Origin: Chloroflexota bacterium
Lineage (GTDB): Bacteria > Chloroflexota > UBA11872 > VXOZ01
Direction of reading: 5' to 3'
NCBI GenBank assembly: GCA_958295775.1
Contig: CATQHC010000009.1
Coordinates: 62,001-126,000, forward strand
DNA length: 64,000 nt
Under the pieces are notes generated by a model. It saw only the letters and a list, made by a program, of their open reading frames with translations, had not been told where the DNA came from and did no database searches. Shown here in pieces: positions 1 to 64,000 of the stretch (its first letter is position 1; each line of letters begins with the position of its first letter). The position numbers were made by a program, and so were the translations under genes.

Positions 1-16
1 GTAACTTGGAGAAGTA

Positions 17-853
17 ATGACTGTACAGGATTCCGAGCGGTTGGGCCCACTTTTCACGCAATACGTGCAAACTGTGGGCGTGGCAAACCTGAGCGATGAA
101 GAAGCTCAGCATCTCCGCAAGTTCGTGAGTTGGTGCGGTCTCGACATCAAAATTGCAGCAATCTACCCCCATCAACTCCAAACCTACCTTGAGCACGTTA
201 CGGGATCGGCTGCAGATCCAAAACCTTGTGCAAGCGCCTTGCGCAGGTTCTTCGCCTATGCGCTCAAGACCGGCTGGGTGGAGAGCAATCCTGCCACCGG
301 GCTGCGTATTACGAAACGCAGCGTTATGAGCGACCCGCGCGCCGCGGCTGCGCAGACCGGCACCACATTCATTAGCCGCAATCGTTTCGCTGAATTGTCA
401 GTTGAATTAGAGAAGCTCAAGGGTGAGGGACGCGAGCGCATCAGCCGCCTGCTCCATGCCGCCATCAAGGATGGCGACTTGCGAGAGAATGCCGCCTACG
501 ATGAAGCCAAGTACCAGCAAGGCATGATGGAAGCCCGCATCCGCGAATTGGAGCAGACCCTCCGCACGAGCTCGATCACCGAGGATGAAGCGCGGTCGGC
601 AGGAGCAGGCGCTGCCTCCGATGCAGATGCCGGCATCAAGATTGGCATGCGCGTTGAGCTTGAGTTGACCGACGGCAGCGAGACTATTGCCTACCAACTC
701 GTCGGCCCATCCGAGGTGGACCCGCTCGAAGGCCGCATCTCCTACCTCTCGCCAGTGGGCGCGAGTCTGCTTACGAAACATGCCGGAGACACCGTTGCTG
801 TGGAAACACCCGCCGGCAGCGAAACGTACCGCGTGCTCAGCTACTCCTTCTAG
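17..853 (+). CDS. greA: GreA/GreB-family transcript cleavage factor with N-terminal tyrosine-recombinase core-binding-like domain
   Basis: Predicted to rescue backtracked RNA polymerase by stimulating transcript cleavage. Residues ~118-185 form the GreA coiled coil. The tip motif GDLRENAAYDEAKYQQG keeps both acidic tip residues (Asp154 and Glu157, equivalent to E. coli D41/E44). Residues ~205-278 are the FKBP-like C-terminal domain (GMRVELEL to ETYRVLSYSF). The unusual part is residues ~8-105. They read as a SAM-like core-binding domain of XerC/D-type recombinases: a helix followed by ALRRFFAYALKTGWVESNPA. No catalytic R/HxxR/Y domain follows. GreA is normally ~158 aa, so this protein has ~115 extra residues. 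A GGAG ribosome site lies 5 bases before the ATG. Seen: the motifs. Inferred: the extension is a DNA- or protein-binding add-on. Confidence 0.88.
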   Translation: MTVQDSERLGPLFTQYVQTVGVANLSDEEAQHLRKFVSWCGLDIKIAAIYPHQLQTYLEHVTGSAADPKPCASALRRFFAYALKTGWVESNPATGLRITKRSVMSDPRAAAAQTGTTFISRNRFAELSVELEKLKGEGRERISRLLHAAIKDGDLRENAAYDEAKYQQGMMEARIRELEQTLRTSSITEDEARSAGAGAASDADAGIKIGMRVELELTDGSETIAYQLVGPSEVDPLEGRISYLSPVGASLLTKHAGDTVAVETPAGSETYRVLSYSF

Positions 854-1056
854 TCCACGTCTTGCGGCACTCGCCCAAATACGCAGTCTCTGTCGTTTGC
901 TGCGGATGCATGCCACTCTTGAATTGAGCGAGCGCCGGTTCCGATTCGGCTTGCCAAGCGAATCGCATGCAGCCACCTCAATTCTCCCCAAGTAAGCAGT
1001 CCCTCAGCGATGCCCTGGCCCATACGACACCGCGCCTAGTGCGGTCTCCTAATGGC

Positions 1057-1065
1057 TGGTACAAT
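1057..1065 (+). promoter_or_regulatory. Extended -10 promoter candidate
   Basis: TGG followed by TACAAT, an extended -10 element about 43 bases before the ATG of the zinc-ribbon membrane gene. No good -35 hexamer sits 17 bases upstream. That is typical of extended -10 promoters but also weakens the call. Confidence 0.4.
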
Positions 1066-1107
1066 ACGTAGATATCTGCCTTTGTACGTCCGCCAAGGGT
1101 TTCATCG

Positions 1108-1533
1108 ATGGAGACAATTGCCACAATCCTGAACTACGTGCTTGCCTTCCTCATCGCGTACATCCTCGCGCTCTGGGTTGCGCTTGCTATTTGGGCGTAC
1201 TATGACATTCGCACGCGGACGAGCGACATTTTGGTGCAACTCTTCTCAGTCCTGCTCGTCTTGGCTTTCAACGTGTTCGGTCTCATTCTCTACCTGTTTC
1301 TCCGTCCTAAAGAGACTCTCGCTGAGGCAAACGTGCTGGCTCTTGAAGAAGAGAGCTATCTTGTTGAGAGTGAGAGTTGGTCGCGCTGCCCCAATTGCCG
1401 GCAACGTGTAGAGGATGATTACATTATGTGCCCAATGTGCCAAACGGAACTCAGAATTCGCTGTACCGGTTGTAGAAACCTTGCCGATTTGCAGTGGAAC
1501 GTCTGCGCCTATTGCGGCACACCGATCCACTAG
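1108..1533 (+). CDS. Small membrane protein with two transmembrane helices and double zinc ribbon
   Basis: 141 aa with no specific family recognised. Residues ~6-31 and ~43-65 are two hydrophobic helices with a short basic loop (YYDIRTRTSD) between them. After an acidic linker the C-terminus carries four CxxC knuckles: CPNC, CPMC, CTGC and CAYC. These are enough for two zinc ribbons. Such membrane-anchored zinc-ribbon proteins are common in Chloroflexi and Actinobacteria and have no assigned function. It lies 79 bases upstream of radC on the same strand and may be co-transcribed. The ATG is chosen because it opens directly into the first helix; the ribosome site is weak. Confidence 0.75.
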   Translation: METIATILNYVLAFLIAYILALWVALAIWAYYDIRTRTSDILVQLFSVLLVLAFNVFGLILYLFLRPKETLAEANVLALEEESYLVESESWSRCPNCRQRVEDDYIMCPMCQTELRIRCTGCRNLADLQWNVCAYCGTPIH

Positions 1534-1611
1534 TCCATCCGGCAATGACTTCACTGAGGCAATCGGCAATCATCCTCATGCTCGCGCTCACATAGAACGA
1601 ATTCAGTCACT

Positions 1612-2409
1612 TTGACCGTGCCGCCCAACGCCAACCAAGATACTGAGAACAAGCCACTCACGTCGTCATCTGATGCAGCGGAAGCTGCGCGGCTGTCGGT
1701 CCGGGAGTGGCCTGCGTCCGAACGACCTCGCGAGCGTTTGCGCGACTTGGGTCCGGCGCACCTCTCGACCGCCGAGCTTGTCGCCATTATTCTGCGCACC
1801 GGAACCCGGAAGAGTTCCGTCGTAGCGCTCGCGCAGAGGCTATTGGACGGATATGGCGGGGCCAGCGGCTTGGCCCGCACCAGCTTTCGCGAACTGACCC
1901 AGTTCCCGGGTCTCGGCGAGGCGAAAGTGGCGCAACTGAAAGCAGCGCTGGAGCTCGGCCGGCGCGCTGCCGCAGGCGCCCAACCCGAACGTCCTACTCT
2001 TCGCTCAGTTTCCGATGCCATGAATTACCTAGTGCCCGATTTCGTCGATGAGGAGCAAGAGAAGTTCCTCGTTGTCCTGCTCGACACGAAGAATCACGTC
2101 GAGGGCAAAGTAACTCTCTACCGTGGTACCCTGAACCAAACTGCGGTACGACCCGCTGAGGTCTTCCGTGAGGCTGTGCGTGCCAATTGCGCCTCCGTGC
2201 TGGTGGCGCACAATCACCCAAGCGGTGATCCGACCCCGTCCGCCGATGATGTCACGATGACGTCCCAACTGGCACAGGCCGGCAGAGTCTTGGGCATCGA
2301 GCTTGTAGACCACATTATTGTCGCTCGTAACAGCGCGCTGTCATTGCGCGAAAGAGGACTTGGATTCTCCAGCCAAAGCAAGGGCTTATCTCTTGTTTCT
2401 TCGGTGTAG
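1612..2409 (+). CDS. radC: RadC family JAB/MPN-domain protein
   Basis: RadC/YeeS (UPF0758) family. Residues ~28-110 are the N-terminal helix-hairpin-helix part (PRERLRDLGPAHLSTAELVA, then FPGLGEAKVAQLKAALELG). Residues ~125-250 form the MPN/JAB fold with the metal motif HNHPSGDPTPSADD (HxHx7SxxD). The name suggests DNA repair, but the true role of the family is unsettled; it is probably a metal-dependent hydrolase. The 265-aa length is slightly longer than usual because of a low-complexity N-terminal tail. The reading frame opens at TTG 1612, and GTG 1618 is an equally plausible start. Confidence 0.9.
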   Translation: MTVPPNANQDTENKPLTSSSDAAEAARLSVREWPASERPRERLRDLGPAHLSTAELVAIILRTGTRKSSVVALAQRLLDGYGGASGLARTSFRELTQFPGLGEAKVAQLKAALELGRRAAAGAQPERPTLRSVSDAMNYLVPDFVDEEQEKFLVVLLDTKNHVEGKVTLYRGTLNQTAVRPAEVFREAVRANCASVLVAHNHPSGDPTPSADDVTMTSQLAQAGRVLGIELVDHIIVARNSALSLRERGLGFSSQSKGLSLVSSV

Positions 2410-2569
2410 TCGCAGCCGGGTCCGGATGGGTCGCATACTCTTGTGCCAATTCCTTGCAATTGACGGTCACTGCAGGGCCGACCGCGCGGCACGTTTGCGA
2501 GGCGTGGCAGACGTTTCGCAATGATATGCTGTGTGGTGAATTCAGTCACTGACACCGGAGGAAAGAGCT

Positions 2570-3265
2570 ACGAAATCGTTCGCTAAGGAAGTCCTCCAGA
2601 CTCTCCTTCTCACCGCTATCATCTTCTTTGGCACCCGCCTTGCGGTACAGAACTACCGCGTTGAAGGAAGTAGCATGTATGGCACGCTGCACCACAGCGA
2701 GTTTGTCTTGGTCAACAAGCTCGCGTATGTGCGCTCTGAACCACAGCACGGTGACATCATCGTGTTCAATTACCCAAACGATCCGTCGGAACAATTCGTA
2801 AAGCGCATAATTGCCATTCCGGGTGACACTATCGAAATTCGCCAGGGCGTAGTCTATATAAACGGCGAGAAAGTCATTGAGCCTTATATCAATCAGGGAG
2901 CGCAGCTTGCGGGTTTCTCCAATCGTGACGAACTGCCCAGCCAGACGGTTCCTGCTGACTCTTTCTTCGTCATGGGCGACAACCGGCGCGGCAGCCGGGA
3001 TTCCCGCGAATGGGGGTTCTTGTCCCGCAAATTCATTGTCGGCAAGGTCTGGCTGGCGTATTGGCCCCCGCCCGACTTTGGCGTCATCGAGCACTTTGAG
3101 TTGCAGGTGCCGGAGCCCGGCGGCCGTAAAGAAGCTGTTACTTTCGACCTGGTCGCGGTCTCTGATGAGTCCACTAGATTAGGCGAGGTCTCAGTCATGG
3201 ACCAGGTTTCCGACGAGGTCTCCGTCTCCGACGAGGTCTCCGTCTTCGACGAGGTCACAGCGTAG
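2570..3265 (+). CDS. lepB: Signal peptidase I, apparently starting at ACG
   Basis: Type I signal peptidase that cleaves Sec signal peptides on the outer face of the membrane. The first ATG in frame (2675) cannot be the start, because it lies within the catalytic motif VEGSSM and would remove the nucleophile. In-frame coding continues upstream through a membrane helix (EVLQTLLLTAIIFFGTRLAV) to ACG at 2570. An ideal GGAGG (2557-2561) sits 8 bases before it. The next upstream alternatives are CTG 2549 and ATT 2540, after an in-frame TGA at 2537. With this start the nucleophile is Ser35 and the general base is Lys78 (FVKRIIAIPGD). The substrate-binding box (MGDNRRGSRDSREWG) is present. The C-terminus carries an acidic DEVSVS-type repeat tail not found in typical LepB. 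The ACG could also be a sequencing error for ATG. Confidence 0.9.
   Translation, partial: TKSFAKEVLQTLLLTAIIFFGTRLAVQNYRVEGSSMYGTLHHSEFVLVNKLAYVRSEPQHGDIIVFNYPNDPSEQFVKRIIAIPGDTIEIRQGVVYINGEKVIEPYINQGAQLAGFSNRDELPSQTVPADSFFVMGDNRRGSRDSREWGFLSRKFIVGKVWLAYWPPPDFGVIEHFELQVPEPGGRKEAVTFDLVAVSDESTRLGEVSVMDQVSDEVSVSDEVSVFDEVTA
3182..3256 (+). repeat. In-frame 18-bp tandem repeat in the lepB 3' end
   Basis: Two near-identical 18-base units (3212-3229 and 3230-3247) plus half a unit (3248-3256) encode DEVSVS/DEVSVF/DEV. A degenerate copy precedes them from about 3182. The repeat makes a highly acidic extracytoplasmic tail on signal peptidase. Confidence 0.85.
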
Positions 3266-3699
3266 TGTCATTCAACCTTCTTGAGTACCTCTTTGCAGCC
3301 CCCGGGCCCCCGGGGACCTTCTATCGCCAACTTGCTCCCCTGCTTTCCGTGGGGTTTGGCTCCGGCCTTGGAATCTCGTTTGTCTACTATCTGATCAGCG
3401 GCATGCTCTTCGGCAAAACTCCGGTGCGCCGCTTGGCAGTCCGGGTAGTGCTGCTCACGAGCATGGTCATCAACGCCCTCGGTTTGTTTGCCGTGTTCCT
3501 CCGACAGGCGGGATGGGGCATCCTTTCTTACCGCTTCGTGCTCGTCCTGATCGCCTTTATGCAGATTTACATCTTGATTAGGACGTTTTGGTATCTCTTC
3601 CGGGTGTTGCCCGGTCAGATAGTGGACTCCTCAAGCGACAAGAACAAGAAATCTTCAGGAAGGCGGCGCAAGCGTCCGGCGCGGCGCAAGAAGCGCTAG
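3265..3699 (+). CDS. Hypothetical membrane protein with basic C-terminal tail
   Basis: 144 aa, family not recognised. It starts at GTG 3265, which overlaps the last base of the lepB stop codon (TAGTG), so translational coupling to lepB is likely. Three hydrophobic segments are visible (~23-48, ~58-80 and ~88-112). A lysine/arginine-rich tail follows (SSGRRRKRPARRKKR), probably cytoplasmic and able to contact nucleic acid or phospholipid. The position suggests a partner in envelope biogenesis, but this is inference from neighbourhood alone. Confidence 0.7.
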   Translation: MSFNLLEYLFAAPGPPGTFYRQLAPLLSVGFGSGLGISFVYYLISGMLFGKTPVRRLAVRVVLLTSMVINALGLFAVFLRQAGWGILSYRFVLVLIAFMQIYILIRTFWYLFRVLPGQIVDSSSDKNKKSSGRRRKRPARRKKR

Positions 3700-3797
3700 C
3701 GGTAGCGCACGAGTTTCGAAGCATCGCAGCCGCACCTTGACGGCACTCCCACTGAAGAATCTTACACTTCCCCTATGGGTATCGGGCGCCCGGCGCG

Positions 3798-4298
3798 CTA
3801 TTCCTCAAACGGCAAATCGACCATTGCAGATGCAAGTCGGTCGTAAGTGTCCTCCAACACCTCGGAAATTACGCGCGTGCCGGAGAAGACCGTCATATAG
3901 CTGGTGTCGCCTTCCCAGCGCGGCACAATGTGCATGTGAACGTGATCAGGAATTCCCGCGCCGGCGGCCACACCGAGGTTCATGCCGACATTCACCGCAT
4001 GGGGCTGGTACGCGTGGCGCAGGATGCGCACGCCGTAGCGAACGACGTGCATGACGTTGGCGCTCTCTTCTGGCGTAAGGCCTTCCAGGTCGCCGATATG
4101 CCGATAGGGCACTATAAGGAGATGTCCGTTATTATAGGGATACCGGTTAAAGATGATTGCGCACGACGTGTTGCGGTGCAGCACGAGGTTGGCCCTATCG
4201 TCGGATCCTTCGATAGAATTGCAGAAGACGCACGCGTCGTCAGGCCGCTGCTCTTGCTTCAGGTAATCCATTCGCCACGGTGACCACAAGATATCCAT
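3798..4298 (-). CDS. HIT family hydrolase (Ap4A phosphorylase/nucleotidyl hydrolase type)
   Basis: Histidine-triad protein acting on nucleotidyl substrates such as Ap4A-like dinucleotides. The N-terminus WSPWRMDYLKQ and the zinc-type CVFC pair are typical of the actinobacterial/Chloroflexi HIT branch. The catalytic triad HVHMHIV is intact near residue 120, and the substrate loop (NRYPYNNGHLLIVPYRH) is conserved. ATG 4298 is preferred to TTG 4301. It is convergent with the gene ending at 3699 and divergent from rsmG. The two divergent reading frames overlap by 19 bases at their 5' ends, so each promoter must lie inside the other gene. Confidence 0.9.
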   Translation of the reverse strand: MDILWSPWRMDYLKQEQRPDDACVFCNSIEGSDDRANLVLHRNTSCAIIFNRYPYNNGHLLIVPYRHIGDLEGLTPEESANVMHVVRYGVRILRHAYQPHAVNVGMNLGVAAGAGIPDHVHMHIVPRWEGDTSYMTVFSGTRVISEVLEDTYDRLASAMVDLPFEE

Positions 4299-5104
4299 CA
4301 ACGGCTCTGCCGGTAGACTTCGCCCAACCCCTGCCGGAGCTTCGCGCCCGGTGCGCCGCCCTCAACATTCCACTCGACCTCGCTCAAGTCCGCCTCCTGC
4401 ACGCATATTTGGGACTGCTTCTGGAGCAACGGGGACAGATCAATCTTACCGGAATCCAAGACCCTGCGCAGGCAGAACGGCTGCTATTGCTTGAGTCAAT
4501 TGCGGCGGTCATAGCCGCTCCCAGGCTGTGCGCATCTCCAACCGGCAGCGCGGCACTGCGGCTGTTGGATGTTGGCACCGGCGGCGGTATTCCCGGGATT
4601 CCCCTCGCTATCGCCTTCCCCCATCTCGCGGTGACACTGCTCGAAGCAACGCGCAAGAAGGTAAACTTCTTGCAGCACGTCATCGAAGCGCTGGAACTGG
4701 GTAACGTGACCGCGCATTGGGGACGCGCGGAAGACTTGGCGCACGTGCCCGCGCACCGCGAGCAGTATGACGTCGTCTCGGTGCGGGGCGTCGGCAGTCT
4801 CGCAACTGTGGCTGAGCTTGCGCTGCCATTCTGTAGGCAGAACGGTATGCTGGTGGCATTCAAGTCGCTGCCGCTTGACTCGGAACTGCAGGAAGCAAGC
4901 CACGCAATCGACTTGCTTGGCGGCCATGAGCCTCGCGTAACGCCGTTCAATCTGCCTGAACTACCCGCACCGCACTGCGTCGTTACGGTAACGAAGTCCG
5001 CACCCACGCCGCAGCAGTATCCTCGCCGTGCTGGAAAGCCTGCAAAGCGTCCTCTTTCGCCGCCCTCTTCCGCCGGCGCTTCTCGCGCCAAGCGGAGAAG
5101 CTAA
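4280..5104 (+). CDS. rsmG: 16S rRNA (guanine-527-N7)-methyltransferase
   Basis: RsmG/GidB methylates N7 of G527 in 16S rRNA using S-adenosylmethionine. The Rossmann SAM motif is LLDVGTGGGIPGIPLAIAFP, followed by the acidic LLEATRKKVNFLQHV strand-helix and the SVRGVGSL motif. The N-terminal QINLTGI segment is also characteristic. At 274 aa it is longer than E. coli RsmG (207) because of a basic Pro/Arg-rich C-terminal tail (KRPLSPPSSAGASRAKRRS). It starts at GTG 4280 within the 5' end of the opposite-strand HIT gene; no later start preserves the domain. Confidence 0.92.
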   Translation: MTTRYPSTALPVDFAQPLPELRARCAALNIPLDLAQVRLLHAYLGLLLEQRGQINLTGIQDPAQAERLLLLESIAAVIAAPRLCASPTGSAALRLLDVGTGGGIPGIPLAIAFPHLAVTLLEATRKKVNFLQHVIEALELGNVTAHWGRAEDLAHVPAHREQYDVVSVRGVGSLATVAELALPFCRQNGMLVAFKSLPLDSELQEASHAIDLLGGHEPRVTPFNLPELPAPHCVVTVTKSAPTPQQYPRRAGKPAKRPLSPPSSAGASRAKRRS

Positions 5105-5326
5105 ACTGCCGTGCAAACTCAACCAATAGCGCGCAGTCCCATTCTGACCTTTCGTACTGGCCGATCCAGTGACAGAATGTCCCCTCTCCACCGGACTTGA
5201 TAGATTAGCCTTGCCTGTTTCATGACGGCCTCAGCGTTCCATGACCAGTCCGGCAAACTGCGCAAGAATCGGATTGGTGAGTGGTGGATCACTGAGCGGA
5301 GGGCTCCCAGGAATCTATCATCGTGC

Positions 5327-6076
5327 TTAGAGAAATCGTGCCGCCTCGCTATCAACCAACAATGTCACGTCACGGTGAAGTTGGAGAAATGATGCAGGCA
5401 GTTGCGGTGTGAGCGCTCCCGTAACGGCCAAACGCAGGGCGCGGGCCTTACTCGCGCCGCTGGCAAGCAGAAGGATGCGCTCTGCCTTCAATATCGTGCC
5501 CATGCCCATAGTCAGGGCGTGATTGGGAAAGTCGGCCAAGGCAGGAAACGGGTTGTCACCGGACTCACTCCAGATGTCGAACGCTACCTGGCGGGTCTCG
5601 TCTCTGAGTCGGGCAACATGGACCGTCGACCGCAGACTGTAACTTGGCTCATTGAAGCCCACGTGCCCATTCTGACCGATGCCTAGAATCGCAAGGTCGC
5701 CGTGGCCCGCTTCGACAATGGCCGCCTCATACCTGCGGCACTCAACTTCAGGATCTGGCCCGACTCCATGCGGTATGTGCGTATTCTGCCCAGCAAGGTT
5801 GACCTTGGCAAACAGATGTTCCCGCATGTACGCAGCATAGCTGGCGGGATGGTCCGGTGCGAGACCGCGGTATTCATCAAGATTGAAGGTGCGCACTCGC
5901 GAAAAGTCAGCCTGTCCCCGCTCATGCGCCGCCACTAGCTCCCGGTACATCCCCACCGGCGTCGCGCCTGTGGGCAGAATCAGTACGAGATCAGGATTCT
6001 GGCGCATGGCCTCACAGACGACTTCCGCCGCGCGCAGACTCATATCTTCGTACGACGGCACCGTGACGATTTCCAT
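5327..6076 (-). CDS. nagB: Glucosamine-6-phosphate deaminase
   Basis: Converts glucosamine-6-phosphate to fructose-6-phosphate and ammonia in amino-sugar catabolism. The phosphate loop is LPTGATPVGMYREL. The catalytic motif TFNLDEYRGL carries the active-site Asp, and LGIGQNGHVGFNEPSYS contains the His/Glu of the ring-opening relay in the Bacillus-like QNGH form. The 249-aa size is normal for the family. ATG 6076 is chosen because AAGGGG lies just upstream; an in-frame extension to 6103 has no ribosome site. It is divergently arranged with the M20 hydrolase at 6246, so the two may share a control region. Confidence 0.92.
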   Translation of the reverse strand: MEIVTVPSYEDMSLRAAEVVCEAMRQNPDLVLILPTGATPVGMYRELVAAHERGQADFSRVRTFNLDEYRGLAPDHPASYAAYMREHLFAKVNLAGQNTHIPHGVGPDPEVECRRYEAAIVEAGHGDLAILGIGQNGHVGFNEPSYSLRSTVHVARLRDETRQVAFDIWSESGDNPFPALADFPNHALTMGMGTILKAERILLLASGASKARALRLAVTGALTPQLPASFLQLHRDVTLLVDSEAARFL

Positions 6077-6245
6077 CTGCTCCCCTTTCTTGTCCGCGCC
6101 CATTATACACAGAGTTCTGTGCCTCGAGTGCCAGGCTGTGGGAGCGTTCCGGGCTTGCTTAAGGACGCATAGGAACTCGCTGCGCTATACTTGCCTCCAA
6201 GTCAAACCGTTTCAGCAACGCATGGCGACTGCGTACGGAGGGATT

Positions 6246-7439
6246 ATGGAAATCCAAGCCGACGAACTCTTTGCTCACATTAACGAAGCTGAACTCGTTG
6301 CCTTGGCCGGCGGCCTGGCAGCCATCCCTAGTGAAATTCCCAATGAAGGTGAAATTGCGCAATTCCTCGCAGCGGAAATGCGCAAGTCCGGCGCTTTTGA
6401 TGAAGTACACCTGCAATATATCGTCCCCGGTCGGCCAAACGTAATCGGCGTTGTGCGGGGCAACGGCAACGGCCCCAATCTCCTATTCAACGGCCACCTC
6501 GACACCGGGGCGCCTGCCGGTGAATGGTCGCGGGACCCCTATGATGTGTACGTGGAAGACGGCAATCTCTATGGATTTGGTCTCACGGACATGAAAGGAG
6601 CGGTTGCCTGCCTGGTGAAAGCGGCTGAGGCGGTAGCGCGTGCAGACTTGCAGCGTTCCGGCGACCTCGTCGTCTCCGCGGTCATCCATCATGATGTGTG
6701 CGGACTGGGCACGAAGTTCTTTCTTGAGTCCAACGATAGGCCCTTTGCCATGGCCATCAATGGCGAACCTACCGGACTGCAACTGCAACTTGCCCACGGC
6801 GGGGCCTGGCAATTCGAATTGACGACGCATGGAGTAGCGGAGCACATCAGCCGACGTGAAGGGGGCGTGGATGCGACGGGCAAGATGATCAAGCTGCTCG
6901 CCGCGTTGGATGAGAACGCCCTCACGTTCGATCCCGCCCAGGTTCTGGAAGGACTGCCACGGCTTGTGGTCGGTCAAATCAGCGGCGGCACCGCAGCATC
7001 GCGTACTGCCGATCGCTGCACTGCCCGCGGCGACGTGCGCATCATTCCCGGCATGACCGCCGACACTCTCACCGCAGACTTCAAGCGGGTGATGGCGGTC
7101 ATTGCAGAGGATGACCCGGAGTTTCGCGCCGATCTCCAGACCCTGGTGTACCAGCGCCCCTTCCAAGTTGACCCCGAGGCGCCGGTGGTAGCCCTTACGG
7201 CCCAAGCCCACCGCGACGTAACGGGAGAAGCACCCGCTTCCTCGACCGGGCTACCGGTGTGCAGCTACGTGACCGACTCAGCCGACATCGTGCGGCACGG
7301 CATCCCAACCGTGGTCTACGGACCCAGCAACTGGCGCATGGTGCCGGACGAACGTATCAGCATCGCGGAAATGGTGACCGCCGCCAAGGTCTACGCGCTC
7401 GCCGCCGCGCGCGTTGTCACTGGCGGGATCAGCGCGTGA
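6246..7439 (+). CDS. M20-like metallohydrolase with altered catalytic dyad
   Basis: ArgE/DapE/CPG2-type family, 397 aa. The first metal box NGHLDTG and the bridging Asp region YGFGLTDMKGAVACLVKAAE are normal. The usual DEE motif, which gives the catalytic base and a metal-bridging Glu, reads IHHDVCGLGTKFF. His149 therefore replaces the base and Asp150 replaces the bridging Glu. The lid/dimerisation domain (GVAEHISRREGGVDATGKMI) and the C-terminal VTDSADIVRHGIPTVVYGPS are present. The protein may have a changed mechanism or be a binding protein. ATG 6246 is chosen because GGAGGG lies 3 bases upstream; reading further back only overlaps nagB antisense. A TATACT box at 6186-6191 could be a promoter. 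Confidence 0.85.
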   Translation: MEIQADELFAHINEAELVALAGGLAAIPSEIPNEGEIAQFLAAEMRKSGAFDEVHLQYIVPGRPNVIGVVRGNGNGPNLLFNGHLDTGAPAGEWSRDPYDVYVEDGNLYGFGLTDMKGAVACLVKAAEAVARADLQRSGDLVVSAVIHHDVCGLGTKFFLESNDRPFAMAINGEPTGLQLQLAHGGAWQFELTTHGVAEHISRREGGVDATGKMIKLLAALDENALTFDPAQVLEGLPRLVVGQISGGTAASRTADRCTARGDVRIIPGMTADTLTADFKRVMAVIAEDDPEFRADLQTLVYQRPFQVDPEAPVVALTAQAHRDVTGEAPASSTGLPVCSYVTDSADIVRHGIPTVVYGPSNWRMVPDERISIAEMVTAAKVYALAAARVVTGGISA

Positions 7440-7559
7440 CACCCAGTAACGGGGGCGAGTCTACGCCTCTGCGCCTGCTGCCGTGCCCCAACCGGACCAC
7501 AAGTTAACCGCTGTGCTTTGTGAACGTGCCTGCCGTCACACTCTACAAAACGACCTTGC

Positions 7560-8489
7560 TCAAGAGCCGCTGCCATTAGTGCGCCGCTGATTCGGCGCTG
7601 AATCGACGATACCGCTCAAGCCGCCGGCTAGCGTCGCTAACTCCATCGGGAAGATCCACTTGGTCGAAGGGCTTTCAGCCATGTTTTGGATCGTCTGCAG
7701 ATATTGAATGAGCATTGTATTTGGATCCACCGTTTGCGCAACCTGAAAGACATGGTCGATCGCGGTTGCGTAGCCTTCCGCGCGGAGCGATTGCGCCTGT
7801 TTTTCCGCCTCGGCACGCAAGATCACTGCCTGACGGTCGCCTTCCGCCTTTAGGATTTCAGACTGTTTGGCGCCCTCAGCCACCAGGACTGCCGACTGCT
7901 TCTGGCCACCGGCCTCGGTGACCATCGCGCGCCGGTTGCGCTCGGCAGACATCTGACGGTTCATCGCGTCTTGCACCTCGCGTGGCGGCACAATCTCGCG
8001 AATCTCTACTGTGGTGACCTTCACCCCCCAGCGCGCGGTAACTTCATCGAGCTTCGTACGCAAGACGGTGTTTATCTGCTCCCGCTTCGCGAGCACGTCG
8101 TCCAAGGAAATGTCACCAATTACGGCGCGGAGCGTAGTGGTGGCAATGCCTTGCGACGCTCCCGCGAAGTTGGCCACTTGGACCACGCTGTCAGTCGCCT
8201 CGATGACCTTCCAATAGATGAGAAAGTCAATGAGGATGGGGGCATTGTCTTTGGTAATGCAGTTTTGCTGTGGGATTTCGAGAAATTGCTCGCGAAAGTC
8301 CACGCGGACCGGCCGGTCGATAATCGGCCAGAGCCAGATAAGCCCCGGCCCCCGCGGATCGGTCATTACACGTCCCAGCCGGAAGACAACCAACCGTTCA
8401 TATTCCGACACAATCTTGATTGCAGAGTACGCGAGCCAGAGAAACAGAATTACAATGATGACTATTAAGGCGATGAATTGACCGTCCAT
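7560..8489 (-). CDS. Slipin-type SPFH/band 7 membrane protein
   Basis: Stomatin-like scaffold that organises membrane microdomains, usually with an NfeD partner. An N-terminal membrane helix (FIALIVIIVILFLWLAYSAI) is followed by the SPFH core (VSEYERLVVFRLGRV, then REQFLEIPQQNCITKDNAPI). An Ala/Glu-rich coiled coil (AERNRRAMVTEAGGQKQSA onwards) precedes the C-terminal oligomerisation region. ATG 8489 follows AAAGGAGAGGG. A longer frame to GTG 8555 sits directly on an AAGGAGG and is unlikely. It lies 95 bases downstream of the NfeD gene on the same strand, the classical nfeD-slipin operon. Confidence 0.9.
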   Translation of the reverse strand: MDGQFIALIVIIVILFLWLAYSAIKIVSEYERLVVFRLGRVMTDPRGPGLIWLWPIIDRPVRVDFREQFLEIPQQNCITKDNAPILIDFLIYWKVIEATDSVVQVANFAGASQGIATTTLRAVIGDISLDDVLAKREQINTVLRTKLDEVTARWGVKVTTVEIREIVPPREVQDAMNRQMSAERNRRAMVTEAGGQKQSAVLVAEGAKQSEILKAEGDRQAVILRAEAEKQAQSLRAEGYATAIDHVFQVAQTVDPNTMLIQYLQTIQNMAESPSTKWIFPMELATLAGGLSGIVDSAPNQRRTNGSGS

Positions 8490-8584
8490 AGCGCGTGACC
8501 CTCTCCTTTGTACATACTGCACGCCGTCGTAAGCCGACCTACCTTGCCGATCCACCTCCTTACCCCAAACGATATCGTTCGCGA

Positions 8585-9958
8585 TTAGGTTGACAGTGCC
8601 GGTATCTCCGGCGCCGGGCCTACCACCAGGGCAAGACCCTCTACGTCATAGACCCAAACCATTTCGCCTTCTGCGACCGCCGTACCCGTGGTGCGTGCCG
8701 ACCATTCCTCACCACCCACCCGCACGACGCCTTCGGGATCAAGCGCGGTCACCGCCACACCTTCTTGCCCAACAATGCGCCGCTTACCGCGGAATTGCTG
8801 AGGCTCATTCTGCGATTGTGCGGCAAGCCGCACCAATAGGAGTAGAAAAGCCACGGTGAGCGCTACCATGAAGCCAAGCACCCAAGGCGATACAAAGAAC
8901 GGCCCGCCAAACGGAGCGGTCAGCGGTTGATAGAGCAGCAGCGTTCCCAACACCAGCGCTGCCACGCCGCCAAAGCCGAGTACGCCGAGACCCGGATTCT
9001 GCGCCTCGAACGCAATCAAGGCTGCGGCCACCAGCAGCAATGCCACACCGCCCCAGTTTATGGGTAAGGTCCCAAATGCCACCAGCGCCAGTACTATCGC
9101 GATGGCCCCTACCACGGCCGGCACCACCGCTCCCGGGTTGTAGAGTTCGGCAATCACGGCGTAGAGCCCAATCAGGAAGAGCAGGTAGGCCGTATTCGGA
9201 TTGATGATGAACTTTAGTGCTTGCTCCGCGACGTTGTACTCCATCTCGCGCAACGGGGCGCCCTGCACCACCAGCGTCCTGGACCACGTGGGCGTTTGCA
9301 CGCGGTAGCCTTCCAATTGCGCAAGCAGGTCGGGGACATCGCGAGCGATGAAGTCCACGACGTCTGCAGCCACTGCCTCTTGCGCGGTCATCGTCTGGCT
9401 GGAACGAACCGCCTGCTCTGCCCATTCAGCGTTGCGTTGCCGCAGTTCGGCGAGACTGCGAATGTAAGCCACCGCTTCATTCGTTACCTTAACGTCCATG
9501 TCGCCCAGCATTTGCCCGCCGCCCACCGAAACCGGATGCGCGGCGCCGATGTCCGTGCCCGGCGCCATCACCGCCACGTGCGCCGCCATCGCCAAGAAAA
9601 CCCCCGCGCTGGCCGCGCGTCCTCCTTGTGGATAGACGAAGACGACGACTGGCACCGGCGACTGCAGCATGCCCTGCACCATGGCCCGCATCGAAGAATC
9701 AAGTCCGCCGGGGGTGTCGAGGAGAACAATGAGGACTTCCGCCTGGTCGGCGGTCGCACGATCGAGAGCCCGCGCAAAGAGGCGTTCGGACGCGGGATCT
9801 ATGGCTCCGGTAATGCTAACCGTATCCACCGGGCCCTTTCGTTCTTGCGCAAGAACCCCATCAAGGCAAAGGAGAGCCGTTACCAGGACGATCATGCCGA
9901 GCAGTATTCTTCTGCCCAGCAATATCCCTTTGTGCGGGAGTAGTGTCTGCATTGCCAT
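8585..9958 (-). CDS. NfeD long form: membrane serine protease with OB-fold tail
   Basis: Long NfeD (1510-N/STOPP type), 457 aa. A signal peptide (ILLGMIVLVTALLCLDGVLAQ) leads to a ClpP-like protease domain (~40-225). The serine motif is GGRAASAGVFLAMAAH with GTDIGAAHPV, and the likely catalytic Lys is in the DVKVTNEAVAYIRSL region. Four to five membrane helices (~245-375) and a C-terminal NfeD OB fold (RGKRRIVGQEGVAVTALDPE to WVYDVEGL) follow. The family cleaves C-terminal hydrophobic parts of the partner stomatin. It is the first gene of the slipin operon. ATG 9952 is an alternative start. Confidence 0.9.
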   Translation of the reverse strand: MAMQTLLPHKGILLGRRILLGMIVLVTALLCLDGVLAQERKGPVDTVSITGAIDPASERLFARALDRATADQAEVLIVLLDTPGGLDSSMRAMVQGMLQSPVPVVVFVYPQGGRAASAGVFLAMAAHVAVMAPGTDIGAAHPVSVGGGQMLGDMDVKVTNEAVAYIRSLAELRQRNAEWAEQAVRSSQTMTAQEAVAADVVDFIARDVPDLLAQLEGYRVQTPTWSRTLVVQGAPLREMEYNVAEQALKFIINPNTAYLLFLIGLYAVIAELYNPGAVVPAVVGAIAIVLALVAFGTLPINWGGVALLLVAAALIAFEAQNPGLGVLGFGGVAALVLGTLLLYQPLTAPFGGPFFVSPWVLGFMVALTVAFLLLLVRLAAQSQNEPQQFRGKRRIVGQEGVAVTALDPEGVVRVGGEEWSARTTGTAVAEGEMVWVYDVEGLALVVGPAPEIPALST

Positions 9959-10178
9959 TCCCTTTGCCTTTCTCTCATTATACTCCCGCGCAGAAGCGAA
10001 CTGTCGGAGAATCTACATCTTTGTAACCCTGAGCCGCGCGCCGCTTGCGCGCTTGCTGCACAAGTTTCCATCTGTCACGATGGGAGGGTGGGCAAGGTCG
10101 CGGCAACCATCCCCGACGCACCGCCTCAGTATGATCGGTTCCGATCTATCCTAAATCCGTTGCAGAGAAAGACAAGTC

Positions 10179-12212
10179 ATGTCCAACCGCTTGACTGAAG
10201 AGACCAGCCCCTACCTGCTCCAGCACGCCGCGAATCCCGTGCACTGGTACGCGTGGAGGGAGGAAGCGCTTGCCGCTGCCAGAGAGTCGGAGCGGCCGAT
10301 TCTCCTCTCCATCGGCTATTCTTCGTGCCACTGGTGTCACGTGATGGCCCACGAGTCGTTCGAAGACGCGGCTACCGCCGTATACATGAATGAGCACTTC
10401 ATCAACATTAAGGTAGACAGGGAAGAGCGCCCGGACATTGACGACATCTACATGAAGGCGGTGCAGGGCCTCACCGGACAGGGCGGTTGGCCGCTGACGG
10501 TCTTCCTTACGCCGGACGGCAAACCGTTCTTTGGCGGCACCTATTTTCCGCCCGTGGCTCGCATGAACATGCCGTCGTTTCGACAGGTGATGGAAGCCGT
10601 CATCGATGCCTGGCGGCAGCGGCGCCAGCAAGTTGAGGAACAATCGGAAAAGTTGCGCGAGTTCATCGCCGAGCATACGGCTTTCGACTTCTCACCCACG
10701 ACGCTGACCCTCACCACTCTGAGAGAAGCGGGGGAGGCGATCCAAGCTAATTACGACCCAGTCCACGGCGGCTTTGGCGCCGCGCCAAAGTTTCCCCAGG
10801 CCATGTCGCTCGACTTCCTGCTGCGCCGCTACCACCGTACCCAGGACCTCACGCTGCTCAACGCGATCACCAAGACCCTGGACAGTATGGCGTGGGGCGG
10901 GATCTACGATCAGATCGGCGGCGGCTTTCACCGTTACTCGGTTGACGAGCGTTGGTTGGTGCCGCACTTCGAGAAAATGCTCTACGACAATGCCCTGTTG
11001 AGCCGTGCGTACCTGGATGCATTCATGCGTACGGGGATTCCGCTTTACGAGCGCATCGCCTGCGAAACCCTGGAATACGTTCGGCGTGAGATGACCGCCC
11101 CCACCGGCGGCTTCTACTCTGCCCAGGATGCCGATAGCGAGGGGGAAGAGGGCAAGTATTATGTCTGGGCTCCGGACGAGATCGAAGCGGTGCTGGGCGC
11201 AGACGACGCGCGGCTCTTCTGCGACTACTACACTGTTACGCCTGAGGGCAACTTCGAGGGCAAGAATATCCTCTTCCTCGCCGGCGGCGCAGAATCAGGT
11301 CGTAGCGAAGCTGAAATTGACCGCATTCGTGCCGGCCTCAACCCAAAACTCCTGGAATCACGCGCCCAGCGGGTGAAGCCGGAGACCGACACGAAAGTCA
11401 TCGCGGGCTGGAACGGGCTCATGCTGCAGTCGTTTGCCCAGGCCGCGCGGCAACTGGGTCGCCCCGCAGACTTAGCAACCGCGGTCGCCAATGGCGAATT
11501 CCTGCTCACCACTATGGTGCAAGATGGCCGGCTGGCGCACACGTATACGCCCGGCAAAGCTGCGGGGCTTGGGTTCCTCGAGGACTATGGTGGTGTGGCC
11601 GTCGGATTCCTCGCCCTCTATGCAGCCACGTTTGATTCCAGGTGGTTCGTTGCCGCACGCGGACTCTGCGACACCATTTTGCAAGAGTTTTATGACGGAA
11701 ATGGCGCGTTCTACGACACCTCAACGCAGCACGAGGAACTCATCGTGCGGCCGCGCAACCTATTCGATAACGCGGTGCCGTCCGGCACTTCCCTGGCCTG
11801 CGAGGCCCTGCTCAAAATTTACGCATACACCGGCGACAGCACCTACTCGGACCCGGTTGAAGCCGCGCTGCGCGCGCAAGCAGCGGCCTTGGCCAAAGCG
11901 CCGAGCGCGTTTGGACGGATGCTGTGCGTGGCAGATGACCTACTGGCGCCCTTGAAAGAAATCGCCATCGTAGGCGACCCCGCGGCGCAGGACACACAAG
12001 CGCTTCTCCACAGCATCAACGAACACTATGCGCCGGACGTTGTGCTGGCGCTGCGGCATCCCGACGACGCGTCTGCGGCGAAGATAGTCCCTTTGCTCGC
12101 GGAGCGTCAGCAGCTTGACAGCCAAGCAACCGCCTACGTCTGCCGCCGGTTTGTCTGCAAGCGGCCCACCACAGACCCGGAAGAATTGCGTGCACAACTA
12201 GCAGCGCCATAG
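10179..12212 (+). CDS. DUF255 thioredoxin-fold protein (YyaL/SPATA20 family)
   Basis: 677 aa. The N-terminal DUF255 thioredoxin-like domain (~1-165) shows [20 protein letters not shown], the redox motif [17 protein letters not shown] and [12 protein letters not shown]. The remaining ~500 residues form the (alpha/alpha)6-barrel glycosyl-hydrolase-like part, with [12 protein letters not shown] and [15 protein letters not shown]. This family is widespread in bacteria and eukaryotes (SPATA20) with no firmly assigned reaction. The length is typical. The gene stands alone, with palindromic repeat elements just downstream before a convergent gene. Confidence 0.93.
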
Positions 12213-12253
12213 CGCCGAGTACACGTCAAACCTACGGCTGGCCGCAAAACACC

Positions 12254-12281
12254 GTAGGGGCACGACCTGTCGTGCCCCTAC
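12254..12281. repeat. 28-bp dispersed palindrome, copy 1
   Basis: Arms GTAGGGGCACGA and TCGTGCCCCTAC surround CCTG. The same arms occur at 57619-57646 with CATG in the centre. The element lies between two convergent genes, where it could act as a bidirectional terminator. Its recurrence marks it as a REP/MITE-like dispersed element. Confidence 0.85.
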
Positions 12282-12352
12282 CTCTGAGAACTTTCCGCTA
12301 TCTTCCCTCAGCTATGCTTCACTTCTCATAGTCAGCGAGTATCGATTCCGTC

Positions 12353-12372
12353 ATTCCCGTGAAAACGGGAAT
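12353..12372. repeat. Short dispersed inverted repeat of the ATTCCCG...CGGGAAT type
   Basis: ATTCCCGT, a GAAA loop, then ACGGGAAT, preceded by GTC and followed by CCA. This hairpin form is a common dispersed intergenic repeat in many bacterial genomes. It lies about 40 bases from the 3' end of the minus-strand oxygenase gene and could terminate it. Confidence 0.7.
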
Positions 12373-12412
12373 CCATCTTGGCCCTCCATTCGACAACCCA
12401 ACCTGACAGGAG

Positions 12413-13135
12413 TTACATCATGCTCCGTGAAACATTTCCGCCATAGGCAGACTCTCCACGTACCAATAGCCTATAGGGGTCCTGAACCCCGGCGAGTTCG
12501 TCCACACTCACGTAGCCCATCGTCATGCTCGTACGGGTGCCGGAAGTCACATTCGTGCCGACGCGGTGGAATATCTGGCTGTCGATAACGGCCAGGCCGC
12601 CGGCCGGGCTGGGCACCGGCACTTCTTGTCTAATGATCTCGTCACTGATGACGCTCTCGACGCTCGTTTTCGTGCCGGGATTTTGAATCCAATTGAAGAG
12701 GTGGGTGCCGGGGACGACATGGGTGCAGCCGTTGTCGACCGTGGCCTCTTCCAAGTAAAACAACACCGTTACGATATCGCGCGACCACTGGAGCACGTCG
12801 CGGTGCAGCTCAGTTCGGCCGCGAGACGGTGGATTGAGCGTGCAGTGATTATGCCGGTTCGTGATGAGCTCGATATTGCGCCCCAGCAGCGACTCAAGAG
12901 AGTCAAGCACAAGCGGGCTGGTTGCGATCTCTCTGAAGATCGGGTCACGGTCAAGCACCTGGGAAAGCCGGATCACATCCCCGTTCTTATCGCGGACAAA
13001 GGGTTCAACCTCATTCTCAACGTCTTTCAAAATTGCATCCTTGAGCCGTGCCACCGTCTCGTCTGGCATCCGACCCGGCAGTCGTAGGAATCCATTGTGA
13101 CGAAAGAGCTTCACCTGATCGTCAGAAAGCGCCAT
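12413..13135 (-). CDS. Phytanoyl-CoA dioxygenase (PhyH) family oxygenase
   Basis: Non-haem Fe(II)/2-oxoglutarate-dependent oxygenase, 240 aa. The iron facial triad is LHRDVLQW (HxD) with a distal His in IFHRVGTN, and the oxoglutarate-binding Arg follows in SGTRTSMTM. The N-terminus LFRHNGFLRLPG is the usual PhyH opening. The substrate is unknown; members hydroxylate lipids, sugars or small metabolites. ATG 13135 is chosen because GAGGAG lies 7 bases upstream; a longer frame to 13183 lacks a site. It is on the same strand as the upstream solute-binding protein gene, separated by ~220 bases holding a perfect palindrome. Confidence 0.88.
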   Translation of the reverse strand: MALSDDQVKLFRHNGFLRLPGRMPDETVARLKDAILKDVENEVEPFVRDKNGDVIRLSQVLDRDPIFREIATSPLVLDSLESLLGRNIELITNRHNHCTLNPPSRGRTELHRDVLQWSRDIVTVLFYLEEATVDNGCTHVVPGTHLFNWIQNPGTKTSVESVISDEIIRQEVPVPSPAGGLAVIDSQIFHRVGTNVTSGTRTSMTMGYVSVDELAGVQDPYRLLVRGESAYGGNVSRSMM

Positions 13136-13287
13136 GCTTGCACTCCTCAATCTGTCTCGATTGGCGTCAGTAGCATTAGTCACACATTACTAGCACAATT
13201 CTACGCTTCACTCCACAATTGTGCATCTGTCCAGCGTGTTCCTGCCGGCACCAGGCGCTCTCGATCCCAGGCAACGTGCACAAAGCG

Positions 13288-13319
13288 CCACCCGCCCTGC
13301 GCATGCGCAGGGCGGGTGG
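13288..13319. repeat. Perfect 32-bp GC-rich palindrome
   Basis: The 16-base arm CCACCCGCCCTGCGCA is followed directly by its reverse complement. It lies 37 bases beyond the stop of the minus-strand solute-binding protein gene. No T-tract follows on either strand, so it is not a standard intrinsic terminator. It may stall transcription, stabilise the 3' end or be a dispersed repeat. Confidence 0.85.
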
Positions 13320-13355
13320 AAAATTCGCGCCTTTTGGGCTGTGCTCGACTACGCG

Positions 13356-14747
13356 CTAGCCATCGATGCGGGCTTTCCATTCGTCGAGAATTGCCTGCAT
13401 GTCGTGCTCGGCTGCGTCCAAGCCTTCCTGCGGTGTCATCCTGCCCGAGGTCACGTCGTCGACCAACGGAATACGCCAGCGTCTGCGCAAGGCTTCGGCG
13501 CCAGGTATACCGACGTTGCCCACGCGGTGAGGGATCATCTCATTCTGCAGCAGCAGGAATGGATCGTTCTCGTGGAATTCCGCCGAGTGAGTTACGTCAA
13601 TGCGAATAGGAATTCGGTCGTAGCGTTTGGCGAATAGGAGATTCCACTCAGGTCGTGCCCCGAACTCGATGAAGGCCCAGCCACCGTCCGGGTTAGCCGC
13701 GCTCGTGCCAATGTGCCAGGTGTGCGTGCCGCCCCAAGTCGCGTGCTTATCCGTCTCACGCGGACGCGGATACGGCATGAAGTGGAATGTGAGGTCCGGC
13801 GCATTCACCCGCAGCCATTCACCGCGCTCAGCATAGGTAGCCCAATAGTTGGCGATACGGCCGTCATTGAAGTGGACGTTGGACGGAATGCCCTGGCCCC
13901 TGAGCTGCTGAACGTTGTCCCAGCCGCCCTGGAGGTCAAAGATCTTCTTCAGCCACGTAAGCGCCTCTACGGCCTCCGGGCTATTGATGGTAACCGTCCA
14001 GCGGTCCTCGCTGAAGCGCGAGCCGCCGAGTTGCGTCAGGGGAACAATCCACTCGTTGTGGCCGCCACTGCCCCAGAACGGCGCATAGCCGGAAACGGTG
14101 AGCTTGCCGCCCGCATCCACCTTGGACGTCTTGGTGACCACCTCTTCCATCTCATCCCAGTACTGGGGTGGATTTTCCGGATCGAGCCCTGCTTCCAGAT
14201 AGCTCTCCGTACGCATGTACATGACACGCAGGTCGGGAGAATACGAGAACCCGTAAAGCTTGCCATCCCAGTAGTTCTCTTGGAAGAGCGATCCCCAAAA
14301 CTCGTCCATATTTACGTTGGATGCCTTAACTCGCGGCAGAAGGTCCGTTGCCACGCCGGTGAGGCCCCACTCCGGCGAGAACCAGTCGCCGCCGGAGGCG
14401 ACATCCGGTGAGGAGCCTGCCGCAGCCGCGGTCGCAATGGTGTTCCACAGGCTGGCAGGCGTAGATCCCACTACGCGGACTTTGTTGTCGTATGCCTCAC
14501 GAAAGGCATTTGCGATCTCACCGCCCGTGTCGGCGCCAAAGTCGTACTTGGTGGGACTCCAGACGGTCACCACACCCTCGACCGCGCCCGGCTCCATCAT
14601 TGCCTTGGGCTCTTCGGCCTTCGCCTCCGGCTGCTCCGCGGCCGGCGCTGCCGTAGACTGAACACCGCAGGCCGCCGCCAGGAGCGTTGCCGCGCCAATG
14701 CCTGCTCCCGCCAGGAATCCACGTCGCGAAACATGCGCTGTCTTCAC
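13356..14747 (-). CDS. Extracellular solute-binding lipoprotein, family 1 (sugar ABC type)
   Basis: Periplasmic or surface-anchored ligand-binding component of a sugar ABC transporter, 463 aa. The N-terminus has a Tat-like twin Arg (VSRRGFLAGAG) and a lipobox ending LLAAAC at Cys27, then an Ala/Pro/Glu linker. The body shows family features: GVVTVWSPTKYDFG, a mid-domain PEAVEALTWLKKIFD and the C-terminal GRMTPQEGLDAAEHDMQAIL. GTG 14747 follows GGAGG with 6 bases between; the upstream TTG 14762 would overlap that site. No permease or ATPase gene is adjacent, so it is an orphan binding protein served by a transporter elsewhere. Confidence 0.88.
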   Translation of the reverse strand: MKTAHVSRRGFLAGAGIGAATLLAAACGVQSTAAPAAEQPEAKAEEPKAMMEPGAVEGVVTVWSPTKYDFGADTGGEIANAFREAYDNKVRVVGSTPASLWNTIATAAAAGSSPDVASGGDWFSPEWGLTGVATDLLPRVKASNVNMDEFWGSLFQENYWDGKLYGFSYSPDLRVMYMRTESYLEAGLDPENPPQYWDEMEEVVTKTSKVDAGGKLTVSGYAPFWGSGGHNEWIVPLTQLGGSRFSEDRWTVTINSPEAVEALTWLKKIFDLQGGWDNVQQLRGQGIPSNVHFNDGRIANYWATYAERGEWLRVNAPDLTFHFMPYPRPRETDKHATWGGTHTWHIGTSAANPDGGWAFIEFGARPEWNLLFAKRYDRIPIRIDVTHSAEFHENDPFLLLQNEMIPHRVGNVGIPGAEALRRRWRIPLVDDVTSGRMTPQEGLDAAEHDMQAILDEWKARIDG

Positions 14748-15104
14748 TGTCCGCCTCCTCAAAAGAAGTACAATCTTTCACCATGGCAACCCTACCACCA
14801 CGGCTAGCACGTAGTCAATACTTCAGAGTTCCTTGTAACGACCAACTGCCAAGGGGCTGATCACTTGTTTTCACCCATAAGCCGAACCAGCCAGTAGCGA
14901 GTGACGGAGAATTGAAGCCAAACGTACTGCAACAGTGACTCTGCAATGCCCCTAAGCGCAACCGGCAGAGGACTTGCAAAGGATGGCTGAAATACCCATT
15001 CCAATTTAGTGTTGTTGTGCAGCAAGAGGCGGGCCCGAACTGGCAGAGAATTCTCATCAACCCATGCGCCACCGTTCACATCGCACCTTTCCATTTGTAG
15101 GAGC
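14748..15104. other. Non-coding spacer, left part
   Basis: About 360 bases between a minus-strand and a plus-strand gene. Short open frames exist here but lack ribosome sites and recognisable motifs. A promoter for the solute-binding protein gene must lie here on the minus strand; I could not place it with confidence. Confidence 0.4.
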
Positions 15105-15265
15105 CAACTCACCCGTTCGCTCTGACCCTGTCCAATGCAAGAGACAATTCACCCGTTCGCACTGAGTCTGTCCAATTGCAAGAGCCATCTCTACCGCCAA
15201 CACTGCACCTGTTGAATTGCGGGCGCCACAACTTTCCCGTTCGCACTGAGCCGGTCGAAGTGCGC
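15105..15265. repeat. Cluster of degenerate ~30-base repeats (CCGTTCGCACTGAG type)
   Basis: At least three copies of a unit with the core CCCGTTCGCACTGAG followed by CYGTCSAAKTGC: near 15111-15141, 15151-15184 and 15234-15264. A weaker partial copy (CACTGCACCTGTTGAATTGC) lies near 15201-15220. Each unit is a loose inverted repeat (TTCGCACTGAGCCGGTCGAAGTGCG in the last copy). These resemble dispersed GTGAGCCTGTCGAA-type repeats found in Chloroflexi and other genomes. The block lies ~150 bases upstream of accD. Confidence 0.7.
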
Positions 15266-15362
15266 TCAGACAAGCGCACAAATCTCCTCCGCCAAACCGC
15301 CGCTTTTCATCACGACACGCGCCCGCCCTCAGCTGCCAGGCATATACCCCAGGCCCTGCCAT

Positions 15363-15371
15363 TGGTATAAT
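15363..15371 (+). promoter_or_regulatory. Extended -10 promoter for accD-accA
   Basis: TGG directly followed by a consensus TATAAT (15366-15371), 43 bases before the accD start. This is the best extended -10 in the window. No clear -35 box is present. Confidence 0.6.
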
Positions 15372-15413
15372 ATCGTCAGAGTTGTTTTCACTACTCTTGG
15401 GTTAACTTGACCA

Positions 15414-16340
15414 GTGCAAAGAATCTTCCAAAATCAAGGGCGGCGCTTTGGCATCTTGCCCGGTAGACAGCGGCAGCCGGAGATGCCTGACGAACTTTGG
15501 GAAAAGTGCGCAGGCTGCGAGGAAATGATCTACCTGGCAGAATTTGCGCAGAATGCGCATGTGTGCCCGAAGTGCGGCCACCATGCGCGACTAAATGCCC
15601 GCAAGCGTGTCGAATATCTCTTGGATGCCGGCACGTTTGCGGAGCGTGACGGCGACATGCGCTCGCAGGACATCCTGGAATTCGCACGACCGGACCGCAG
15701 TTACGATCAGAAACTCGCGGATGAAGCCGACAAGTCCGGCATTCCCGAAGCGGTCATATACGGTACCGGCGCAATTCACGACCAAGCTGTGGTGCTTGCA
15801 GTGATAGATACGAATTTCTTCATGGCCACGATGGGCTCTGTGGTCGGGGAAAAGATTACCCGGGCGATTGAGCTTGCCACGGCAACGCAGACGCCGCTCG
15901 TGATTGTGTCGGCTTCAGCCGGCGCGCGCATGGAAGAAGGCATGTTTTCACTCATGCAAATGGCAAAGACCTCCGCCGCCCTGGCGCGTCTCCACGAGGC
16001 GCGCCTGCTCTATGTTTCCGTGCTCACCGACCCAACCCTCGCTGGCGTCACCGCCAGCTTTGCCACGCTCGCCGACGTGATCGTTGCCGAACCGCAAGCA
16101 ACGATCGGTTTTACCGGGCCTCGTCTCATCGAGCAAATTACCCACGCCAAGTTGCCCGCCGGGACCCACTCGGCCGAGTTCATGCTCGAGCGCGGCATGG
16201 TGGACTGCATTGTGCCCCGCAGCGACTTGCGGCGCACGCTCGCGCGACTCATTGGTCTCTACTCTCCTCCGATGCCGAATTTTCACACCGACGGAGTGCC
16301 GCCGCTGAACGGCGGCCCGCACGCGGAGAGTGTTCTCTAA
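15414..16340 (+). CDS. accD: Acetyl-CoA carboxylase carboxyltransferase subunit beta
   Basis: Beta subunit of the carboxyltransferase that moves CO2 from biotin to acetyl-CoA in fatty-acid synthesis. The N-terminal zinc ribbon is complete (CAGC, 15 residues, CPKC). The crotonase-like core includes VVGEKITRAIELA, VSASAGARMEEG and TIGFTGPRLIEQ. The 308-aa length is normal. It starts at GTG 15414. accA begins 2 bases after its stop, so the two subunits are co-translated. Neither accC nor accB is adjacent. Confidence 0.95.
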   Translation: MQRIFQNQGRRFGILPGRQRQPEMPDELWEKCAGCEEMIYLAEFAQNAHVCPKCGHHARLNARKRVEYLLDAGTFAERDGDMRSQDILEFARPDRSYDQKLADEADKSGIPEAVIYGTGAIHDQAVVLAVIDTNFFMATMGSVVGEKITRAIELATATQTPLVIVSASAGARMEEGMFSLMQMAKTSAALARLHEARLLYVSVLTDPTLAGVTASFATLADVIVAEPQATIGFTGPRLIEQITHAKLPAGTHSAEFMLERGMVDCIVPRSDLRRTLARLIGLYSPPMPNFHTDGVPPLNGGPHAESVL

Positions 16341-16342
16341 CG

Positions 16343-17293
16343 ATGGCGTACGAATTCGAACAAGCGCTCGTAGACCTGCGCGAACGCATCGACTCCATGG
16401 AGTCCGAGCTCAAGAACGGTGCTCCGGACGACGCGGCGCAGGAATTGCAATCACTCCGTTCCGAGCTTGATCGGCAGACTGCGGACGTATTCGCCAATCT
16501 CTCACCGTGGGACCGGGTGCAGCTTGCCCGCCATCCGCAGCGTCCACGGACACTGGACTTCATTCGCTATGCCTTCACCGACTTTGTGGAACTCCACGGT
16601 GATCGCCACTACGGTGATGATCTGGCGATAGTCGGCGGGCCTGCCCGCCTAGGCGACACGCCGGTCATGGTAGTTGGGCATCAAAAGGGCAAGGACGCCA
16701 AAGACAATCAACTGCGCAATTTTGGCATGGCGCATCCGGAGGGCTTCCGCAAGGCCCGGCGACTCATGCAGCAAGCGGAGAAGTTTCGGCTGCCGCTCTT
16801 CACGTTTCTCGATATACCCGGCGCCAGTCCGTTTCTTGCCGATGAAGAACGCGGCCAGGCGTGGGCGATAGCCGAAAATTTGCTGACGATGAGCCAGTTG
16901 CGGACGCCAATAATCGTCACGGTCATAGGCGAAGGCGGCAGCGGCGGAGCCTTAGCTCTGGGGATCGGCGACCGCGTGCTCATGCTGGAATTCAGCATGT
17001 ATTCGGTTGCTTCACCGGAGGGGGCCGCATCCATTGTTTGGAAAGATGCAAAGCTCGCGCCGGAAGCGGCCGGTTCGTTGAAGCCATTTGCTCAGGACTT
17101 GAAAGAGCTCGGCATAATTCACCGCGTCGTACCGGAACCGGTTGGCGGCGCCCACGTGGACCCGCGCGGCGCGGCGCAAGACCTCAAGGCCGCCCTGGTG
17201 GAAGAGCTAGCTGCGCTCCAGAAGTTCCCGGCACCCAAGCTCGTGGAGCGCCGCTACGAAATATACCGCTCGCTGGGAGTCGTTGCCCCGTAG
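16343..17293 (+). CDS. accA: Acetyl-CoA carboxylase carboxyltransferase subunit alpha
   Basis: Alpha subunit of the same carboxyltransferase. Characteristic motifs are FEQALVDLRERIDSME at the N-terminus, FTDFVELHGDRHYGDD, GHQKGKDAKDNQLRNFGM, FLDIPGASPFLADEERGQ and GEGGSGGALALGIGD. The C-terminal IIHRVVPEPVGGAHVDP is also typical. At 316 aa it is a full-length AccA. It follows accD after 2 bases. The intergenic region beyond carries two dispersed repeat copies. Confidence 0.95.
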   Translation: MAYEFEQALVDLRERIDSMESELKNGAPDDAAQELQSLRSELDRQTADVFANLSPWDRVQLARHPQRPRTLDFIRYAFTDFVELHGDRHYGDDLAIVGGPARLGDTPVMVVGHQKGKDAKDNQLRNFGMAHPEGFRKARRLMQQAEKFRLPLFTFLDIPGASPFLADEERGQAWAIAENLLTMSQLRTPIIVTVIGEGGSGGALALGIGDRVLMLEFSMYSVASPEGAASIVWKDAKLAPEAAGSLKPFAQDLKELGIIHRVVPEPVGGAHVDPRGAAQDLKAALVEELAALQKFPAPKLVERRYEIYRSLGVVAP

Positions 17294-17456
17294 CAGATTC
17301 ATCGGCTAGCTTGTCTAACGCCCAGGCAACTGTCGCGCAGCGCTACACTCGCAGCCCGGCGTCCCCAAGTACAGTAGGTTGGCGAGACTCCTTAGATTGC
17401 CCGGGGAATTTCACTACTTGGCCTATTCCACCCCGCTGACACTGCAACGCTAAGGC

Positions 17457-17585
17457 TTCCCTCTCCCCTAGGCAAAGTTCCAAAGTGAGGGAAATCCACA
17501 AATCTGCCTACTTTTCCTCGTCGACTCCGCCACCCGGAGGCTTTCCTCTCCCTGGGGAGAGGGCCAAGGTGAGGGGATTTCTTTC
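17457..17585. repeat. Two direct copies of a CCTCTCCC...GAGAGGG...GTGAGGG repeat
   Basis: Copy A (17457-17502) reads CTTCCCTCTCCCCTAGG with AAAGTGAGGGAAATCC. Copy B (17540-17585) reads CTTTCCTCTCCCTGGGGAG, then AGGGCCAAGGTGAGGGGATT. This matches a dispersed repeat type seen in many bacterial genomes. The rest of the 393-base gap between accA and the minus-strand gene shows no coding signal. Confidence 0.7.
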
Positions 17586-17686
17586 GTGCGCCAATTGGCA
17601 GGTGCACTATGCAACTGCGTCCTGCCCTCGCGCCCTATTCAATCGCCTGGTCCAAGGAGTCAGTTGTGATGTCGCCGCTGCAATTC

Positions 17687-18502
17687 TTAGCCTAAGTTGA
17701 AGATCGTATCCAAGGATTCTGCCATGATGCGCGCGCCCAACGCCGGATTGTGGCGCATAGGCCCGATTTCGACGGTCACATAGTCGTCATAGCCAATGTC
17801 ATGCCACGCTTGGCGCACAGCCGGCCAGTCCACCGAGCCTTCCAAGAGGGTTGTAAAATAGCCGCCCGGCCGCTGTACCACGAAGTCCTTCACGTGGCAC
17901 TTCTTGATGCGCTTGCCCAATATCCGAATCCACTGCTCCGGATAGCCGTAAGCCAGGATATTGCCCACGTCAAAGTACGCGCCGACGTGAGGGTCGTTGA
18001 TCTCGTCGACGAACCGAGCAAACTCCAGCGGGCTCAGCAGGAATTTGTTCCAGACGTTCTCTACGCCAATCGACACGCCCAGACTCCTCGCCTTGGGAAC
18101 CAGCCCCGCAATCTCGTCCCGCGCACGGTTGTACGCATCATCGTAAGCAGTGTTTTCATCGACGACTCCCGGCACAATCAGCAGCGTGTTCGCGCCAATC
18201 TCATGGGCAACCTCCAGCATCCGGGTGTTGATGCGCGCCGCGTTCGCGCGCACGTCCGGATCGGCGGAGGTCATGCACACCTGCCAATTCAGGCTGGTGT
18301 ACATGCTGGGCAGTTCAAGACCGATTGACTCCGCATGTTTGCGGATAGCACGCAACTCCTCGTTGGTAAGATTGACGTGCAATGAACCTTCATCGCTAAA
18401 CGTGAGCTCCACGCCATCGAAGCCCGCTTCCTTCGCCGTGTCGAGAATCTGTGCCGGCTGCCAATCGCGCGGCAATGCGCCCCGGTTCATGCCCTTCTTC
18501 AT
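17687..18502 (-). CDS. Sugar phosphate isomerase/epimerase family TIM-barrel protein
   Basis: Xylose-isomerase-like TIM barrel (AP endonuclease 2 superfamily), 271 aa. The metal-binding acidic/His positions lie in GFDGVELTFSDEG, IGVENVWNKFLLSP, VGAYFDVGNILAYG, KKCHVKDFV and YVTVEIGP. Members are sugar or inositol epimerases/isomerases; the exact substrate cannot be read from the sequence. The start MKKGMNRG has a GAGGAG/AAGAG-rich leader upstream. It stands alone, with no transporter or dehydrogenase next to it. Confidence 0.85.
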   Translation of the reverse strand: MKKGMNRGALPRDWQPAQILDTAKEAGFDGVELTFSDEGSLHVNLTNEELRAIRKHAESIGLELPSMYTSLNWQVCMTSADPDVRANAARINTRMLEVAHEIGANTLLIVPGVVDENTAYDDAYNRARDEIAGLVPKARSLGVSIGVENVWNKFLLSPLEFARFVDEINDPHVGAYFDVGNILAYGYPEQWIRILGKRIKKCHVKDFVVQRPGGYFTTLLEGSVDWPAVRQAWHDIGYDDYVTVEIGPMRHNPALGARIMAESLDTIFNLG

Positions 18503-18954
18503 CGTGCTCTTCTACTCCTCTTTTGCCTTACGTGTTTCTAGTTGCTTCTACTCTTGCCTTTCGTAGTGCAGCAATCTTCACCATGAAACCCGGTTTGGGG
18601 GTAGAAGTCAATCGAGTCCACAGGTTGAACCTCGCCGATGAAAACCTTCACAGATTTCGGCCTCACTCCACGAGCGAGGCCGAGGCCGGCCAGCGTGATT
18701 TTGTACCTCCCTCAGGAGAATCGAGCTTTCCTGACTTGACCGAAACCGGTTTAAGAGTCGGCCTAACCAAATTGCTCTCCGTGGCTTGTGCTAAGGACCC
18801 GGTGAACATCCCGTATCCAGGGTTGAGTCAGATACAATTCCGATAAGACTCTCCCAAGCGCTGGTGCGAGACAGCCCCTCCCATCCTTCCCCCTTGCAGG
18901 CTGAGGCCACCGATGTCTTGCCATGTACCGCTTAATCTTGAGCACGACAATCAG
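18503..18954. other. Non-coding spacer upstream of the MMPL gene
   Basis: About 450 bases between divergent genes. One open frame on the plus strand has no ribosome site or family feature and crosses the end of the neighbouring gene. I see no RNA gene; a promoter for the MMPL gene follows at its right end. Confidence 0.4.
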
Positions 18955-18983
18955 TTGTTGCACCCAGAATCGCGTTGTATAGT
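18955..18983 (+). promoter_or_regulatory. Sigma-70-like promoter candidate for the MMPL transporter
   Basis: TTGTTG (18955-18960), a 17-base spacer, then TATAGT (18978-18983), about 98 bases before the ATG of the large transporter gene. Confidence 0.4.
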
Positions 18984-19080
18984 GGATTCAAGAGGAAGGG
19001 CCCACAGAGCCGACGCGCACCACACCAGGAGAGCCGAAAATAGCGAACCCATCAGCACTTGCAATGACTAGAATGGCTTG

Positions 19081-22000
19081 ATGTTTCGTAAGTTTGGGCA
19101 CCTCATTGTGCCCTTGCGCATCCCTCTGCTCATCCTTTGGATTGCCCTTGCGCTCGTCCTTGGTTTCACCGCCCCTTCGGTCAGTGATGTTGCGTCATCC
19201 GACCAGACGAGCTTCCTCCCCACTGCATCAAATTCGATTGCCGCCCGCACGCTGGAATCGGGGAAATTCGCCGATAGCGGCAGCGCCAGTTCCGGTCTGC
19301 TAATCCTCGCGCGTGAGGGCGGGCTCACCGCGGCTGACCGCACTTTCGCCGAGTCCATTCACAATTGGTTGCTCTCGCCCGCAGGCCCGGCGATCGTGCG
19401 GGATGTGGTCTCCCCATTTAGTCACCCGGAGCAGGCGAATACGCTCATCAGCCCTGACGGCGCTGCGATGCTCCTAAGAGTGAACCTCACCGTTGCGGCG
19501 TTCCAGCCGGCGGTCGACGAGGTCACGATTGCCGTTCGCGAACGCGTCCAGCAAGGCAGACCCGATGGCTTAGCAGTGCACTTCACCGGCGAGGCCGGGG
19601 TGGGCAAAGACCTTGTCGATAGCATTATCGAGAGCACGGACCGCACAACCATCGTAACGGTCGTTCTCGTCATCACATTGCTCTTCATTATCTACCGTTC
19701 GCCGCTGGCCATTCTCATTCCCCTCATTACGATTACACTCGCATATCTCGTGTCGCGGGGTATCCTTGGCTACTTGGCGCAAGCGGGCTGGCAGATCTCT
19801 TCACTCATCGACTCCTATATGGTAGTGCTCGTCTTTGGCGTCGGCACCGACTATTCGCTCTTCTTCATATCGCGCTTTCGGGAAGAACTTGCGCAGAATT
19901 CGCCTTTCGAGGCCGCGGTGCGCTCGGTGCAGCGTATTGGCGCGGTGATTTCTGCAAGTGCCATCACCACAATTGTCGGCCTTTCCGCGCTTGGCTTTGC
20001 GCGGTTCGGCATCGTGCAGACCATGGGGCCGGGTCTGGCCTTAGCCGTAGGCATCACCCTGCTCGCCGGGCTTACGCTAACTCCTGCCTTGCTCTCTCTC
20101 TTTGGCCGTCATCTCTTCTGGCCGCGCAAGACGAGCGTTGAAAACACGCAACCGTCCGCTCTTTGGGTGGGTATTAGCAACCTGGTAGCCAGACGCCCGT
20201 TCATGCTGGTGCTGGTCATCACCGTGGCCCTTGCCATTCCGTACTTAGGTCTCCTGCAGTATCGCGAGAATCTGGCAGTGCTGGCGTCGCTGCCGAAGAG
20301 CACCGATTCTCGTCAGGGATTCGATACCATTGCCAAGCACTTTCCACAGGGCGAATTCGCACCCGCTTCCGTACTGCTTGAGTTACCTGAAAGCGGCGAC
20401 CTTACATCTACGCCGTATCTGCGCGCCATTGCCTCGCTGCAAGACGATCTCCTTGCATTAGAATCTGTGAATCAGATGCGCAGCATCATCGACCCCATTG
20501 GCAATGGCGCAGCTACTGCCTTCACGGTCCCGGCGCAGCTTGACCAAATAGCTGATTCGTTGTGTGCGCCTGTGGCCGGGGAGGGCATACCGGCCGCGCG
20601 CCAGATCGAAGCAGCTACGGCCCGAGTGGGCACTTTGGATCAGTACGTGGCTGAACTCGCGGTAGCGTTCCCTGAAGTTGCGCAAGCCACCGAGTTTCTC
20701 CAAACGAGGGAAGCGCTTGCGAACTTGACAGGTACCACTGCCGCTCTCCGCACCCAGGCGCATCCTGCCACGCAGCTACGGCAAATGGCGTCCCAACTTC
20801 GCCGGCCCGCACCCTCTCAGAATCCGGTCGAACCCGCTACAATGCTAGCTTCGGTGCGCAGCTACCTCGCGGAATTGTCCGAGGCTTTTCCCGACGTTGC
20901 CACACAGCCCTCCTATGTGGAATCGACGAGAATTCTGGATTCAATTCAACAGGCGGCACAGAATGCGTCTACGTCTACCAATCTCTCAGCGCAGCAACGG
21001 GCGGCACAGCAAGCCCAAGTCCAAGCATCGCTTAGTGGAGTTGCAGCCCAGCTAGAATTGCTGGCCGGTTACTTTGCCGATCAGCCGGAGGCGGTTTTCT
21101 TCCCAAGTAGCGCAGCGGCACAGGAAACGGCGGAAAATCCAATTCCCGAGGCAATGCGCAGCATGGCAGAAGCGCTCACCGCATTGCGTGAAGTTTTTGC
21201 GGCGTATCCCCATCCCTACTTCATTCCCACCGGACTCCCCGGCATGGAGCAGGCCTCGAGCGGCATAGCGCCCCTCTTCATCTCGGAGGATGCAAGGACG
21301 CTCCGCTTCTTTGTCATCCTGAAGGAAGACCCGCTGAGCGCAGGGGCAATCACCGCGTTAGACGCAGTACGCGCGACGGTGGAGCGAAACCGCGACGGGC
21401 CTTTGGGCTCGGCAAGGGTTCTTGTAGGTGGGGCCACCGCTGAGATCGCCGACATTCAGCGGGTGGTCCGTCAAGACCTGCAGACAGTGGGCATTGTTAC
21501 CGTAGTGGGCATCTTTGCCGTGCTCGCCATCCTGCTCCGCAGCCTGGTTGCCCCCCTTTACTTAGTCGGCACCGTCGTCTTCTCGTACGGCAGCAGCTTG
21601 GGACTTTCTACCCTGTTCTTTCAAGGCATCCTCGGGCACGAGGGTGTGTACTACCTCTTGCCCTTGACGGTCATGGTCATGCTCATCGCGCTTGGGGCGG
21701 ACTACAATGTCTTCTTGGTACACCGCATCCGGGAAGAAAGTGCGTCGTTGCCCCTCCGGGAAGGTGTGCGCGTGGCTTCAGCCCGCACCGGGGCGATCAT
21801 CACAGCCGCCGGAGTTATCCTCGCCGGCACCTTTGCCGCGCTTACGGCATCGCCGCTGCAGATGCTCTTCCAAATGGGTGCGGCCGTCGCGCTGGGAATC
21901 CTCATTGACGCGCTGATGGTACGCTCGCTCCTCGTACCGGGAATTGTTACCTTGGTCGGCAGAGCGAACTGGTGGCCGGCTTCCATTAAGGCAAACTGGT

Positions 22001-22467
22001 GGCCGCTCCTCCCTGCCGGCACGAAAGCCCCGCTCGTAGGCGAACAAGGACTTGCGCGAGGTGTAGTTTTCTTGGCTGTCGCGGTGTTAATTGGCGTCAC
22101 ATTCGCGACCCGGGGCCTCTGGAATCCCGAGTCCACCTTCGCATCGGGTTCCGTTGTCGTTGCAACGGAGTCGCAATCCCCTTCGTCGCCGTCCTCTACA
22201 CCACAGTTGCCCGCGGCGCCAACTTCGCCCGCGGCGCAGCCGACAGCCGCGCCCTCGCCAACGCCGGGCGTCCCTCCATTTGAAACTGCTACGCCGTCTG
22301 CGACTCCGCCGACGAATGAGTACGTCGTACTGGCCGGTGACACGCTCACTGCAATAGCCCAACGCTTCGGCGTCACAGTTGGCGCGCTCGCTGCATTTAA
22401 TGAGATAGAAGATCCAAATGTGATCTCAGTCGGGCAACGCCTGCAAATCCCCCCAGCGGAACAGTAG
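19081..22467 (+). CDS. MMPL-family RND transporter with C-terminal LysM domain
   Basis: 1128 aa. Two MMPL/RND halves are visible, each with a lone helix, an extracytoplasmic domain and a helix bundle. The central signatures are GVGTDYSLFFISRFREEL and ALGADYNVFLVHRIREES. MMPL proteins export lipids, glycolipids or other hydrophobic molecules. The second outer domain (~430-760) contains an Ala/Gln-rich helical insertion. After helix 12 an additional helix (~990-1010, GVVFLAVAVLIGVTFATRG) leads into a Pro/Ser/Thr linker. The final LysM domain (~1080-1128, YVVLAGDTLTAIAQRFGV to GQRLQIPP) should bind peptidoglycan. The extra helix would place LysM outside, which fits. ATG 19081 is chosen over TTG 19078. 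Confidence 0.92.
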   Translation: MFRKFGHLIVPLRIPLLILWIALALVLGFTAPSVSDVASSDQTSFLPTASNSIAARTLESGKFADSGSASSGLLILAREGGLTAADRTFAESIHNWLLSPAGPAIVRDVVSPFSHPEQANTLISPDGAAMLLRVNLTVAAFQPAVDEVTIAVRERVQQGRPDGLAVHFTGEAGVGKDLVDSIIESTDRTTIVTVVLVITLLFIIYRSPLAILIPLITITLAYLVSRGILGYLAQAGWQISSLIDSYMVVLVFGVGTDYSLFFISRFREELAQNSPFEAAVRSVQRIGAVISASAITTIVGLSALGFARFGIVQTMGPGLALAVGITLLAGLTLTPALLSLFGRHLFWPRKTSVENTQPSALWVGISNLVARRPFMLVLVITVALAIPYLGLLQYRENLAVLASLPKSTDSRQGFDTIAKHFPQGEFAPASVLLELPESGDLTSTPYLRAIASLQDDLLALESVNQMRSIIDPIGNGAATAFTVPAQLDQIADSLCAPVAGEGIPAARQIEAATARVGTLDQYVAELAVAFPEVAQATEFLQTREALANLTGTTAALRTQAHPATQLRQMASQLRRPAPSQNPVEPATMLASVRSYLAELSEAFPDVATQPSYVESTRILDSIQQAAQNASTSTNLSAQQRAAQQAQVQASLSGVAAQLELLAGYFADQPEAVFFPSSAAAQETAENPIPEAMRSMAEALTALREVFAAYPHPYFIPTGLPGMEQASSGIAPLFISEDARTLRFFVILKEDPLSAGAITALDAVRATVERNRDGPLGSARVLVGGATAEIADIQRVVRQDLQTVGIVTVVGIFAVLAILLRSLVAPLYLVGTVVFSYGSSLGLSTLFFQGILGHEGVYYLLPLTVMVMLIALGADYNVFLVHRIREESASLPLREGVRVASARTGAIITAAGVILAGTFAALTASPLQMLFQMGAAVALGILIDALMVRSLLVPGIVTLVGRANWWPASIKANWWPLLPAGTKAPLVGEQGLARGVVFLAVAVLIGVTFATRGLWNPESTFASGSVVVATESQSPSSPSSTPQLPAAPTSPAAQPTAAPSPTPGVPPFETATPSATPPTNEYVVLAGDTLTAIAQRFGVTVGALAAFNEIEDPNVISVGQRLQIPPAEQ

Positions 22468-22632
22468 CCGCTTGCCTTGGTGACGGGTGCATGACTGCAG
22501 CCAGTGCGAGAGTCTGGCGACCTAGCTGGTCCCGTTCTCTGCCAGCATTCAGATTAGCGCTGCCGACGACTCCGAGATTCGACCGGCACCCCAGAGTTCC
22601 ACCAATGTGGCAGTGATCGTTTAGGCCCTGTT

Positions 22633-23379
22633 TCAACTACCGGGCGGTCGCCGCGCCAGGCTGAAACTTTGGCCGGTGGGGCCTCCCGGCGGCTGGCTGG
22701 CAAGCCACACGGTGAGGTCAGCCACCTCTTCAGGCAGTTTCACCCGCTCGCTGGGCGCAAATGGGGGAGCGCCGTCCAGGGTGAAGCGATCGGCAGTCAG
22801 CGGCGTGAGCACCGGTCCGGGCACGATCTCATTGACGTCAATGCCGTGCTCCCACACTTCCAGCGCAAGGCACTTCGTAAACATCCACACGGCAGCCTTC
22901 GCCGTGTTGTAGGATGAGCTGTTTGCGCGGGACTCATGGCCCATGCCGGACCCGATATTGATGATCTTGCCACCGCCGCCGGCAATCATCTCCGGCAAGA
23001 CGTAGCGCGCACAGGCATACGTGCCGACAAGATTGGCATCGATGCACGCCACCCACAGGTCCGGTTCACTCTCGGCTACGGGAGCGTGCTCGGTGCCCCC
23101 GCCCGCGTTATTGACCAAAATGTCGATGCCGCCCAGGGCTTTTGCGGCGCGGTGGACCATCTGCGCAACCTGTCTCACCTCGCCCACGTCGCAAACGAGC
23201 GCAGTCGCGGAGCCGCCCGCAGCCTCAATCTCACCGGCCACTGCGGCAAGTTGATCTTCAGACCGCGCCGTGATGGCAACATGCGCTCCCTCACGCGCGC
23301 AAGACAGGGCAATTGAGCGGCCAATCCCGCGCCCTCCGCCTGTGACAAGTACTCTGCGGCCGGCAAGCGCTTGCGGCAT
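22633..23379 (-). CDS. SDR family NAD(P)-dependent oxidoreductase
   Basis: Classical short-chain dehydrogenase, 248 aa. The cofactor motif is VTGGGRGIG, followed by CDVGEV, ILVNNAGGG and the catalytic Ser, Tyr and Lys (NIGSGMGHES, then SSYNTAKAA). The C-terminal LPEEVADLTVWLASQPPGGP is typical of 3-oxoacyl-ACP-reductase-like SDRs, though the substrate is not clear. An AAGGAG leader lies just before ATG 23379. Its 3' end faces the 3' end of the MMPL gene. Confidence 0.9.
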   Translation of the reverse strand: MPQALAGRRVLVTGGGRGIGRSIALSCAREGAHVAITARSEDQLAAVAGEIEAAGGSATALVCDVGEVRQVAQMVHRAAKALGGIDILVNNAGGGTEHAPVAESEPDLWVACIDANLVGTYACARYVLPEMIAGGGGKIINIGSGMGHESRANSSSYNTAKAAVWMFTKCLALEVWEHGIDVNEIVPGPVLTPLTADRFTLDGAPPFAPSERVKLPEEVADLTVWLASQPPGGPTGQSFSLARRPPGS

Positions 23380-23552
23380 ATCGCCTTCTCCTTAGAATCT
23401 ATTGCACTTCAATAGTTGCGCCACGGAAACCAGTGTAGTCCATTCGCTGTCGAATTCACGCTTCAGGGGGTCACCTGCGGAAGAGACAATCTTGCCCGGG
23501 ATTACTCACGAACACGCCGTTGCAAGGCAAACTGACTGAGCGCCGGGAGTGC

Positions 23553-23581
23553 TTGACAGAGTAGGGCTTAGTGCCTAGAGT
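23553..23581 (+). promoter_or_regulatory. Promoter of tRNA-Gly
   Basis: Consensus TTGACA (23553-23558), a 17-base spacer and TAGAGT (23576-23581), ending 13 bases before the tRNA. Confidence 0.6.
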
Positions 23582-23594
23582 GAAGTCTAGCCGT

Positions 23595-23669
23595 GCGGGC
23601 ATGGTGTAGTGGTAACATGCGACCTTCCCAAGGTTGAGATCGTGGGTTCGAATCCCATTGCCCGCTCCA
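23595..23669 (+). tRNA. tRNA-Gly (anticodon CCC)
   Basis: The acceptor stem GCGGGCA pairs with TGCCCGC. The anticodon arm CGACC-TTCCCAA-GGTTG presents CCC, decoding GGG. The T arm is GTGGG-TTCGAAT-CCCAT. The discriminator is T, as in bacterial tRNA-Gly, and CCA is encoded. A TTGACA promoter lies just upstream. Confidence 0.95.
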
Positions 23670-23714
23670 TTGTAGGTGAACGACGCGAAACCATTGGTCG
23701 CAATGGAATTCGGT

Positions 23715-24236
23715 CTAAGCCTCTGGGCCGGCTTCCGCTGGTTCTTGTTGTGCCGGGCGCCCCCCTAGTTCCCGATCAAGTTCAAGCATGCCGCTCGGCG
23801 AATCATGTACGCGCTTGATTTTCTTTAGAATGTCTCCGGAGACGCGCTCTTCCTCAACTTGTTCAAGGAGAAACCACTCGAGTTCCACTAGCGTCGTATG
23901 GTCCCGTTCTTCCTCGGCCAGGTCTGAGAGTTCGTGAAACATGCGCGTCACCCTTTGTTCTTGGGCCACGACCTGCTCAAACACGGCCAAAGGGGACTCG
24001 AATGAGCCGGGCGCTTCAAGGTCTTGGATTTCTACTGCGCCGCCCCGATCCACTACAATTTCAATAATGCGCACCGCATGCTGACGCTCTTCATCGCTCT
24101 GTAGACGCAGCCAGTGCCCGAAACCGCGATAGGCCAACGCGTCAAGAAATGCGCCCATCGCCAAGTAGAGATTTGAAGCGTAGAGTTCGGCCGTAATCTG
24201 TCTGTTGAATGCCGCCTGAATCTTTTCTGATAGCAT
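23715..24236 (-). CDS. ftnA: Ferritin (non-haem, FtnA-like)
   Basis: Iron-storage four-helix protein, 173 aa. Ferroxidase ligands are visible: Glu17 in ITAELYASNLYL, Glu and His in SDEERQHAVRI, and Glu in VAQEQRVTRMF. Further Glu/Gln positions lie in EWFLLEQVEEERVSGD. It lacks the Cys/Met haem site of bacterioferritin. The C-terminus has a Pro/Ala/Glu tail. AAGGGAG lies 7 bases before the ATG. It converges with the tRNA-Gly gene, about 45 bases apart. Confidence 0.93.
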   Translation of the reverse strand: MLSEKIQAAFNRQITAELYASNLYLAMGAFLDALAYRGFGHWLRLQSDEERQHAVRIIEIVVDRGGAVEIQDLEAPGSFESPLAVFEQVVAQEQRVTRMFHELSDLAEEERDHTTLVELEWFLLEQVEEERVSGDILKKIKRVHDSPSGMLELDRELGGRPAQQEPAEAGPEA

Positions 24237-24823
24237 TGCTCGCTCCCTTTCAAGAGACCTACACGTCAGTTCGTCACATGCGCGTTTTCGCTTATTCTAT
24301 CACGCAACTGACCATTTCCTGCCTGCATACCGGCAACACTCCGCTCCTAGTGCGGGGGCTGAACGGTTTTCCAACACGGCGACGCATCACTTCTACTCAG
24401 CCAGATACCTGCAGTGGCATTCACAGGCTTTCGCATCAAAGTCGCTTAACACCTGTCTTCTATCGTCATTTTGCCAATACTCTGCGCTCCGTGAATACTC
24501 AGGTCGGGATTGCTAATAGAATCAATAGCGGGCAGTTCACTCTTGCGGGAAATAGTCTTCCATGATGAAATAGGGCAATACGTGCGCGTGCCATAGTCCG
24601 GCAGGTACAGGTGTTGGAAGGCTCCTCCAGCGGCTCCCTATCGCTCTCCGCCGGCAATTCAACCGGGGTTTTGCGTCGCACGGAGCGCAAACTCTACAAA
24701 TCGGACTGAGAGTGGTACGGTAGTAGTATACAGAAACGCAGCGCGCATCCCGGGTGTCGACTCTTTTGCAGCGTTGCCAGTTAGAGTCGAGACAGGCACT
24801 TAAGGCCAGAAGGAGGCAATGGC
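24237..24823. other. Spacer between ferritin and hflK
   Basis: 587 bases between divergent genes. Two short open frames here have no ribosome site and no family features. The region must hold the ferritin and hflK promoters. I see no clear Fur box, although AT-rich stretches near 24240-24310 and a TATACA near 24727 are possible control or promoter sequence. Confidence 0.35.
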
Positions 24824-25879
24824 ATGTCCGTCTACGATCGTGGTGGCCCTCAGGGAGGTCCGCCGGATGACGAGGACAATGAAGATTTTAGCGAAATGCT
24901 CCGTCAGACCCGTGACCGGGCCCGACGATTGCAGCGCTTCATCGTTCTCGGCGCTTTGATCGCGGTAGTGCTCTGGGTTGGATCGGGTGTTTATATTGTC
25001 GCGCCTGCTGAACAGGGCGTCGTCCTTCAGTTCGGGAGGCATGTGAATACTTCGTCATCCGGCGTGAACTATCACCTGCCATGGCCGATCCAGAGTGTCA
25101 TAATTGTCGACATTGCCAACGTGCGCCGCGCCGAAATCGGTCAACGAACGGTAACCGTCCAAGGTGGGCAGGAAACCCGGCGCATCCTCGAAGAGGCGCT
25201 GATGCTCACGGCCGATGAGAATATCGTTGAAGTAGGGCTGCTCGTGCAGTACCGCGTAACGGATGCTGCCGCATTCGTCTTCAACGTGAACGACCCGGAA
25301 AACGTTCTGCACACGACCACGGAGGTCGCGCTCCGCAGCGCGGTTGGCAAGTTGCCGATTGACGGTGTGATTACCGAACAGCGCGCCGAGGTCCAGGATA
25401 ACACCCGCTCCTACCTGCAAGAACTCATGAACGAATACAATGCGGGCATCACAATCACTGATGTGCGCTTGCAAGTTGCTGACGCGCCCGATCAGGTGCG
25501 AGACGCGTTCCACGAAGTGGTGCGCGCCCGTGAAGACCGCGAGCGCAAGGTGAACGAAGCCCAGGCCTACCGTGAAGACGTGGTGCCACGGGCACGTGGT
25601 GAAGCGCAGCGCATTCTACAGCAAGCGCAAGCCTACAAGGAAGAACGCGTGCGCAGTGCGCGTGGTGAGAGCGAGCGCTTCCTCTCCATTTTGGAAGAGT
25701 ACCGCCGCGCTCCCGAAGTAACCCGTGAGCGCATGTACATTGAAGCAGTGGAGCTGGCGATGGCGGACGTGGAGAAAGTGTTGATCTCACAATCTGACAG
25801 CGGTGTTCTGCCCTTCCTCCCGCTGCGGAGTTTAGAGTCTGGATCAACCGGCAATCAATCATCAAGCAGTAGTCAATAA
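24824..25879 (+). CDS. hflK: FtsH protease activity modulator HflK
   Basis: SPFH protein that with HflC encloses FtsH and modulates membrane-protein quality control. The Gly/Asp/Glu-rich cytoplasmic N-terminus is followed by a membrane helix at ~39-61 (FIVLGALIAVVLWVGSGVYI). The band 7 domain (VAPAEQGVVLQFGRHV, NYHLPWPIQ, LTADENIVEVGLLVQYRV) and a long coiled coil (DRERKVNEAQAYREDVVPRA) follow. The Ser-rich C-terminus is short. AAGGAGG lies 8 bases before the ATG. hflC starts 13 bases after its stop. Confidence 0.93.
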   Translation: MSVYDRGGPQGGPPDDEDNEDFSEMLRQTRDRARRLQRFIVLGALIAVVLWVGSGVYIVAPAEQGVVLQFGRHVNTSSSGVNYHLPWPIQSVIIVDIANVRRAEIGQRTVTVQGGQETRRILEEALMLTADENIVEVGLLVQYRVTDAAAFVFNVNDPENVLHTTTEVALRSAVGKLPIDGVITEQRAEVQDNTRSYLQELMNEYNAGITITDVRLQVADAPDQVRDAFHEVVRAREDRERKVNEAQAYREDVVPRARGEAQRILQQAQAYKEERVRSARGESERFLSILEEYRRAPEVTRERMYIEAVELAMADVEKVLISQSDSGVLPFLPLRSLESGSTGNQSSSSSQ

Positions 25880-25891
25880 AGGAGGTGTCGC

Positions 25892-26800
25892 ATGGGACGT
25901 ACCATTACAATCATCGTTGCCCTTGGGGCACTGGCCCTGTTCGTGTTCTCGCAAGTAACCTTTGTCATTACCGAGACCAATCAGGCTATCGTTTTGCAGC
26001 TTGGTGAGTATCAGTACACGGCGAGAGATCCCGGTCTCTACTTCAAGCTGCCTTTCGTTCAGAATGCGGTCTTCTTCGATCGCCGTCTGCTTTCTAGTGA
26101 CGCTGCCCCGCAAGAGTATCTTACTCTTGACAAGAAACGCGTCCGGGTAGACCACGTGACGCGCTGGCGCATCATCGACCCGCTTAAGTTCTTTGTGAGT
26201 GTGCAGAATGAGAACGGTGCGCGGGCACGTTTGGACGACGTCGTATTCTCTGAATTGCGCCGCACGCTGGCAACATTCAATTTTGACGTGATGATTGCCG
26301 GCGAGCGCGAGAACATCATGGAGGCTGTCACCATTGCCAGCCGCGAGCGCGCCCTAGACTTCGGTATCGAGGTGGTGGACGTACGCTTTAAGCGCGCCGA
26401 CCTCCCCGAGGAAGTCGAAGAGAGCGTGTTTCAGCGCATGCAGGCCGAGCGTGCGCGTGAGGCAAACCGCTACCGCGCCGAGGGTGAGGAGCAAGGCGCT
26501 GAAATCATGGCCTCCGCCGACCGCGAGCGCATCGTGATTGTCGCGGAAGCCGATGAAACAGCCGCGCGGATCCGAGGCGAAGGCGACGCTGAGGCAATTG
26601 CAATCTACGCCGATGCGCTCAACCAAGACCCTGAATTCTTCGCCTTCCGCCGCCGTCTCGAGGCGTATGTCAAGGTGCTGAAGCAGGGCGACATACTCGT
26701 GATCTCGCCCGAGAGCGAGTTCTTCAAGTACTTGGTCGATCCGTCGCCACGACTCGACACCGGGACCGCGCCACTGTTGCCCGGTCCGGCGTCAGAGTAG
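25892..26800 (+). CDS. hflC: Protease modulator HflC
   Basis: Partner of HflK, 302 aa. An N-terminal membrane helix (IIVALGALALFVFSQVTFVI) leads into the SPFH domain: TNQAIVLQLGEYQYTARDPG, FDRRLLSSDAAPQEYLTLDK and VDHVTRWRIIDPLKFF. The coiled coil has REANRYRAEGEEQGAEIMA. The C-terminal DILVISPESEFFKYL is the HflC signature. AAAGGAGG precedes the ATG. A 17-bp hairpin lies 110 bases downstream. Confidence 0.94.
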   Translation: MGRTITIIVALGALALFVFSQVTFVITETNQAIVLQLGEYQYTARDPGLYFKLPFVQNAVFFDRRLLSSDAAPQEYLTLDKKRVRVDHVTRWRIIDPLKFFVSVQNENGARARLDDVVFSELRRTLATFNFDVMIAGERENIMEAVTIASRERALDFGIEVVDVRFKRADLPEEVEESVFQRMQAERAREANRYRAEGEEQGAEIMASADRERIVIVAEADETAARIRGEGDAEAIAIYADALNQDPEFFAFRRRLEAYVKVLKQGDILVISPESEFFKYLVDPSPRLDTGTAPLLPGPASE

Positions 26801-26910
26801 CTGCTTGCGTAATTTAGTGGGCATTCCCCCGAACCGGCACTGCCTCCAAATTGCCGGGCCGGGGGCGCGACACTACTGACCGGCTCGCAGTAAACACGCG
26901 GTTGAACATG

Positions 26911-26950
26911 ACAGAGGGGCTGTGGACGTAAATGTCCACAGCCCCTCTGT
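26911..26950 (+). terminator. Strong hairpin downstream of hflC
   Basis: Perfect 17-base stem: the arm ACAGAGGGGCTGTGGAC pairs across a 6-base loop. Only AATTCT follows, so it lacks a real T-tract. It is a likely transcription stop or RNA-stabilising element separating hflKC from tRNA-Arg. Confidence 0.5.
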
Positions 26951-26975
26951 AATTCTCCGGCGACACCGCCCAAAA

Positions 26976-26984
26976 TGCTATACT
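26976..26984 (+). promoter_or_regulatory. Extended -10 promoter for tRNA-Arg
   Basis: TGC followed by TATACT (26979-26984), 20 bases before the mature tRNA 5' end. Confidence 0.45.
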
Positions 26985-27003
26985 AATAGCAGGAAATAGG
27001 TAT

Positions 27004-27079
27004 GCCCCGTTAGCTCAGTGGATAGAGCACTGGCTTGCGGAGCCAGGGGTCGAGCGTTCGAGTCGCTCACGGGGTACCA
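27004..27079 (+). tRNA. tRNA-Arg (anticodon GCG)
   Basis: Acceptor GCCCCGT with ACGGGGT, D arm AGCTCAGTGGATAGAGC, and anticodon arm CTGGC-TTGCGGA-GCCAG giving GCG (codon CGC). The T arm is GAGCG-TTCGAGT-CGCTC. The discriminator A is followed by an encoded CCA. The lower-GC TPR gene immediately follows, making the 3' end of this tRNA a candidate integration site. Confidence 0.95.
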
Positions 27080-27136
27080 TTTAGTCTAGGAAACGCGCAA
27101 ATAGGGCAGCGAAAAAAGAGACTGCCAGGCAAGACG

Positions 27137-29560
27137 ATGTGTATTAAGCATCCATCAGTTATGTCTGGATTGCTCTTCCTCAGATCCTGTATATCTTTTC
27201 CGCGATGTTGGGCCCAACACAAGAGGGGGCAACTCTATTCGGCCTCAATTGTACTGGGCCTCTTTGTAATTTTGGTGGCCAGTTGTGGTCCTTCTGAAGC
27301 CGAGAAACAATTCGCGGCTGGCATTCAATCCCAGAGTGCGGAGAGACACAACGAGGCAACAGTTGCATTCACCAAAGCCATTGAGCATGACCCAGAGTAC
27401 GTCGCAGCTTACTATGCTCGCGGCGTCTCTTACATGGAAAGATCACTATTCCGCCATGCCCAAGCAGACTTTTCAAGGGCTATCGAAATCGCCCCTCAAC
27501 ATGAGAGAGCCTATTACCAATTGGGCCTCTCGCACAACGCATTGGGCGAGTTTGAGGAAGCCATCGCTGCGTTTAGTTTAGCCATCGAACTTGACTCCCG
27601 CAATTCAGGCGCCTATAGCCAGCGAGGCATAGCCCAGGCGAGGCTTGGGAACCATCAAAGTGCCATAGTCGACTACTCCCGATCCATTGCACTGAAACCG
27701 GGGGAACTCACAGACTATCTCAACCGGGGAGTTTCCTATGCCGCAGTAGGTAAGCACCTGGATGCCATTGCAGACTTCTCAATGGCAATAGATCTCGATG
27801 TCCAGAACTCAGAAGCGCACTTTGGTCGAGGCTACTCCTATGCAGCACAAGGCAAGCACTTACAGGCAATAGCAGACTTTGATGTTGTAATCGCTCTCGA
27901 CCAGCAGAATGCAAATGCCTACTTCTACCGAGGTTTCTCCAATGCTGTTCTAGGCAACTATCGTGAAGCGATACAAGACTTTGGGGCTGGAATCGAACTA
28001 GAACCAATGAACGCCTCTGCCCATTTCTATCGCGGTCAAATGTACGCGGCGATGGGAGAGCATACAAGAGCCATTTCAGAATATAGTCTAGCCATCGCTC
28101 TTGGGTACGATCGAGGTGTTGCCCTCAATCATCGTGGCAATTCGCACAGTGCGCTTGGTGAATGGCTACAAGCCTTCAGAGACTGGACCCTAGGCTTTGT
28201 CAATCGTAATCCCTTGGTAGTAGTCTCCTCTGTTGTTCTAGTGACGGTGATAGGTATGATCACCGCAGTAAAATCTAAGAGGCGAAGAGCTACCCGTGTA
28301 GCAGTTAGCCATGCTCTTACACTTTTAGGCCTTGGTAAACACCAGGAAGCCGTGACCTCAATTACCGAAGCAATTGAAGGCAGTCCGCGTAGTGCTAGGC
28401 TCTACTATTGGCGTGCCAAGTCACTCTCAGAACTAGGACACTACAGGAGAGCCGTGAGTGACTACACTAGAGCATTTGAGCTTTGTCAATCTGATGGCTC
28501 TGTCCTGCTTGAGAGGGCCGACGCCTGTACCACACTCAAGTGGTACAAGGAAGCTCAGGCGGACTACAACACGGTCATTCGACACAACCCGAACTTTGCA
28601 TTGGCATATTACAGGCGAGCCCAGTTGAGAGTTGCACACGGCGACAACAGAGCGGCCGCAGAAGACTTTACCAAAGTCATCGAACTCCACGCGTCGCACG
28701 ATAAACAATGTCGCCCAAACCTCGTCGACGTTCACCTCGAACGCGCCAGAGCATACGCGTCACTGGGGAAACCCGTGAAAGCAGTGGCCGACTACACAAA
28801 GGCAATTGAGCTACAGCCCAACCACTCCGCTGCTCACGCAGAAATTGCCTCCCTCCTAGTGAAGCTGAAATGGTATCGGAGAGCTGAAGCTGCCGTGGGG
28901 AAGGCCATTACGCTAGATCCAATGAACTCCACGGCACTTTGCGAAAGGGGATGTCTTCAGATTAGGCGGGGTCGCCACAAGGATGCAATCAAAGATCTTG
29001 ATAGAGCAATCTCCATCGATCCCAACAATTCTATTGCTTTTCTCCATCGGGGAGCTTGCCATGTTGCGCTCCGCAACAATCAGAGAGCCGCATCAGACTT
29101 TGATATGGCATCTCTCATTGACCCACATATCAGATTGCTACCAAGCTATGCTGAGGCCTACACTAGTCGTGGCATCGTGCTATCCGACCGAGGAAAGCAT
29201 GCCGAAGCGGTTTCCAACTTCTCCAAGGCTGTGGCGCTTAATCCCAAGGCTTCAACATTTCGTCTGCGGGCCATTGCCTACGCTGCACTTGAAGAACACT
29301 TGAAGGCTGCGGCTGACTTTGACAAGGCGGTTGAAATTGACCCAGACGTTGAATTGCTACCAGCAGACGCCGAGTCCTACATTGAACGAGGCGTTGCAAT
29401 GGCCAAGCTCAACAATGATGAAAGTGCATTAACGGATTTTGCCAAAGCCATCAAACTCAATCCGATGAGAGCGAAGATCATTTACTTCATCGCATCGGAG
29501 TTCATGTCAGGCGCACGGGAGCGAATTGGTGGTATTCTGAGGCAATTGGGAGCCGCATGA
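27137..29560 (+). CDS. Two-sided membrane TPR protein
   Basis: 807 aa built mostly of ~34-residue tetratricopeptide repeats (pattern AYYARGVSYMERSLFRHAQA, then DFSRAIEIAP). A hydrophobic segment at ~34-50 ends in VASCG, which could be a membrane anchor or lipobox. About nine repeats follow. A second helix (~358-378, VVVSSVVLVTVIGMITAV) ends in KSKRRRATR. Ten or so further repeats occupy the C-terminal half. With the positive-inside rule, the first TPR array lies outside and the second inside. TPRs bind proteins; no partner is evident. Codon usage looks more AT-rich than the neighbours. It begins 58 bases after tRNA-Arg; an apparent earlier start overlaps that tRNA and is rejected. MSGLLF at 27161 is an alternative. 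Confidence 0.85.
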   Translation: MCIKHPSVMSGLLFLRSCISFPRCWAQHKRGQLYSASIVLGLFVILVASCGPSEAEKQFAAGIQSQSAERHNEATVAFTKAIEHDPEYVAAYYARGVSYMERSLFRHAQADFSRAIEIAPQHERAYYQLGLSHNALGEFEEAIAAFSLAIELDSRNSGAYSQRGIAQARLGNHQSAIVDYSRSIALKPGELTDYLNRGVSYAAVGKHLDAIADFSMAIDLDVQNSEAHFGRGYSYAAQGKHLQAIADFDVVIALDQQNANAYFYRGFSNAVLGNYREAIQDFGAGIELEPMNASAHFYRGQMYAAMGEHTRAISEYSLAIALGYDRGVALNHRGNSHSALGEWLQAFRDWTLGFVNRNPLVVVSSVVLVTVIGMITAVKSKRRRATRVAVSHALTLLGLGKHQEAVTSITEAIEGSPRSARLYYWRAKSLSELGHYRRAVSDYTRAFELCQSDGSVLLERADACTTLKWYKEAQADYNTVIRHNPNFALAYYRRAQLRVAHGDNRAAAEDFTKVIELHASHDKQCRPNLVDVHLERARAYASLGKPVKAVADYTKAIELQPNHSAAHAEIASLLVKLKWYRRAEAAVGKAITLDPMNSTALCERGCLQIRRGRHKDAIKDLDRAISIDPNNSIAFLHRGACHVALRNNQRAASDFDMASLIDPHIRLLPSYAEAYTSRGIVLSDRGKHAEAVSNFSKAVALNPKASTFRLRAIAYAALEEHLKAAADFDKAVEIDPDVELLPADAESYIERGVAMAKLNNDESALTDFAKAIKLNPMRAKIIYFIASEFMSGARERIGGILRQLGAA

Positions 29561-29640
29561 GATATTTTGTCGCATGGAGTAGATACCTCTACCTATGCGC
29601 TCTGTGGCATAAAAGTACGGCCCCAGCGACGTCCATTGCC

Positions 29641-30537
29641 TCACATCATGCCGTGGCCGAAGGGGTCGTCGCCGATCCAGCGTTCGTCGGCGGGTTCGCT
29701 GGCGAGTTGGTAGCGGGTGTCGGTGGAGAGGCGGATGCAGTTTTTCGTGCTCTCGTTATCGATGGCGCAGTGCAGCGTGAACATGCCGAAGACGAGCAAG
29801 TCCCCCGGTTCGAACTCCGTAGTAAGCCAGCGCCCGCCGTACCGTTGCTGCGGCTGATTCGGGTTTTTCGTCAGCCAACCGCCGCCATAGGGATTCTTAT
29901 CCTTGTCCCTGTCCACGTCAATCTTGCCGTAGGTGTTCTGGAGATCGTGCCACTTGTGGGAGCCTTGCAAGACTGCGAGCGGGCCGTCGCACAGAGGCAC
30001 CTCGCCCTGCGGGATCCACGCCGTCATCAATTTCGGCGTGCCGCGTCCCATGTACACCCAATCGAAGTGACAGCCGGTGGCCGCCCCGCGCCGCACGTTC
30101 CGCACCCAAATGTAGTCTAAGTGCAGCACTTCATCGCCGAGAAACTCCTCGAAGAATGTCATTATCCGGCCTGAGAAGCAGACCTCCTTTAGCGCCGGGC
30201 CGGAGCGGAGGTGGCGGGCAAACTCCTGCCGGTCGCTCGCGCTGATGCCGCTCGTATCACCTGAGAAGACGGCATCCATAAAGGGACGCGCGCGATCGAT
30301 CAGGCCGATTTCGTCGAGCTTGCCAATCAGTTCTCGGCGCGCCGCCAGCACCTTTTCTTGGTCCAAGTAGCCCCGCAGAAGCAAATAGCCGTCTTCGGCA
30401 AACCGCTCGTGGAGCGCGGCTGTGTCGCCTAGCAGGCTTTTGGAGTCTCGCAATTCCCCAAACGTCTCGTCGGAGAGGTCGAAAGCATTGCCGTTCGATG
30501 TCAGCGTTTCCGGTAGAACCGTTGTCTTCATCGCCAC
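29641..30537 (-). CDS. Phytanoyl-CoA dioxygenase family protein, tandem copy A
   Basis: 298-aa Fe(II)/2-oxoglutarate oxygenase. The metal motif is CHFDWVYMGRGT (HxD), the distal His is in FGMFTLHCAIDNES and the oxoglutarate Arg in IRLSTDTRYQ. The N-terminus FAEDGYLLLRGYLDQEKV is typical of PhyH. It starts at GTG 30537 after GGGGAGGG; ATG 30531 is also possible. It is a recent duplicate of the gene at 30971, identical in length and about four-fifths identical by eye, including the C-terminus WIGDDPFGHGMM. The substrate is unknown. Its 3' end faces the TPR gene. Confidence 0.9.
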   Translation of the reverse strand: MAMKTTVLPETLTSNGNAFDLSDETFGELRDSKSLLGDTAALHERFAEDGYLLLRGYLDQEKVLAARRELIGKLDEIGLIDRARPFMDAVFSGDTSGISASDRQEFARHLRSGPALKEVCFSGRIMTFFEEFLGDEVLHLDYIWVRNVRRGAATGCHFDWVYMGRGTPKLMTAWIPQGEVPLCDGPLAVLQGSHKWHDLQNTYGKIDVDRDKDKNPYGGGWLTKNPNQPQQRYGGRWLTTEFEPGDLLVFGMFTLHCAIDNESTKNCIRLSTDTRYQLASEPADERWIGDDPFGHGMM

Positions 30538-30970
30538 TTTGCCAACCCTCCCCGATTACGTGACTTCCTCTAAGTAGATGACAGAGCCATTCTTGGCCGC
30601 CTGGCCCCACCAGCGCATGCTGCCGCCAAACCAATACTACCTAGTGCATGCATCTGCCGCAATATAGCAGCAATTTTCGCCTGTAAGTTCTTGCACGCGG
30701 GCAAATCCATGCACTGGACGATGAGTCTGCGCCGCAAGCCAATCTCTTGGAAGCGAGCGCTGTAAATTCCAACCCCCTGAATTTGGATCCAACGAGGGTC
30801 GCTGGTAAGCCGCCTATGATACAGATGCAGGAGCAGCGTGAGATGTCGGCGTTTTCAAGAGAAGGAAATCTCGTGACACGGCACACAAAGCGGAGACCAC
30901 ACTGCTGTGCGCCAACCAGTCTTTTGACTATCCAACGTGCCAAACGCCGAAGGAACGTAGCGCTCAATTC
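30538..30970. other. Spacer between the duplicated oxygenase genes
   Basis: 433 bases with no convincing gene. A plus-strand short frame is unsupported. The spacing suggests copy A keeps its own promoter rather than depending on copy B. I found no repeat at the duplication borders beyond the near-identical 3' coding ends. Confidence 0.4.
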
Positions 30971-31867
30971 CTACATCATGCCGTGGCCGAAGGGATCGTC
31001 GCCAATCCAGCGTTCGTCGGCGGGTTCGCTCGCGAGCTGATAGCGGGTATCGGTTGAAAGCCGAATGCGGTTTTCCGGGCTTTCGTTGTCAAGCGAGCAG
31101 TGCAAAGTGAACATACCAAACATGAGCACGTCGCCCGGCTCAAACTCCGTTGTGAGCCAGCGTCCGCCATAGCGCTGCTGGGGCTGATTCGGGTCCTTCG
31201 TGAGCGAGCCGCCGCCGTAGGGGTTCTTTTCTTTGTCCGTATCGACATCTATACTGCCGTAAGTCTGTTGGAGTTCCTCCCACTCATGGGAACCGTGCAA
31301 GATCGCCAATGGGCCGTCGACAAGCGGCACCGCTCCCTGCGGTATCCACGCCGTCACTACATTCCTTGTACCGCGACCCATATACACCCAGTCATAGTGA
31401 CAGGGCGTGGCAGCCCCACGGCGTCGATTCCGCACCCAGATGTAATTGAGGTGCAAAATTTCGTCGCCAAAGAACTCCTCGAAGAACGACATGATCCGAC
31501 CGGAGAAACAGATCTCCTTCAGCGCGGGGCCGGAGCGGAGTTCGCGGGCAAATGCCTTTCGGTCCGATCCGACGATGCCGCTCGTGTCACCGGAAAAGAT
31601 CGCGTCCAGCAGCGGCTTGGAGCGGTCTATAAGCCCGATTGAATCGAGCTTTTCGATCAGTTCGCGGCGTGCCGCCAACACCTTTTCTTTGTCCAAGTAG
31701 TTGCGGAAAAGCAGGTAACCGTCCTCGGCTAAGCGTTCGTGAATTGCCGGCATATTTCCGAGCAACCCATTGGCGTCCCGCAACTCTCCAAACGTCTCAT
31801 TGGAGAGGTCAAAGGCGTTTCCGTTCGACGTCAAGGTTTCCGGTAGGACGCGCGTCTTTATAGCCAC
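30971..31867 (-). CDS. Phytanoyl-CoA dioxygenase family protein, tandem copy B
   Basis: 298-aa paralogue of the neighbouring gene. It has CHYDWVYMGRGT for iron, the distal His in FGMFTLHCSLDNES and the cosubstrate Arg in IRLSTDTRYQ. GTG 31867 is chosen because GAGGGAG precedes it by 7 bases and because it matches the start of copy A. A longer frame to 31993 adds a tail not shared with the paralogue. Both copies share the opening VLPETLTSNGNAFDLS and the ending WIGDDPFGHGMM, but differ in the middle (YLDKEKV/YLDQEKV, VGSDRKAF/SASDRQEF). They may differ in substrate. Confidence 0.9.
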   Translation of the reverse strand: MAIKTRVLPETLTSNGNAFDLSNETFGELRDANGLLGNMPAIHERLAEDGYLLFRNYLDKEKVLAARRELIEKLDSIGLIDRSKPLLDAIFSGDTSGIVGSDRKAFARELRSGPALKEICFSGRIMSFFEEFFGDEILHLNYIWVRNRRRGAATPCHYDWVYMGRGTRNVVTAWIPQGAVPLVDGPLAILHGSHEWEELQQTYGSIDVDTDKEKNPYGGGSLTKDPNQPQQRYGGRWLTTEFEPGDVLMFGMFTLHCSLDNESPENRIRLSTDTRYQLASEPADERWIGDDPFGHGMM

Positions 31868-32101
31868 GGTGAACTCCCTCTGTCTGAATTGATGGACGAG
31901 GCGGCAGCGTAGTTGCTTCTCTATGTGCTCAAACGCATTGAGCGCTGACGTACTGGCATCATACCACGAGTTTCTATCAATAGCCGGACACAAGACCGGA
32001 GTCGCGCGCCGCTCCCGCCAGCCACCATCCGCAAGAGAATGCTGCTCAAGAGCCTGAAATGACTGCCTGTGGCTTGGCCGGTAGGGAATTGGACAGGGCG
32101 C

Positions 32102-34939
32102 CTAGCCGGTCGATTGCACACCCGCGGCAATGCCATTGATGGTTTGGAAGATGCCCTCCAACAACCGGCGTGCTCCTGTCGAGAGTTCATCCAGCGGCGT
32201 CTCCGCTTCCGCAGCGAACTTCGTGCGCCATTCGCTCATCATGCGCACTTGGAGACAGTGCAGGGGATCAACGTATGGATTTCGCAACAGAATAGAGCGC
32301 TGGAGCACCGGCGAAGAATCCAAGAGCTGTTCTTGGGCAGTGATCTGACGCAGCGCTTCCCGCGTGCGCTCATATTCTTCCGCGATGGCGGCGTAGATCT
32401 TGTCGCGTACGGCTTCATCTTCGACCAATTCGGCATAGAGGCGCGCAACCGACATGTCGCTCGTGCCAATGCTCAACTGGGCATTGTCGATCAATGAGCG
32501 GAAGAAGACCCAGCCACTGTACATTGCCTGCAAGCGCTCCAAATTGCCCTCATGCGCGCTGATGAATGCGTGTAACGCGCTGCCCACACCAAACCAACCC
32601 GGTACGTTATGTCGACTCTGCGTCCAGGCGAATACCCAGGGGATTGCCCGCAGGTCTTCCACACGGTCGCCGCCCTTGCGCGACGAGGGCCGCGAGCCGA
32701 CGTTCATGCGGCTTATGTGTTCGATTGGCGTTGCTTGCTGGTAATACGTGCGCAGTTCAGGCGTCTCGTAAATCAAAGACCGGTAGGCACGAAATGCCGT
32801 GTGCGAGAGTGTTGCCATGGTAGTCTCCCAATCGGGTTCAAGAGAAGCGCGGGACTCCAACACACTCGGACTGAGCCGCGCCAAGAGCATGGCGTAGATT
32901 ACCTGTTCGAGATTGCGGTGGGCAACGGCCTGCCGCCCGTACCGCGAGAAAATGACCTCGCCCTGCTCCGTCAGCTTCATGCCGCCCGCCAACGAGTCCG
33001 GTGGTTGCGCCATGATTGCCCGGTTCGTCGGCCCGCCGCCCCGACCCAGTGCGCCTCCCCGACCGTGGAAGAGTTGGACGGTTACTTTGTGGGCGCGGCA
33101 GGCTGCAACAACGTGCCGCTGGGCACAGTAGAGTTCCCAGGTAGAGGTGAGAAACCCGCCATCTTTGTTGCTATCGGAATACCCTAGCATCACCTCGAAG
33201 CGGTCGTCCCAGCATGCCACGTGGGAGCGAAACACCGGAATTGCGAGCAACGCGTGAACGAGTTCTTGACCGCAGCGCAAATCCTCGATGGTTTCGAGCA
33301 ACGGCACGATCTTGAGGCGACTCTCGCTCACCTGTCCCGACGCGTCTACCTGCCACAGGCCGGCCTCTCGCGCCAGCAGAGCCACTTCGAGGATGTCACT
33401 CACCGCCTCGGTAAAGCTGATGATGTAGGTATTGCAGGCCGCGACGCCCACCTCCGCCTGCATTCGGGCAACGCTCGTCAATGTGTCAAATGCCTGCTGG
33501 GCGGCGGCAGAAACAGAGAATTCCTGAAAACCTATCGTCGCCGGATCAGCAAGCAACCGGGTAAGCAAGGCGACTTTGCCTGCCTCGTCAAGGTCGCTGT
33601 ATTTTGAAACGACGCCGGCGGCGTTGAGATACTCATCGAGCGCAGCGGCGTGGACCGCGCTATGTTCGCGCACGTCCAAGTCCACCAGATGAAAACCAAA
33701 GACCTGGACCCGTCGAATTACGTCGCGCAGTTGGCCGCGGGCAATGCGTTCGCCACCGTTTTGGTTGAGGCTCTCGCGTATGCGCATGAGGTCCGCGAGT
33801 AGGTCAGCGGGGTCGTGGTACGCGCCGGAAGCCGCCGCGCTGCCGCCGGCGTAGCGTCTTCTAGTGCGCGCCAAGCGCTTCTGCATCATGAGTATCTTCG
33901 CCCGGTAGGGCTCGTTTATTTCGGTCTTCGCGCCAACCCCCGCGCCGGGCAGCGAAGCGCGATCGCGAGCGATGGAGTCCATTAGCTCTTGCGAGACTGA
34001 AGCGTAGTGGACCGAAGGACTGAGCACGCGCCAGAGTTCGTCCAAGTCTCGCGAGAAGCGATCGAGGATCAACGACCGGTGCATGCGCAAGGTCTCTTCC
34101 GTTACTGCGGGCGTGACAAACGGATTGCCGTCCCGATCGCCACCCATCCAGGAGCCAAAGGTCAGGAATCGAGGCAACGCAAACGTGTGATCGGCGTAGT
34201 CCTCCCGCAGTGCGTCTTCAAGCTCATGGTAGAGCATAGGAATCACGTCGAGCAGGACGTGATCGAAATAGTAGAGGCCGTCGTCGACCTCACCAAGCAC
34301 GGTGGGCCGCTCCCAAGGGGTAATGTCGGTCTGGGCCAAAATCGTCACGATTTCGCGGATCTTCTCGCTGGTACGTTGCTCAATCGAAACGTCCTGGCCC
34401 ACGCCTTCGCGTTCGGCCAGACAGGCCCGCAGCATTTCAAGGAATACGAGTAACGTGCGCCGCCGCACTTCTGTGGGGTGGCGTGTGAAGACCGGTCGAA
34501 TTGAAAGCAACGCGAGAATTGGCGAGAGTTCCTCGGCGGTGACGCCTTCGCTCCGCAGGCGCGCCGTCGCAGCGGCGATAGACTCGTACCGCGGCTTGGG
34601 ACGGTCCTTGCGCTCATTCTCACGAATGCGGCGCAGGCGATGTTGCTCTTCAGCGGCGTTGATCAAGTAGAAGTACAGCGAGAACGCTCGGGCGACGGCA
34701 AACATCTCATCGTGCTGCAGACCCGCCACAGAGTCAGCGAGGGGCTGCAACGCCACGGTGGCGGTGGTCGTGCGCTGGAAAATCGCACTCAGTCGAATGT
34801 CCTCAACCAATTCCAATAGGGCCTCGCCGTGCTGCTCGCTCAGCACACTGCCAAGCACCCTGCCGAGAAAGTGCACGTCATCGCGGAGTTGCTCGATTGG
34901 CACTCGCCGCAGGCCGGTCTGTTTAAGCTCAGAGTTCAT
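32102..34939 (-). CDS. ppc: Phosphoenolpyruvate carboxylase
   Basis: Fixes bicarbonate onto PEP to give oxaloacetate, an anaplerotic entry to the TCA cycle. It is a full-length bacterial-type enzyme of 945 aa. The catalytic His is in VFTRHPTEVRRRT (Arg replaces the usual Ala before His), with MGGDRDGNPFVT, the second signature MLGYSDSNKDGGFLTSTW and the Arg loop FHGRGGALGRGGGPTN. The C-terminus is LLRNPYVDPLH then the usual INGIAAG ending. The start is taken as ATG 34939; the in-frame TTG 34963 is less likely. Confidence 0.95.
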   Translation of the reverse strand: MNSELKQTGLRRVPIEQLRDDVHFLGRVLGSVLSEQHGEALLELVEDIRLSAIFQRTTTATVALQPLADSVAGLQHDEMFAVARAFSLYFYLINAAEEQHRLRRIRENERKDRPKPRYESIAAATARLRSEGVTAEELSPILALLSIRPVFTRHPTEVRRRTLLVFLEMLRACLAEREGVGQDVSIEQRTSEKIREIVTILAQTDITPWERPTVLGEVDDGLYYFDHVLLDVIPMLYHELEDALREDYADHTFALPRFLTFGSWMGGDRDGNPFVTPAVTEETLRMHRSLILDRFSRDLDELWRVLSPSVHYASVSQELMDSIARDRASLPGAGVGAKTEINEPYRAKILMMQKRLARTRRRYAGGSAAASGAYHDPADLLADLMRIRESLNQNGGERIARGQLRDVIRRVQVFGFHLVDLDVREHSAVHAAALDEYLNAAGVVSKYSDLDEAGKVALLTRLLADPATIGFQEFSVSAAAQQAFDTLTSVARMQAEVGVAACNTYIISFTEAVSDILEVALLAREAGLWQVDASGQVSESRLKIVPLLETIEDLRCGQELVHALLAIPVFRSHVACWDDRFEVMLGYSDSNKDGGFLTSTWELYCAQRHVVAACRAHKVTVQLFHGRGGALGRGGGPTNRAIMAQPPDSLAGGMKLTEQGEVIFSRYGRQAVAHRNLEQVIYAMLLARLSPSVLESRASLEPDWETTMATLSHTAFRAYRSLIYETPELRTYYQQATPIEHISRMNVGSRPSSRKGGDRVEDLRAIPWVFAWTQSRHNVPGWFGVGSALHAFISAHEGNLERLQAMYSGWVFFRSLIDNAQLSIGTSDMSVARLYAELVEDEAVRDKIYAAIAEEYERTREALRQITAQEQLLDSSPVLQRSILLRNPYVDPLHCLQVRMMSEWRTKFAAEAETPLDELSTGARRLLEGIFQTINGIAAGVQSTG

Positions 34940-35189
34940 TCCATCTGCACCATCGTCGTTCAATTACCCAAGTCGAGGACAAATGCGCGCCTCTTGATAG
35001 ACTGAAGCCTCTCTGTCACCCCTAGCTGAAATATCGGGTGGTCAAAGACATGAATTCATTTCTATGATGCCACACCTGTAAGCCCCTTAGCCTACAGGCG
35101 CTTGCAGTGACCAGTGCCACTCTCGGGGCGGCGGAAGACGCTGGGCTATGGTCGCCCCAAGAAGTCCATCTGGGCGTGTGCCACTTCCG

Positions 35190-36773
35190 TTATGCCCGTT
35201 CGGGAGAGCGCTGCACCGCGGCCCGCACTCGAGCGGGCACCATTTCGGCCAAGAGCGTCAGCTCCGGCAGTTTGCACAGACGCAGGAATCCGAGATAGGC
35301 GAGCAGTAACACGCCGCCACCGCCCACAACCACCGTCAATAAGCCTATTGTGCCGCCTCCCTCGGTGAGCACACGCTGGACATAGAGCATGCCGCCCGCG
35401 GCCAGCGCAACGAATACTGTGCCGACCCCAATCGTCGCGATGAAGCGGCCAAAGCCAGCGCCGCCCACGCCGCCCAGGAGACGATTGAGCAGCCAGAGCA
35501 TCACAAGCGCATGGCCGGCATTCTGCACCGAATTAGCCAGCACAAGCCCCGGCATGCCGAGCGGCTGCAACAGCGGTAACGCAACTGCCAGATAGAATCC
35601 AATGCCGAGAACGCCAACCAAGACCGGAGTACGCGTGTTCTTGCGGGCATAGTAGGCAAAGATGAAGAGTTGGTCCAGGCCCGTGAGCGGCAGTTGCAGA
35701 CTGTAAAGGAAAAGGGCGAGGCCGGTGGCGCTTGCATCGGCAGCATCGAACGCGCCGCGTTGGTAGACAAGCTCTACGATAGGCCGGTGCCAGATCAGCA
35801 TCAGCGCAAAGATTGGCAACATCAGCAGCAGAATGAGCCGCACGCCCTGGCTGAGAATGCGCCGGAAGTCCGCTGTATCGAGCTTGCCGCCTTCAGCCGC
35901 CAGCAGCGGCAGCACGGCCAGGGCAATCGCGGAGCCCACAAGTCCGAGCGGAAGCTGCACCAGCCGGGTTGCGTAATTCATCGCCGCGATACTGCCGTCA
36001 CCGGTGCGAGATGCCAGATTGCGGTCCAACACAATGGCAAGTTGCGTAATAATGAGCCCGGCAAGCACAGGCGCGTACAGTCCCAGGATTTGTCGCACCC
36101 CCGGATGCGACAAGACCGCGCGCGGGCGAATTCCCATCCGCCACAGCCCCGGCGCCTGGAATACGAGCTGCCCTGCCGAGCCTACGAGTACGCCAATGAC
36201 GAGGCTCGTTACGCCAAGACGGTTCACAAAGAAAACCGCGGTGAGGATAATGCCGAGGTTGTACACGGCGGCGCAAAAGGCAGGATAGTAGGGGCGGTGT
36301 CCGGCGTAGAGCGCCGCGTTGACCACGCCTGAGAATCCGAGAAAGGCGACCGCGGGCACGGCGAGGCGGGTCAACTTGACGGTCTGATCGAGTACTTCTG
36401 GCGAAAACCCGGGGACGAGTATACGGACTAACGGTTCCGCCAGCAACAAGAGCAGTATCACCGCGCCGCCCAGCACCACGCCCGCCATGGCGAACATAGC
36501 GCCCAACAGAGCGGAGAATTCGCGGTCATTCCGCGCATAATCGGCAAAGACCGGGACCAACGCCGCCGTCACCGCGCCGCCAAGCAGCAGATCGTAGACC
36601 ATCGTCGGCACTTGGGTCGCCGCCACGAATGAGTCGGTCGCGGCACTGGCGCCGAAAAGATAGGCAATGGTCTGCTCGCGCACTAGCCCAAGCACGCGGC
36701 TGAGCACGTTGCCGAGCAGCAACACAAACGCTGCGCGCGCAAGAATCGTGTCGGTGGAAGCGGACAAAGTCAA
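35190..36773 (-). CDS. murJ: Lipid II flippase MurJ (MviN family)
   Basis: Polytopic protein of 527 aa with about 14 membrane helices, flipping lipid II for peptidoglycan synthesis. Family features include VLSRVLGLVREQTIAYLFGA, DSFVAATQVPTMVYDLLLGG, LVPVFADYARND and RLVQLPLGLVGSAIALAVLP. The Arg-rich first loops and the central cavity pattern are conserved. It is read from TTG 36773 with a poor ribosome site. It lies in a long minus-strand block with envelope proteases but is separated by ~290 bases from the next gene. Confidence 0.92.
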   Translation of the reverse strand: MTLSASTDTILARAAFVLLLGNVLSRVLGLVREQTIAYLFGASAATDSFVAATQVPTMVYDLLLGGAVTAALVPVFADYARNDREFSALLGAMFAMAGVVLGGAVILLLLLAEPLVRILVPGFSPEVLDQTVKLTRLAVPAVAFLGFSGVVNAALYAGHRPYYPAFCAAVYNLGIILTAVFFVNRLGVTSLVIGVLVGSAGQLVFQAPGLWRMGIRPRAVLSHPGVRQILGLYAPVLAGLIITQLAIVLDRNLASRTGDGSIAAMNYATRLVQLPLGLVGSAIALAVLPLLAAEGGKLDTADFRRILSQGVRLILLLMLPIFALMLIWHRPIVELVYQRGAFDAADASATGLALFLYSLQLPLTGLDQLFIFAYYARKNTRTPVLVGVLGIGFYLAVALPLLQPLGMPGLVLANSVQNAGHALVMLWLLNRLLGGVGGAGFGRFIATIGVGTVFVALAAGGMLYVQRVLTEGGGTIGLLTVVVGGGGVLLLAYLGFLRLCKLPELTLLAEMVPARVRAAVQRSPERA

Positions 36774-37065
36774 TTACCGACCGGCATTGCGCACGCAGTG
36801 CGTGCGAATCGTGCCAGAACCGCAAGCGGGCAGTGCCAAGCGCGTGCTCTCAGGTTCATTGCCTGTGCCCATGACATCCACACGCAGTTCTTTGCCGGCA
36901 GCAGGTGTCTGACTTGACCGATATATAAGGAGGAAGTCCGCGAATATGTGCAGAGGTCTTTCCACGTAATCCTGCTCACAGCTCGTTCGCTAAGTGGAGA
37001 GCGAGGTAGTGCAAGAGTCCCGGCACTAGACGTGCAGACTCCTTGTGAATCTAATTCCGGCGTGA

Positions 37066-38751
37066 CTAGGATTCATCACTTCGCCGCACGCGGCGTAACC
37101 CGGCCCGCACGCCTAGCGCCAGCAAACCGATTACGGCCAAAGGAATCCCGAACGTAAGCACCCAGATGAGCACGTTCACTGCGCCTTGCGCCACGACGAT
37201 GAGTGCCGCGATACTGGCCGCAATCGTTTGGCCGGGCTGCCACAGCGAGCGTGACGAGACATCCTCCCGCAACGCCGTCAGAAACACGTCTGTGCGATCG
37301 TTGAACGCGACAGCATCAGCTTGCTCGGCAGAAATCGCGATGGGGATTTGCAGACGGCCCTCAGCCACGTCTACTCTCACGTACATGCGAACCTGTTGAG
37401 TCTCACCGGCCTGCAAGCGTCCCAGCTTCCATACCACGGTGCCGGCCTCGCGGTCGTAACTGCCGCCAAAATCGGCTCGCACAAACGTCACACCTTCAGG
37501 CAGCGCGGCCTGCAGCGTGACATCGGTCGCATCTGCCGTACCAACGTTTGAATACAGGATCCAGACAGGCACTTCGCTCCCTTGCGCGGCCGCGGCCCGA
37601 CTATCGACTTCCAGGGCCAAATCCGGCGCAAACGACAGTGTGATGCCGGCAGCATTGTTTGCACTGTCCGCTTCCGCACTTGCGGATTGGATTTCGGCGC
37701 GAAGCTGGATATCCGCCTCAGCCGATTCTACGCGCAGATGGACGTACACGGTGTCAGCTACCCCGGCGGGAATGTCGGACAACGCCCACGAAATCTCGCG
37801 GGAAATTGGGTCATAGACGCCGCCCTGGCTCATGTCGAGTACGCTGAGCCGTTCCGGCACGTAGAGCGTTAGACGAGCGTCCCGCGCACTGACGCTGCCG
37901 TCATTGCGGTAGGCCACGGCAAACGCGGTTACGGAATGAGCGGCAGGCAGGCTTTCGGCAGCGACCACCACGGAGAGGTCCGGCGGCGCGTGCAGGAGCA
38001 CGTGAATTGTGGCCAGGGCGATGCGATCAATGAGAACGTTTAAACGTCCTTGGAGTTGCTCGATCTCCTGGCGCACTTCTGCCAGACGATTCTCGATCTT
38101 GAGTAAGTCCTCGACCGTATCGGCGCGCTCCAGCAACGCCAGCAGTTGCGTTTCCGCAGCCTGCAGGTTGCGCAGGCGCGCATCCAAGTCGGTGTACTCT
38201 TCGGTGACGTCGCGGGCAGTGGTTTGCTCTGCGAGCACTTCTTCCGCTAGCGCTCGCAATGCCGCCATAGCTTGATCGAAGGACTCCACCGGCACCCGCA
38301 GCGTCAAGGAGGTGGGCTGTGGGTCACCGGCCTGGCGCACCGCGCCGGCGGCAACGAACGCCCCAGGTATACGGGCGATGATTTGCTCGATGTCGTGTAC
38401 TGCTGTGGCGGGATTTTGTACAACAAGAGTCAGAATCCCATTGCGAATCACCCTGGCATCGCTCGCAAAGCTCGCGTTTGGCAACGGCGCGGCCGCGGCC
38501 GCTCTCGGTGCGCTGCTTGCTACTCGTGGTTGCGCAACTTCCGCAGCGGGCGCTTCCGCCGCTGCCAACGACTCCTCTAGCATTTCAGATTCAGAGTCAG
38601 CCGGCGCCATGGTGTCAGGGAGGGCAGCGTAGCCAAGATAAGCTGACTCCTCCTGCGAAATGCCGGCGAACGTGAAAAACAAGACAACGACAACAACTGC
38701 TCCTCCAAGCACGAGGAGTAGTCCGCCCAGCACCACAAGAATCTTTCCCAT
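37066..38751 (-). CDS. DUF4349 protein with inserted DUF11-like domains
   Basis: 561 aa. An N-terminal helix (~4-30) is followed by an Ala/Pro/Glu linker and the DUF4349 domain (~100-260, RNGILTLVVQNP, LRVPVESFDQAMAALRAL). A coiled coil includes DVTEEYTDLDARLRNLQAAE. DUF4349 proteins normally go straight to a C-terminal helix. Here two immunoglobulin-like repeats of the DUF11 kind intervene: ~260-370 with VAYRNDGSVSARDARLTLYV, and ~375-480 with WILYSNVGTADATDVTLQAA. The last helix (~515-548) and an Arg-rich tail follow. The protein is probably an extracytoplasmic surface or wall-associated protein of unknown role. Confidence 0.85.
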   Translation of the reverse strand: MGKILVVLGGLLLVLGGAVVVVVLFFTFAGISQEESAYLGYAALPDTMAPADSESEMLEESLAAAEAPAAEVAQPRVASSAPRAAAAAPLPNASFASDARVIRNGILTLVVQNPATAVHDIEQIIARIPGAFVAAGAVRQAGDPQPTSLTLRVPVESFDQAMAALRALAEEVLAEQTTARDVTEEYTDLDARLRNLQAAETQLLALLERADTVEDLLKIENRLAEVRQEIEQLQGRLNVLIDRIALATIHVLLHAPPDLSVVVAAESLPAAHSVTAFAVAYRNDGSVSARDARLTLYVPERLSVLDMSQGGVYDPISREISWALSDIPAGVADTVYVHLRVESAEADIQLRAEIQSASAEADSANNAAGITLSFAPDLALEVDSRAAAAQGSEVPVWILYSNVGTADATDVTLQAALPEGVTFVRADFGGSYDREAGTVVWKLGRLQAGETQQVRMYVRVDVAEGRLQIPIAISAEQADAVAFNDRTDVFLTALREDVSSRSLWQPGQTIAASIAALIVVAQGAVNVLIWVLTFGIPLAVIGLLALGVRAGLRRVRRSDES

Positions 38752-38898
38752 ATGCCCGCTTTTCCCTGACTCTAAGAGTGGATTAGATCTTTGAAACTAC
38801 GACACGCTATCCATGAAACCGGCTTGCCAGCCCCACCAACGTTGTCCGAGTGCAATACCCGTGCAATGTCCCGACCAGGCGTACATTCCGGAGCAGCG

Positions 38899-40131
38899 TC
38901 ACTGCGGTCGGTTGCTTTCTAATGCCCGCATGTAGGCTCGCATTGCGCGGCCCGTCTGCTCGATGCGCTGGTAGACGTCGCCAAGCTGTTGCCACGCCTG
39001 CAGTTTATTGCCCGCATCTTCCGCCATTTTCTCTAGTTGCTGTGCAACGGCATCAAGTGCTGCCTCATCCAGTTGGCTGCCTTCCCGTTCAAGCTTGAGC
39101 AGCAGGGAATCCCAGGACTCCGAGTCCTGCGTGCTTTCGCCAACATCGGGGCCCGTCTGTGGTTCGGTGGGTGCTGGCGCTGCTTCGCTCCCGCTTGGCC
39201 ACGAACTGCCTCTTGGGGCCGGTGTCACGAGAACCCGTGTTTCGTCCTCACGACTATCCGCTCGAGAGCGGGCGTTGACGCGGGCAGTTGCCCGCCTCTG
39301 CGCGCTGGTATTCCTCGTTTCACTCGTAGCGGCGAATGCAGCCTCGATCTCTTGCAGCATATCTATCGGCACGTCTATCTCGGCATCATCACTGGGCAAG
39401 GGCAGGCGAGATGGGCCGTTGGCGGGATAGAGGATGCGGGCGAGCGTGAAGTCCGGGTCCACTTGTCGGGCGCGCTCAAAGAGCTGACGCGCTTGGTCGA
39501 TGAGCCCCATGTGCGCCCGCACGTCTGCCGACAGCAGAATGGCCTTCAAGCAATTCGGGTGCTCCCGTACGATCTCATCGGCGAGTCTGCTGGTCGCCTG
39601 CCTGTTTCCATTGAGCCAATACGCCTCCATCAAGGCGACCTGGGCACTCCAGTGCACTTGGGAATCTTCGAGCAACTGGCGAAACTCAGCAATTGCATGT
39701 TCCAGCAACCCACTCCGCAGGTGAATGCGGGCGAGTCCGGTGCGAGTGAGGAACCCATTCCCATTGTCCCCGCCACCAGATCCTCTCTCTATTGCGATCA
39801 TCTGCTGCTTAATGTCCGTGAGCGTCGGGTCGCACTCAAACGCCCGCCGCAAGACGTCGAGCCTTGCTGCATCTTTACCGAGCGATTCCAGCAATTCGGC
39901 AAGACTCGTCAGAATGTCAACATCCTCCGGGTCCATGTCGAGTGACTGCAGGAGCTGTTCTTCAGCCTGCTCAAGCTGCCCTGACTTCAGGTAAACCCGG
40001 CCCAACAACGCGCGCGCTGCCAGGTTGCTCGGAGACTGCCTCAATAGGTGGCGGGCAATGTCCTCTGAAAGCTCAAAGTTATGCAGGTCAAGTGCCTGCT
40101 CTCCCCACTGCAAGAAATCTCTAAGCTTCAT
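38899..40131 (-). CDS. TPR-containing protein
   Basis: 410 aa with no signal peptide. TPR units occupy ~30-110 (ARALLGRVYLKSGQLEQAEE, then DVDILTSLAELLESLGKDAA) and ~130-240. They are followed by a low-complexity Arg/Thr/Pro/Glu linker (~270-340) and a final helical segment ending LQAWQQLGDVYQRIEQTGRA. It probably acts as a cytoplasmic scaffold. It lies 119 bases downstream of the M16 protease gene on the same strand and may be part of the S41-M16-TPR operon. Confidence 0.82.
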   Translation of the reverse strand: MKLRDFLQWGEQALDLHNFELSEDIARHLLRQSPSNLAARALLGRVYLKSGQLEQAEEQLLQSLDMDPEDVDILTSLAELLESLGKDAARLDVLRRAFECDPTLTDIKQQMIAIERGSGGGDNGNGFLTRTGLARIHLRSGLLEHAIAEFRQLLEDSQVHWSAQVALMEAYWLNGNRQATSRLADEIVREHPNCLKAILLSADVRAHMGLIDQARQLFERARQVDPDFTLARILYPANGPSRLPLPSDDAEIDVPIDMLQEIEAAFAATSETRNTSAQRRATARVNARSRADSREDETRVLVTPAPRGSSWPSGSEAAPAPTEPQTGPDVGESTQDSESWDSLLLKLEREGSQLDEAALDAVAQQLEKMAEDAGNKLQAWQQLGDVYQRIEQTGRAMRAYMRALESNRPQ

Positions 40132-40250
40132 GTTCCCTTGAAATCCAAATGTATACTGCGCAGGTTACGTGCATGGCGGCCGCAGGAAACGGGCAGTCTT
40201 CAAAGTCGGCACGGCGACGGCCGCTGCCGCAGGCGCACGCCAAGCGCCGG

Positions 40251-41534
40251 CTAGTTCCACATACTTACGAGGTCTTCCATTGCGGCGCGATCAAGGCCCG
40301 GCCCCACGAGCGCCATGTACGCCCAGCCGGGAACGAAGATGCGTTGCGCCACCCGCAGAATGTCGTCGGCAGTAATAGCATCGATGGTAGCGAGCATCTC
40401 ATCCAACGTTATCGTGGAGTGCATCAATACTTCCTGGCTGCCGTACCAACTCGCGACGTTCCAGCTATCCTCCATACTTAGCAGCAGTCGGCCTTTCGTA
40501 AACTCTCGCACCTTATCCAATTCCTCGGGAGGGAGCCTATCCTGCCGAATCCGATCAACCTGCTCCCAAATGGCTGCCAGAGCGCTTCCCAGGTGTCCAT
40601 CTTCCACGCCGGCGGAGATGATAAATGCGCCTGTATCGAAGTACTGCTCCGCATAGGAGTAAATGTCGTACGCCAAACCCAAGCGCTCGCGCACCTCCAC
40701 CGCCAAGCGCGAACTCATGCCGTCACCTAATGCGGTATTGAGGAGTTCGAGAGCGTGGCGATCGGGGTCGGCGTGGGAGAGACCCTTGCCGCCGATGCAG
40801 AACTGCACCTGATTGTAGTCCTCGGACTGCGTAAACACCCGGTCGGCAGGTTGGGTTGCAACCGCTGGCAGCCAGGCCGGGCCGGTCCCTTTGCGCAGAC
40901 CGCCAAAAGCATCTTCCGCATGGGACAACGCGTCATCCGGGTCCACGCCCCCAGCCACGACGAGCACCATGTTATTGGCGCGGTAGAAGTCTTCCACGTG
41001 CTTTACCAAGTCATCCCGCGTAATCTGCATGATCGACTCGGGACGCCCGCCGATGTCCTCCCCCAACGGATGGTTAGGCCACAACAGCCGGGAGATGAGC
41101 ACATGCACCCAATCGGGGGGAGTGTCCTGATAGAGCTCTAGCTCCTCCAGGATTATGCCGCGTTCACGTTCAACATCGTCAGCGCTTAGCGCAGGGTTGA
41201 GCACGATGTCGGAGAGTATGTCAAAGGCAATTGCAAGGTGTTGCGACGCCACCTTGGCCCAGAAGACCGTGGCTTCGCGACCCGTGCTTGCATTCAGCAG
41301 CCCGCCGGTACGTTCGATTGCCTCTGCAATTTCCTGGGGATCGGGGCGCTGCACCGTACCCTTGAAGAGCATGTGCTCAAGAAAGTGAGACAGCCCCATC
41401 AAGTCGAATGGTTCATACCGCGATCCGGCGCCGCAGAACAAGCTTACGGTCGCGGCGCGCGTATGCGGCATGGGAAGAATGAGCACCCGTAGACCGTTTG
41501 GCAAGGTGTGCCTGCGCAACGCTTGCTCACTCAT
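40251..41534 (-). CDS. M16 family zinc metallopeptidase
   Basis: Pitrilysin/insulinase family, 427 aa, the size of bacterial PqqL/YmxG-like processing peptidases. The inverted zinc motif HFLEHMLFKG (HxxEH) is followed about 75 residues later by the third ligand Glu in ERERGIILEELELYQDTP. The second, inactive-like domain includes RVREFTKGRLLLSMEDSWN-type sequence and VRERLGLAYDIYSYAEQY. It starts 12 bases after the S41 protease stop, so they form an operon. Confidence 0.92.
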   Translation of the reverse strand: MSEQALRRHTLPNGLRVLILPMPHTRAATVSLFCGAGSRYEPFDLMGLSHFLEHMLFKGTVQRPDPQEIAEAIERTGGLLNASTGREATVFWAKVASQHLAIAFDILSDIVLNPALSADDVERERGIILEELELYQDTPPDWVHVLISRLLWPNHPLGEDIGGRPESIMQITRDDLVKHVEDFYRANNMVLVVAGGVDPDDALSHAEDAFGGLRKGTGPAWLPAVATQPADRVFTQSEDYNQVQFCIGGKGLSHADPDRHALELLNTALGDGMSSRLAVEVRERLGLAYDIYSYAEQYFDTGAFIISAGVEDGHLGSALAAIWEQVDRIRQDRLPPEELDKVREFTKGRLLLSMEDSWNVASWYGSQEVLMHSTITLDEMLATIDAITADDILRVAQRIFVPGWAYMALVGPGLDRAAMEDLVSMWN

Positions 41535-41546
41535 AGATTTTACCCA

Positions 41547-42797
41547 TCAGGCAGCGTCAGGCAAAGAGGCTAACCGCGTGAGTTCTTCCAGCGCGCGTTG
41601 CACCGCAACATTGTCTTCCAGCGGCTCGGTAACTTCAGCATCCACCTCGATACCCGGGGAGATTCCGACATCGGAGATTGATTCTCTGCCAGGCGTCAGC
41701 CAGCGCGAAATCGTTACGCGAAGCTGAGAGCCGTCGCTCATATCGTGAGGCAACTGCACGGTGCCTTTGCCGTACGTGCGTTGGCCGATAATGACTGCGC
41801 GATCATGGAACTTTAGGGCGCCCGCAACGATTTCCGAAGCGCTCGCGCTGCGCTCGTTCACCAAGACGACGAGGGGGATTTCAAGCGCTACTCCTTGATT
41901 GCGCACACGATACGGCCGCAACTGCTGCTGCGCTTGTTGCTCATACAGCACCACCGTGCCAGGACGCAAGAACTCACCACTCACCCGAATCGCTGATCCC
42001 AGCAGACCGCCGGGATTATCCCGCAAGTCGAGGATGAGCCCGGATGCCTCGGAGTCGACATGCGATTCAAGGGCCCCACGCAATTCGGTAGCGGTCAGCG
42101 CGCCAAAGCTCCAAAGGCGAATGTAGCCTACGTTTCCTGTCAGAGTCTGTGAATCAAGCGAGGGGACTGAGACTTCCGCGCGAGTTATGGTCAAGTCGAA
42201 TGGCTCGATAACTCCCCGCCTGATGGTGAGCACCACATCAGTACCCGCTTCTCCCCGGATGCGCAACGCGGTCTGTTCCGGCGTCTCGCCAGCGATGGGC
42301 GTGCCGTCCACCGCAGTGATCACGTCTCCGGCTTGCAATCCTGCGCCTTCAGCCGGAGAATCCGGGAATACCGAGACAATTACGATTTCGCCATCCTGCT
42401 CGTCAATGCGCGCGCCGATGCCTTGGAATTTCTGCCTCGTCTGCTCCCGTGCGCGCTGGCTTACCGATGGATCAAGCAATGTTGTATGGGGATCGCCTAG
42501 CGTATCCAACATGCCGTTGATAGCGCCGCGCATCATGGCATCTTGGTCAACCGGCTGCTGATAGAATTCCTTGGATACGATTTCCCAGACCTCAAGGAAG
42601 AGTTCCCACTTTTCTTCCTGTCCGATGGGGGGTCCAGCAGAGTTGAGACCGGGAAGAACACCGGCAAGGACCGCAGCCAGTGGCTGGATCGGTGTCCCTT
42701 TGGTTGCCGTCGAATACCCCGCCGCAAAGGCGCCCGTACTAACCGTGAGAACTACCGTCACCGTCAGGATTACGGCCAAGAAGTGCTTGCGCTTCAT
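41547..42797 (-). CDS. ctpA: S41 family C-terminal processing peptidase (CtpA)
   Basis: 416 aa. An N-terminal signal anchor (HFLAVILTVTVVLTVSTGAF) leads to a PDZ domain (~125-215, QKFQGIGARIDEQDGEIVIV, then GLQAGDVITAVDGTPI). The catalytic domain has LRDNPGGLLGSAIRVSGEFL, the nucleophile in NERSASASEIVAGAL and the Lys in GQRTYGKGTVQLPH. It trims C-termini of extracytoplasmic proteins. It is the first gene of the protease operon, with GAGGC 7 bases before the ATG. Confidence 0.94.
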   Translation of the reverse strand: MKRKHFLAVILTVTVVLTVSTGAFAAGYSTATKGTPIQPLAAVLAGVLPGLNSAGPPIGQEEKWELFLEVWEIVSKEFYQQPVDQDAMMRGAINGMLDTLGDPHTTLLDPSVSQRAREQTRQKFQGIGARIDEQDGEIVIVSVFPDSPAEGAGLQAGDVITAVDGTPIAGETPEQTALRIRGEAGTDVVLTIRRGVIEPFDLTITRAEVSVPSLDSQTLTGNVGYIRLWSFGALTATELRGALESHVDSEASGLILDLRDNPGGLLGSAIRVSGEFLRPGTVVLYEQQAQQQLRPYRVRNQGVALEIPLVVLVNERSASASEIVAGALKFHDRAVIIGQRTYGKGTVQLPHDMSDGSQLRVTISRWLTPGRESISDVGISPGIEVDAEVTEPLEDNVAVQRALEELTRLASLPDAA

Positions 42798-43185
42798 GGG
42801 TCAAGCCTCGCATTTGGGTGGCAACCGCTCACATGGCAGCAAACGACTTGCGGCACCATGATGGTACCTTCACGATAGCACAGCACATTGGTAGAAACAA
42901 CCGTTGGCGCGGGGACCGAGGTCGTGCAAGCGCACAGGATTAGTCTCTTGAGATAGAGACGCCTGATCGGGGTATTCTCCGAATGTTCGTCGACTATCTA
43001 CATCGGAGCAAAAAAATGGACGAGAGAAATTCCGATTGGCATTCTGAGCTATGGCGCAATGAAAGTTCGGCCGGCCAAACCGCCTTGCGGCTATATCACT
43101 TGACTCAATTTGATTCTCGGTTCCTAGGCGCGTATTATGGAATTCAGGCAAAAAACGACTACTGCGTATGAAAGGGTAAACGGGA
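42798..43185. other. Divergent spacer between ctpA and tatA
   Basis: 388 bases. A short plus-strand open frame (42983-43171, 62 codons) has no recognisable family or ribosome site and is not called. The region should contain both divergent promoters. A GGTACCATCATGGTGCC-like near-palindrome lies at about 42850-42866 on the ctpA side and could be an operator; this is speculative. Confidence 0.35.
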
Positions 43186-43455
43186 ATGCTTGGCACATTC
43201 GGGTGGACAGAGCTCCTCATCATCCTTGTAATCATCGTCATTCTCTTTGGCGGAAGCCGGATTGCCGGCCTCGGCGGGTCGCTCGGCAAGAGCATCAAAG
43301 AGTTCCGCACGGCGATGAAAGAAGAGGATGAGCCTGGCGAGTCGGATGGAGAGAAGAAAGAGGAAGCAGCCGCAGCAGCCGGCGCAGGCTCTGAGGTGAA
43401 GCAGGAGGCTTCTGACCAAGCTGCAAGCAGCGAGGACGCGGCTAAGAAGAGTTAG
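43186..43455 (+). CDS. tatA: Twin-arginine translocase subunit TatA/TatE
   Basis: 89 aa. The N-terminal helix and hinge (MLGTFGWTELLIILVIIVIL, then FGGSRIAGLGGSLGKSIKEF) are the TatA signature, with the conserved FG before the amphipathic helix. The C-terminal half is a Glu/Ala/Lys-rich disordered tail. It forms the pore-like component for folded proteins such as the twin-Arg lipoprotein at 13356-14747. No tatC or tatB is adjacent. spoIIM-like coding begins 6 bases after its stop. Confidence 0.93.
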   Translation: MLGTFGWTELLIILVIIVILFGGSRIAGLGGSLGKSIKEFRTAMKEEDEPGESDGEKKEEAAAAAGAGSEVKQEASDQAASSEDAAKKS

Positions 43456-43461
43456 CGAATT

Positions 43462-44190
43462 GTGCCATCGTGGCAGCATTTCCGCTGGCTAGGCACGGCA
43501 GTCTGCGACAGTGCAGGCGCGCCCTGCACTGTGAGAAGTCGCTTTTCGCTCGTTCGCGTCTACGCCCAAGACATCCCGGCCCTCTTGAGATTCAACCGGC
43601 GCTTGATGTTATTCATCGCCGGTTTGTTTATTGTTGGCATAGCTGGGGGTGTTGCCCTCGCTGAATTCTTTCCAAGCCCGACTGAGACGCTTCTCCGTGC
43701 GTACGCCGCACAAATCGAGCGCCTTGGCGGCGTGGAATCCATTTCAACCGCGGCAATCATGCGCAATAATCTGCGTATCATGCTCCTTAGTCCCGTGCTC
43801 GCCGTGTTTACGGTCGGCTTGTACCCTCTATTTGTCGCGACGCTTCCCGGTATTCTGCTGGGTATGCTTGCTGTGCAAATCGAAACCATGGCGCCGCTCA
43901 AGGTGCTTATCGGCTTCTTGCTCGTGGCGCCCCATGGCGTGTTCGAAATCCCCGCCATCCTGTTCGGCAGCGCGCTTTCAATGCGCCTCGCATGGTCGCT
44001 CTTTCGGCCCGTGACCTCTCTCAGTACAACCGGGAATGTCGTCTGGGCCGCGGCAAACGTTGTTAAGGGGTACGTGTTTGTTGTAATCCCTTTGCTCGTT
44101 ACTGCCGCGTGGGTAGAAGTGAGTGTGACCGGCCGCATTGCCCGCTGGCTTATCAGTCTCAATACGGTCCTCACCGTACCCCAGCCTTAG
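43462..44190 (+). CDS. Stage II sporulation protein M (SpoIIM) family membrane protein
   Basis: 242 aa from GTG 43462, with GTG 43531 as an alternative start that would remove a non-conserved leader. Five or so helices are seen: LMLFIAGLFIVGIAGGVALA, an N-rich RNNLRIMLLSPVLAVFTVGL, LPGILLGMLAV, FLLVAPHGVFEIPAILFGSA and VFVVIPLLVTAAWVEV. The PHGvfEipAil signature is diagnostic of SpoIIM/DUF95. Outside spore formers the family is linked to membrane remodelling. Nothing here indicates sporulation. Confidence 0.87.
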   Translation: MPSWQHFRWLGTAVCDSAGAPCTVRSRFSLVRVYAQDIPALLRFNRRLMLFIAGLFIVGIAGGVALAEFFPSPTETLLRAYAAQIERLGGVESISTAAIMRNNLRIMLLSPVLAVFTVGLYPLFVATLPGILLGMLAVQIETMAPLKVLIGFLLVAPHGVFEIPAILFGSALSMRLAWSLFRPVTSLSTTGNVVWAAANVVKGYVFVVIPLLVTAAWVEVSVTGRIARWLISLNTVLTVPQP

Positions 44191-44213
44191 GAAAAACTCC
44201 GGGCAGGGCAGCA

Positions 44214-44222
44214 TGCTACAAT
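44214..44222 (+). promoter_or_regulatory. Extended -10 promoter for the M24-efp-accB operon
   Basis: TGC followed by TACAAT (44217-44222), 43 bases before the ATG of the M24 peptidase. No -35 box is evident. Confidence 0.45.
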
Positions 44223-44264
44223 TGTAGTGACACGGACTGAGCAGCAGCCACAAGCAGCGCGAGC

Positions 44265-45353
44265 ATGAGCCCAACACCACCCCCAACCGCCCCTCGTCTA
44301 AAGAAAATGCGGGACTGGCTTCAGGAATCTGAGGTAGACGCCTTTCTGGTGAGCAACGACTACAACCGCCGCTATCTTTCCGGCTTCACAGGTAGTTCCG
44401 GCTGGCTTCTAATCAGTTCCGACGCCGCCCTCCTGATAACGGATTCGCGCTACACCGAACAGGCAGAAAAGCAAGCGCCAGAGTTCACGATAGCGCCGCA
44501 GTCAGGGCCGTTCGCTCCATTGCTCTTGGAGCTCTGCAAGGAGCACAGTATCGAGCGGCTGGCATTCGAATCTGAGCACGTGAGCGTGGCCGCCTGCGAG
44601 ACCTATACGGAGAGCTTGGACGGCGAAATCAAGCTCGAGGGGTCCCAAGGGGTTGTAGAAAAATTCCGGGTGGCGAAGGAGCCGGATGAAGTGGCTGCGC
44701 TGCAGCGAGCCATAATCATCGCCGATGACGCTTTTGGCGAACTGGTAAAGTGGCTGCGTCCCGGCATAACCGAGAAGGCAGTCGCGTGGCGCTTGGAGGT
44801 GCTGATGCGCGAGGGCGGCGCCGAAGGACTGTCTTTTCCGTCAATTGTTGCTGCCGGACCTAACGGCGCTATGCCGCATCACCGCCCGGGAGACGACGTC
44901 ATCCCTGCAGACACGTTCATTGTGATGGACTTTGGCTGCATTGCCGACGGGTATTGCTCGGATATGACGCGAACCGTTGTGCTCGGTACACCGTCCCCAC
45001 AAATGCAAGCGATTTACCGGCTGGTATTGCAAGCTCAGGAAACGGCAGAAGCACATGTGCATGCGGGTTTGACCGGCGTTGAGGCAGACGCGTTGGCCCG
45101 CGAGGTTATCGTGGCGGCCGGGCACGGCGACCACTTCGGTCATGGTCTGGGTCACGGCGTCGGCCTTGAGATTCACGAAGCGCCGCGCCTTTCCCCGCTC
45201 GCGGGGGATACGCCGCTGCCTGCCGGCGCGGTTGTGTCCATCGAGCCCGGCGTATATTTGCCCGGTGTTGGCGGGGTGCGGATCGAGGACCTGGTGTTGC
45301 TGCGCGACGACGGCGCCGACATTCTTACCGGATCGCCAAAGATGAAATTCTAA
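44265..45353 (+). CDS. M24 family aminopeptidase P / Xaa-Pro dipeptidase
   Basis: 362 aa. The N-terminal creatinase-like domain (VDAFLVSNDYNRRYLSGFTG) precedes a pita-bread catalytic domain with the five metal ligands. These are two Asp in VMDFGCIADGYCSDMTRTVV, His in HFGHGLGHGVGLEIHE, Glu in VVSIEPGVYL and Glu in GVRIEDLVLL. It removes N-terminal residues next to proline. It precedes efp by 29 bases, the order also seen in Bacillus and many other bacteria. Confidence 0.93.
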   Translation: MSPTPPPTAPRLKKMRDWLQESEVDAFLVSNDYNRRYLSGFTGSSGWLLISSDAALLITDSRYTEQAEKQAPEFTIAPQSGPFAPLLLELCKEHSIERLAFESEHVSVAACETYTESLDGEIKLEGSQGVVEKFRVAKEPDEVAALQRAIIIADDAFGELVKWLRPGITEKAVAWRLEVLMREGGAEGLSFPSIVAAGPNGAMPHHRPGDDVIPADTFIVMDFGCIADGYCSDMTRTVVLGTPSPQMQAIYRLVLQAQETAEAHVHAGLTGVEADALAREVIVAAGHGDHFGHGLGHGVGLEIHEAPRLSPLAGDTPLPAGAVVSIEPGVYLPGVGGVRIEDLVLLRDDGADILTGSPKMKF

Positions 45354-45382
45354 GTTAGAGAGACTTCAGGAGGCATTGCGCG

Positions 45383-45946
45383 TTGATCGAGACCGGCAAC
45401 CTACGACGTGGAGTCGTAATCGAATATGAAGACGCTATCTTCCGTCTGGAAGACGTAAAACACATCAAGATGGGCCGTGGCGGCGCAGTGGTTCGGCTAA
45501 AGCTCCGACACGTGCAGGACGGCCACATCATCGATCGCACCTGCGATGCCGGTGCGCGCTTTCGCCAGATTCGGCTTGAGCAACGCCCAGCGCAATTCCT
45601 CTACCAGGAGGATGACGTTTTTCACTTCATGGATACGGAATCCTACGATGAGATTCTCGTAGACGCATCCCTCTTGGCAAACGCGGTTAACTTTCTCAAG
45701 GATGGGGCGATGATCGAGCTTGAGATGCACGGCGAGCGTGTTCTCGACGCGTCCTTGCCTCCCTCAATCGAACTTGAAGTTGCAGATACCGCTCCTGGCG
45801 TCAAAGGCGACACTGCCGCCGGCGGCACGAAACCCGCGACAGTAGAGACAGGATTGGTCGTCAACGTGCCGCTCTTCGTTAATGTGGGCGACACAATCCG
45901 CGTGGATACGCGTACAAACGGTTACCTTGAACGGGTGCGTTCGTAG
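45383..45946 (+). CDS. efp: Translation elongation factor P with Arg32 at the loop tip
   Basis: Relieves ribosome stalling at polyproline. All three domains are present in 187 aa: the KOW-like N-terminal domain, the OB fold (FHFMDTESYDEI) and the C-terminal EF-P domain (VPLFVNVGDTIRVDTRTNGY). The loop that enters the peptidyl-transferase centre is HIKMGRGGAVVRLKLR. The tip residue is Arg32, where Lys is used by the EpmA or hypusine-like pathways. Arg32 is rhamnosylated by EarP in some proteobacteria. It starts at TTG 45383 with AGGAGG upstream. Its stop overlaps the accB start (TAGTG). Confidence 0.94.
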   Translation: MIETGNLRRGVVIEYEDAIFRLEDVKHIKMGRGGAVVRLKLRHVQDGHIIDRTCDAGARFRQIRLEQRPAQFLYQEDDVFHFMDTESYDEILVDASLLANAVNFLKDGAMIELEMHGERVLDASLPPSIELEVADTAPGVKGDTAAGGTKPATVETGLVVNVPLFVNVGDTIRVDTRTNGYLERVRS

Positions 45947-46443
45947 TGAGTGATAAAGACGAAAAGTCAGAAGAGGGCTCCACCGGACCCGCGCCCGCAC
46001 TCTCACAAGTCGTGCAGGAGCGTTTGAAGCCGCTGCTAGACCTTGTCTCCGAGTCTGACGTAGAGGAACTTTCCCTGGAGCAAGGCGGCATTAGGGTAGC
46101 GATCAAACGTACGGCACAGGTTGTTACTGTGGCTTCAACGCCAGCGACCACAGCGGTTGAGGAAGCTGAACCACAATTGCACGTGGTGCACGCGGGGAGG
46201 GTTGGCGTATTTGCCCGCAGCCGCAGCCAGGATCAGCTTCCCGTCATCGATGAGGGCGCAACGGTTACGGCAGGGCAATTGCTCGGCTACATCGAGGTGC
46301 TCAATGTGCTCAACGAAGTCCACGCACCTTATGACGGTACCTTGGAACGGTTTCTGGTGGAATCCACACAACCGGTGGAATACGGCCAGCCGCTCGCCCT
46401 GATCGAACCCGCCCCGGAACCGCCAATGGACGACGTGGAGTAG
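45946..46443 (+). CDS. AccB-like biotin carboxyl carrier paralogue lacking the biotinyl lysine
   Basis: 165 aa in the usual accB position after efp. The N-terminal helical segment (LKPLLDLVSESDVEELSLEQ, then GIRVAIKR) and Ala/Glu linker match AccB. The C-terminal biotinyl/lipoyl domain is complete: GRVGVFARS, VIDEGATVTAGQLLGYIEVL, APYDGTLERFLVESTQPVEY and GQPLALIEP. The biotinylation motif E-A-M-K-M-M-N reads E-V-L-N-V-L-N. The acceptor lysine is Asn120 (codon AAT, 46303-46305) and both flanking Met are lost, so it cannot be biotinylated. Plants have analogous lysine-less BADC proteins that downregulate acetyl-CoA carboxylase. No accC follows. It could be a regulator, an assembly partner or a degenerated copy. 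Confidence 0.9.
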   Translation: MSDKDEKSEEGSTGPAPALSQVVQERLKPLLDLVSESDVEELSLEQGGIRVAIKRTAQVVTVASTPATTAVEEAEPQLHVVHAGRVGVFARSRSQDQLPVIDEGATVTAGQLLGYIEVLNVLNEVHAPYDGTLERFLVESTQPVEYGQPLALIEPAPEPPMDDVE

Positions 46444-46670
46444 CCCCCAGACAGCCGTCGGCACGGTTGCGGGCCCGGCCCCCAATCTTCATGGGCTTTG
46501 GCAGAAATTAGGCGCCACGACGTTCCATCGCAGCGCAGCACCAATGGCCTGATTTCACCATCGATGAATCCTCTCTTTGCGCCCCGCTTCAATCAGCTAA
46601 CTACAGAGCACAATCTAAGAATTGGAAATTCCTTGATTGAACTGGCTTTCCGCGAGCAGGTTTGCGCCTA

Positions 46671-47231
46671 ATGGATACCTTCTACGCCAAAGACAGAGAG
46701 GAGTGGCGCGCGTGGTTGCACGAACATCACGCCGCTGCCAAGGAAATCTGGCTCATCTACTACCGCAAGGCCACCGGCAAGCCTCGGGTCTCATATAACG
46801 CTGCCGTGGAAGAGGCGCTCTGTTTCGGTTGGATAGACAGCCAGCAAAAGGGCATCGATGAAGAGCGCTTCGCCCAGCGCTTTTCACCACGCAAGCCGGG
46901 CAGCAACTGGTCGGAAACAAATAGAGTGCGCCTGCGCAATCTCATCGCCGAGGGGAAGATGATGCCTGCCGGGCTGGCCGTAGCGCAGGGCGTCATCCTC
47001 GATGAACCGTTTGTGATTCCGCCAGACATTGAAACGGCGCTGAAGCGGGACGCCCAGACGTGGCAGCACTTTCAGAGTTTTCCGGAAGACTATCGCCGCA
47101 TTCGTGTGGCCTTCGTCGAGTCCGCGCGCAACCGGCCGGCGGAGTTCAAGAAGCGTCTGAACAATCTGGTCAGAATGACGGCAAAGAACAAGACGTTCGG
47201 TTACGTGAAAGAGCTCACTGACAAAGCGTAG
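46671..47231 (+). CDS. YdeI/OmpD-associated family protein
   Basis: 186 aa. Typical opening DTFYAKDREEWRAWLHEHHA, with KEIWLIYYRKATGKPRVSYN, ALCFGWIDSQQKGIDEERFA and QRFSPRKPGSNWSETN. The C-terminal TKN-like MTAKNKTFGYVKEL is also in the family. Members are small cytoplasmic proteins sometimes named bacteriocin-protection proteins, but their function is not established. ATG 46671 gives the family start; TTG 46662 is the longer frame. No operon partners. Confidence 0.88.
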   Translation: MDTFYAKDREEWRAWLHEHHAAAKEIWLIYYRKATGKPRVSYNAAVEEALCFGWIDSQQKGIDEERFAQRFSPRKPGSNWSETNRVRLRNLIAEGKMMPAGLAVAQGVILDEPFVIPPDIETALKRDAQTWQHFQSFPEDYRRIRVAFVESARNRPAEFKKRLNNLVRMTAKNKTFGYVKELTDKA

Positions 47232-47444
47232 GCCACCAGCCTTCAGCAAGACCGTGACAACAGATGTACACTACGGAGCTTACTCATTCTCGCGGCAAGC
47301 ATTGGAGACTACCGTTGTGAGGTCTCTCCACACCCTCACTTCCTGCATATCTTGAGCGACTACGGTTGCGTAATCCCAAGCGAAGTGAACTAATTGTTAC
47401 ATGCCCACCCGTAAGCCTCAGTTTTTCGCACCCAAGGAGATGCA

Positions 47445-48473
47445 ATGGCGGATACCCTGACTACTACTGCAGACACAAAGGAACAGATCAGCGAAAAGAG
47501 CGCGATAGTCGTTGCCGGGCTGCGCAAGTCCTTCAAGGAGTTGGAGGTGCTCAAGGGCATTGACTTCGCCGTAGAGCGCGGGAGCATCCTGGCGCTGCTC
47601 GGCCCGAACGGCGCCGGCAAGACTACCATCATCCGGATCTTGAGCACGCTCTTGCCGCCTGACGGCGGGCAAGCGTTCGTTGACGGCTGTGACGTGGTCC
47701 GTGAGGCGAAACAGGTGCGCAAGAGCATCGGGTTAACCGGCCAATTTGCCGCGGTCGATGAGTACCTCACCGGTGAAGAAAACCTCTTGATGCTGGGGCG
47801 GCTCTATCGCCTCAGCAAGGCCGATACGAAACGACGCACGCATGACCTCCTGGAGTTATTCGAGCTGACCGATGCGGCCAAGCGTAAGGTAAAGACCTAC
47901 TCGGGAGGCATGCGCCGCCGCCTGGACCTGGCGATGAGCCTGATTGCCTCCCCGCCGGTGCTCTTCCTGGACGAACCCACCACCGGACTCGATCCTCGCA
48001 GTCGTCTGACACTGTGGGAGATGATTAGGCGACTCTCAGCCAGCGGAGTCAGCATCCTGCTGACCACACAGTACATGGAGGAAGCCGATCAACTTGCCGA
48101 TCAAATCGTCGTCATCGATCATGGCAGCGTCATTGCTGCCGGCACCGCGGACGAACTCAAGGAGCGCATCGGCAGCGCCCGCTTGGAACTGACGATCGCC
48201 GCCGATGGCAATTTTGCCAGAGCTGAGCAGACCCTGGACGGCCAAGACCTGCACCTTGATCGCGAGCGGCGTCTTATCAGCATCGCCAGCCAAAGCGGCG
48301 TGCATGAGTTGCGGGAGTTGCTGCAACGGTTGGAAGCTGCCGGCATTGCCGTGGAGAGCGTCTCGCTGCACCGTCCTACACTGGATGATGTCTTCCTTAC
48401 GCTCACCGGGGCCGCCGCGACGCCTGACGCCAACGAAGGCGCCCAAGCAGAACAGGAGAGAACCACCGCATGA
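47445..48473 (+). CDS. ABC transporter ATP-binding protein (DrrA/daunorubicin-resistance type)
   Basis: 342 aa. Walker A is GPNGAGKTT, the Q loop GLTGQFAAVDEYLTGEENL is followed by the signature YSGGMRRRLDLAMSL, and Walker B is VLFLDEPTTGLD. The switch position reads LLTTQYMEEADQL (Gln where His is usual, as in DrrA-type proteins). The C-terminal ~100 residues are the DrrA domain ending HRPTLDDVFLTLTG. It energises an ABC-2 exporter for drugs, lipids or polyketide-like compounds. AAGGAG precedes the ATG. Its stop overlaps the permease start (ATGA). Confidence 0.93.
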   Translation: MADTLTTTADTKEQISEKSAIVVAGLRKSFKELEVLKGIDFAVERGSILALLGPNGAGKTTIIRILSTLLPPDGGQAFVDGCDVVREAKQVRKSIGLTGQFAAVDEYLTGEENLLMLGRLYRLSKADTKRRTHDLLELFELTDAAKRKVKTYSGGMRRRLDLAMSLIASPPVLFLDEPTTGLDPRSRLTLWEMIRRLSASGVSILLTTQYMEEADQLADQIVVIDHGSVIAAGTADELKERIGSARLELTIAADGNFARAEQTLDGQDLHLDRERRLISIASQSGVHELRELLQRLEAAGIAVESVSLHRPTLDDVFLTLTGAAATPDANEGAQAEQERTTA

Positions 48474-49282
48474 AACAACCAATCTCTTTAGTGGCCGACA
48501 TTCAACCTGAAGTCCGTCCGGAGATTTTCTGGACCCTTGACAACACGTGGGTGCTGACAAAGCGCAGTCTCACACACATCATTCGCAATGTCGATCAGTT
48601 ACTTTCCGTCTTCCTCATGCCGGTGATGTTCTTGCTCCTCTTCCGCTATGTCTTTGGTGGCGCGATCAATACGGGTGAGACGAGTTATGTAAACTTTCTG
48701 GTCGCCGGTATCTTGGTACAAACGGCCGCCTTTGGCGCCAACACCACCACGTTCAGTGTGCTCGTCGATCTGCAGCGGGGCATTGTGGACCGCTTTCGCG
48801 CGCTGCCAATGGCCAGCTCCGCCTTACTGGCGGCCCATGTCATCGCCGATCTCGCACGCAATACGTTCTCGGCAGTCGTCATGTTGGTGGCGAGTTTTCT
48901 CGTTGGCTTTCGACCCACGGCAGATTTGACTGAATGGTTGCTGGTCTTCGGTTTGCTGTTAATTTTCACGCTGGCAATCTCCTGGATTTCGGCAATCTTA
49001 GGCATGGTGGTAAAGTCGCTGGAGGCTGCCCAGTGGGCCGGTTTCATGGCGCTGATGCCGCTCACCTTTGCCAGCAGCGCCTTCGTGCCCACCGACAGCA
49101 TGCCCCTCGTTCTGCGTGTCTTCGCCGAGAATCAACCGATCACGCACGTTATCGAAGCCATGCGCGCTTGGATGGTCGGTACCCCCATTGGTAACCATGG
49201 CTGGCTGGCATTGCTGTGGTGTGTCGGCATCCTTGCAATTGCCATGCCGGTGGCGACGTGGATGTTCCGCCGCCGTGTCTAA
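48470..49282 (+). CDS. ABC-2 type transporter permease (DrrB type)
   Basis: 270 aa with about six membrane helices, for example LLSVFLMPVMFLLLFRYVFG, VTLVASFLVGF-like and LLLIFTLAISWISAILGMVV. The ABC-2 signature includes QRGIVDRFRALPMASSALLA and the C-terminal ASSAFVPTDSMPLVLRVFAE followed by NQPITHVIEAMRAW. It is co-translated with the ATPase (4-base overlap). No biosynthetic cluster is next to it, so the exported molecule is unknown. Confidence 0.92.
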   Translation: MKQPISLVADIQPEVRPEIFWTLDNTWVLTKRSLTHIIRNVDQLLSVFLMPVMFLLLFRYVFGGAINTGETSYVNFLVAGILVQTAAFGANTTTFSVLVDLQRGIVDRFRALPMASSALLAAHVIADLARNTFSAVVMLVASFLVGFRPTADLTEWLLVFGLLLIFTLAISWISAILGMVVKSLEAAQWAGFMALMPLTFASSAFVPTDSMPLVLRVFAENQPITHVIEAMRAWMVGTPIGNHGWLALLWCVGILAIAMPVATWMFRRRV

Positions 49283-49428
49283 GCCGGACGCCCTCACGAT
49301 TCAACCAATTAACCGGCCAACTGCACAGCGTTAGGCGCATCAAACTCCCCGGGGAGTACATATCAAAGCCACAACGTAGTATCATGAGCTTGAAGGCGCT
49401 GTGTCGGGCAGTTAGGGGAGGGCAGGCT

Positions 49429-50301
49429 ATGCGCACCGTACAACTGCCGTGGTGGGATCCACGCGGCTGGACGCGCCAGCGACCGCTCCATCGGGAAGAG
49501 TGGGTCACTGGCACGCCCTTGGAGACAATGCAGCTCGTCTCAGACCGGCGCATCCCGCTTATTGCCGGGTTCATCGCGGGTGCGGGAGTATTTGCCGGCC
49601 TCTTTGCCGTGATCATGATCATAATCGCCATCTGGCCGATCATGGTCATGCTGTTCACGCTCAATGTCGTCGGTGTCTTCTCTCTCGTGCTTTCCCATAC
49701 TTTTGGTTGGGTCTCGATCCTCATGGCGCTGTGGCCGGCGCTGCTCATAAGCGGCGGCTTGGGCATGGTAAAAGCCCTTCTCAATCTCCGTGCCGTCGAA
49801 CGGCGTCTGCAGCCGGTGCCGCTGCACTCTGCCTGGGATACTTTGCCCGGCATTCTGCTCAGCCTGATTGGGGTGCCGTTGCTCTTTCTGGGTCTCGCGA
49901 TTTGGAAAGAGTTTCCAATCATGGTTATTTATCTTCTGCCCATATGGCTCCTATCCGGGCTGGTGTACGACCAATACTGGCAGATGTGGTTTGCCGGGAT
50001 GCTCCAGAAATGGGTAGGATCAGCCATTTGGTTCCGCCGGACGCTCAGTCTCGCGTTCCTCCTGCATAACGACAGCGACCTCTTTGGCTGCATCTTTGCC
50101 GATCTTGCCGTCAGCGAGGATGGTGGCAAAGCGAAAATCCAGGGCTGGTTCCGCTCGCCGAACCAAATCAAACGGGCGCGGCAAGTCGCGCGCCGCGTCG
50201 TCGGCATCCGAGAGGTGGAAGTGGAACCGCTTTCATGGGACCTGCAAGATGAGTTCTGGGACGAGTACACTGCCGCTTCTGAACGGTCATTGGTGATGTA
50301 G
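49429..50301 (+). CDS. Multi-pass membrane protein with C-terminal BON-like domain, copy 1
   Basis: 290 aa, no named family recognised. Helices are visible at ~38-62 (IAGFIAGAGVFAGLFAVIMI), ~65-90, ~95-115 and two near the middle (GILLSLIGVPLLFLGLAIW, VIYLLPIWLLSGLVY). After a conserved QKWVGSAIWFRRTLSLAFLL comes a soluble tail, FADLAVSEDGGKAKIQGWFR, then SPNQIKRARQVARRVVGIRE. It resembles a BON fold (strand, G-W/V-x, amphipathic helix, GIxxVEVE). ATG 49429 is chosen because GGGGAGGG lies 7 bases upstream. It is paralogous to the next gene in layout. It follows the DrrAB exporter by ~150 bases. Confidence 0.75.
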   Translation: MRTVQLPWWDPRGWTRQRPLHREEWVTGTPLETMQLVSDRRIPLIAGFIAGAGVFAGLFAVIMIIIAIWPIMVMLFTLNVVGVFSLVLSHTFGWVSILMALWPALLISGGLGMVKALLNLRAVERRLQPVPLHSAWDTLPGILLSLIGVPLLFLGLAIWKEFPIMVIYLLPIWLLSGLVYDQYWQMWFAGMLQKWVGSAIWFRRTLSLAFLLHNDSDLFGCIFADLAVSEDGGKAKIQGWFRSPNQIKRARQVARRVVGIREVEVEPLSWDLQDEFWDEYTAASERSLVM

Positions 50302-50509
50302 CAGTCGCCGTTGCAGACTCTAGGGCACTGCCCTTAAGAAACGGCAGCATACTGCGGTAGCAGGAGTGGTACCTGTGGCGGCAATCCCACGCAACCTACT
50401 ACCGATTTCTTGGCCGGGCGTCCCCCTCTCACTTCCACGTCATTTTCGTGCCTCAATTCCGTCACTTCGGACGCAGATCGCCATAGAGTAAACACGCTCA
50501 GGAGTGCGC

Positions 50510-51532
50510 ATGGCACAGCCGAATACCCTGGGGGGCTCATCAGACGACAAGCGCTTCCTCTCGCGCCGTGAGATAGTCTCCGCCACGGTGGCGGATGCGC
50601 TGGTAATGATTGCCAGCCTGCGGGTCACACTCCTGGCAGGCTTCATCGGCGGCGCGCTGGCGCCGTTGGCGTTTATCATACCGATCGGACTTGCCGTCGT
50701 CTTATGGCCCATATTCAACGCCTTCATGTTGGCGCTGATGGCGGGCGCCTTGCTCTTCGCCATCGTCCTCACACCGTTGGTGATCCTCTCCGGCTTTTGG
50801 GAACGCTTGCGCACCCTCAAGATTCTCGAGATTGCTACGGGCATCATCCTGCTGGCTGTCGTTGTAGTCGGGGTGCTAACTGTGCGGTCTGCGGAGCCTG
50901 GGTCTCCTCCAATTAGTCTGGGAATGATACTTGGAGGTGCGCTCACCATAGTGGCGTTGATCTTGAACACCTCGCCTATTACTTTTGGCGCGGGTATTCT
51001 GGGCGCGTTCATGGCGCTTCTGCGTCGTTTCCAGGCTAAACGCGACGTTTACTGGCGCATTACCTTTGGGCCAATCGTCTCCAGTTACTTTGGCCCGCAC
51101 CAAGTCTTGTCCTTCATTGCCGTGCCCGTAGGCCTTCTGGTAGCCCTCAACATCTCAATACAGAATGGTTGGGCGTTAGCGTTTCAGGCTTTTCCAGTCT
51201 GGATACTCTCGGGCTTTCTCTTCTGGGCGTATTGGGAGATTGCCCACAAGAACATTCTGGGCAAGATCACAGGACAGGCCGTTTGGTTCCGCAAGAGTAT
51301 GGCTCTCGCAAAGGTGCTTGAAGACGATTCGTACCTTTTTGGATTGCGCTTCGAATCGGTTGGGGTTGATGTGGAACGCGGCGTCGCGCAAATCCGCGCG
51401 GAGTTTCGTGACCCCGACCAGGTCTATCGCGCCCGCCAGGCCTGCTTGCGGGTCGCCGACATCGTGGATGCCGAAGTGGTAGATACAAGTGATCCCTTCC
51501 AACGAGTCAGGAAGAAGAGTTGGGATTACTAG
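50510..51532 (+). CDS. Multi-pass membrane protein with C-terminal BON-like domain, copy 2
   Basis: 340 aa paralogue of the preceding gene, diverged but with the same plan. About seven hydrophobic helices are visible, for example FIGGALAPLAFIIPIGLAVV, IATGIILLAVVVVGVLTV and AFPVWILSGFLFWAYWEIAH. The shared juxtamembrane box is ILGKITGQAVWFRKSMALAK (compare LQKWVGSAIWFRRTLSLAFL in copy 1). The BON-like tail is VGVDVERGVAQIRAEFRDPD, then VYRARQACLRVADIVDAEVV. ATG 50510 has GGAG five bases upstream. The pair may form a hetero-oligomer in the membrane; function unknown. Confidence 0.75.
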   Translation: MAQPNTLGGSSDDKRFLSRREIVSATVADALVMIASLRVTLLAGFIGGALAPLAFIIPIGLAVVLWPIFNAFMLALMAGALLFAIVLTPLVILSGFWERLRTLKILEIATGIILLAVVVVGVLTVRSAEPGSPPISLGMILGGALTIVALILNTSPITFGAGILGAFMALLRRFQAKRDVYWRITFGPIVSSYFGPHQVLSFIAVPVGLLVALNISIQNGWALAFQAFPVWILSGFLFWAYWEIAHKNILGKITGQAVWFRKSMALAKVLEDDSYLFGLRFESVGVDVERGVAQIRAEFRDPDQVYRARQACLRVADIVDAEVVDTSDPFQRVRKKSWDY

Positions 51533-51565
51533 CCAAGGGATCAACCGACAACAATGAGAGGGTTC

Positions 51566-52402
51566 ATGCGCATCGATTCACACCAGCACTACTGGAAACT
51601 GAGCCGAGGAGACTACGGCTGGCTCACACCTGACATGGGCCTGCTCTATCGCGACTATCTCCCCGCCGACCTTGAACCAATCCTTGAGCAGCACAATATC
51701 GATAAGACAATTCTCGTGCAGGCCGCTCCCACCGTGGCGGAGACGGACTATATGCTCTCGCTCGCCGCCGAACATGACTCAATCGCTGGTGTTGTCGGAT
51801 GGCTGGACATGGCAAACCCAAACTTTGCCCGCCTGTTCGATAAGTATCGACAAGAGCCGGCATTTGTGGGTATTCGCCCAATGTTACACGACCTGTCCGA
51901 CGACGCTTGGGTGACCCAGCCTCTGGTACTTGAGAATCTAAAATTGCTGGCGGCGCACGACTTTCCCTTCGACTTCCTCGTGCGTCCCCAACACCTGCCC
52001 TACGTGCTGCAGGTGCTCGAGCAGGCGCAGAACCTGCGGGCGGTGATCGACCACATCGCCAAGCCGCTCATCAAGGACCGGCAGTTCGAACCGTGGGCCT
52101 CCCAACTCGCGACGGTCGCGCAACACGAACAGGTCTACTGCAAGCTCTCGGGCATGGTCACCGAAGCCGATCACGCCAACTGGACTCCCGCCGACCTCAA
52201 ACCCTACGTAGAGCACACTGTGTCTTGCTTTGGGTTGGAGCGCGTGATGTTCGGCAGCGACTGGCCGGTCAGCCTCCTGGCGGCACAATACGCTGACGTG
52301 ATTGGGGCTCTGGAGCAAGTCCTCGCGCCACAGTTGGACGAGTCGAGCATGGCGCAAGTATTCGGCGGCAATGCGGGACGGTTCTACGGGATCGAGCGGT
52401 AG
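51566..52402 (+). CDS. COG3618 amidohydrolase family protein (lactonase type)
   Basis: 278 aa TIM-barrel hydrolase. It opens with the metal motif RIDSHQHYWKLSRGDYGWL (HxH), followed by VGWLDMANPNFARLFDKYR, GIRPMLHD, FLVRPQHLPYVLQVLEQ, VIDHIAKP and MFGSDWPVSLLA. This branch includes L-fucono- and L-rhamnono-lactonases and 2-pyrone hydrolases, so a role in sugar-acid catabolism is likely but not proven. ATG 51566 is preferred (GAGAGGG just upstream); ATG 51554 is four codons earlier. It starts the right-hand catabolic-looking block. Confidence 0.87.
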   Translation: MRIDSHQHYWKLSRGDYGWLTPDMGLLYRDYLPADLEPILEQHNIDKTILVQAAPTVAETDYMLSLAAEHDSIAGVVGWLDMANPNFARLFDKYRQEPAFVGIRPMLHDLSDDAWVTQPLVLENLKLLAAHDFPFDFLVRPQHLPYVLQVLEQAQNLRAVIDHIAKPLIKDRQFEPWASQLATVAQHEQVYCKLSGMVTEADHANWTPADLKPYVEHTVSCFGLERVMFGSDWPVSLLAAQYADVIGALEQVLAPQLDESSMAQVFGGNAGRFYGIER

Positions 52403-52540
52403 CGCGTCTGGATTTGCTCTAGCGGCTGCCGCCAGCAGTCCTGGTAGAGAGCCACACTAACGCGGCATTTCTCGCGAAAGGGGCATGCCAGGTCACGCAC
52501 GCGCGACACCGCTGTGCTCCAAGTGAAAGGCACGCACACT

Positions 52541-53902
52541 ATGACAGGCCAGCTTTGCGCCGGCGCCGCAACTGCCAACTTGACACCCTGGCTGGACATT
52601 GCCCTCTGCGGCGGCTTTGCGCAACGGCAGGCAACAGACGTACATGACGAAATACAAGCGAAGGCGCTGGTGCTGGATGACGGCGAGAATAGAATTGGCG
52701 TCGTCGTCTGCGACTTTGTCTGCATGCCCCGGGGCATTGCCGATGCGGTAAAGGAGCGCGTAGCGGAGCGCAGCGGCATCCCGCCCAGCCACCTGCTTAT
52801 CTGCGCTACCCATACCCATAGCGGACCCGCGGTGAGGACTGCGCTCGGCGTGAACGAAGACCCGGCATATGTAGCGCAGGTACCGGCCAAGATTGCGGAT
52901 GCGGTGCAACTGGCAGTAAACGGGCTGCGTCCCGCGCGCATCGGCTGGGGTGAAGCGCAGGAAGATCGCGTCAGCTTCAACCGGCGTTGGTGGATGAATG
53001 ACGGCACCGTGGAGATGATTCCCGGGGTTGGGAATCCCAACAGTGTGGGGCCCGCAGGCGCCATTGATCCGGCGCTGACCTTCCTGTACTTGGAAGACTT
53101 GGCAGGGACGCCGCTGGCCCTATTTGCCACCTTTGCGCTCCACTACGTCGGCACCGACTCGCCAACGGCACTCTCTGCCGACTACTACGGTCACTTCACT
53201 GCGAAATTGCAGCGCGTGCTCGGCCCGCAGTGCCTGCCCATTCTCCAAAACGGCACGTCAGGCGACATCAATAACAATGACTATAGCGGACGGCGGAAAT
53301 GGGACGATAGCGGGCATGCCCAAGCGCGCAAGATGGCCGCGGTGCTCGCGGGACACGTCCTTCGCGAGACGCAACTTCTCGAACTGCATGACTCGTGCCC
53401 ATTGGCTGCCGTGCTGGAGACCGTTCCCTACACACGCAAGCGCATTACGGCTGAAGATATCAACACTGCCCGCCAAATCCTAGAAGACCCCACCGCATTC
53501 ACCTACACGTCCGGCCCCTTTAGCTGGGTGGTCGGTCAGCCGGTATGGAAGAAGCACATCGAAGTCTATGCGCAAGCATGTATAGACCTCGCAGCAATGC
53601 CGGAGGTCTTGGATACGCGAGTACAATCGCTCCGGGTTGGGGATGCTGCTCTGGTGGCGCTGCCCGGCGAGATCTTTGCCGCCACGGGCCTAAAAATTAA
53701 GGGGCAGAGCCCCTTCCGCCCCACGCTCGTCGCTGAACTTGCCAATGACTACTTGGGGTATATATGCACGCAAGAGGCGCTGGAACAGCAAGGCGGCTAT
53801 GAAACCTGGGCCTCCCCGCACTCCATCGCCGCATCAGGCACGGCCGAGCAGCTTGCCGCTGTTGCCAGCCGGCAACTTGCCGGCCTCTGGGAACTCACCT
53901 AG
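52541..53902 (+). CDS. Neutral/alkaline ceramidase-like protein, copy 1
   Basis: 453 aa, related to the N-terminal zinc domain of neutral/alkaline ceramidase. The opening AGAATANLTPWLDIALCGGF is typical, as are ALVLDDGENRIGVVVCDFVC and the zinc motif ICATHTHSGPAVR. A further His lies in FALHYVGTDS, and the QNGTSGDINNND loop sits where ceramidase has its NxGDxSP serine region. It has no signal peptide and no C-terminal Ig-like domain, so it is shorter than true ceramidases (~640 aa). It is probably a cytoplasmic metal-dependent amidase with an unknown substrate. Homologue of 54884-56242. ATG 52541 is chosen; GTG 52523 is possible. Confidence 0.82.
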   Translation: MTGQLCAGAATANLTPWLDIALCGGFAQRQATDVHDEIQAKALVLDDGENRIGVVVCDFVCMPRGIADAVKERVAERSGIPPSHLLICATHTHSGPAVRTALGVNEDPAYVAQVPAKIADAVQLAVNGLRPARIGWGEAQEDRVSFNRRWWMNDGTVEMIPGVGNPNSVGPAGAIDPALTFLYLEDLAGTPLALFATFALHYVGTDSPTALSADYYGHFTAKLQRVLGPQCLPILQNGTSGDINNNDYSGRRKWDDSGHAQARKMAAVLAGHVLRETQLLELHDSCPLAAVLETVPYTRKRITAEDINTARQILEDPTAFTYTSGPFSWVVGQPVWKKHIEVYAQACIDLAAMPEVLDTRVQSLRVGDAALVALPGEIFAATGLKIKGQSPFRPTLVAELANDYLGYICTQEALEQQGGYETWASPHSIAASGTAEQLAAVASRQLAGLWELT

Positions 53903-53969
53903 ACAGTGAGTCCGCCACATGCCGCACCTGTGCGCACGGAAAAGAGCCGTGGGGATGGAACCCCAGCAG

Positions 53970-54620
53970 CTATGCCATCGGGTGCATGGAGAGCGCCAGC
54001 GACGCCTCGATGTTCCACACCACCTGGGAGACCGCCTGGCCGATAAGGTCAAGCTTGCGTACCTGCTCGATGCGCGTAGCGGCGAGCTTCAATTCCTGCT
54101 TGGACAATAGGGTCCGAAAGATGCCGCATGCGTCTGCCAGGCAGATGATCACGATGTCGCGCGGGTCGGGAATGACGTCGCTAAAGAGCACTTCCATGAT
54201 CCGCAGCTTCACTTCGCGCTCGGCTTTGCCGTCGACGATTGGATAGCGGCGCGAACGGAACACCCAGAGGAAGCGATCGTCGCGACTTTCCAAAATGCCA
54301 TGCGTGATGAGTCTCTTCATCGCTTTATCGCGAATCGAGTACGCATTCTCAGCCGTGTGTTCGATCCAATGGCAGATGTCGTGCACGTCGGTTGCTTGCG
54401 TGATGCTCTCCAGGGTTGGGTCGAGCAAGTCGTCCCCGATCGGGGTCGGGTCCAGCAAGGTGAGCCGCTTCGGATCGGTGTCGATCCGGTCTTCCAGGGC
54501 AATGTCCATTAGCACCGCCCCTGCCAAAGCATATCGCAGGGACCACTCGGGAATGTGCGCGAATTCTCCGCTCTCATCATCGAGAAGGAGCAGCATGATT
54601 TCTTCAGCAAATCTCAACAT
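53970..54620 (-). CDS. GPP34 (GOLPH3-like) family protein
   Basis: 216 aa. The all-helical GPP34 pattern is clear: LRFAEEIMLLLLDDESGEFA, ALAGAVLMDIALEDRIDTD, PIGDDLLDPTLESI and a beta-hairpin-like GILESRDDRFLWVFRSRRYP. The C-terminal AATRIEQVRKLDLIGQAVSQ is also typical. Eukaryotic GOLPH3/Vps74 binds phosphatidylinositol 4-phosphate. The role of bacterial members, mostly actinobacterial, is unknown. AAGGA lies 9 bases before ATG. It is on the opposite strand between the two ceramidase-like genes. Confidence 0.82.
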   Translation of the reverse strand: MLRFAEEIMLLLLDDESGEFAHIPEWSLRYALAGAVLMDIALEDRIDTDPKRLTLLDPTPIGDDLLDPTLESITQATDVHDICHWIEHTAENAYSIRDKAMKRLITHGILESRDDRFLWVFRSRRYPIVDGKAEREVKLRIMEVLFSDVIPDPRDIVIICLADACGIFRTLLSKQELKLAATRIEQVRKLDLIGQAVSQVVWNIEASLALSMHPMA

Positions 54621-54883
54621 TGGCGATATTCCTTACTACTCTGTAGGGTTTGAAAACATCGTAAGACGTTGGCGTATCGGTTGTCAATGGTGCGCTCGTG
54701 CTACCCGATAAACTAAGCTGCGAGCCTAATGAATTTGCCCGCCAGTGTCGTGACAGGCTTGTATTCCGTCAGTAAACGGGATCGGGATTAGGAATCTCTG
54801 CCCATTCCGTTTGACATCATTCTACGCTATACTTGCGTCTACAATAGGCAAGTCCGGGCAAGCGAACAGAAGGAGTGACGCTC

Positions 54884-56242
54884 GTGAGTACATCACTGCA
54901 GGCCGGCGCTGCCACGGCGAATATCACACCGTGGCTGGGCATAGAGGTGCCGGGAAGCCATCGCACGCGCTACGCCGAGCATGTCGACGACGAACTCTTG
55001 GCCAAGGCGTTGGTGCTAGACAATGGAGAGACGCGCATTGCGCTGGTCACATGCGACCTCATCGTGATGCCCCAAGGGATGGCGGACCGAGCCAAAGAGC
55101 GCATCGCCGCGCGCTGTGACATTCCTCCCGAAAACGTCATGATAAACGCCACGCATACCCATACGGCCGCCGGCGTTGCCGATCTCCTCGGCACCGGCGA
55201 GGACAAAGCCTATGTCGAGTGGGCGCCGCTCAAGATGGCAGACGCCGTGGAAATTGCTACCCACCGCCTGCAGGCTGCGCGCATCGGCTTTGCCACTGCT
55301 CACGAGGACCGCATCTCGTTCAACCGCCGTTGGCACATGCGCGACGGCACCGTGCGCATGAACCCGGGCGCGGGTAGTCCCGATCTCGTTAAGCCAACCT
55401 ATCCCAAAGATCCAGAAGTCACCATGCTCTATGTGGAAGGGACAGACGGCCGGCCCATCGCCGCCGTTTCTAACTTTGTTCTGCATTATGTAGGCACAGA
55501 CAACGGCCTTGCCATTTCCGCAGACTACTTTGGGCACTTCCACCGGCTCATTCAACGCTACCTCGACCCGCAGTGCGTCGGCATGGTCTGGAACGGTACC
55601 TCGGGTGACATCAACAACAATGATTACAGCGGCAAGCGCAAGTGGACCGCGAGCGGCCACAAGCAAGCGATCAAGATGGCCAACGTCCTGGCCGGCCATC
55701 TCATCACTGAGATTCAACTCATGGACATGCAGGACGAACTTGAGCTTGGGGCGGCTGTCGGCACTTTTGAGTTCAATCGAAAGGACATCACTGACGAGGA
55801 CCTCGCCATGGCTGAGAAGATCCTGGCGGTTCCCGCGGGAACGTACTCAGATTACGATTCAGGACCGTTTAGCTGGGTGGTCGGTCAAACATTGCCGCAT
55901 CAACTTTCGGACGTTTATGCAGCTGAGTGCCAACGCTTGGCCAAAATGCCGCTCACGCACACCGCGCCGGTACAAGCCCTGCGGCTGGGTGACGCATCCA
56001 TTGTCGCGCTGCCCGGCGAAATATTCGTCGAATTCGGCTTGAACATCAAACAAAATTCTCCGGCTTCACCGCAGTTCGTCGTGAGCCTGGCAAACGGGTA
56101 CATTGGCTATGTCTGCACGGATAAAGCCCTAACCAATCACGGCGGCTACGAGACCTGGGCCGGGTACTCGTCACTGGGTGGGGTTGGCACCGGTCCCGCT
56201 ATGGAAGCGTGCGCAATGGAGCTGCTCGGCCGGTTATTCTAA
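54884..56242 (+). CDS. Neutral/alkaline ceramidase-like protein, copy 2
   Basis: 452 aa, colinear with the gene at 52541. Shared blocks are AGAATANITPWLGIEVPG, INATHTHTAAG (zinc site), the identical SFNRRW, FVLHYVGTDNG, NGTSGDINNNDYSGKRKW, SGPFSWVVGQ and NHGGYETWAG. The first copy has THTHSGP where this one has THTHTAA, so the substrate pocket probably differs. GTG 54884 is chosen because AAGGAG lies 8 bases upstream; GTG 54875 overlaps that site. It is followed by a Gfo/Idh gene after 166 bases, which suggests a shared pathway. The promoter is uncertain; TTGACA at 54811 has no well-spaced partner. Confidence 0.83.
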   Translation: MSTSLQAGAATANITPWLGIEVPGSHRTRYAEHVDDELLAKALVLDNGETRIALVTCDLIVMPQGMADRAKERIAARCDIPPENVMINATHTHTAAGVADLLGTGEDKAYVEWAPLKMADAVEIATHRLQAARIGFATAHEDRISFNRRWHMRDGTVRMNPGAGSPDLVKPTYPKDPEVTMLYVEGTDGRPIAAVSNFVLHYVGTDNGLAISADYFGHFHRLIQRYLDPQCVGMVWNGTSGDINNNDYSGKRKWTASGHKQAIKMANVLAGHLITEIQLMDMQDELELGAAVGTFEFNRKDITDEDLAMAEKILAVPAGTYSDYDSGPFSWVVGQTLPHQLSDVYAAECQRLAKMPLTHTAPVQALRLGDASIVALPGEIFVEFGLNIKQNSPASPQFVVSLANGYIGYVCTDKALTNHGGYETWAGYSSLGGVGTGPAMEACAMELLGRLF

Positions 56243-56408
56243 CGGTTGCCGTGGTCGGCAAGACCGGCCAAGTTGAATCCTTGATTGGGTAAGGTCAATG
56301 TACATTTTGTCTTCCCAAGAGTAGGCGGAGTAGCTGCCTGGGTGTTGCGTGGACGCATGAGGATTTCAGATAAATCGTAGTTTTGAGCAAGAGCAGCGAG
56401 AGGAGCAC

Positions 56409-57503
56409 ATGAGCATGAACGAAAGCAAGATTCGCATCGCAGTCATCGGCTGCGGCGGCATTAGCACCGGGCACATCAATGCCTATGCCCGCATGAGCGA
56501 AGCCTGTGAGCTGACCTACTGCGTGGACGTGGATGAGGAGAAGGCTAAGGCCGAGGCGGAGCGCACCGGCGCCAAATGGTCGACGGACTATCTGTCGATC
56601 CTCGATGAGGTGGATGCCGTAGACATTTGCACACCGCCCCATCTCCACGCCGAGATGAGCCTGGCCGCAATGCACCGGGGCAAGCATGTGCTTACCGAGA
56701 AGGTCATGGCGACGACGCTCGAAGACGCCGACGAGATGATCCGCGTGGCTGACGAGAAAGACGTCAAGCTCATGGTGGCGTATGTCACTCGCTTTCAACC
56801 CATCTGGCAGAAACTGAACGAGCAGGTCACCGGCGGCGCGCTGGGGCAACCCTACATGGCCCAAGTACGCACGGAAGACAATATGGCGAATCCGGCAGGG
56901 TGGCGCAAGTCGTGGAAGACCTTCCCCATGGGCTGCCTCCTCAGCCACGGTTGTCACTACGTCGACCAGATGATCTGGAACTTAGGCGACGTCGTGCAGG
57001 CCACCTGCCTGAGCGACGATCGTTTCCGCAAGGACACCCTTGGCCGCGAGGATACGGCAGTCTCAATCTACCGCTTTGCCAACGGCGCCTTGGGCAACTA
57101 CGTGGCATCCTGGGGCACCAAGCATAGCGACTGCCATCTGCGCTTCGCGGTCTACCTGGAAGGCGGAGAGCTAATCCTCAGCTACGATCCGGATGGCGTG
57201 CGCCGCCTGACACTCTGGCAAGCGGGCGACAAGGAAGGCACGCTGCTTATGGAAGACGATCCCAGTAAGGCCGACCTGATGGATGCGTTCAGCGCCCGCA
57301 AGAACTTCTCCGGCGAGTGCGAACACTTCATCGACTGCATCGTGAACGACAAGACGCCGCTCACCGACGGCGTCGAGTCGAAGAAGTCGATGGAAGCCAT
57401 CATCGCCGCCTACCATGGCGAGGACTACGGCATTATTGCCGACTTGCCCCTCGAAAACGTGCGGCCCCAGATGATCTGGCGCAGGACGGACGAGGTCTGG
57501 TAG
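56409..57503 (+). CDS. Gfo/Idh/MocA family oxidoreductase
   Basis: 364 aa NAD(P)-dependent sugar or inositol oxidoreductase. Rossmann motif VIGCGGISTGHINAYARM, then CVDVDEEKAKAEAERTGAKW, AVDICTPPHLHAEMSLAAM and the usual EKP signature as EKVMATTLEDADEM. The catalytic D/H region reads GCHYVDQMIWNLGDVV. GAGAGGAGC lies just before ATG 56409. Together with the upstream hydrolases it probably oxidises a released sugar-like moiety; this is inferred from context. Confidence 0.9.
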   Translation: MSMNESKIRIAVIGCGGISTGHINAYARMSEACELTYCVDVDEEKAKAEAERTGAKWSTDYLSILDEVDAVDICTPPHLHAEMSLAAMHRGKHVLTEKVMATTLEDADEMIRVADEKDVKLMVAYVTRFQPIWQKLNEQVTGGALGQPYMAQVRTEDNMANPAGWRKSWKTFPMGCLLSHGCHYVDQMIWNLGDVVQATCLSDDRFRKDTLGREDTAVSIYRFANGALGNYVASWGTKHSDCHLRFAVYLEGGELILSYDPDGVRRLTLWQAGDKEGTLLMEDDPSKADLMDAFSARKNFSGECEHFIDCIVNDKTPLTDGVESKKSMEAIIAAYHGEDYGIIADLPLENVRPQMIWRRTDEVW

Positions 57504-57542
57504 GACGGTTCGCAATTCAGCGGCGATAGGACAAATGGCAAT

Positions 57543-57646
57543 GTAGGGGCGGTAGGACTGAAATCGATGTAGGGCCAGTTCGCGAACCGCCCGCCAACAA
57601 ACGCCATTGCAATGAGAAGTAGGGGCACGACATGTCGTGCCCCTAC
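57543..57646. repeat. Palindromic repeat region including dispersed palindrome copy 2
   Basis: 57619-57646 is a perfect 28-base palindrome with arms GTAGGGGCACGACA/TGTCGTGCCCCTAC, matching the element at 12254-12281 in its outer 12 bases. Just before it, 57543-57594 holds degenerate pieces of the related GTAGGGGCGG...GTTCGCGAAC (57578-57587, perfect 10-base palindrome)...CCGCCC type. It lies between the convergent Gfo/Idh and dGTPase genes and could stop transcription from both sides. Confidence 0.8.
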
Positions 57647-57736
57647 GCGTTTCGACTGACCAAGAAGAATCTGCGAACAGCACCCAACCGCGGCAAGAAA
57701 AAGGCAACCCCTACAAACGCGAGTTGGCCCAGTTGC

Positions 57737-58996
57737 TTACACCAGCGGGTCGAGGATGCTCTCGTAGCCGGGAACGAAAAGACGTTGGAACGCGCGTTCC
57801 GCTTGAAAATCCGTCATGGTCGCTAGGTAGTCGCAGGCCACGCGACGGCGAGTGACGTCGTCCCTCGCCCCATAGAAGTGTTCCTGGAACTCCAAAGGGT
57901 ACATGGCCGCACTCTCTTCATTTTGAAAGACGTCGAACAGGCGGTCCACCATGTGGTGGGCGCGGTACGCGAGAGTTGTAACCCGTGGTTCCGCGAACAC
58001 TAATACGAATGCCACCTGTTTCAGCACCTCGCAGCGCCGTTCCTGCGCATCTGGCACCATGATTCCGAACCGGTAGCGCTCAGAGAGGCGCTCCCGCCAA
58101 CCCAAGCGGGGCGCAGCCTGAGCGCAGCGCACAGACTCATTGATCAAGCGCGAGGTCAAGTCCTTCAAGGCCGCGCGCGCGTGACGCGGTGTCGGCAGCT
58201 CTTCTAGTTCGATTAGTCGCGCCGCGAGCCAGTCGAGCTCTTGCACAATTTCGGCAGCCGACCATTTTTTCCCGCGTTCTTCCGCGCCTTCCCGCACCCG
58301 CGTGATGACGGCGTCCTGGTTCGAGGGGCGCCGCAGGTGCTGGATGGTGATCATGCCCACGTGGATACCGTCTTCGAGGTCGTGCGCCGAGTAGGCTACG
58401 TCATCAGCCCAATCCATGATCTGGCACTCGAAGGATCGCTCCTCCGGCGAGCCCCGTTCACAGACCCACTCCAGCAACTGCGCGTCCTCGGCGTAGCAGA
58501 ACTTCCTTTGTTCGTGACGGGAGTCATAGATCTCCTTGTACTTGAGCAACCCGTCGAGCACACTCCGCGTGAGATTGAGCCCGGCATAGCGGTCAGACTT
58601 TACCTCTAGCTGCGTCAGAACCCGCAAATTCTGAGCATTGGCCTCAAAACCTCCATGCTCCGCCATGCGCGTCCGCAACACCTTTTCGCCGTAGTGACCG
58701 AATGGCGGATGGCCGATGTCGTGGGCGAGACTAATCGCCTCGACCAGCGTCGGATCAGCGCCCAACCTAACGGCGAGAGCCTTGCCGATCTGCGCCACCT
58801 CTAAGGAGTGGGTAAGTCGCGTACGAAAAAAATCACCGTAACGCACGCCAAATACCTGCGTCTTGCCCTGCAAGCGGCGGAACGCGGCACTGTGAATGAT
58901 TCGCCCGCGGTCCCGCTCGAACGCCACGCGATCGTCGGCAATCTTCCCTGCTTCGGGGTAGAGGCGCTCCTCGTCGTGAAGCGTGTAGGAGAGCAT
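57737..58996 (-). CDS. dgt: Deoxyguanosinetriphosphate triphosphohydrolase-like protein
   Basis: HD-domain dNTPase, 419 aa, releasing triphosphate from dNTPs. Motifs: SAAFRRLQGKTQVFGVRYGD, FFRTRLTHSLEVAQIGKALA (His), the core LAHDIGHPPFGHYGEKVL (HD), EANAQNLRVLTQLE and the final Asp in MDWADDVAYSAHDLEDGI. The length fits the ~400-aa dGTPase-like group rather than E. coli Dgt (505 aa). The start is ATG 58996 with a poor ribosome site. Confidence 0.93.
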   Translation of the reverse strand: MLSYTLHDEERLYPEAGKIADDRVAFERDRGRIIHSAAFRRLQGKTQVFGVRYGDFFRTRLTHSLEVAQIGKALAVRLGADPTLVEAISLAHDIGHPPFGHYGEKVLRTRMAEHGGFEANAQNLRVLTQLEVKSDRYAGLNLTRSVLDGLLKYKEIYDSRHEQRKFCYAEDAQLLEWVCERGSPEERSFECQIMDWADDVAYSAHDLEDGIHVGMITIQHLRRPSNQDAVITRVREGAEERGKKWSAAEIVQELDWLAARLIELEELPTPRHARAALKDLTSRLINESVRCAQAAPRLGWRERLSERYRFGIMVPDAQERRCEVLKQVAFVLVFAEPRVTTLAYRAHHMVDRLFDVFQNEESAAMYPLEFQEHFYGARDDVTRRRVACDYLATMTDFQAERAFQRLFVPGYESILDPLV

Positions 58997-59230
58997 AGTG
59001 ATTCTGAAAATGCCTTACGTTGTGAACAAAGTGCGATAAATGGACAGCTTACGCTTCTCGCTTGCTCATGTGAGTACCGACTTAACGATAGACCGCCGCG
59101 GCAAGTTCCGACAAGACCTGCAGTCTGCGCAACCTGTTGGTCGCGACGTTTGCTATTCGTTGTTCAAGGCCCTTACTTATATTTTTGACAGGAATTTCAT
59201 AGTCGATAATCAATACTCGATCTCCACCGC

Positions 59231-59419
59231 TTGGTATACCACTGGTCGATAGAAGGGCGCGACTACATGGTCACACCGGACGCCGGCGCATTCTGGAGCG
59301 CCGCCAGCGAACCGTTTGGACCGATGTTTACGGGCGAAACTACCGTGCAAGAGGCGATGCGCGCCTCTGCCAATGCCGCGAACGAGGTCTTTGCCGCACG
59401 GCCAGAGGAACTCAAGTAG
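59231..59419 (+). pseudogene. C-terminal remnant of an extracellular solute-binding protein
   Basis: 62 codons from 59231 read like the last helices of a family-1 sugar-binding protein: AGAFWSAASEPFGPMFTGET, then TVQEAMRASANAANEVF. The segment carries the aromatic and TVQEA boxes usual at that end. No ribosome site precedes it and no N-terminal domain is found upstream in any frame, so it is probably a decayed fragment. It could also be a chance open frame. A hairpin follows 64 bases downstream, as expected for the end of an old gene. The remaining ~230 bases upstream hold no coding signal. Confidence 0.45.
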
Positions 59420-59482
59420 CATATGCCTGCGTACGCTTCAGGATTTCCCCCTTGTGTGAACGGGGAATCGCAGAAGAGAATT

Positions 59483-59518
59483 AGAGAAGGGGTACGCGCA
59501 TTCACGTACCCCTTCTCT
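59483..59518 (+). terminator. Hairpin between SBP remnant and symporter gene
   Basis: The 14-base stem AGAGAAGGGGTACG/CGTACCCCTTCTCT has an 8-base loop and is followed by ATTCCTTG. The T-tract is weak. It is likely a terminator left from the broken upstream gene. Confidence 0.5.
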
Positions 59519-59642
59519 ATTCCTTGAAACCGCTGCAACAGCCGTTAGCCCCTTCAATCTGATTATGTGCCGTGACCCCAATCTAACCTAGTAAGGACGT
59601 AGACTGGGGCGCGATACTCCGAGAACTGTTTTTTTTTGAAGC

Positions 59643-59671
59643 TTGACAGGAGTGCAGACATCCCATATCCT
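59643..59671 (+). promoter_or_regulatory. Promoter of the sodium:solute symporter gene
   Basis: Consensus TTGACA (59643-59648), a 17-base spacer, then TATCCT (59666-59671), 49 bases before the GTG start. A run of ten T (about 59629-59638) lies just upstream and may curve the DNA or end an upstream transcript. Confidence 0.5.
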
Positions 59672-59720
59672 ATACGCACTTTTTGTAGTACAGAGTTGTA
59701 GTGCATAAGGAAGAAGTGCC

Positions 59721-61235
59721 GTGACCTCACTAGACCAAACACTCCTCCTATTCTTCATCGTCTATGTCCTGGCGGTGATAGGCATATCGCTCTACCGCAC
59801 CAACCAGGCGCAAGAGATGGCGGACCACGTGCTTGCGGGCCGGCGGGTGGGCGCTATTACCACGGGCCTGAGCGCCAGTTCCTCACTGGAGCGGGGTTGG
59901 GCGCTCTTCATCTTGCCTGCAATCGCATTCGGGTTTCGTTACTTGGTTGTCGGCATGGCAATCGCGATAATACTGGGCCTATGGGCGTCCTGGAAATTGA
60001 TCGGACCCCGGCTGCGCCGCTATACATTCGCGGCCCAAAATGCGCTCACGCTGCCGGAATTCTTGGAGCGGCGCTTCATTGACCGCACCGGTGTCTTACG
60101 CGTACTTGCGGCCATCCTCACGCTGCTCTTCGTTCTCTTCTATGTGAGCGCGGGCATCATGGCCGGCGGCATTCTCTTCAATATTGCGTTTGGTGTGAGC
60201 ACTGCCGTTGGTGGGCTCATTACTATTCTCGTAGTGCTGGCGTACATCTTTATCGGCGGTTACGTGGTGGTCGCGCGCACGGATGTATTTCAGAGCATAA
60301 TCACGTTGGTTGGCGTGGTGGTCCTCGCTGTTGCCGTGTACGTGGTCATTGACAACCCGACTGCAGGCATCGCAGACTCCTTTGGCGATACCTTTAGTAC
60401 CATTGGCGAAAGAGTGAATGTATTCCTCTTTGCGCTCTTCTTGGTGGCGACAGTGCAAGGAGCGTTTGGCGCGCAGCGGCTGTTGCAGCGCTTCATGGCA
60501 GCCGAGAGCGAATCCATAATGGATACCAGCCGCAGATTAAGCACGCTGTGGATCTTCATCATCTTTGCCTTCAGCGTCGTTCTCGGACTTTTCGCCGAGA
60601 ACGCCTTGCCGCAAGGGGGAATTCGCCTTGTTATGTCCGGCGGTTCTGCAAGTGAGAATGGGATTCAGTTCTTCTACTGGTTGGCAGAGCTCATTGATAG
60701 CCCCATCCTGGGCGCTATTGCCCTCACCGCCGTCGTCGCTGCGGTGATGAGCACGATCGACTCGCAGATGCTCATTGGCGCCAGTGTTGCCGCTTCCGAC
60801 CTGCCGCTCGTACGCAGGTATGCGCAGCGCAAGCGCTTTGAATTCGTCCTAGGCGCCTACATGCGTGTCTGGATCGGCCGCCTGATGCTGATTCTCATCG
60901 GTGTCGTGGCCTGGCTGCTTGCGTTGAGCCAGCCCAACTCAATCGTCACCTTTCTGGTTTACGCCTGGTTGGGCACGGGCTGTACTTTCGGGCCGGTTGT
61001 CTTCCTGTCACTCTTTTGGCGCCGGTTCAACCTCTATGGCGCGATGGCCGCCCTCATTGCAGGCGGACTCTTGACCCTTGTGTGCGCGTTCATGGATGTC
61101 AGATTCATAGTCTTTGGCGTACTTTCACTCGGCGTATTGCCGATTGCCGTGCTGGTCACATTGGTCACCAAGGCGCCGTCCGCCGAGGTGCAAGAGTCGT
61201 TCGAACAGTCTCTGGTCAAGACCGAATCCGCGTAG
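59721..61235 (+). CDS. Sodium:solute symporter family protein (SSS, PutP-like)
   Basis: 504 aa with about 13 membrane helices. It has the SSS family layout: VLAGRRVGAITTGLSASSSL (helix-1/2 sodium-site region), LTLPEFLERRFIDRTG, GGYVVVARTDVFQSIITLVG and GAIALTAVVAAVMSTIDSQM, with the signature-like ASVAASDLPLVRRY. It imports an organic solute with Na+; related members carry proline, pantothenate or sugars and acids. GTG 59721 follows AAGGAAGAAG. It is the only complete solute importer in the right-hand block and plausibly feeds the neighbouring catabolic enzymes. Confidence 0.9.
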   Translation: MTSLDQTLLLFFIVYVLAVIGISLYRTNQAQEMADHVLAGRRVGAITTGLSASSSLERGWALFILPAIAFGFRYLVVGMAIAIILGLWASWKLIGPRLRRYTFAAQNALTLPEFLERRFIDRTGVLRVLAAILTLLFVLFYVSAGIMAGGILFNIAFGVSTAVGGLITILVVLAYIFIGGYVVVARTDVFQSIITLVGVVVLAVAVYVVIDNPTAGIADSFGDTFSTIGERVNVFLFALFLVATVQGAFGAQRLLQRFMAAESESIMDTSRRLSTLWIFIIFAFSVVLGLFAENALPQGGIRLVMSGGSASENGIQFFYWLAELIDSPILGAIALTAVVAAVMSTIDSQMLIGASVAASDLPLVRRYAQRKRFEFVLGAYMRVWIGRLMLILIGVVAWLLALSQPNSIVTFLVYAWLGTGCTFGPVVFLSLFWRRFNLYGAMAALIAGGLLTLVCAFMDVRFIVFGVLSLGVLPIAVLVTLVTKAPSAEVQESFEQSLVKTESA

Positions 61236-61311
61236 GCGCATACCGGGATTGACGCCCACTAGGGTAGGACGAGCTTTGCCTCGAGAGCTCTGGCAGCGGA
61301 TGTGACGACAA

Positions 61312-61344
61312 GAGGGCGCTGTAGGCCGATTCCACAGCGCCCTC
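61312..61344 (+). terminator. Hairpin downstream of the symporter gene
   Basis: 11-base stem GAGGGCGCTGT/ACAGCGCCCTC with an 11-base loop, 77 bases after the stop. No T-tract follows. The rest of the 437-base gap before the kelch gene shows no coding signal. Confidence 0.45.
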
Positions 61345-61672
61345 GGATGTAAAACCGGAGCCAAGCAAGCGGGGCTTCAGCCAAGTCTTGGCAACCCGAC
61401 CGCTTCCAGGCGCAGCAGCGAACGGAGCTTCTGGCCCGCAACCGGGGTACCGCACGCAACACTGAGGCAGCCGCGCAGATCGAATCGACCAATACACGGA
61501 AAGCACACGCAGGGCGCACAGAACGAGACACTCGGCTCGCGCGCTTTGTTTTCCTAACCCCCTTCAAGGAAGATGATCAACCACGCTCCCAGGCACTTCA
61601 AGCCCCTCTTGTCTGATATTGTATTCACAGCCGGCAGGCCCCAAACCGCAGCGCGCAGAAACGAGGTAGAAG

Positions 61673-62593
61673 ATGCAAACGGAATCAGCAGGCCAAGCGG
61701 TTGCGATCGCTTGGAATCAAGAGCTAGCCGGAGCCCCGTGGACGAGACGCGACTCGATGGGCTGGGCGGTATTTCAAGACAAGATGTGGTTCCTCGGGGG
61801 GTTCATCCCCACCCGCGTCAATGACGTCTGGTCGTCGTCCGACGGCGTCAAGTGGGATGAGGTCACGCCCGCCGCCCCCTGGGCCCCGCGCAACTTGCCT
61901 TGCACGCTCGTTTATAATGACAGAATCTGGATTTTCGCCGGAGCGGATAACCCACACGTCTCGTACAACGACGTCTGGTCTTCCGCCGACGGCAAGCATT
62001 GGGAGGCTGCAACGCTAGACGCGCCGTGGAGCAAGCGGAGCGCCGCCTCAGCAGTCGTATTCGACGACAGAATGTGGCTGTTCGGCGGTTTCAATATTGA
62101 GAAGTTCCACCACTTTCAGGATGTTTGGACCTCGACTGACGGCAAGCACTGGGACTTGGTGGAGGAACATGCGCCGTGGAGCGCCCGCAGCATGCAAACG
62201 TCAGTCGTCTTTGATGGCAAGATGTGGTTCATGGGCGGCGGCGTCTACAACACGAACTACCCCAACAACACCGTCGTGAACCACAACGACGTCTGGTGTA
62301 CGACCGATGGCAAGTCGTGGGAGATAGTCGCGGTAGCCGCGGCCTGGCAGGAGCGGCGCTTCCACGCCTCGGCTGTGTATGACGACAAGCTGTGGGTCAT
62401 CGGGGGCCACACCCACGGCAACCGTAACGACGTCTGGTTTTCCGCCGACGGCGCCAATTGGGTGGAAGCCGTCGGCGATCCCATCTGGCCTATTCGTCAT
62501 GCGCCGGTCTGCCTGACCTACCGCGACAAGCTGTGGCTAATCGGCGGCTTTGGCGACACCCTCTACAACGACGTGTGGTCGTACCAGCGGTAG
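61673..62593 (+). CDS. Kelch-type beta-propeller protein
   Basis: 306 aa made of six repeats of ~47 residues. Each has a hydrophobic strand (VVFDDRMWLFGGF), then NDVWSSSDGKHW and a turn with APWSARS or similar; examples are MWFLGGF, IWIFAGA, MWFMGGG, LWVIGGH and LWLIGGF. This is a closed propeller of the galactose-oxidase/kelch class. It has no signal peptide and no catalytic domain, so it probably acts as a binding protein. The AGGTAGAAG leader lies before ATG 61673. It precedes the phosphoesterase gene by 5 bases and is probably co-transcribed with it. Confidence 0.87.
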   Translation: MQTESAGQAVAIAWNQELAGAPWTRRDSMGWAVFQDKMWFLGGFIPTRVNDVWSSSDGVKWDEVTPAAPWAPRNLPCTLVYNDRIWIFAGADNPHVSYNDVWSSADGKHWEAATLDAPWSKRSAASAVVFDDRMWLFGGFNIEKFHHFQDVWTSTDGKHWDLVEEHAPWSARSMQTSVVFDGKMWFMGGGVYNTNYPNNTVVNHNDVWCTTDGKSWEIVAVAAAWQERRFHASAVYDDKLWVIGGHTHGNRNDVWFSADGANWVEAVGDPIWPIRHAPVCLTYRDKLWLIGGFGDTLYNDVWSYQR

Positions 62594-62598
62594 CGGGC

Positions 62599-64000
62599 AT
62601 GCGAATCACCGCCGGCCCCTACCTGCAAAATGTCGCGCGCGACGCCATCACGATCATGTGGCAGACCGACGATCCCGCCACGTCCGCAGTGGAGTACGAG
62701 CAAAGTGGGCGGCTCGGTTGGAGCGCCTACGAAGGCAGGCCGGAGCCGACGTATCCCTGCCGCAGGGAGAGTGATGAGCTGCGGACAATTCATGCGGTTC
62801 GCCTCACGGGGTTGGAAACCGAGCAGGAGCATTTCTATCGAGTTTCTTCTTCCTCACCTGGCGGAGACACAGTTTCGTCAGCCGCAGCCAGCTTTCGCAC
62901 CGCCGTCCGCGCTGACTCTCCCTTTTCGTTCGCTACCTATGGCGATAGTTTGCGCGACCACGCGGCGCACAGGCGCAATGCCGACCTCGCCCGCGCCCAC
63001 CGCGCCGACATCTGCGTCGGCGCCGGCGACCACTCCCAAGACGAGATTGCGAGGTTTGGCGACTTCTTTGCCTGTACAGAAAACCTGCTGCCCTACACCC
63101 CATGGTATGCCCCAATGGGCAATCACGACTCGCCAAACGAAGGATACTTTCGCTATTTCAACTATCCCGAACCTCACTACTGGTATTCCTTCAATTACGG
63201 CGCCGCGCACTTTACCGTGCTCAATAGCAATATGGACTACCGGCCAGGGTCTGAGCAGTGGAATTGGCTGGAAGACGACCTTAAGACCTTTCAAGACGCA
63301 CGCTGGAAGTTCGTCTTCTTCCATCATCCACCTTACTGTTCGAACAACTGCGAGATACCTGCGACCCGCGTGCTCTGCCCGCTGTTCGAACGCTACGGCG
63401 TTGACATCGTGTGCACGGCCCACGCCACCATCTACGAGCGCTTCCATCCCCTGCGGGATGGGCAATACGACAGTGCAGACGGTGTTCCCTACTTTGTCTC
63501 CGGCGGCGGCGGCTACGACATGAGCCTCGCGCCCAGCGAACTGTGGGACCACCTGCATCCCATATCCGCGCTCGCCAAGCCCACCAATCACTTCTTGCTC
63601 ACCAGTGTGGCGCCGGATGAGTGCCAGGTACGCGCTATCGATTCCGAGGGCTACCTGTTCGATACGCTGACCCTACGCAAGCCGGCAGCCCCTCTCACCC
63701 CACTGCCCGCGGCAAGCCCGCAATTGCCGTATCCGGACCTCCCTCCCACCGGCACCGTGCTTGCTGGAATCGCCGAAGGCGCGGCACGCTGGGTGCTGCC
63801 GCGCACGCAATTCGCATGCGACTCAAGGGTGGCGCGCACAAGCGCACAGAGCATTCGCTGGCACAATCGAGGTGACGAACCGGCGCTGCCGGCAATTCGC
63901 CGCGTCCTCAATGACGACGGCAAGCTGCTGGCGGCAACTGCCGGCAAGCGTTACGCACTCGAAGCCTGGGTCCGCACAGAAGACGTACAGGGCGGGATCA
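62599..64000 (+). CDS. Purple-acid-phosphatase-like metallophosphoesterase, C-terminus beyond window
   Basis: At least 467 codons open to the right edge. N-terminal FN3-like domain (~1-110): MRITAGPYLQNVARDAITIM, WQTDDPATSAVEYE and RLTGLETEQEHFYRV. The calcineurin-like domain has ATYGDSLRDH, ICVGAGDHSQDE, PMGNHDSPNEGYF, FVFFHHPPYCS and CTAHATIYERFHP. The last motif is normally GHxHxYER; here His275 is kept but the second His is Thr277. The protein lacks a signal peptide. A Pro-rich linker (~360-390) leads to a further, incomplete domain (WVLPRTQFACDSR onwards). It follows the kelch gene by 5 bases. Confidence 0.87.
   Translation, partial: MRITAGPYLQNVARDAITIMWQTDDPATSAVEYEQSGRLGWSAYEGRPEPTYPCRRESDELRTIHAVRLTGLETEQEHFYRVSSSSPGGDTVSSAAASFRTAVRADSPFSFATYGDSLRDHAAHRRNADLARAHRADICVGAGDHSQDEIARFGDFFACTENLLPYTPWYAPMGNHDSPNEGYFRYFNYPEPHYWYSFNYGAAHFTVLNSNMDYRPGSEQWNWLEDDLKTFQDARWKFVFFHHPPYCSNNCEIPATRVLCPLFERYGVDIVCTAHATIYERFHPLRDGQYDSADGVPYFVSGGGGYDMSLAPSELWDHLHPISALAKPTNHFLLTSVAPDECQVRAIDSEGYLFDTLTLRKPAAPLTPLPAASPQLPYPDLPPTGTVLAGIAEGAARWVLPRTQFACDSRVARTSAQSIRWHNRGDEPALPAIRRVLNDDGKLLAATAGKRYALEAWVRTEDVQGGI

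Follow-up and report, generated by a model that had tools for sequence, protein, structure and literature searches.

Acetyl-CoA carboxylase (ACC) catalyzes the step that commits the cell to fatty-acid synthesis and is a target of antibiotics; the heteromeric bacterial enzyme is treated as having a settled composition (AccA, AccB, AccC and AccD). The window analyzed here, a continuous stretch of 64,000 nucleotides from a Chloroflexota genome, raises the question of what role is played by an AccB that is encoded in the classical position behind efp and lacks the lysine that normally carries biotin.

A complete AccB without the biotinyl lysine

The gene in question, referred to here as accB* (45946-46443, forward strand, as are all features within it), is an unbroken, complete reading frame of 165 amino acids, whose GTG start shares one nucleotide with the TAG stop of efp, the gene for elongation factor P (45383-45946, forward strand; profile searches). 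A gene of the M24 Xaa-Pro peptidase family (44265-45353, forward strand), recognized by a profile search and in the loci of relatives, is the conserved upstream neighbor. A previous sequence-only reading of the locus had stated that the biotinyl lysine was lost from an otherwise complete domain, and both parts of this statement were confirmed. The biotinylation motif reads E-V-L-N-V-L-N-E, the (E)AMKM context of the biotinyl lysine is absent, and alignment with lysine-bearing copies and E. coli BCCP places Asn120, encoded by AAT (46303-46305), at the lysine position. A biotinylation lysine shifted to another site was rejected, since the C-terminal domain (residues 76-165) contains no lysine at all, and a sequencing error in the AAT codon, which that reading had named as a possible objection, was excluded by the same EVLNVLNEV in four genomes of the genus that had been assembled separately.

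Within the biotinyl/lipoyl family, BCCP was the nearest family to accB* in profile searches; Pfam Biotin_lipoyl (PF00364) matched with 31.4 bits, above its cut-off, and the BCCP model TIGR00531 scored 80.3 bits, under its equivalog cut-off of 115.2 bits. AF2 predicted a biotinyl-domain fold for residues 79-156 (46180-46413), with a pLDDT of about 98 across most of the domain, and the top Foldseek matches, 1bdo and 4hr7_G, were both E. coli BCCP. In the predicted structure, the hairpin that normally presents the biotinyl lysine (residues 112-126; 46279-46323) carries L119-N120 at its turn. The N-terminal helix (residues 19-36) and beta-hairpin (residues 41-54), which together form the conserved BCCP N-terminal element (46000-46107), were modeled with low confidence in the monomer (pLDDT 53-66); this element could be matched to that of the E. 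coli BCCP of 4hr7, and its conserved E-E...G...R-R is common to lysine-less and lysine-bearing copies in the alignment.

ACC genes elsewhere in the genome

The earlier claim that accC is absent holds for the locus, where accB* adjoins efp and not accC, and fails for the genome, in which a single accC adjoins nusB on another contig (G000:C2:811799-813133). The genes accD (carboxyltransferase beta, 15414-16340) and accA (carboxyltransferase alpha, 16343-17293), both on the forward strand, were found 30 kb upstream of accB*, as had been noted. A search of the genome for a second AccB with an AMKM motif, which had been recommended together with that for accC, was also successful, the motif being EAMKVFNEV in a copy located between fabF and bioY (G000:C6:100576-101073). 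Loss of ACC from the whole genome was therefore rejected, as accA, accD, accC, a lysine-bearing accB, bioY and birA are all present. In this particular genome accB* adjoins efp and not accC, so that its link to ACC would be one of homology. Throughout the class, the lysine-bearing accB usually follows fabF and precedes bioY, which encodes the biotin transporter (L036:3743-6423, G000:C6), a position suggesting that the functional carrier is tied to biotin supply. The nusB gene still following accC (L035:900-2823, G000:C2) appears to be a remnant of the order efp-accB-accC-nusB, which suggests that an ancestral locus of this type was split by rearrangement. An OmdA/YdeI-family gene (window 46662-47231) downstream of accB* was not seen adjoining accB* in other families and keeps its position across the genus.

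Conservation and selection within the class

Both AccB copies were read by sequence in a search of 41 genomes of the class. The efp-linked AccB lacked the lysine in all 39 genomes in which the M24-efp-accB locus was readable, and the M24 and efp neighbors were conserved wherever the contigs showed them. The replacing residue is Asn in the genus of the window and Gly in most other genomes, the remaining ones having Asp, Gln or Asn; of the proposal that orthologs might conserve the asparagine under purifying selection, the selection and the absence of lysine were supported, but not the conservation of Asn itself. Conversely, every fabF-linked copy read (EAMKVFNE), often with bioY behind it, possesses the lysine. 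Both types of AccB were present in 36 of the 39 genomes, and the three in which only the lysine-less copy was seen (G006, G008 and G024) are 81-89% complete.

Within the genus of the window, dN/dS values calculated by the Nei-Gojobori method ranged from 0.08 to 0.35 for the lysine-less gene and from 0.09 to 0.24 for the lysine gene, the least saturated pair (G003-G004, moderate dS) giving 0.08 and 0.09, respectively, and several other pairs with dS >1 giving only rough ratios. Mean identity was 0.397 for the lysine-less and 0.428 for the lysine copy (r=0.946; 33 genomes of the class, 528 pairs). This agreement in divergence and dN/dS suggests that the lysine-less protein is under roughly the same constraint as the functional carrier, and it has invariant positions of its own (V86, G87, F89, G131, V144, Y146 and G147). 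The objection that relatives might all have the lysine and this copy be under relaxed selection did not apply, as the locus lacks the lysine in relatives and selection is purifying. The earlier argument against simple decay was borne out by the unbroken frames of those class members that were read, the purifying dN/dS and conservation across the class. A pseudogene was rejected likewise, with neither relaxed selection nor a broken frame found in accB*.

Paired copies and ACC operons in other lineages

Similar results were obtained outside the class, where families were sampled from a 301-genome search of the phylum. An efp-linked AccB without lysine, with N, Q, G, R or D in its place, occurs in many other Chloroflexota families, including those labeled Ktedonobacteraceae/Ktedonobacterales (L099, L103, L061 and L062), and across other lineages the lysine is replaced by Gly, Gln, Asp, Arg, Thr or His. 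A separate lysine-bearing AccB (found with a profile of the fabF-linked type, motif verified) accompanied the lysine-less copy in 40 of 41 sampled genomes, although this and the other frequencies outside the class are not prevalences, the genomes having been chosen by their best matches to the lysine-less profile; only G240, a fragmented 88% genome, departed from this pairing. The AccB found in a further 15 genomes keeps its lysine and is efp-linked where the neighborhood could be seen. A search of these 15 genomes with the fab-type profile returned no second AccB of that type. The next matches were for the most part long chains that resemble acyl-CoA carboxylases and score near 50 bits, G152 being the exception with two further, different lysine-bearing biotinyl proteins. 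Such extra proteins of other types, with the motifs EVMKLMHSV, GVMKTFHQI and EVMKTFHEV, were observed in G152 (L290, L291) and in Thermomicrobiales AVDCRST_MAG18 (L424, L432), both of which have the lysine at the efp locus; the one at L432 lies near accA, accC and accD.

In several relatives the lysine-less gene is located directly in an ACC operon. G270 and G258 have two lysine-less and two lysine-bearing copies each, with the gene order accD-accA-accC-accB*-accB(K) in G270 (L303) and adjacent accC, accB* (MIEVLHIPSEV) and accB(K) in G258 (L239), accB(K) being the lysine-bearing gene. In four further families (f24, f13, f32 and f34) the lysine-less copy has Gly in 30 of 30 loci read and lies, where the contig allows, between accA and accC (accD-accA-accB*-accC), and examples from these families show the lysine-bearing copy beside fabF.

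A comparable arrangement was found in Armatimonadota, where nearly all of 51 genomes have two AccBs and the lysine-less gene is situated between efp and accC in the order efp-accB*-accC-nusB. Among the copies read that adjoin efp, accC or both (in many cases nusB as well), 21 are without and 6 with the lysine, while copies elsewhere number 25 with (one gene being represented twice) and 0 without. Several of the six lysine-keeping copies (L359, L366, L381, L382, L344 and L379) have weakened motifs (ESLKVPNEI, ESMKVFDEV) and, standing amid groups with lysine-less sisters, the six look like intermediates. In contrast, most of 20 genomes from other phyla with a normal AccB in an accC context have one full-length AccB.

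Complementary motifs and loss of the lysine

A second difference between the two copies concerns the tail, where accB* has the motif VEYGQ (residues 144-148; 46375-46389), which is retained in lysine-less copies and missing from the lysine-bearing partner. The efp-type AccBs of single-copy Chloroflexota genomes combine EAMK with the tail VE[YF]G in 15 of 15 cases. In two-copy genomes VE[YF]G occurs in none of 80 fab-type lysine-bearing copies, and in 65 of 72 lysine-less copies, to which 22 of 22 in ACC operons are to be added; since the lysine-less profile was seeded with VEYG-bearing sequences, the count for lysine-less copies is biased upward and the 0/80 count is unaffected. Armatimonadota showed the same trend (1 of 25 lysine-bearing versus 16 of 21 lysine-less copies). 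Both copies of two-copy genomes retain the N-terminal helix-hairpin signature. Such complementary loss of EAMK and VEYG is the pattern expected if the catalytic and structural tasks of an ancestral AccB had been parceled out between two proteins.

In a tree of Chloroflexota and outgroups from which the eleven motif residues had been removed, two label changes separate lysine-bearing from lysine-less copies. When Armatimonadota were added the number rose to about ten (about 145 columns, weak backbone), because lysine-bearing and lysine-less efp/accC-linked copies interleave in that phylum. A single origin of all lysine-less copies, compatible with the smaller tree, is less likely on the larger, weakly supported one. 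Read cautiously, these trees point to a probable repeated loss of the lysine, which on every occasion would have affected the efp/accC-linked AccB of a genome carrying the other copy as well. The variation of the replacing residue between families suggests that the position itself may be unconstrained.

A biotin-free subunit as the preferred reading

Taken as a whole, these data point, with a probability that we put at about two in three, to accB* encoding a biotin-free, non-catalytic, BADC-like subunit of ACC that probably scaffolds the assembly of AccC and AccB. That its product is physically a member of ACC is strongly inferred from the pairing with a lysine-bearing copy, the location in ACC operons of relatives, purifying selection and the complementary retention of motifs. 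The role of AccB would have been divided in this lineage between two specialized proteins. The fabF-linked copy would be biotinylated and swing between AccC and AccA/AccD, whereas the efp/accC-linked copy would have kept the N-terminal helix-hairpin and the body of the biotinyl domain and dropped the lysine. Most likely, the latter would enter the AccC-AccB subcomplex by way of the N-terminal hairpin and the surface of its domain, and promote the assembly or set the geometry of this subcomplex, as proposed for plant BADC, possibly through a mixed hairpin barrel. The sequence-only reading had likened the gene to BADC and left open whether it acts as a regulator or as an assembly subunit; the idea of a non-catalytic subunit is strengthened by class-wide conservation, purifying selection, the lysine-bearing partner and the ACC operons of relatives.

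A different role would be that of a dampener, in which a dead carrier would occupy AccC or the carboxyltransferase in competition with AccB(K) and lower flux, co-expression with efp tying fatty-acid synthesis to translation. In vivo work in plants reads BADC as an inhibitor competing with BCCP for BC (PMC7712654, PMC11926652), and the one-nucleotide overlap couples accB* to efp. Nevertheless, a nearly universal lysine-bearing partner, a similar rate of divergence and operons with all catalytic subunits fit an obligate subunit better, and more frequent loss would be anticipated for a pure competitor; dampening is thus rather unlikely, and the gene-neighborhood and conservation evidence favors an assembly or structural role over pure inhibition. 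It is less probable still, and in our view improbable, that accB* has left ACC to serve another process such as EF-P or translation. The gene does follow efp and not accC in the window, as it does in most Chloroflexota families, but ACC genes are themselves commonly arranged in the order efp-accB-accC (observed in L052, L072, L074, L079 and L113), and the lysine-less gene lies between efp and accC in Armatimonadota and between accA and accC in other Chloroflexota families. A duplicate decaying after the fabF-linked AccB took over could account for a lysine seemingly lost several times in Armatimonadota and for the varying residue, yet purifying dN/dS, intact frames, a divergence rate equal to that of the functional copy and the protein's own invariant positions make fading function very improbable. 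Attachment of the cofactor to another residue, to which the preserved fold lends its sole support, or an assembly error behind the Asn is barely credible given the lysine-free residues 76-165, the repetition of Asn in separately assembled genomes and the Gly, Arg, Asp, Gln, Thr or His at this site in other lineages.

Comparison with known systems

The biotin-free subunit proposed here has its closest parallel in plant BADC (Arabidopsis BADC1-3), which, like accB*, is a BCCP homolog without the biotinylation motif that coexists with a normal lysine-bearing BCCP in the same organism. BADC binds BC and BCCP, promotes assembly and has been described as glue (PMC11926652), and a 2025 paper calls it unique to the plant enzyme (PMC11926652). 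Unlike BADC, accB* is bacterial, lies in efp-accB or ACC operons and has the VEYG tail; no bacterial lysine-less AccB was found in the open-licence papers searched. With canonical AccB (BCCP, TIGR00531, efp-accB-accC) accB* shares homology, locus, two-part architecture and the VEYG tail, but it lacks the lysine, has EAMKMMN replaced and scores below the equivalog cut-off. Actinobacterial epsilon subunits (AccE/PccE) are also non-catalytic and aid assembly of the acyl-CoA carboxylase holoenzyme, although these are unrelated small proteins that, unlike accB*, have no biotinyl domain. They are alluded to in the BADC literature (PMC11926652). A structural precedent from the same phylum is BC1 of Chloroflexus aurantiacus, a fused BC-BCCP in which an eight-stranded barrel built from the N-terminal BCCP hairpins ties BC dimers into a tetramer; the hairpin alone tetramerizes the enzyme and raises its activity, the biotinyl core being unneeded (PMC11077971). 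The hairpin of BC1 is thus purely structural, as proposed for accB*, but its BCCP is fused to BC and biotinylated on Lys553 instead of being a separate subunit.

If the proposal is true, ACC would have, throughout entire phyla, a fifth subunit that is free of biotin, the BADC solution would not be confined to plants, and natural pairs would be available in which the structural role of a single small protein stands apart from its catalytic one. It also carries a warning for annotation, as in these genomes the carrier is not encoded by the accB that occupies the classical position.

Distribution beyond Chloroflexota

The apparent repeated loss of the lysine in bacteria makes an origin of lysine-less AccB independent of plant BADC plausible. 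The wider proposal, that AccB has split into a biotinylated carrier and a biotin-free scaffold, both needed for an AccC-AccB-AccB* subcomplex, and that this bacterial BADC arose more than once and independently of plants in Chloroflexota, Armatimonadota and perhaps a third phylum, is one that we consider slightly better than an even bet. Elusimicrobia are a possible third phylum with the same split. In one genome of that phylum (L086, PFUL01000188.1), EAMKxxNE has given way to the degraded motif ETGKARHPV in an accB near accC that keeps VEYGQ, and a second accB elsewhere has EAMKVFND without VEYGQ.
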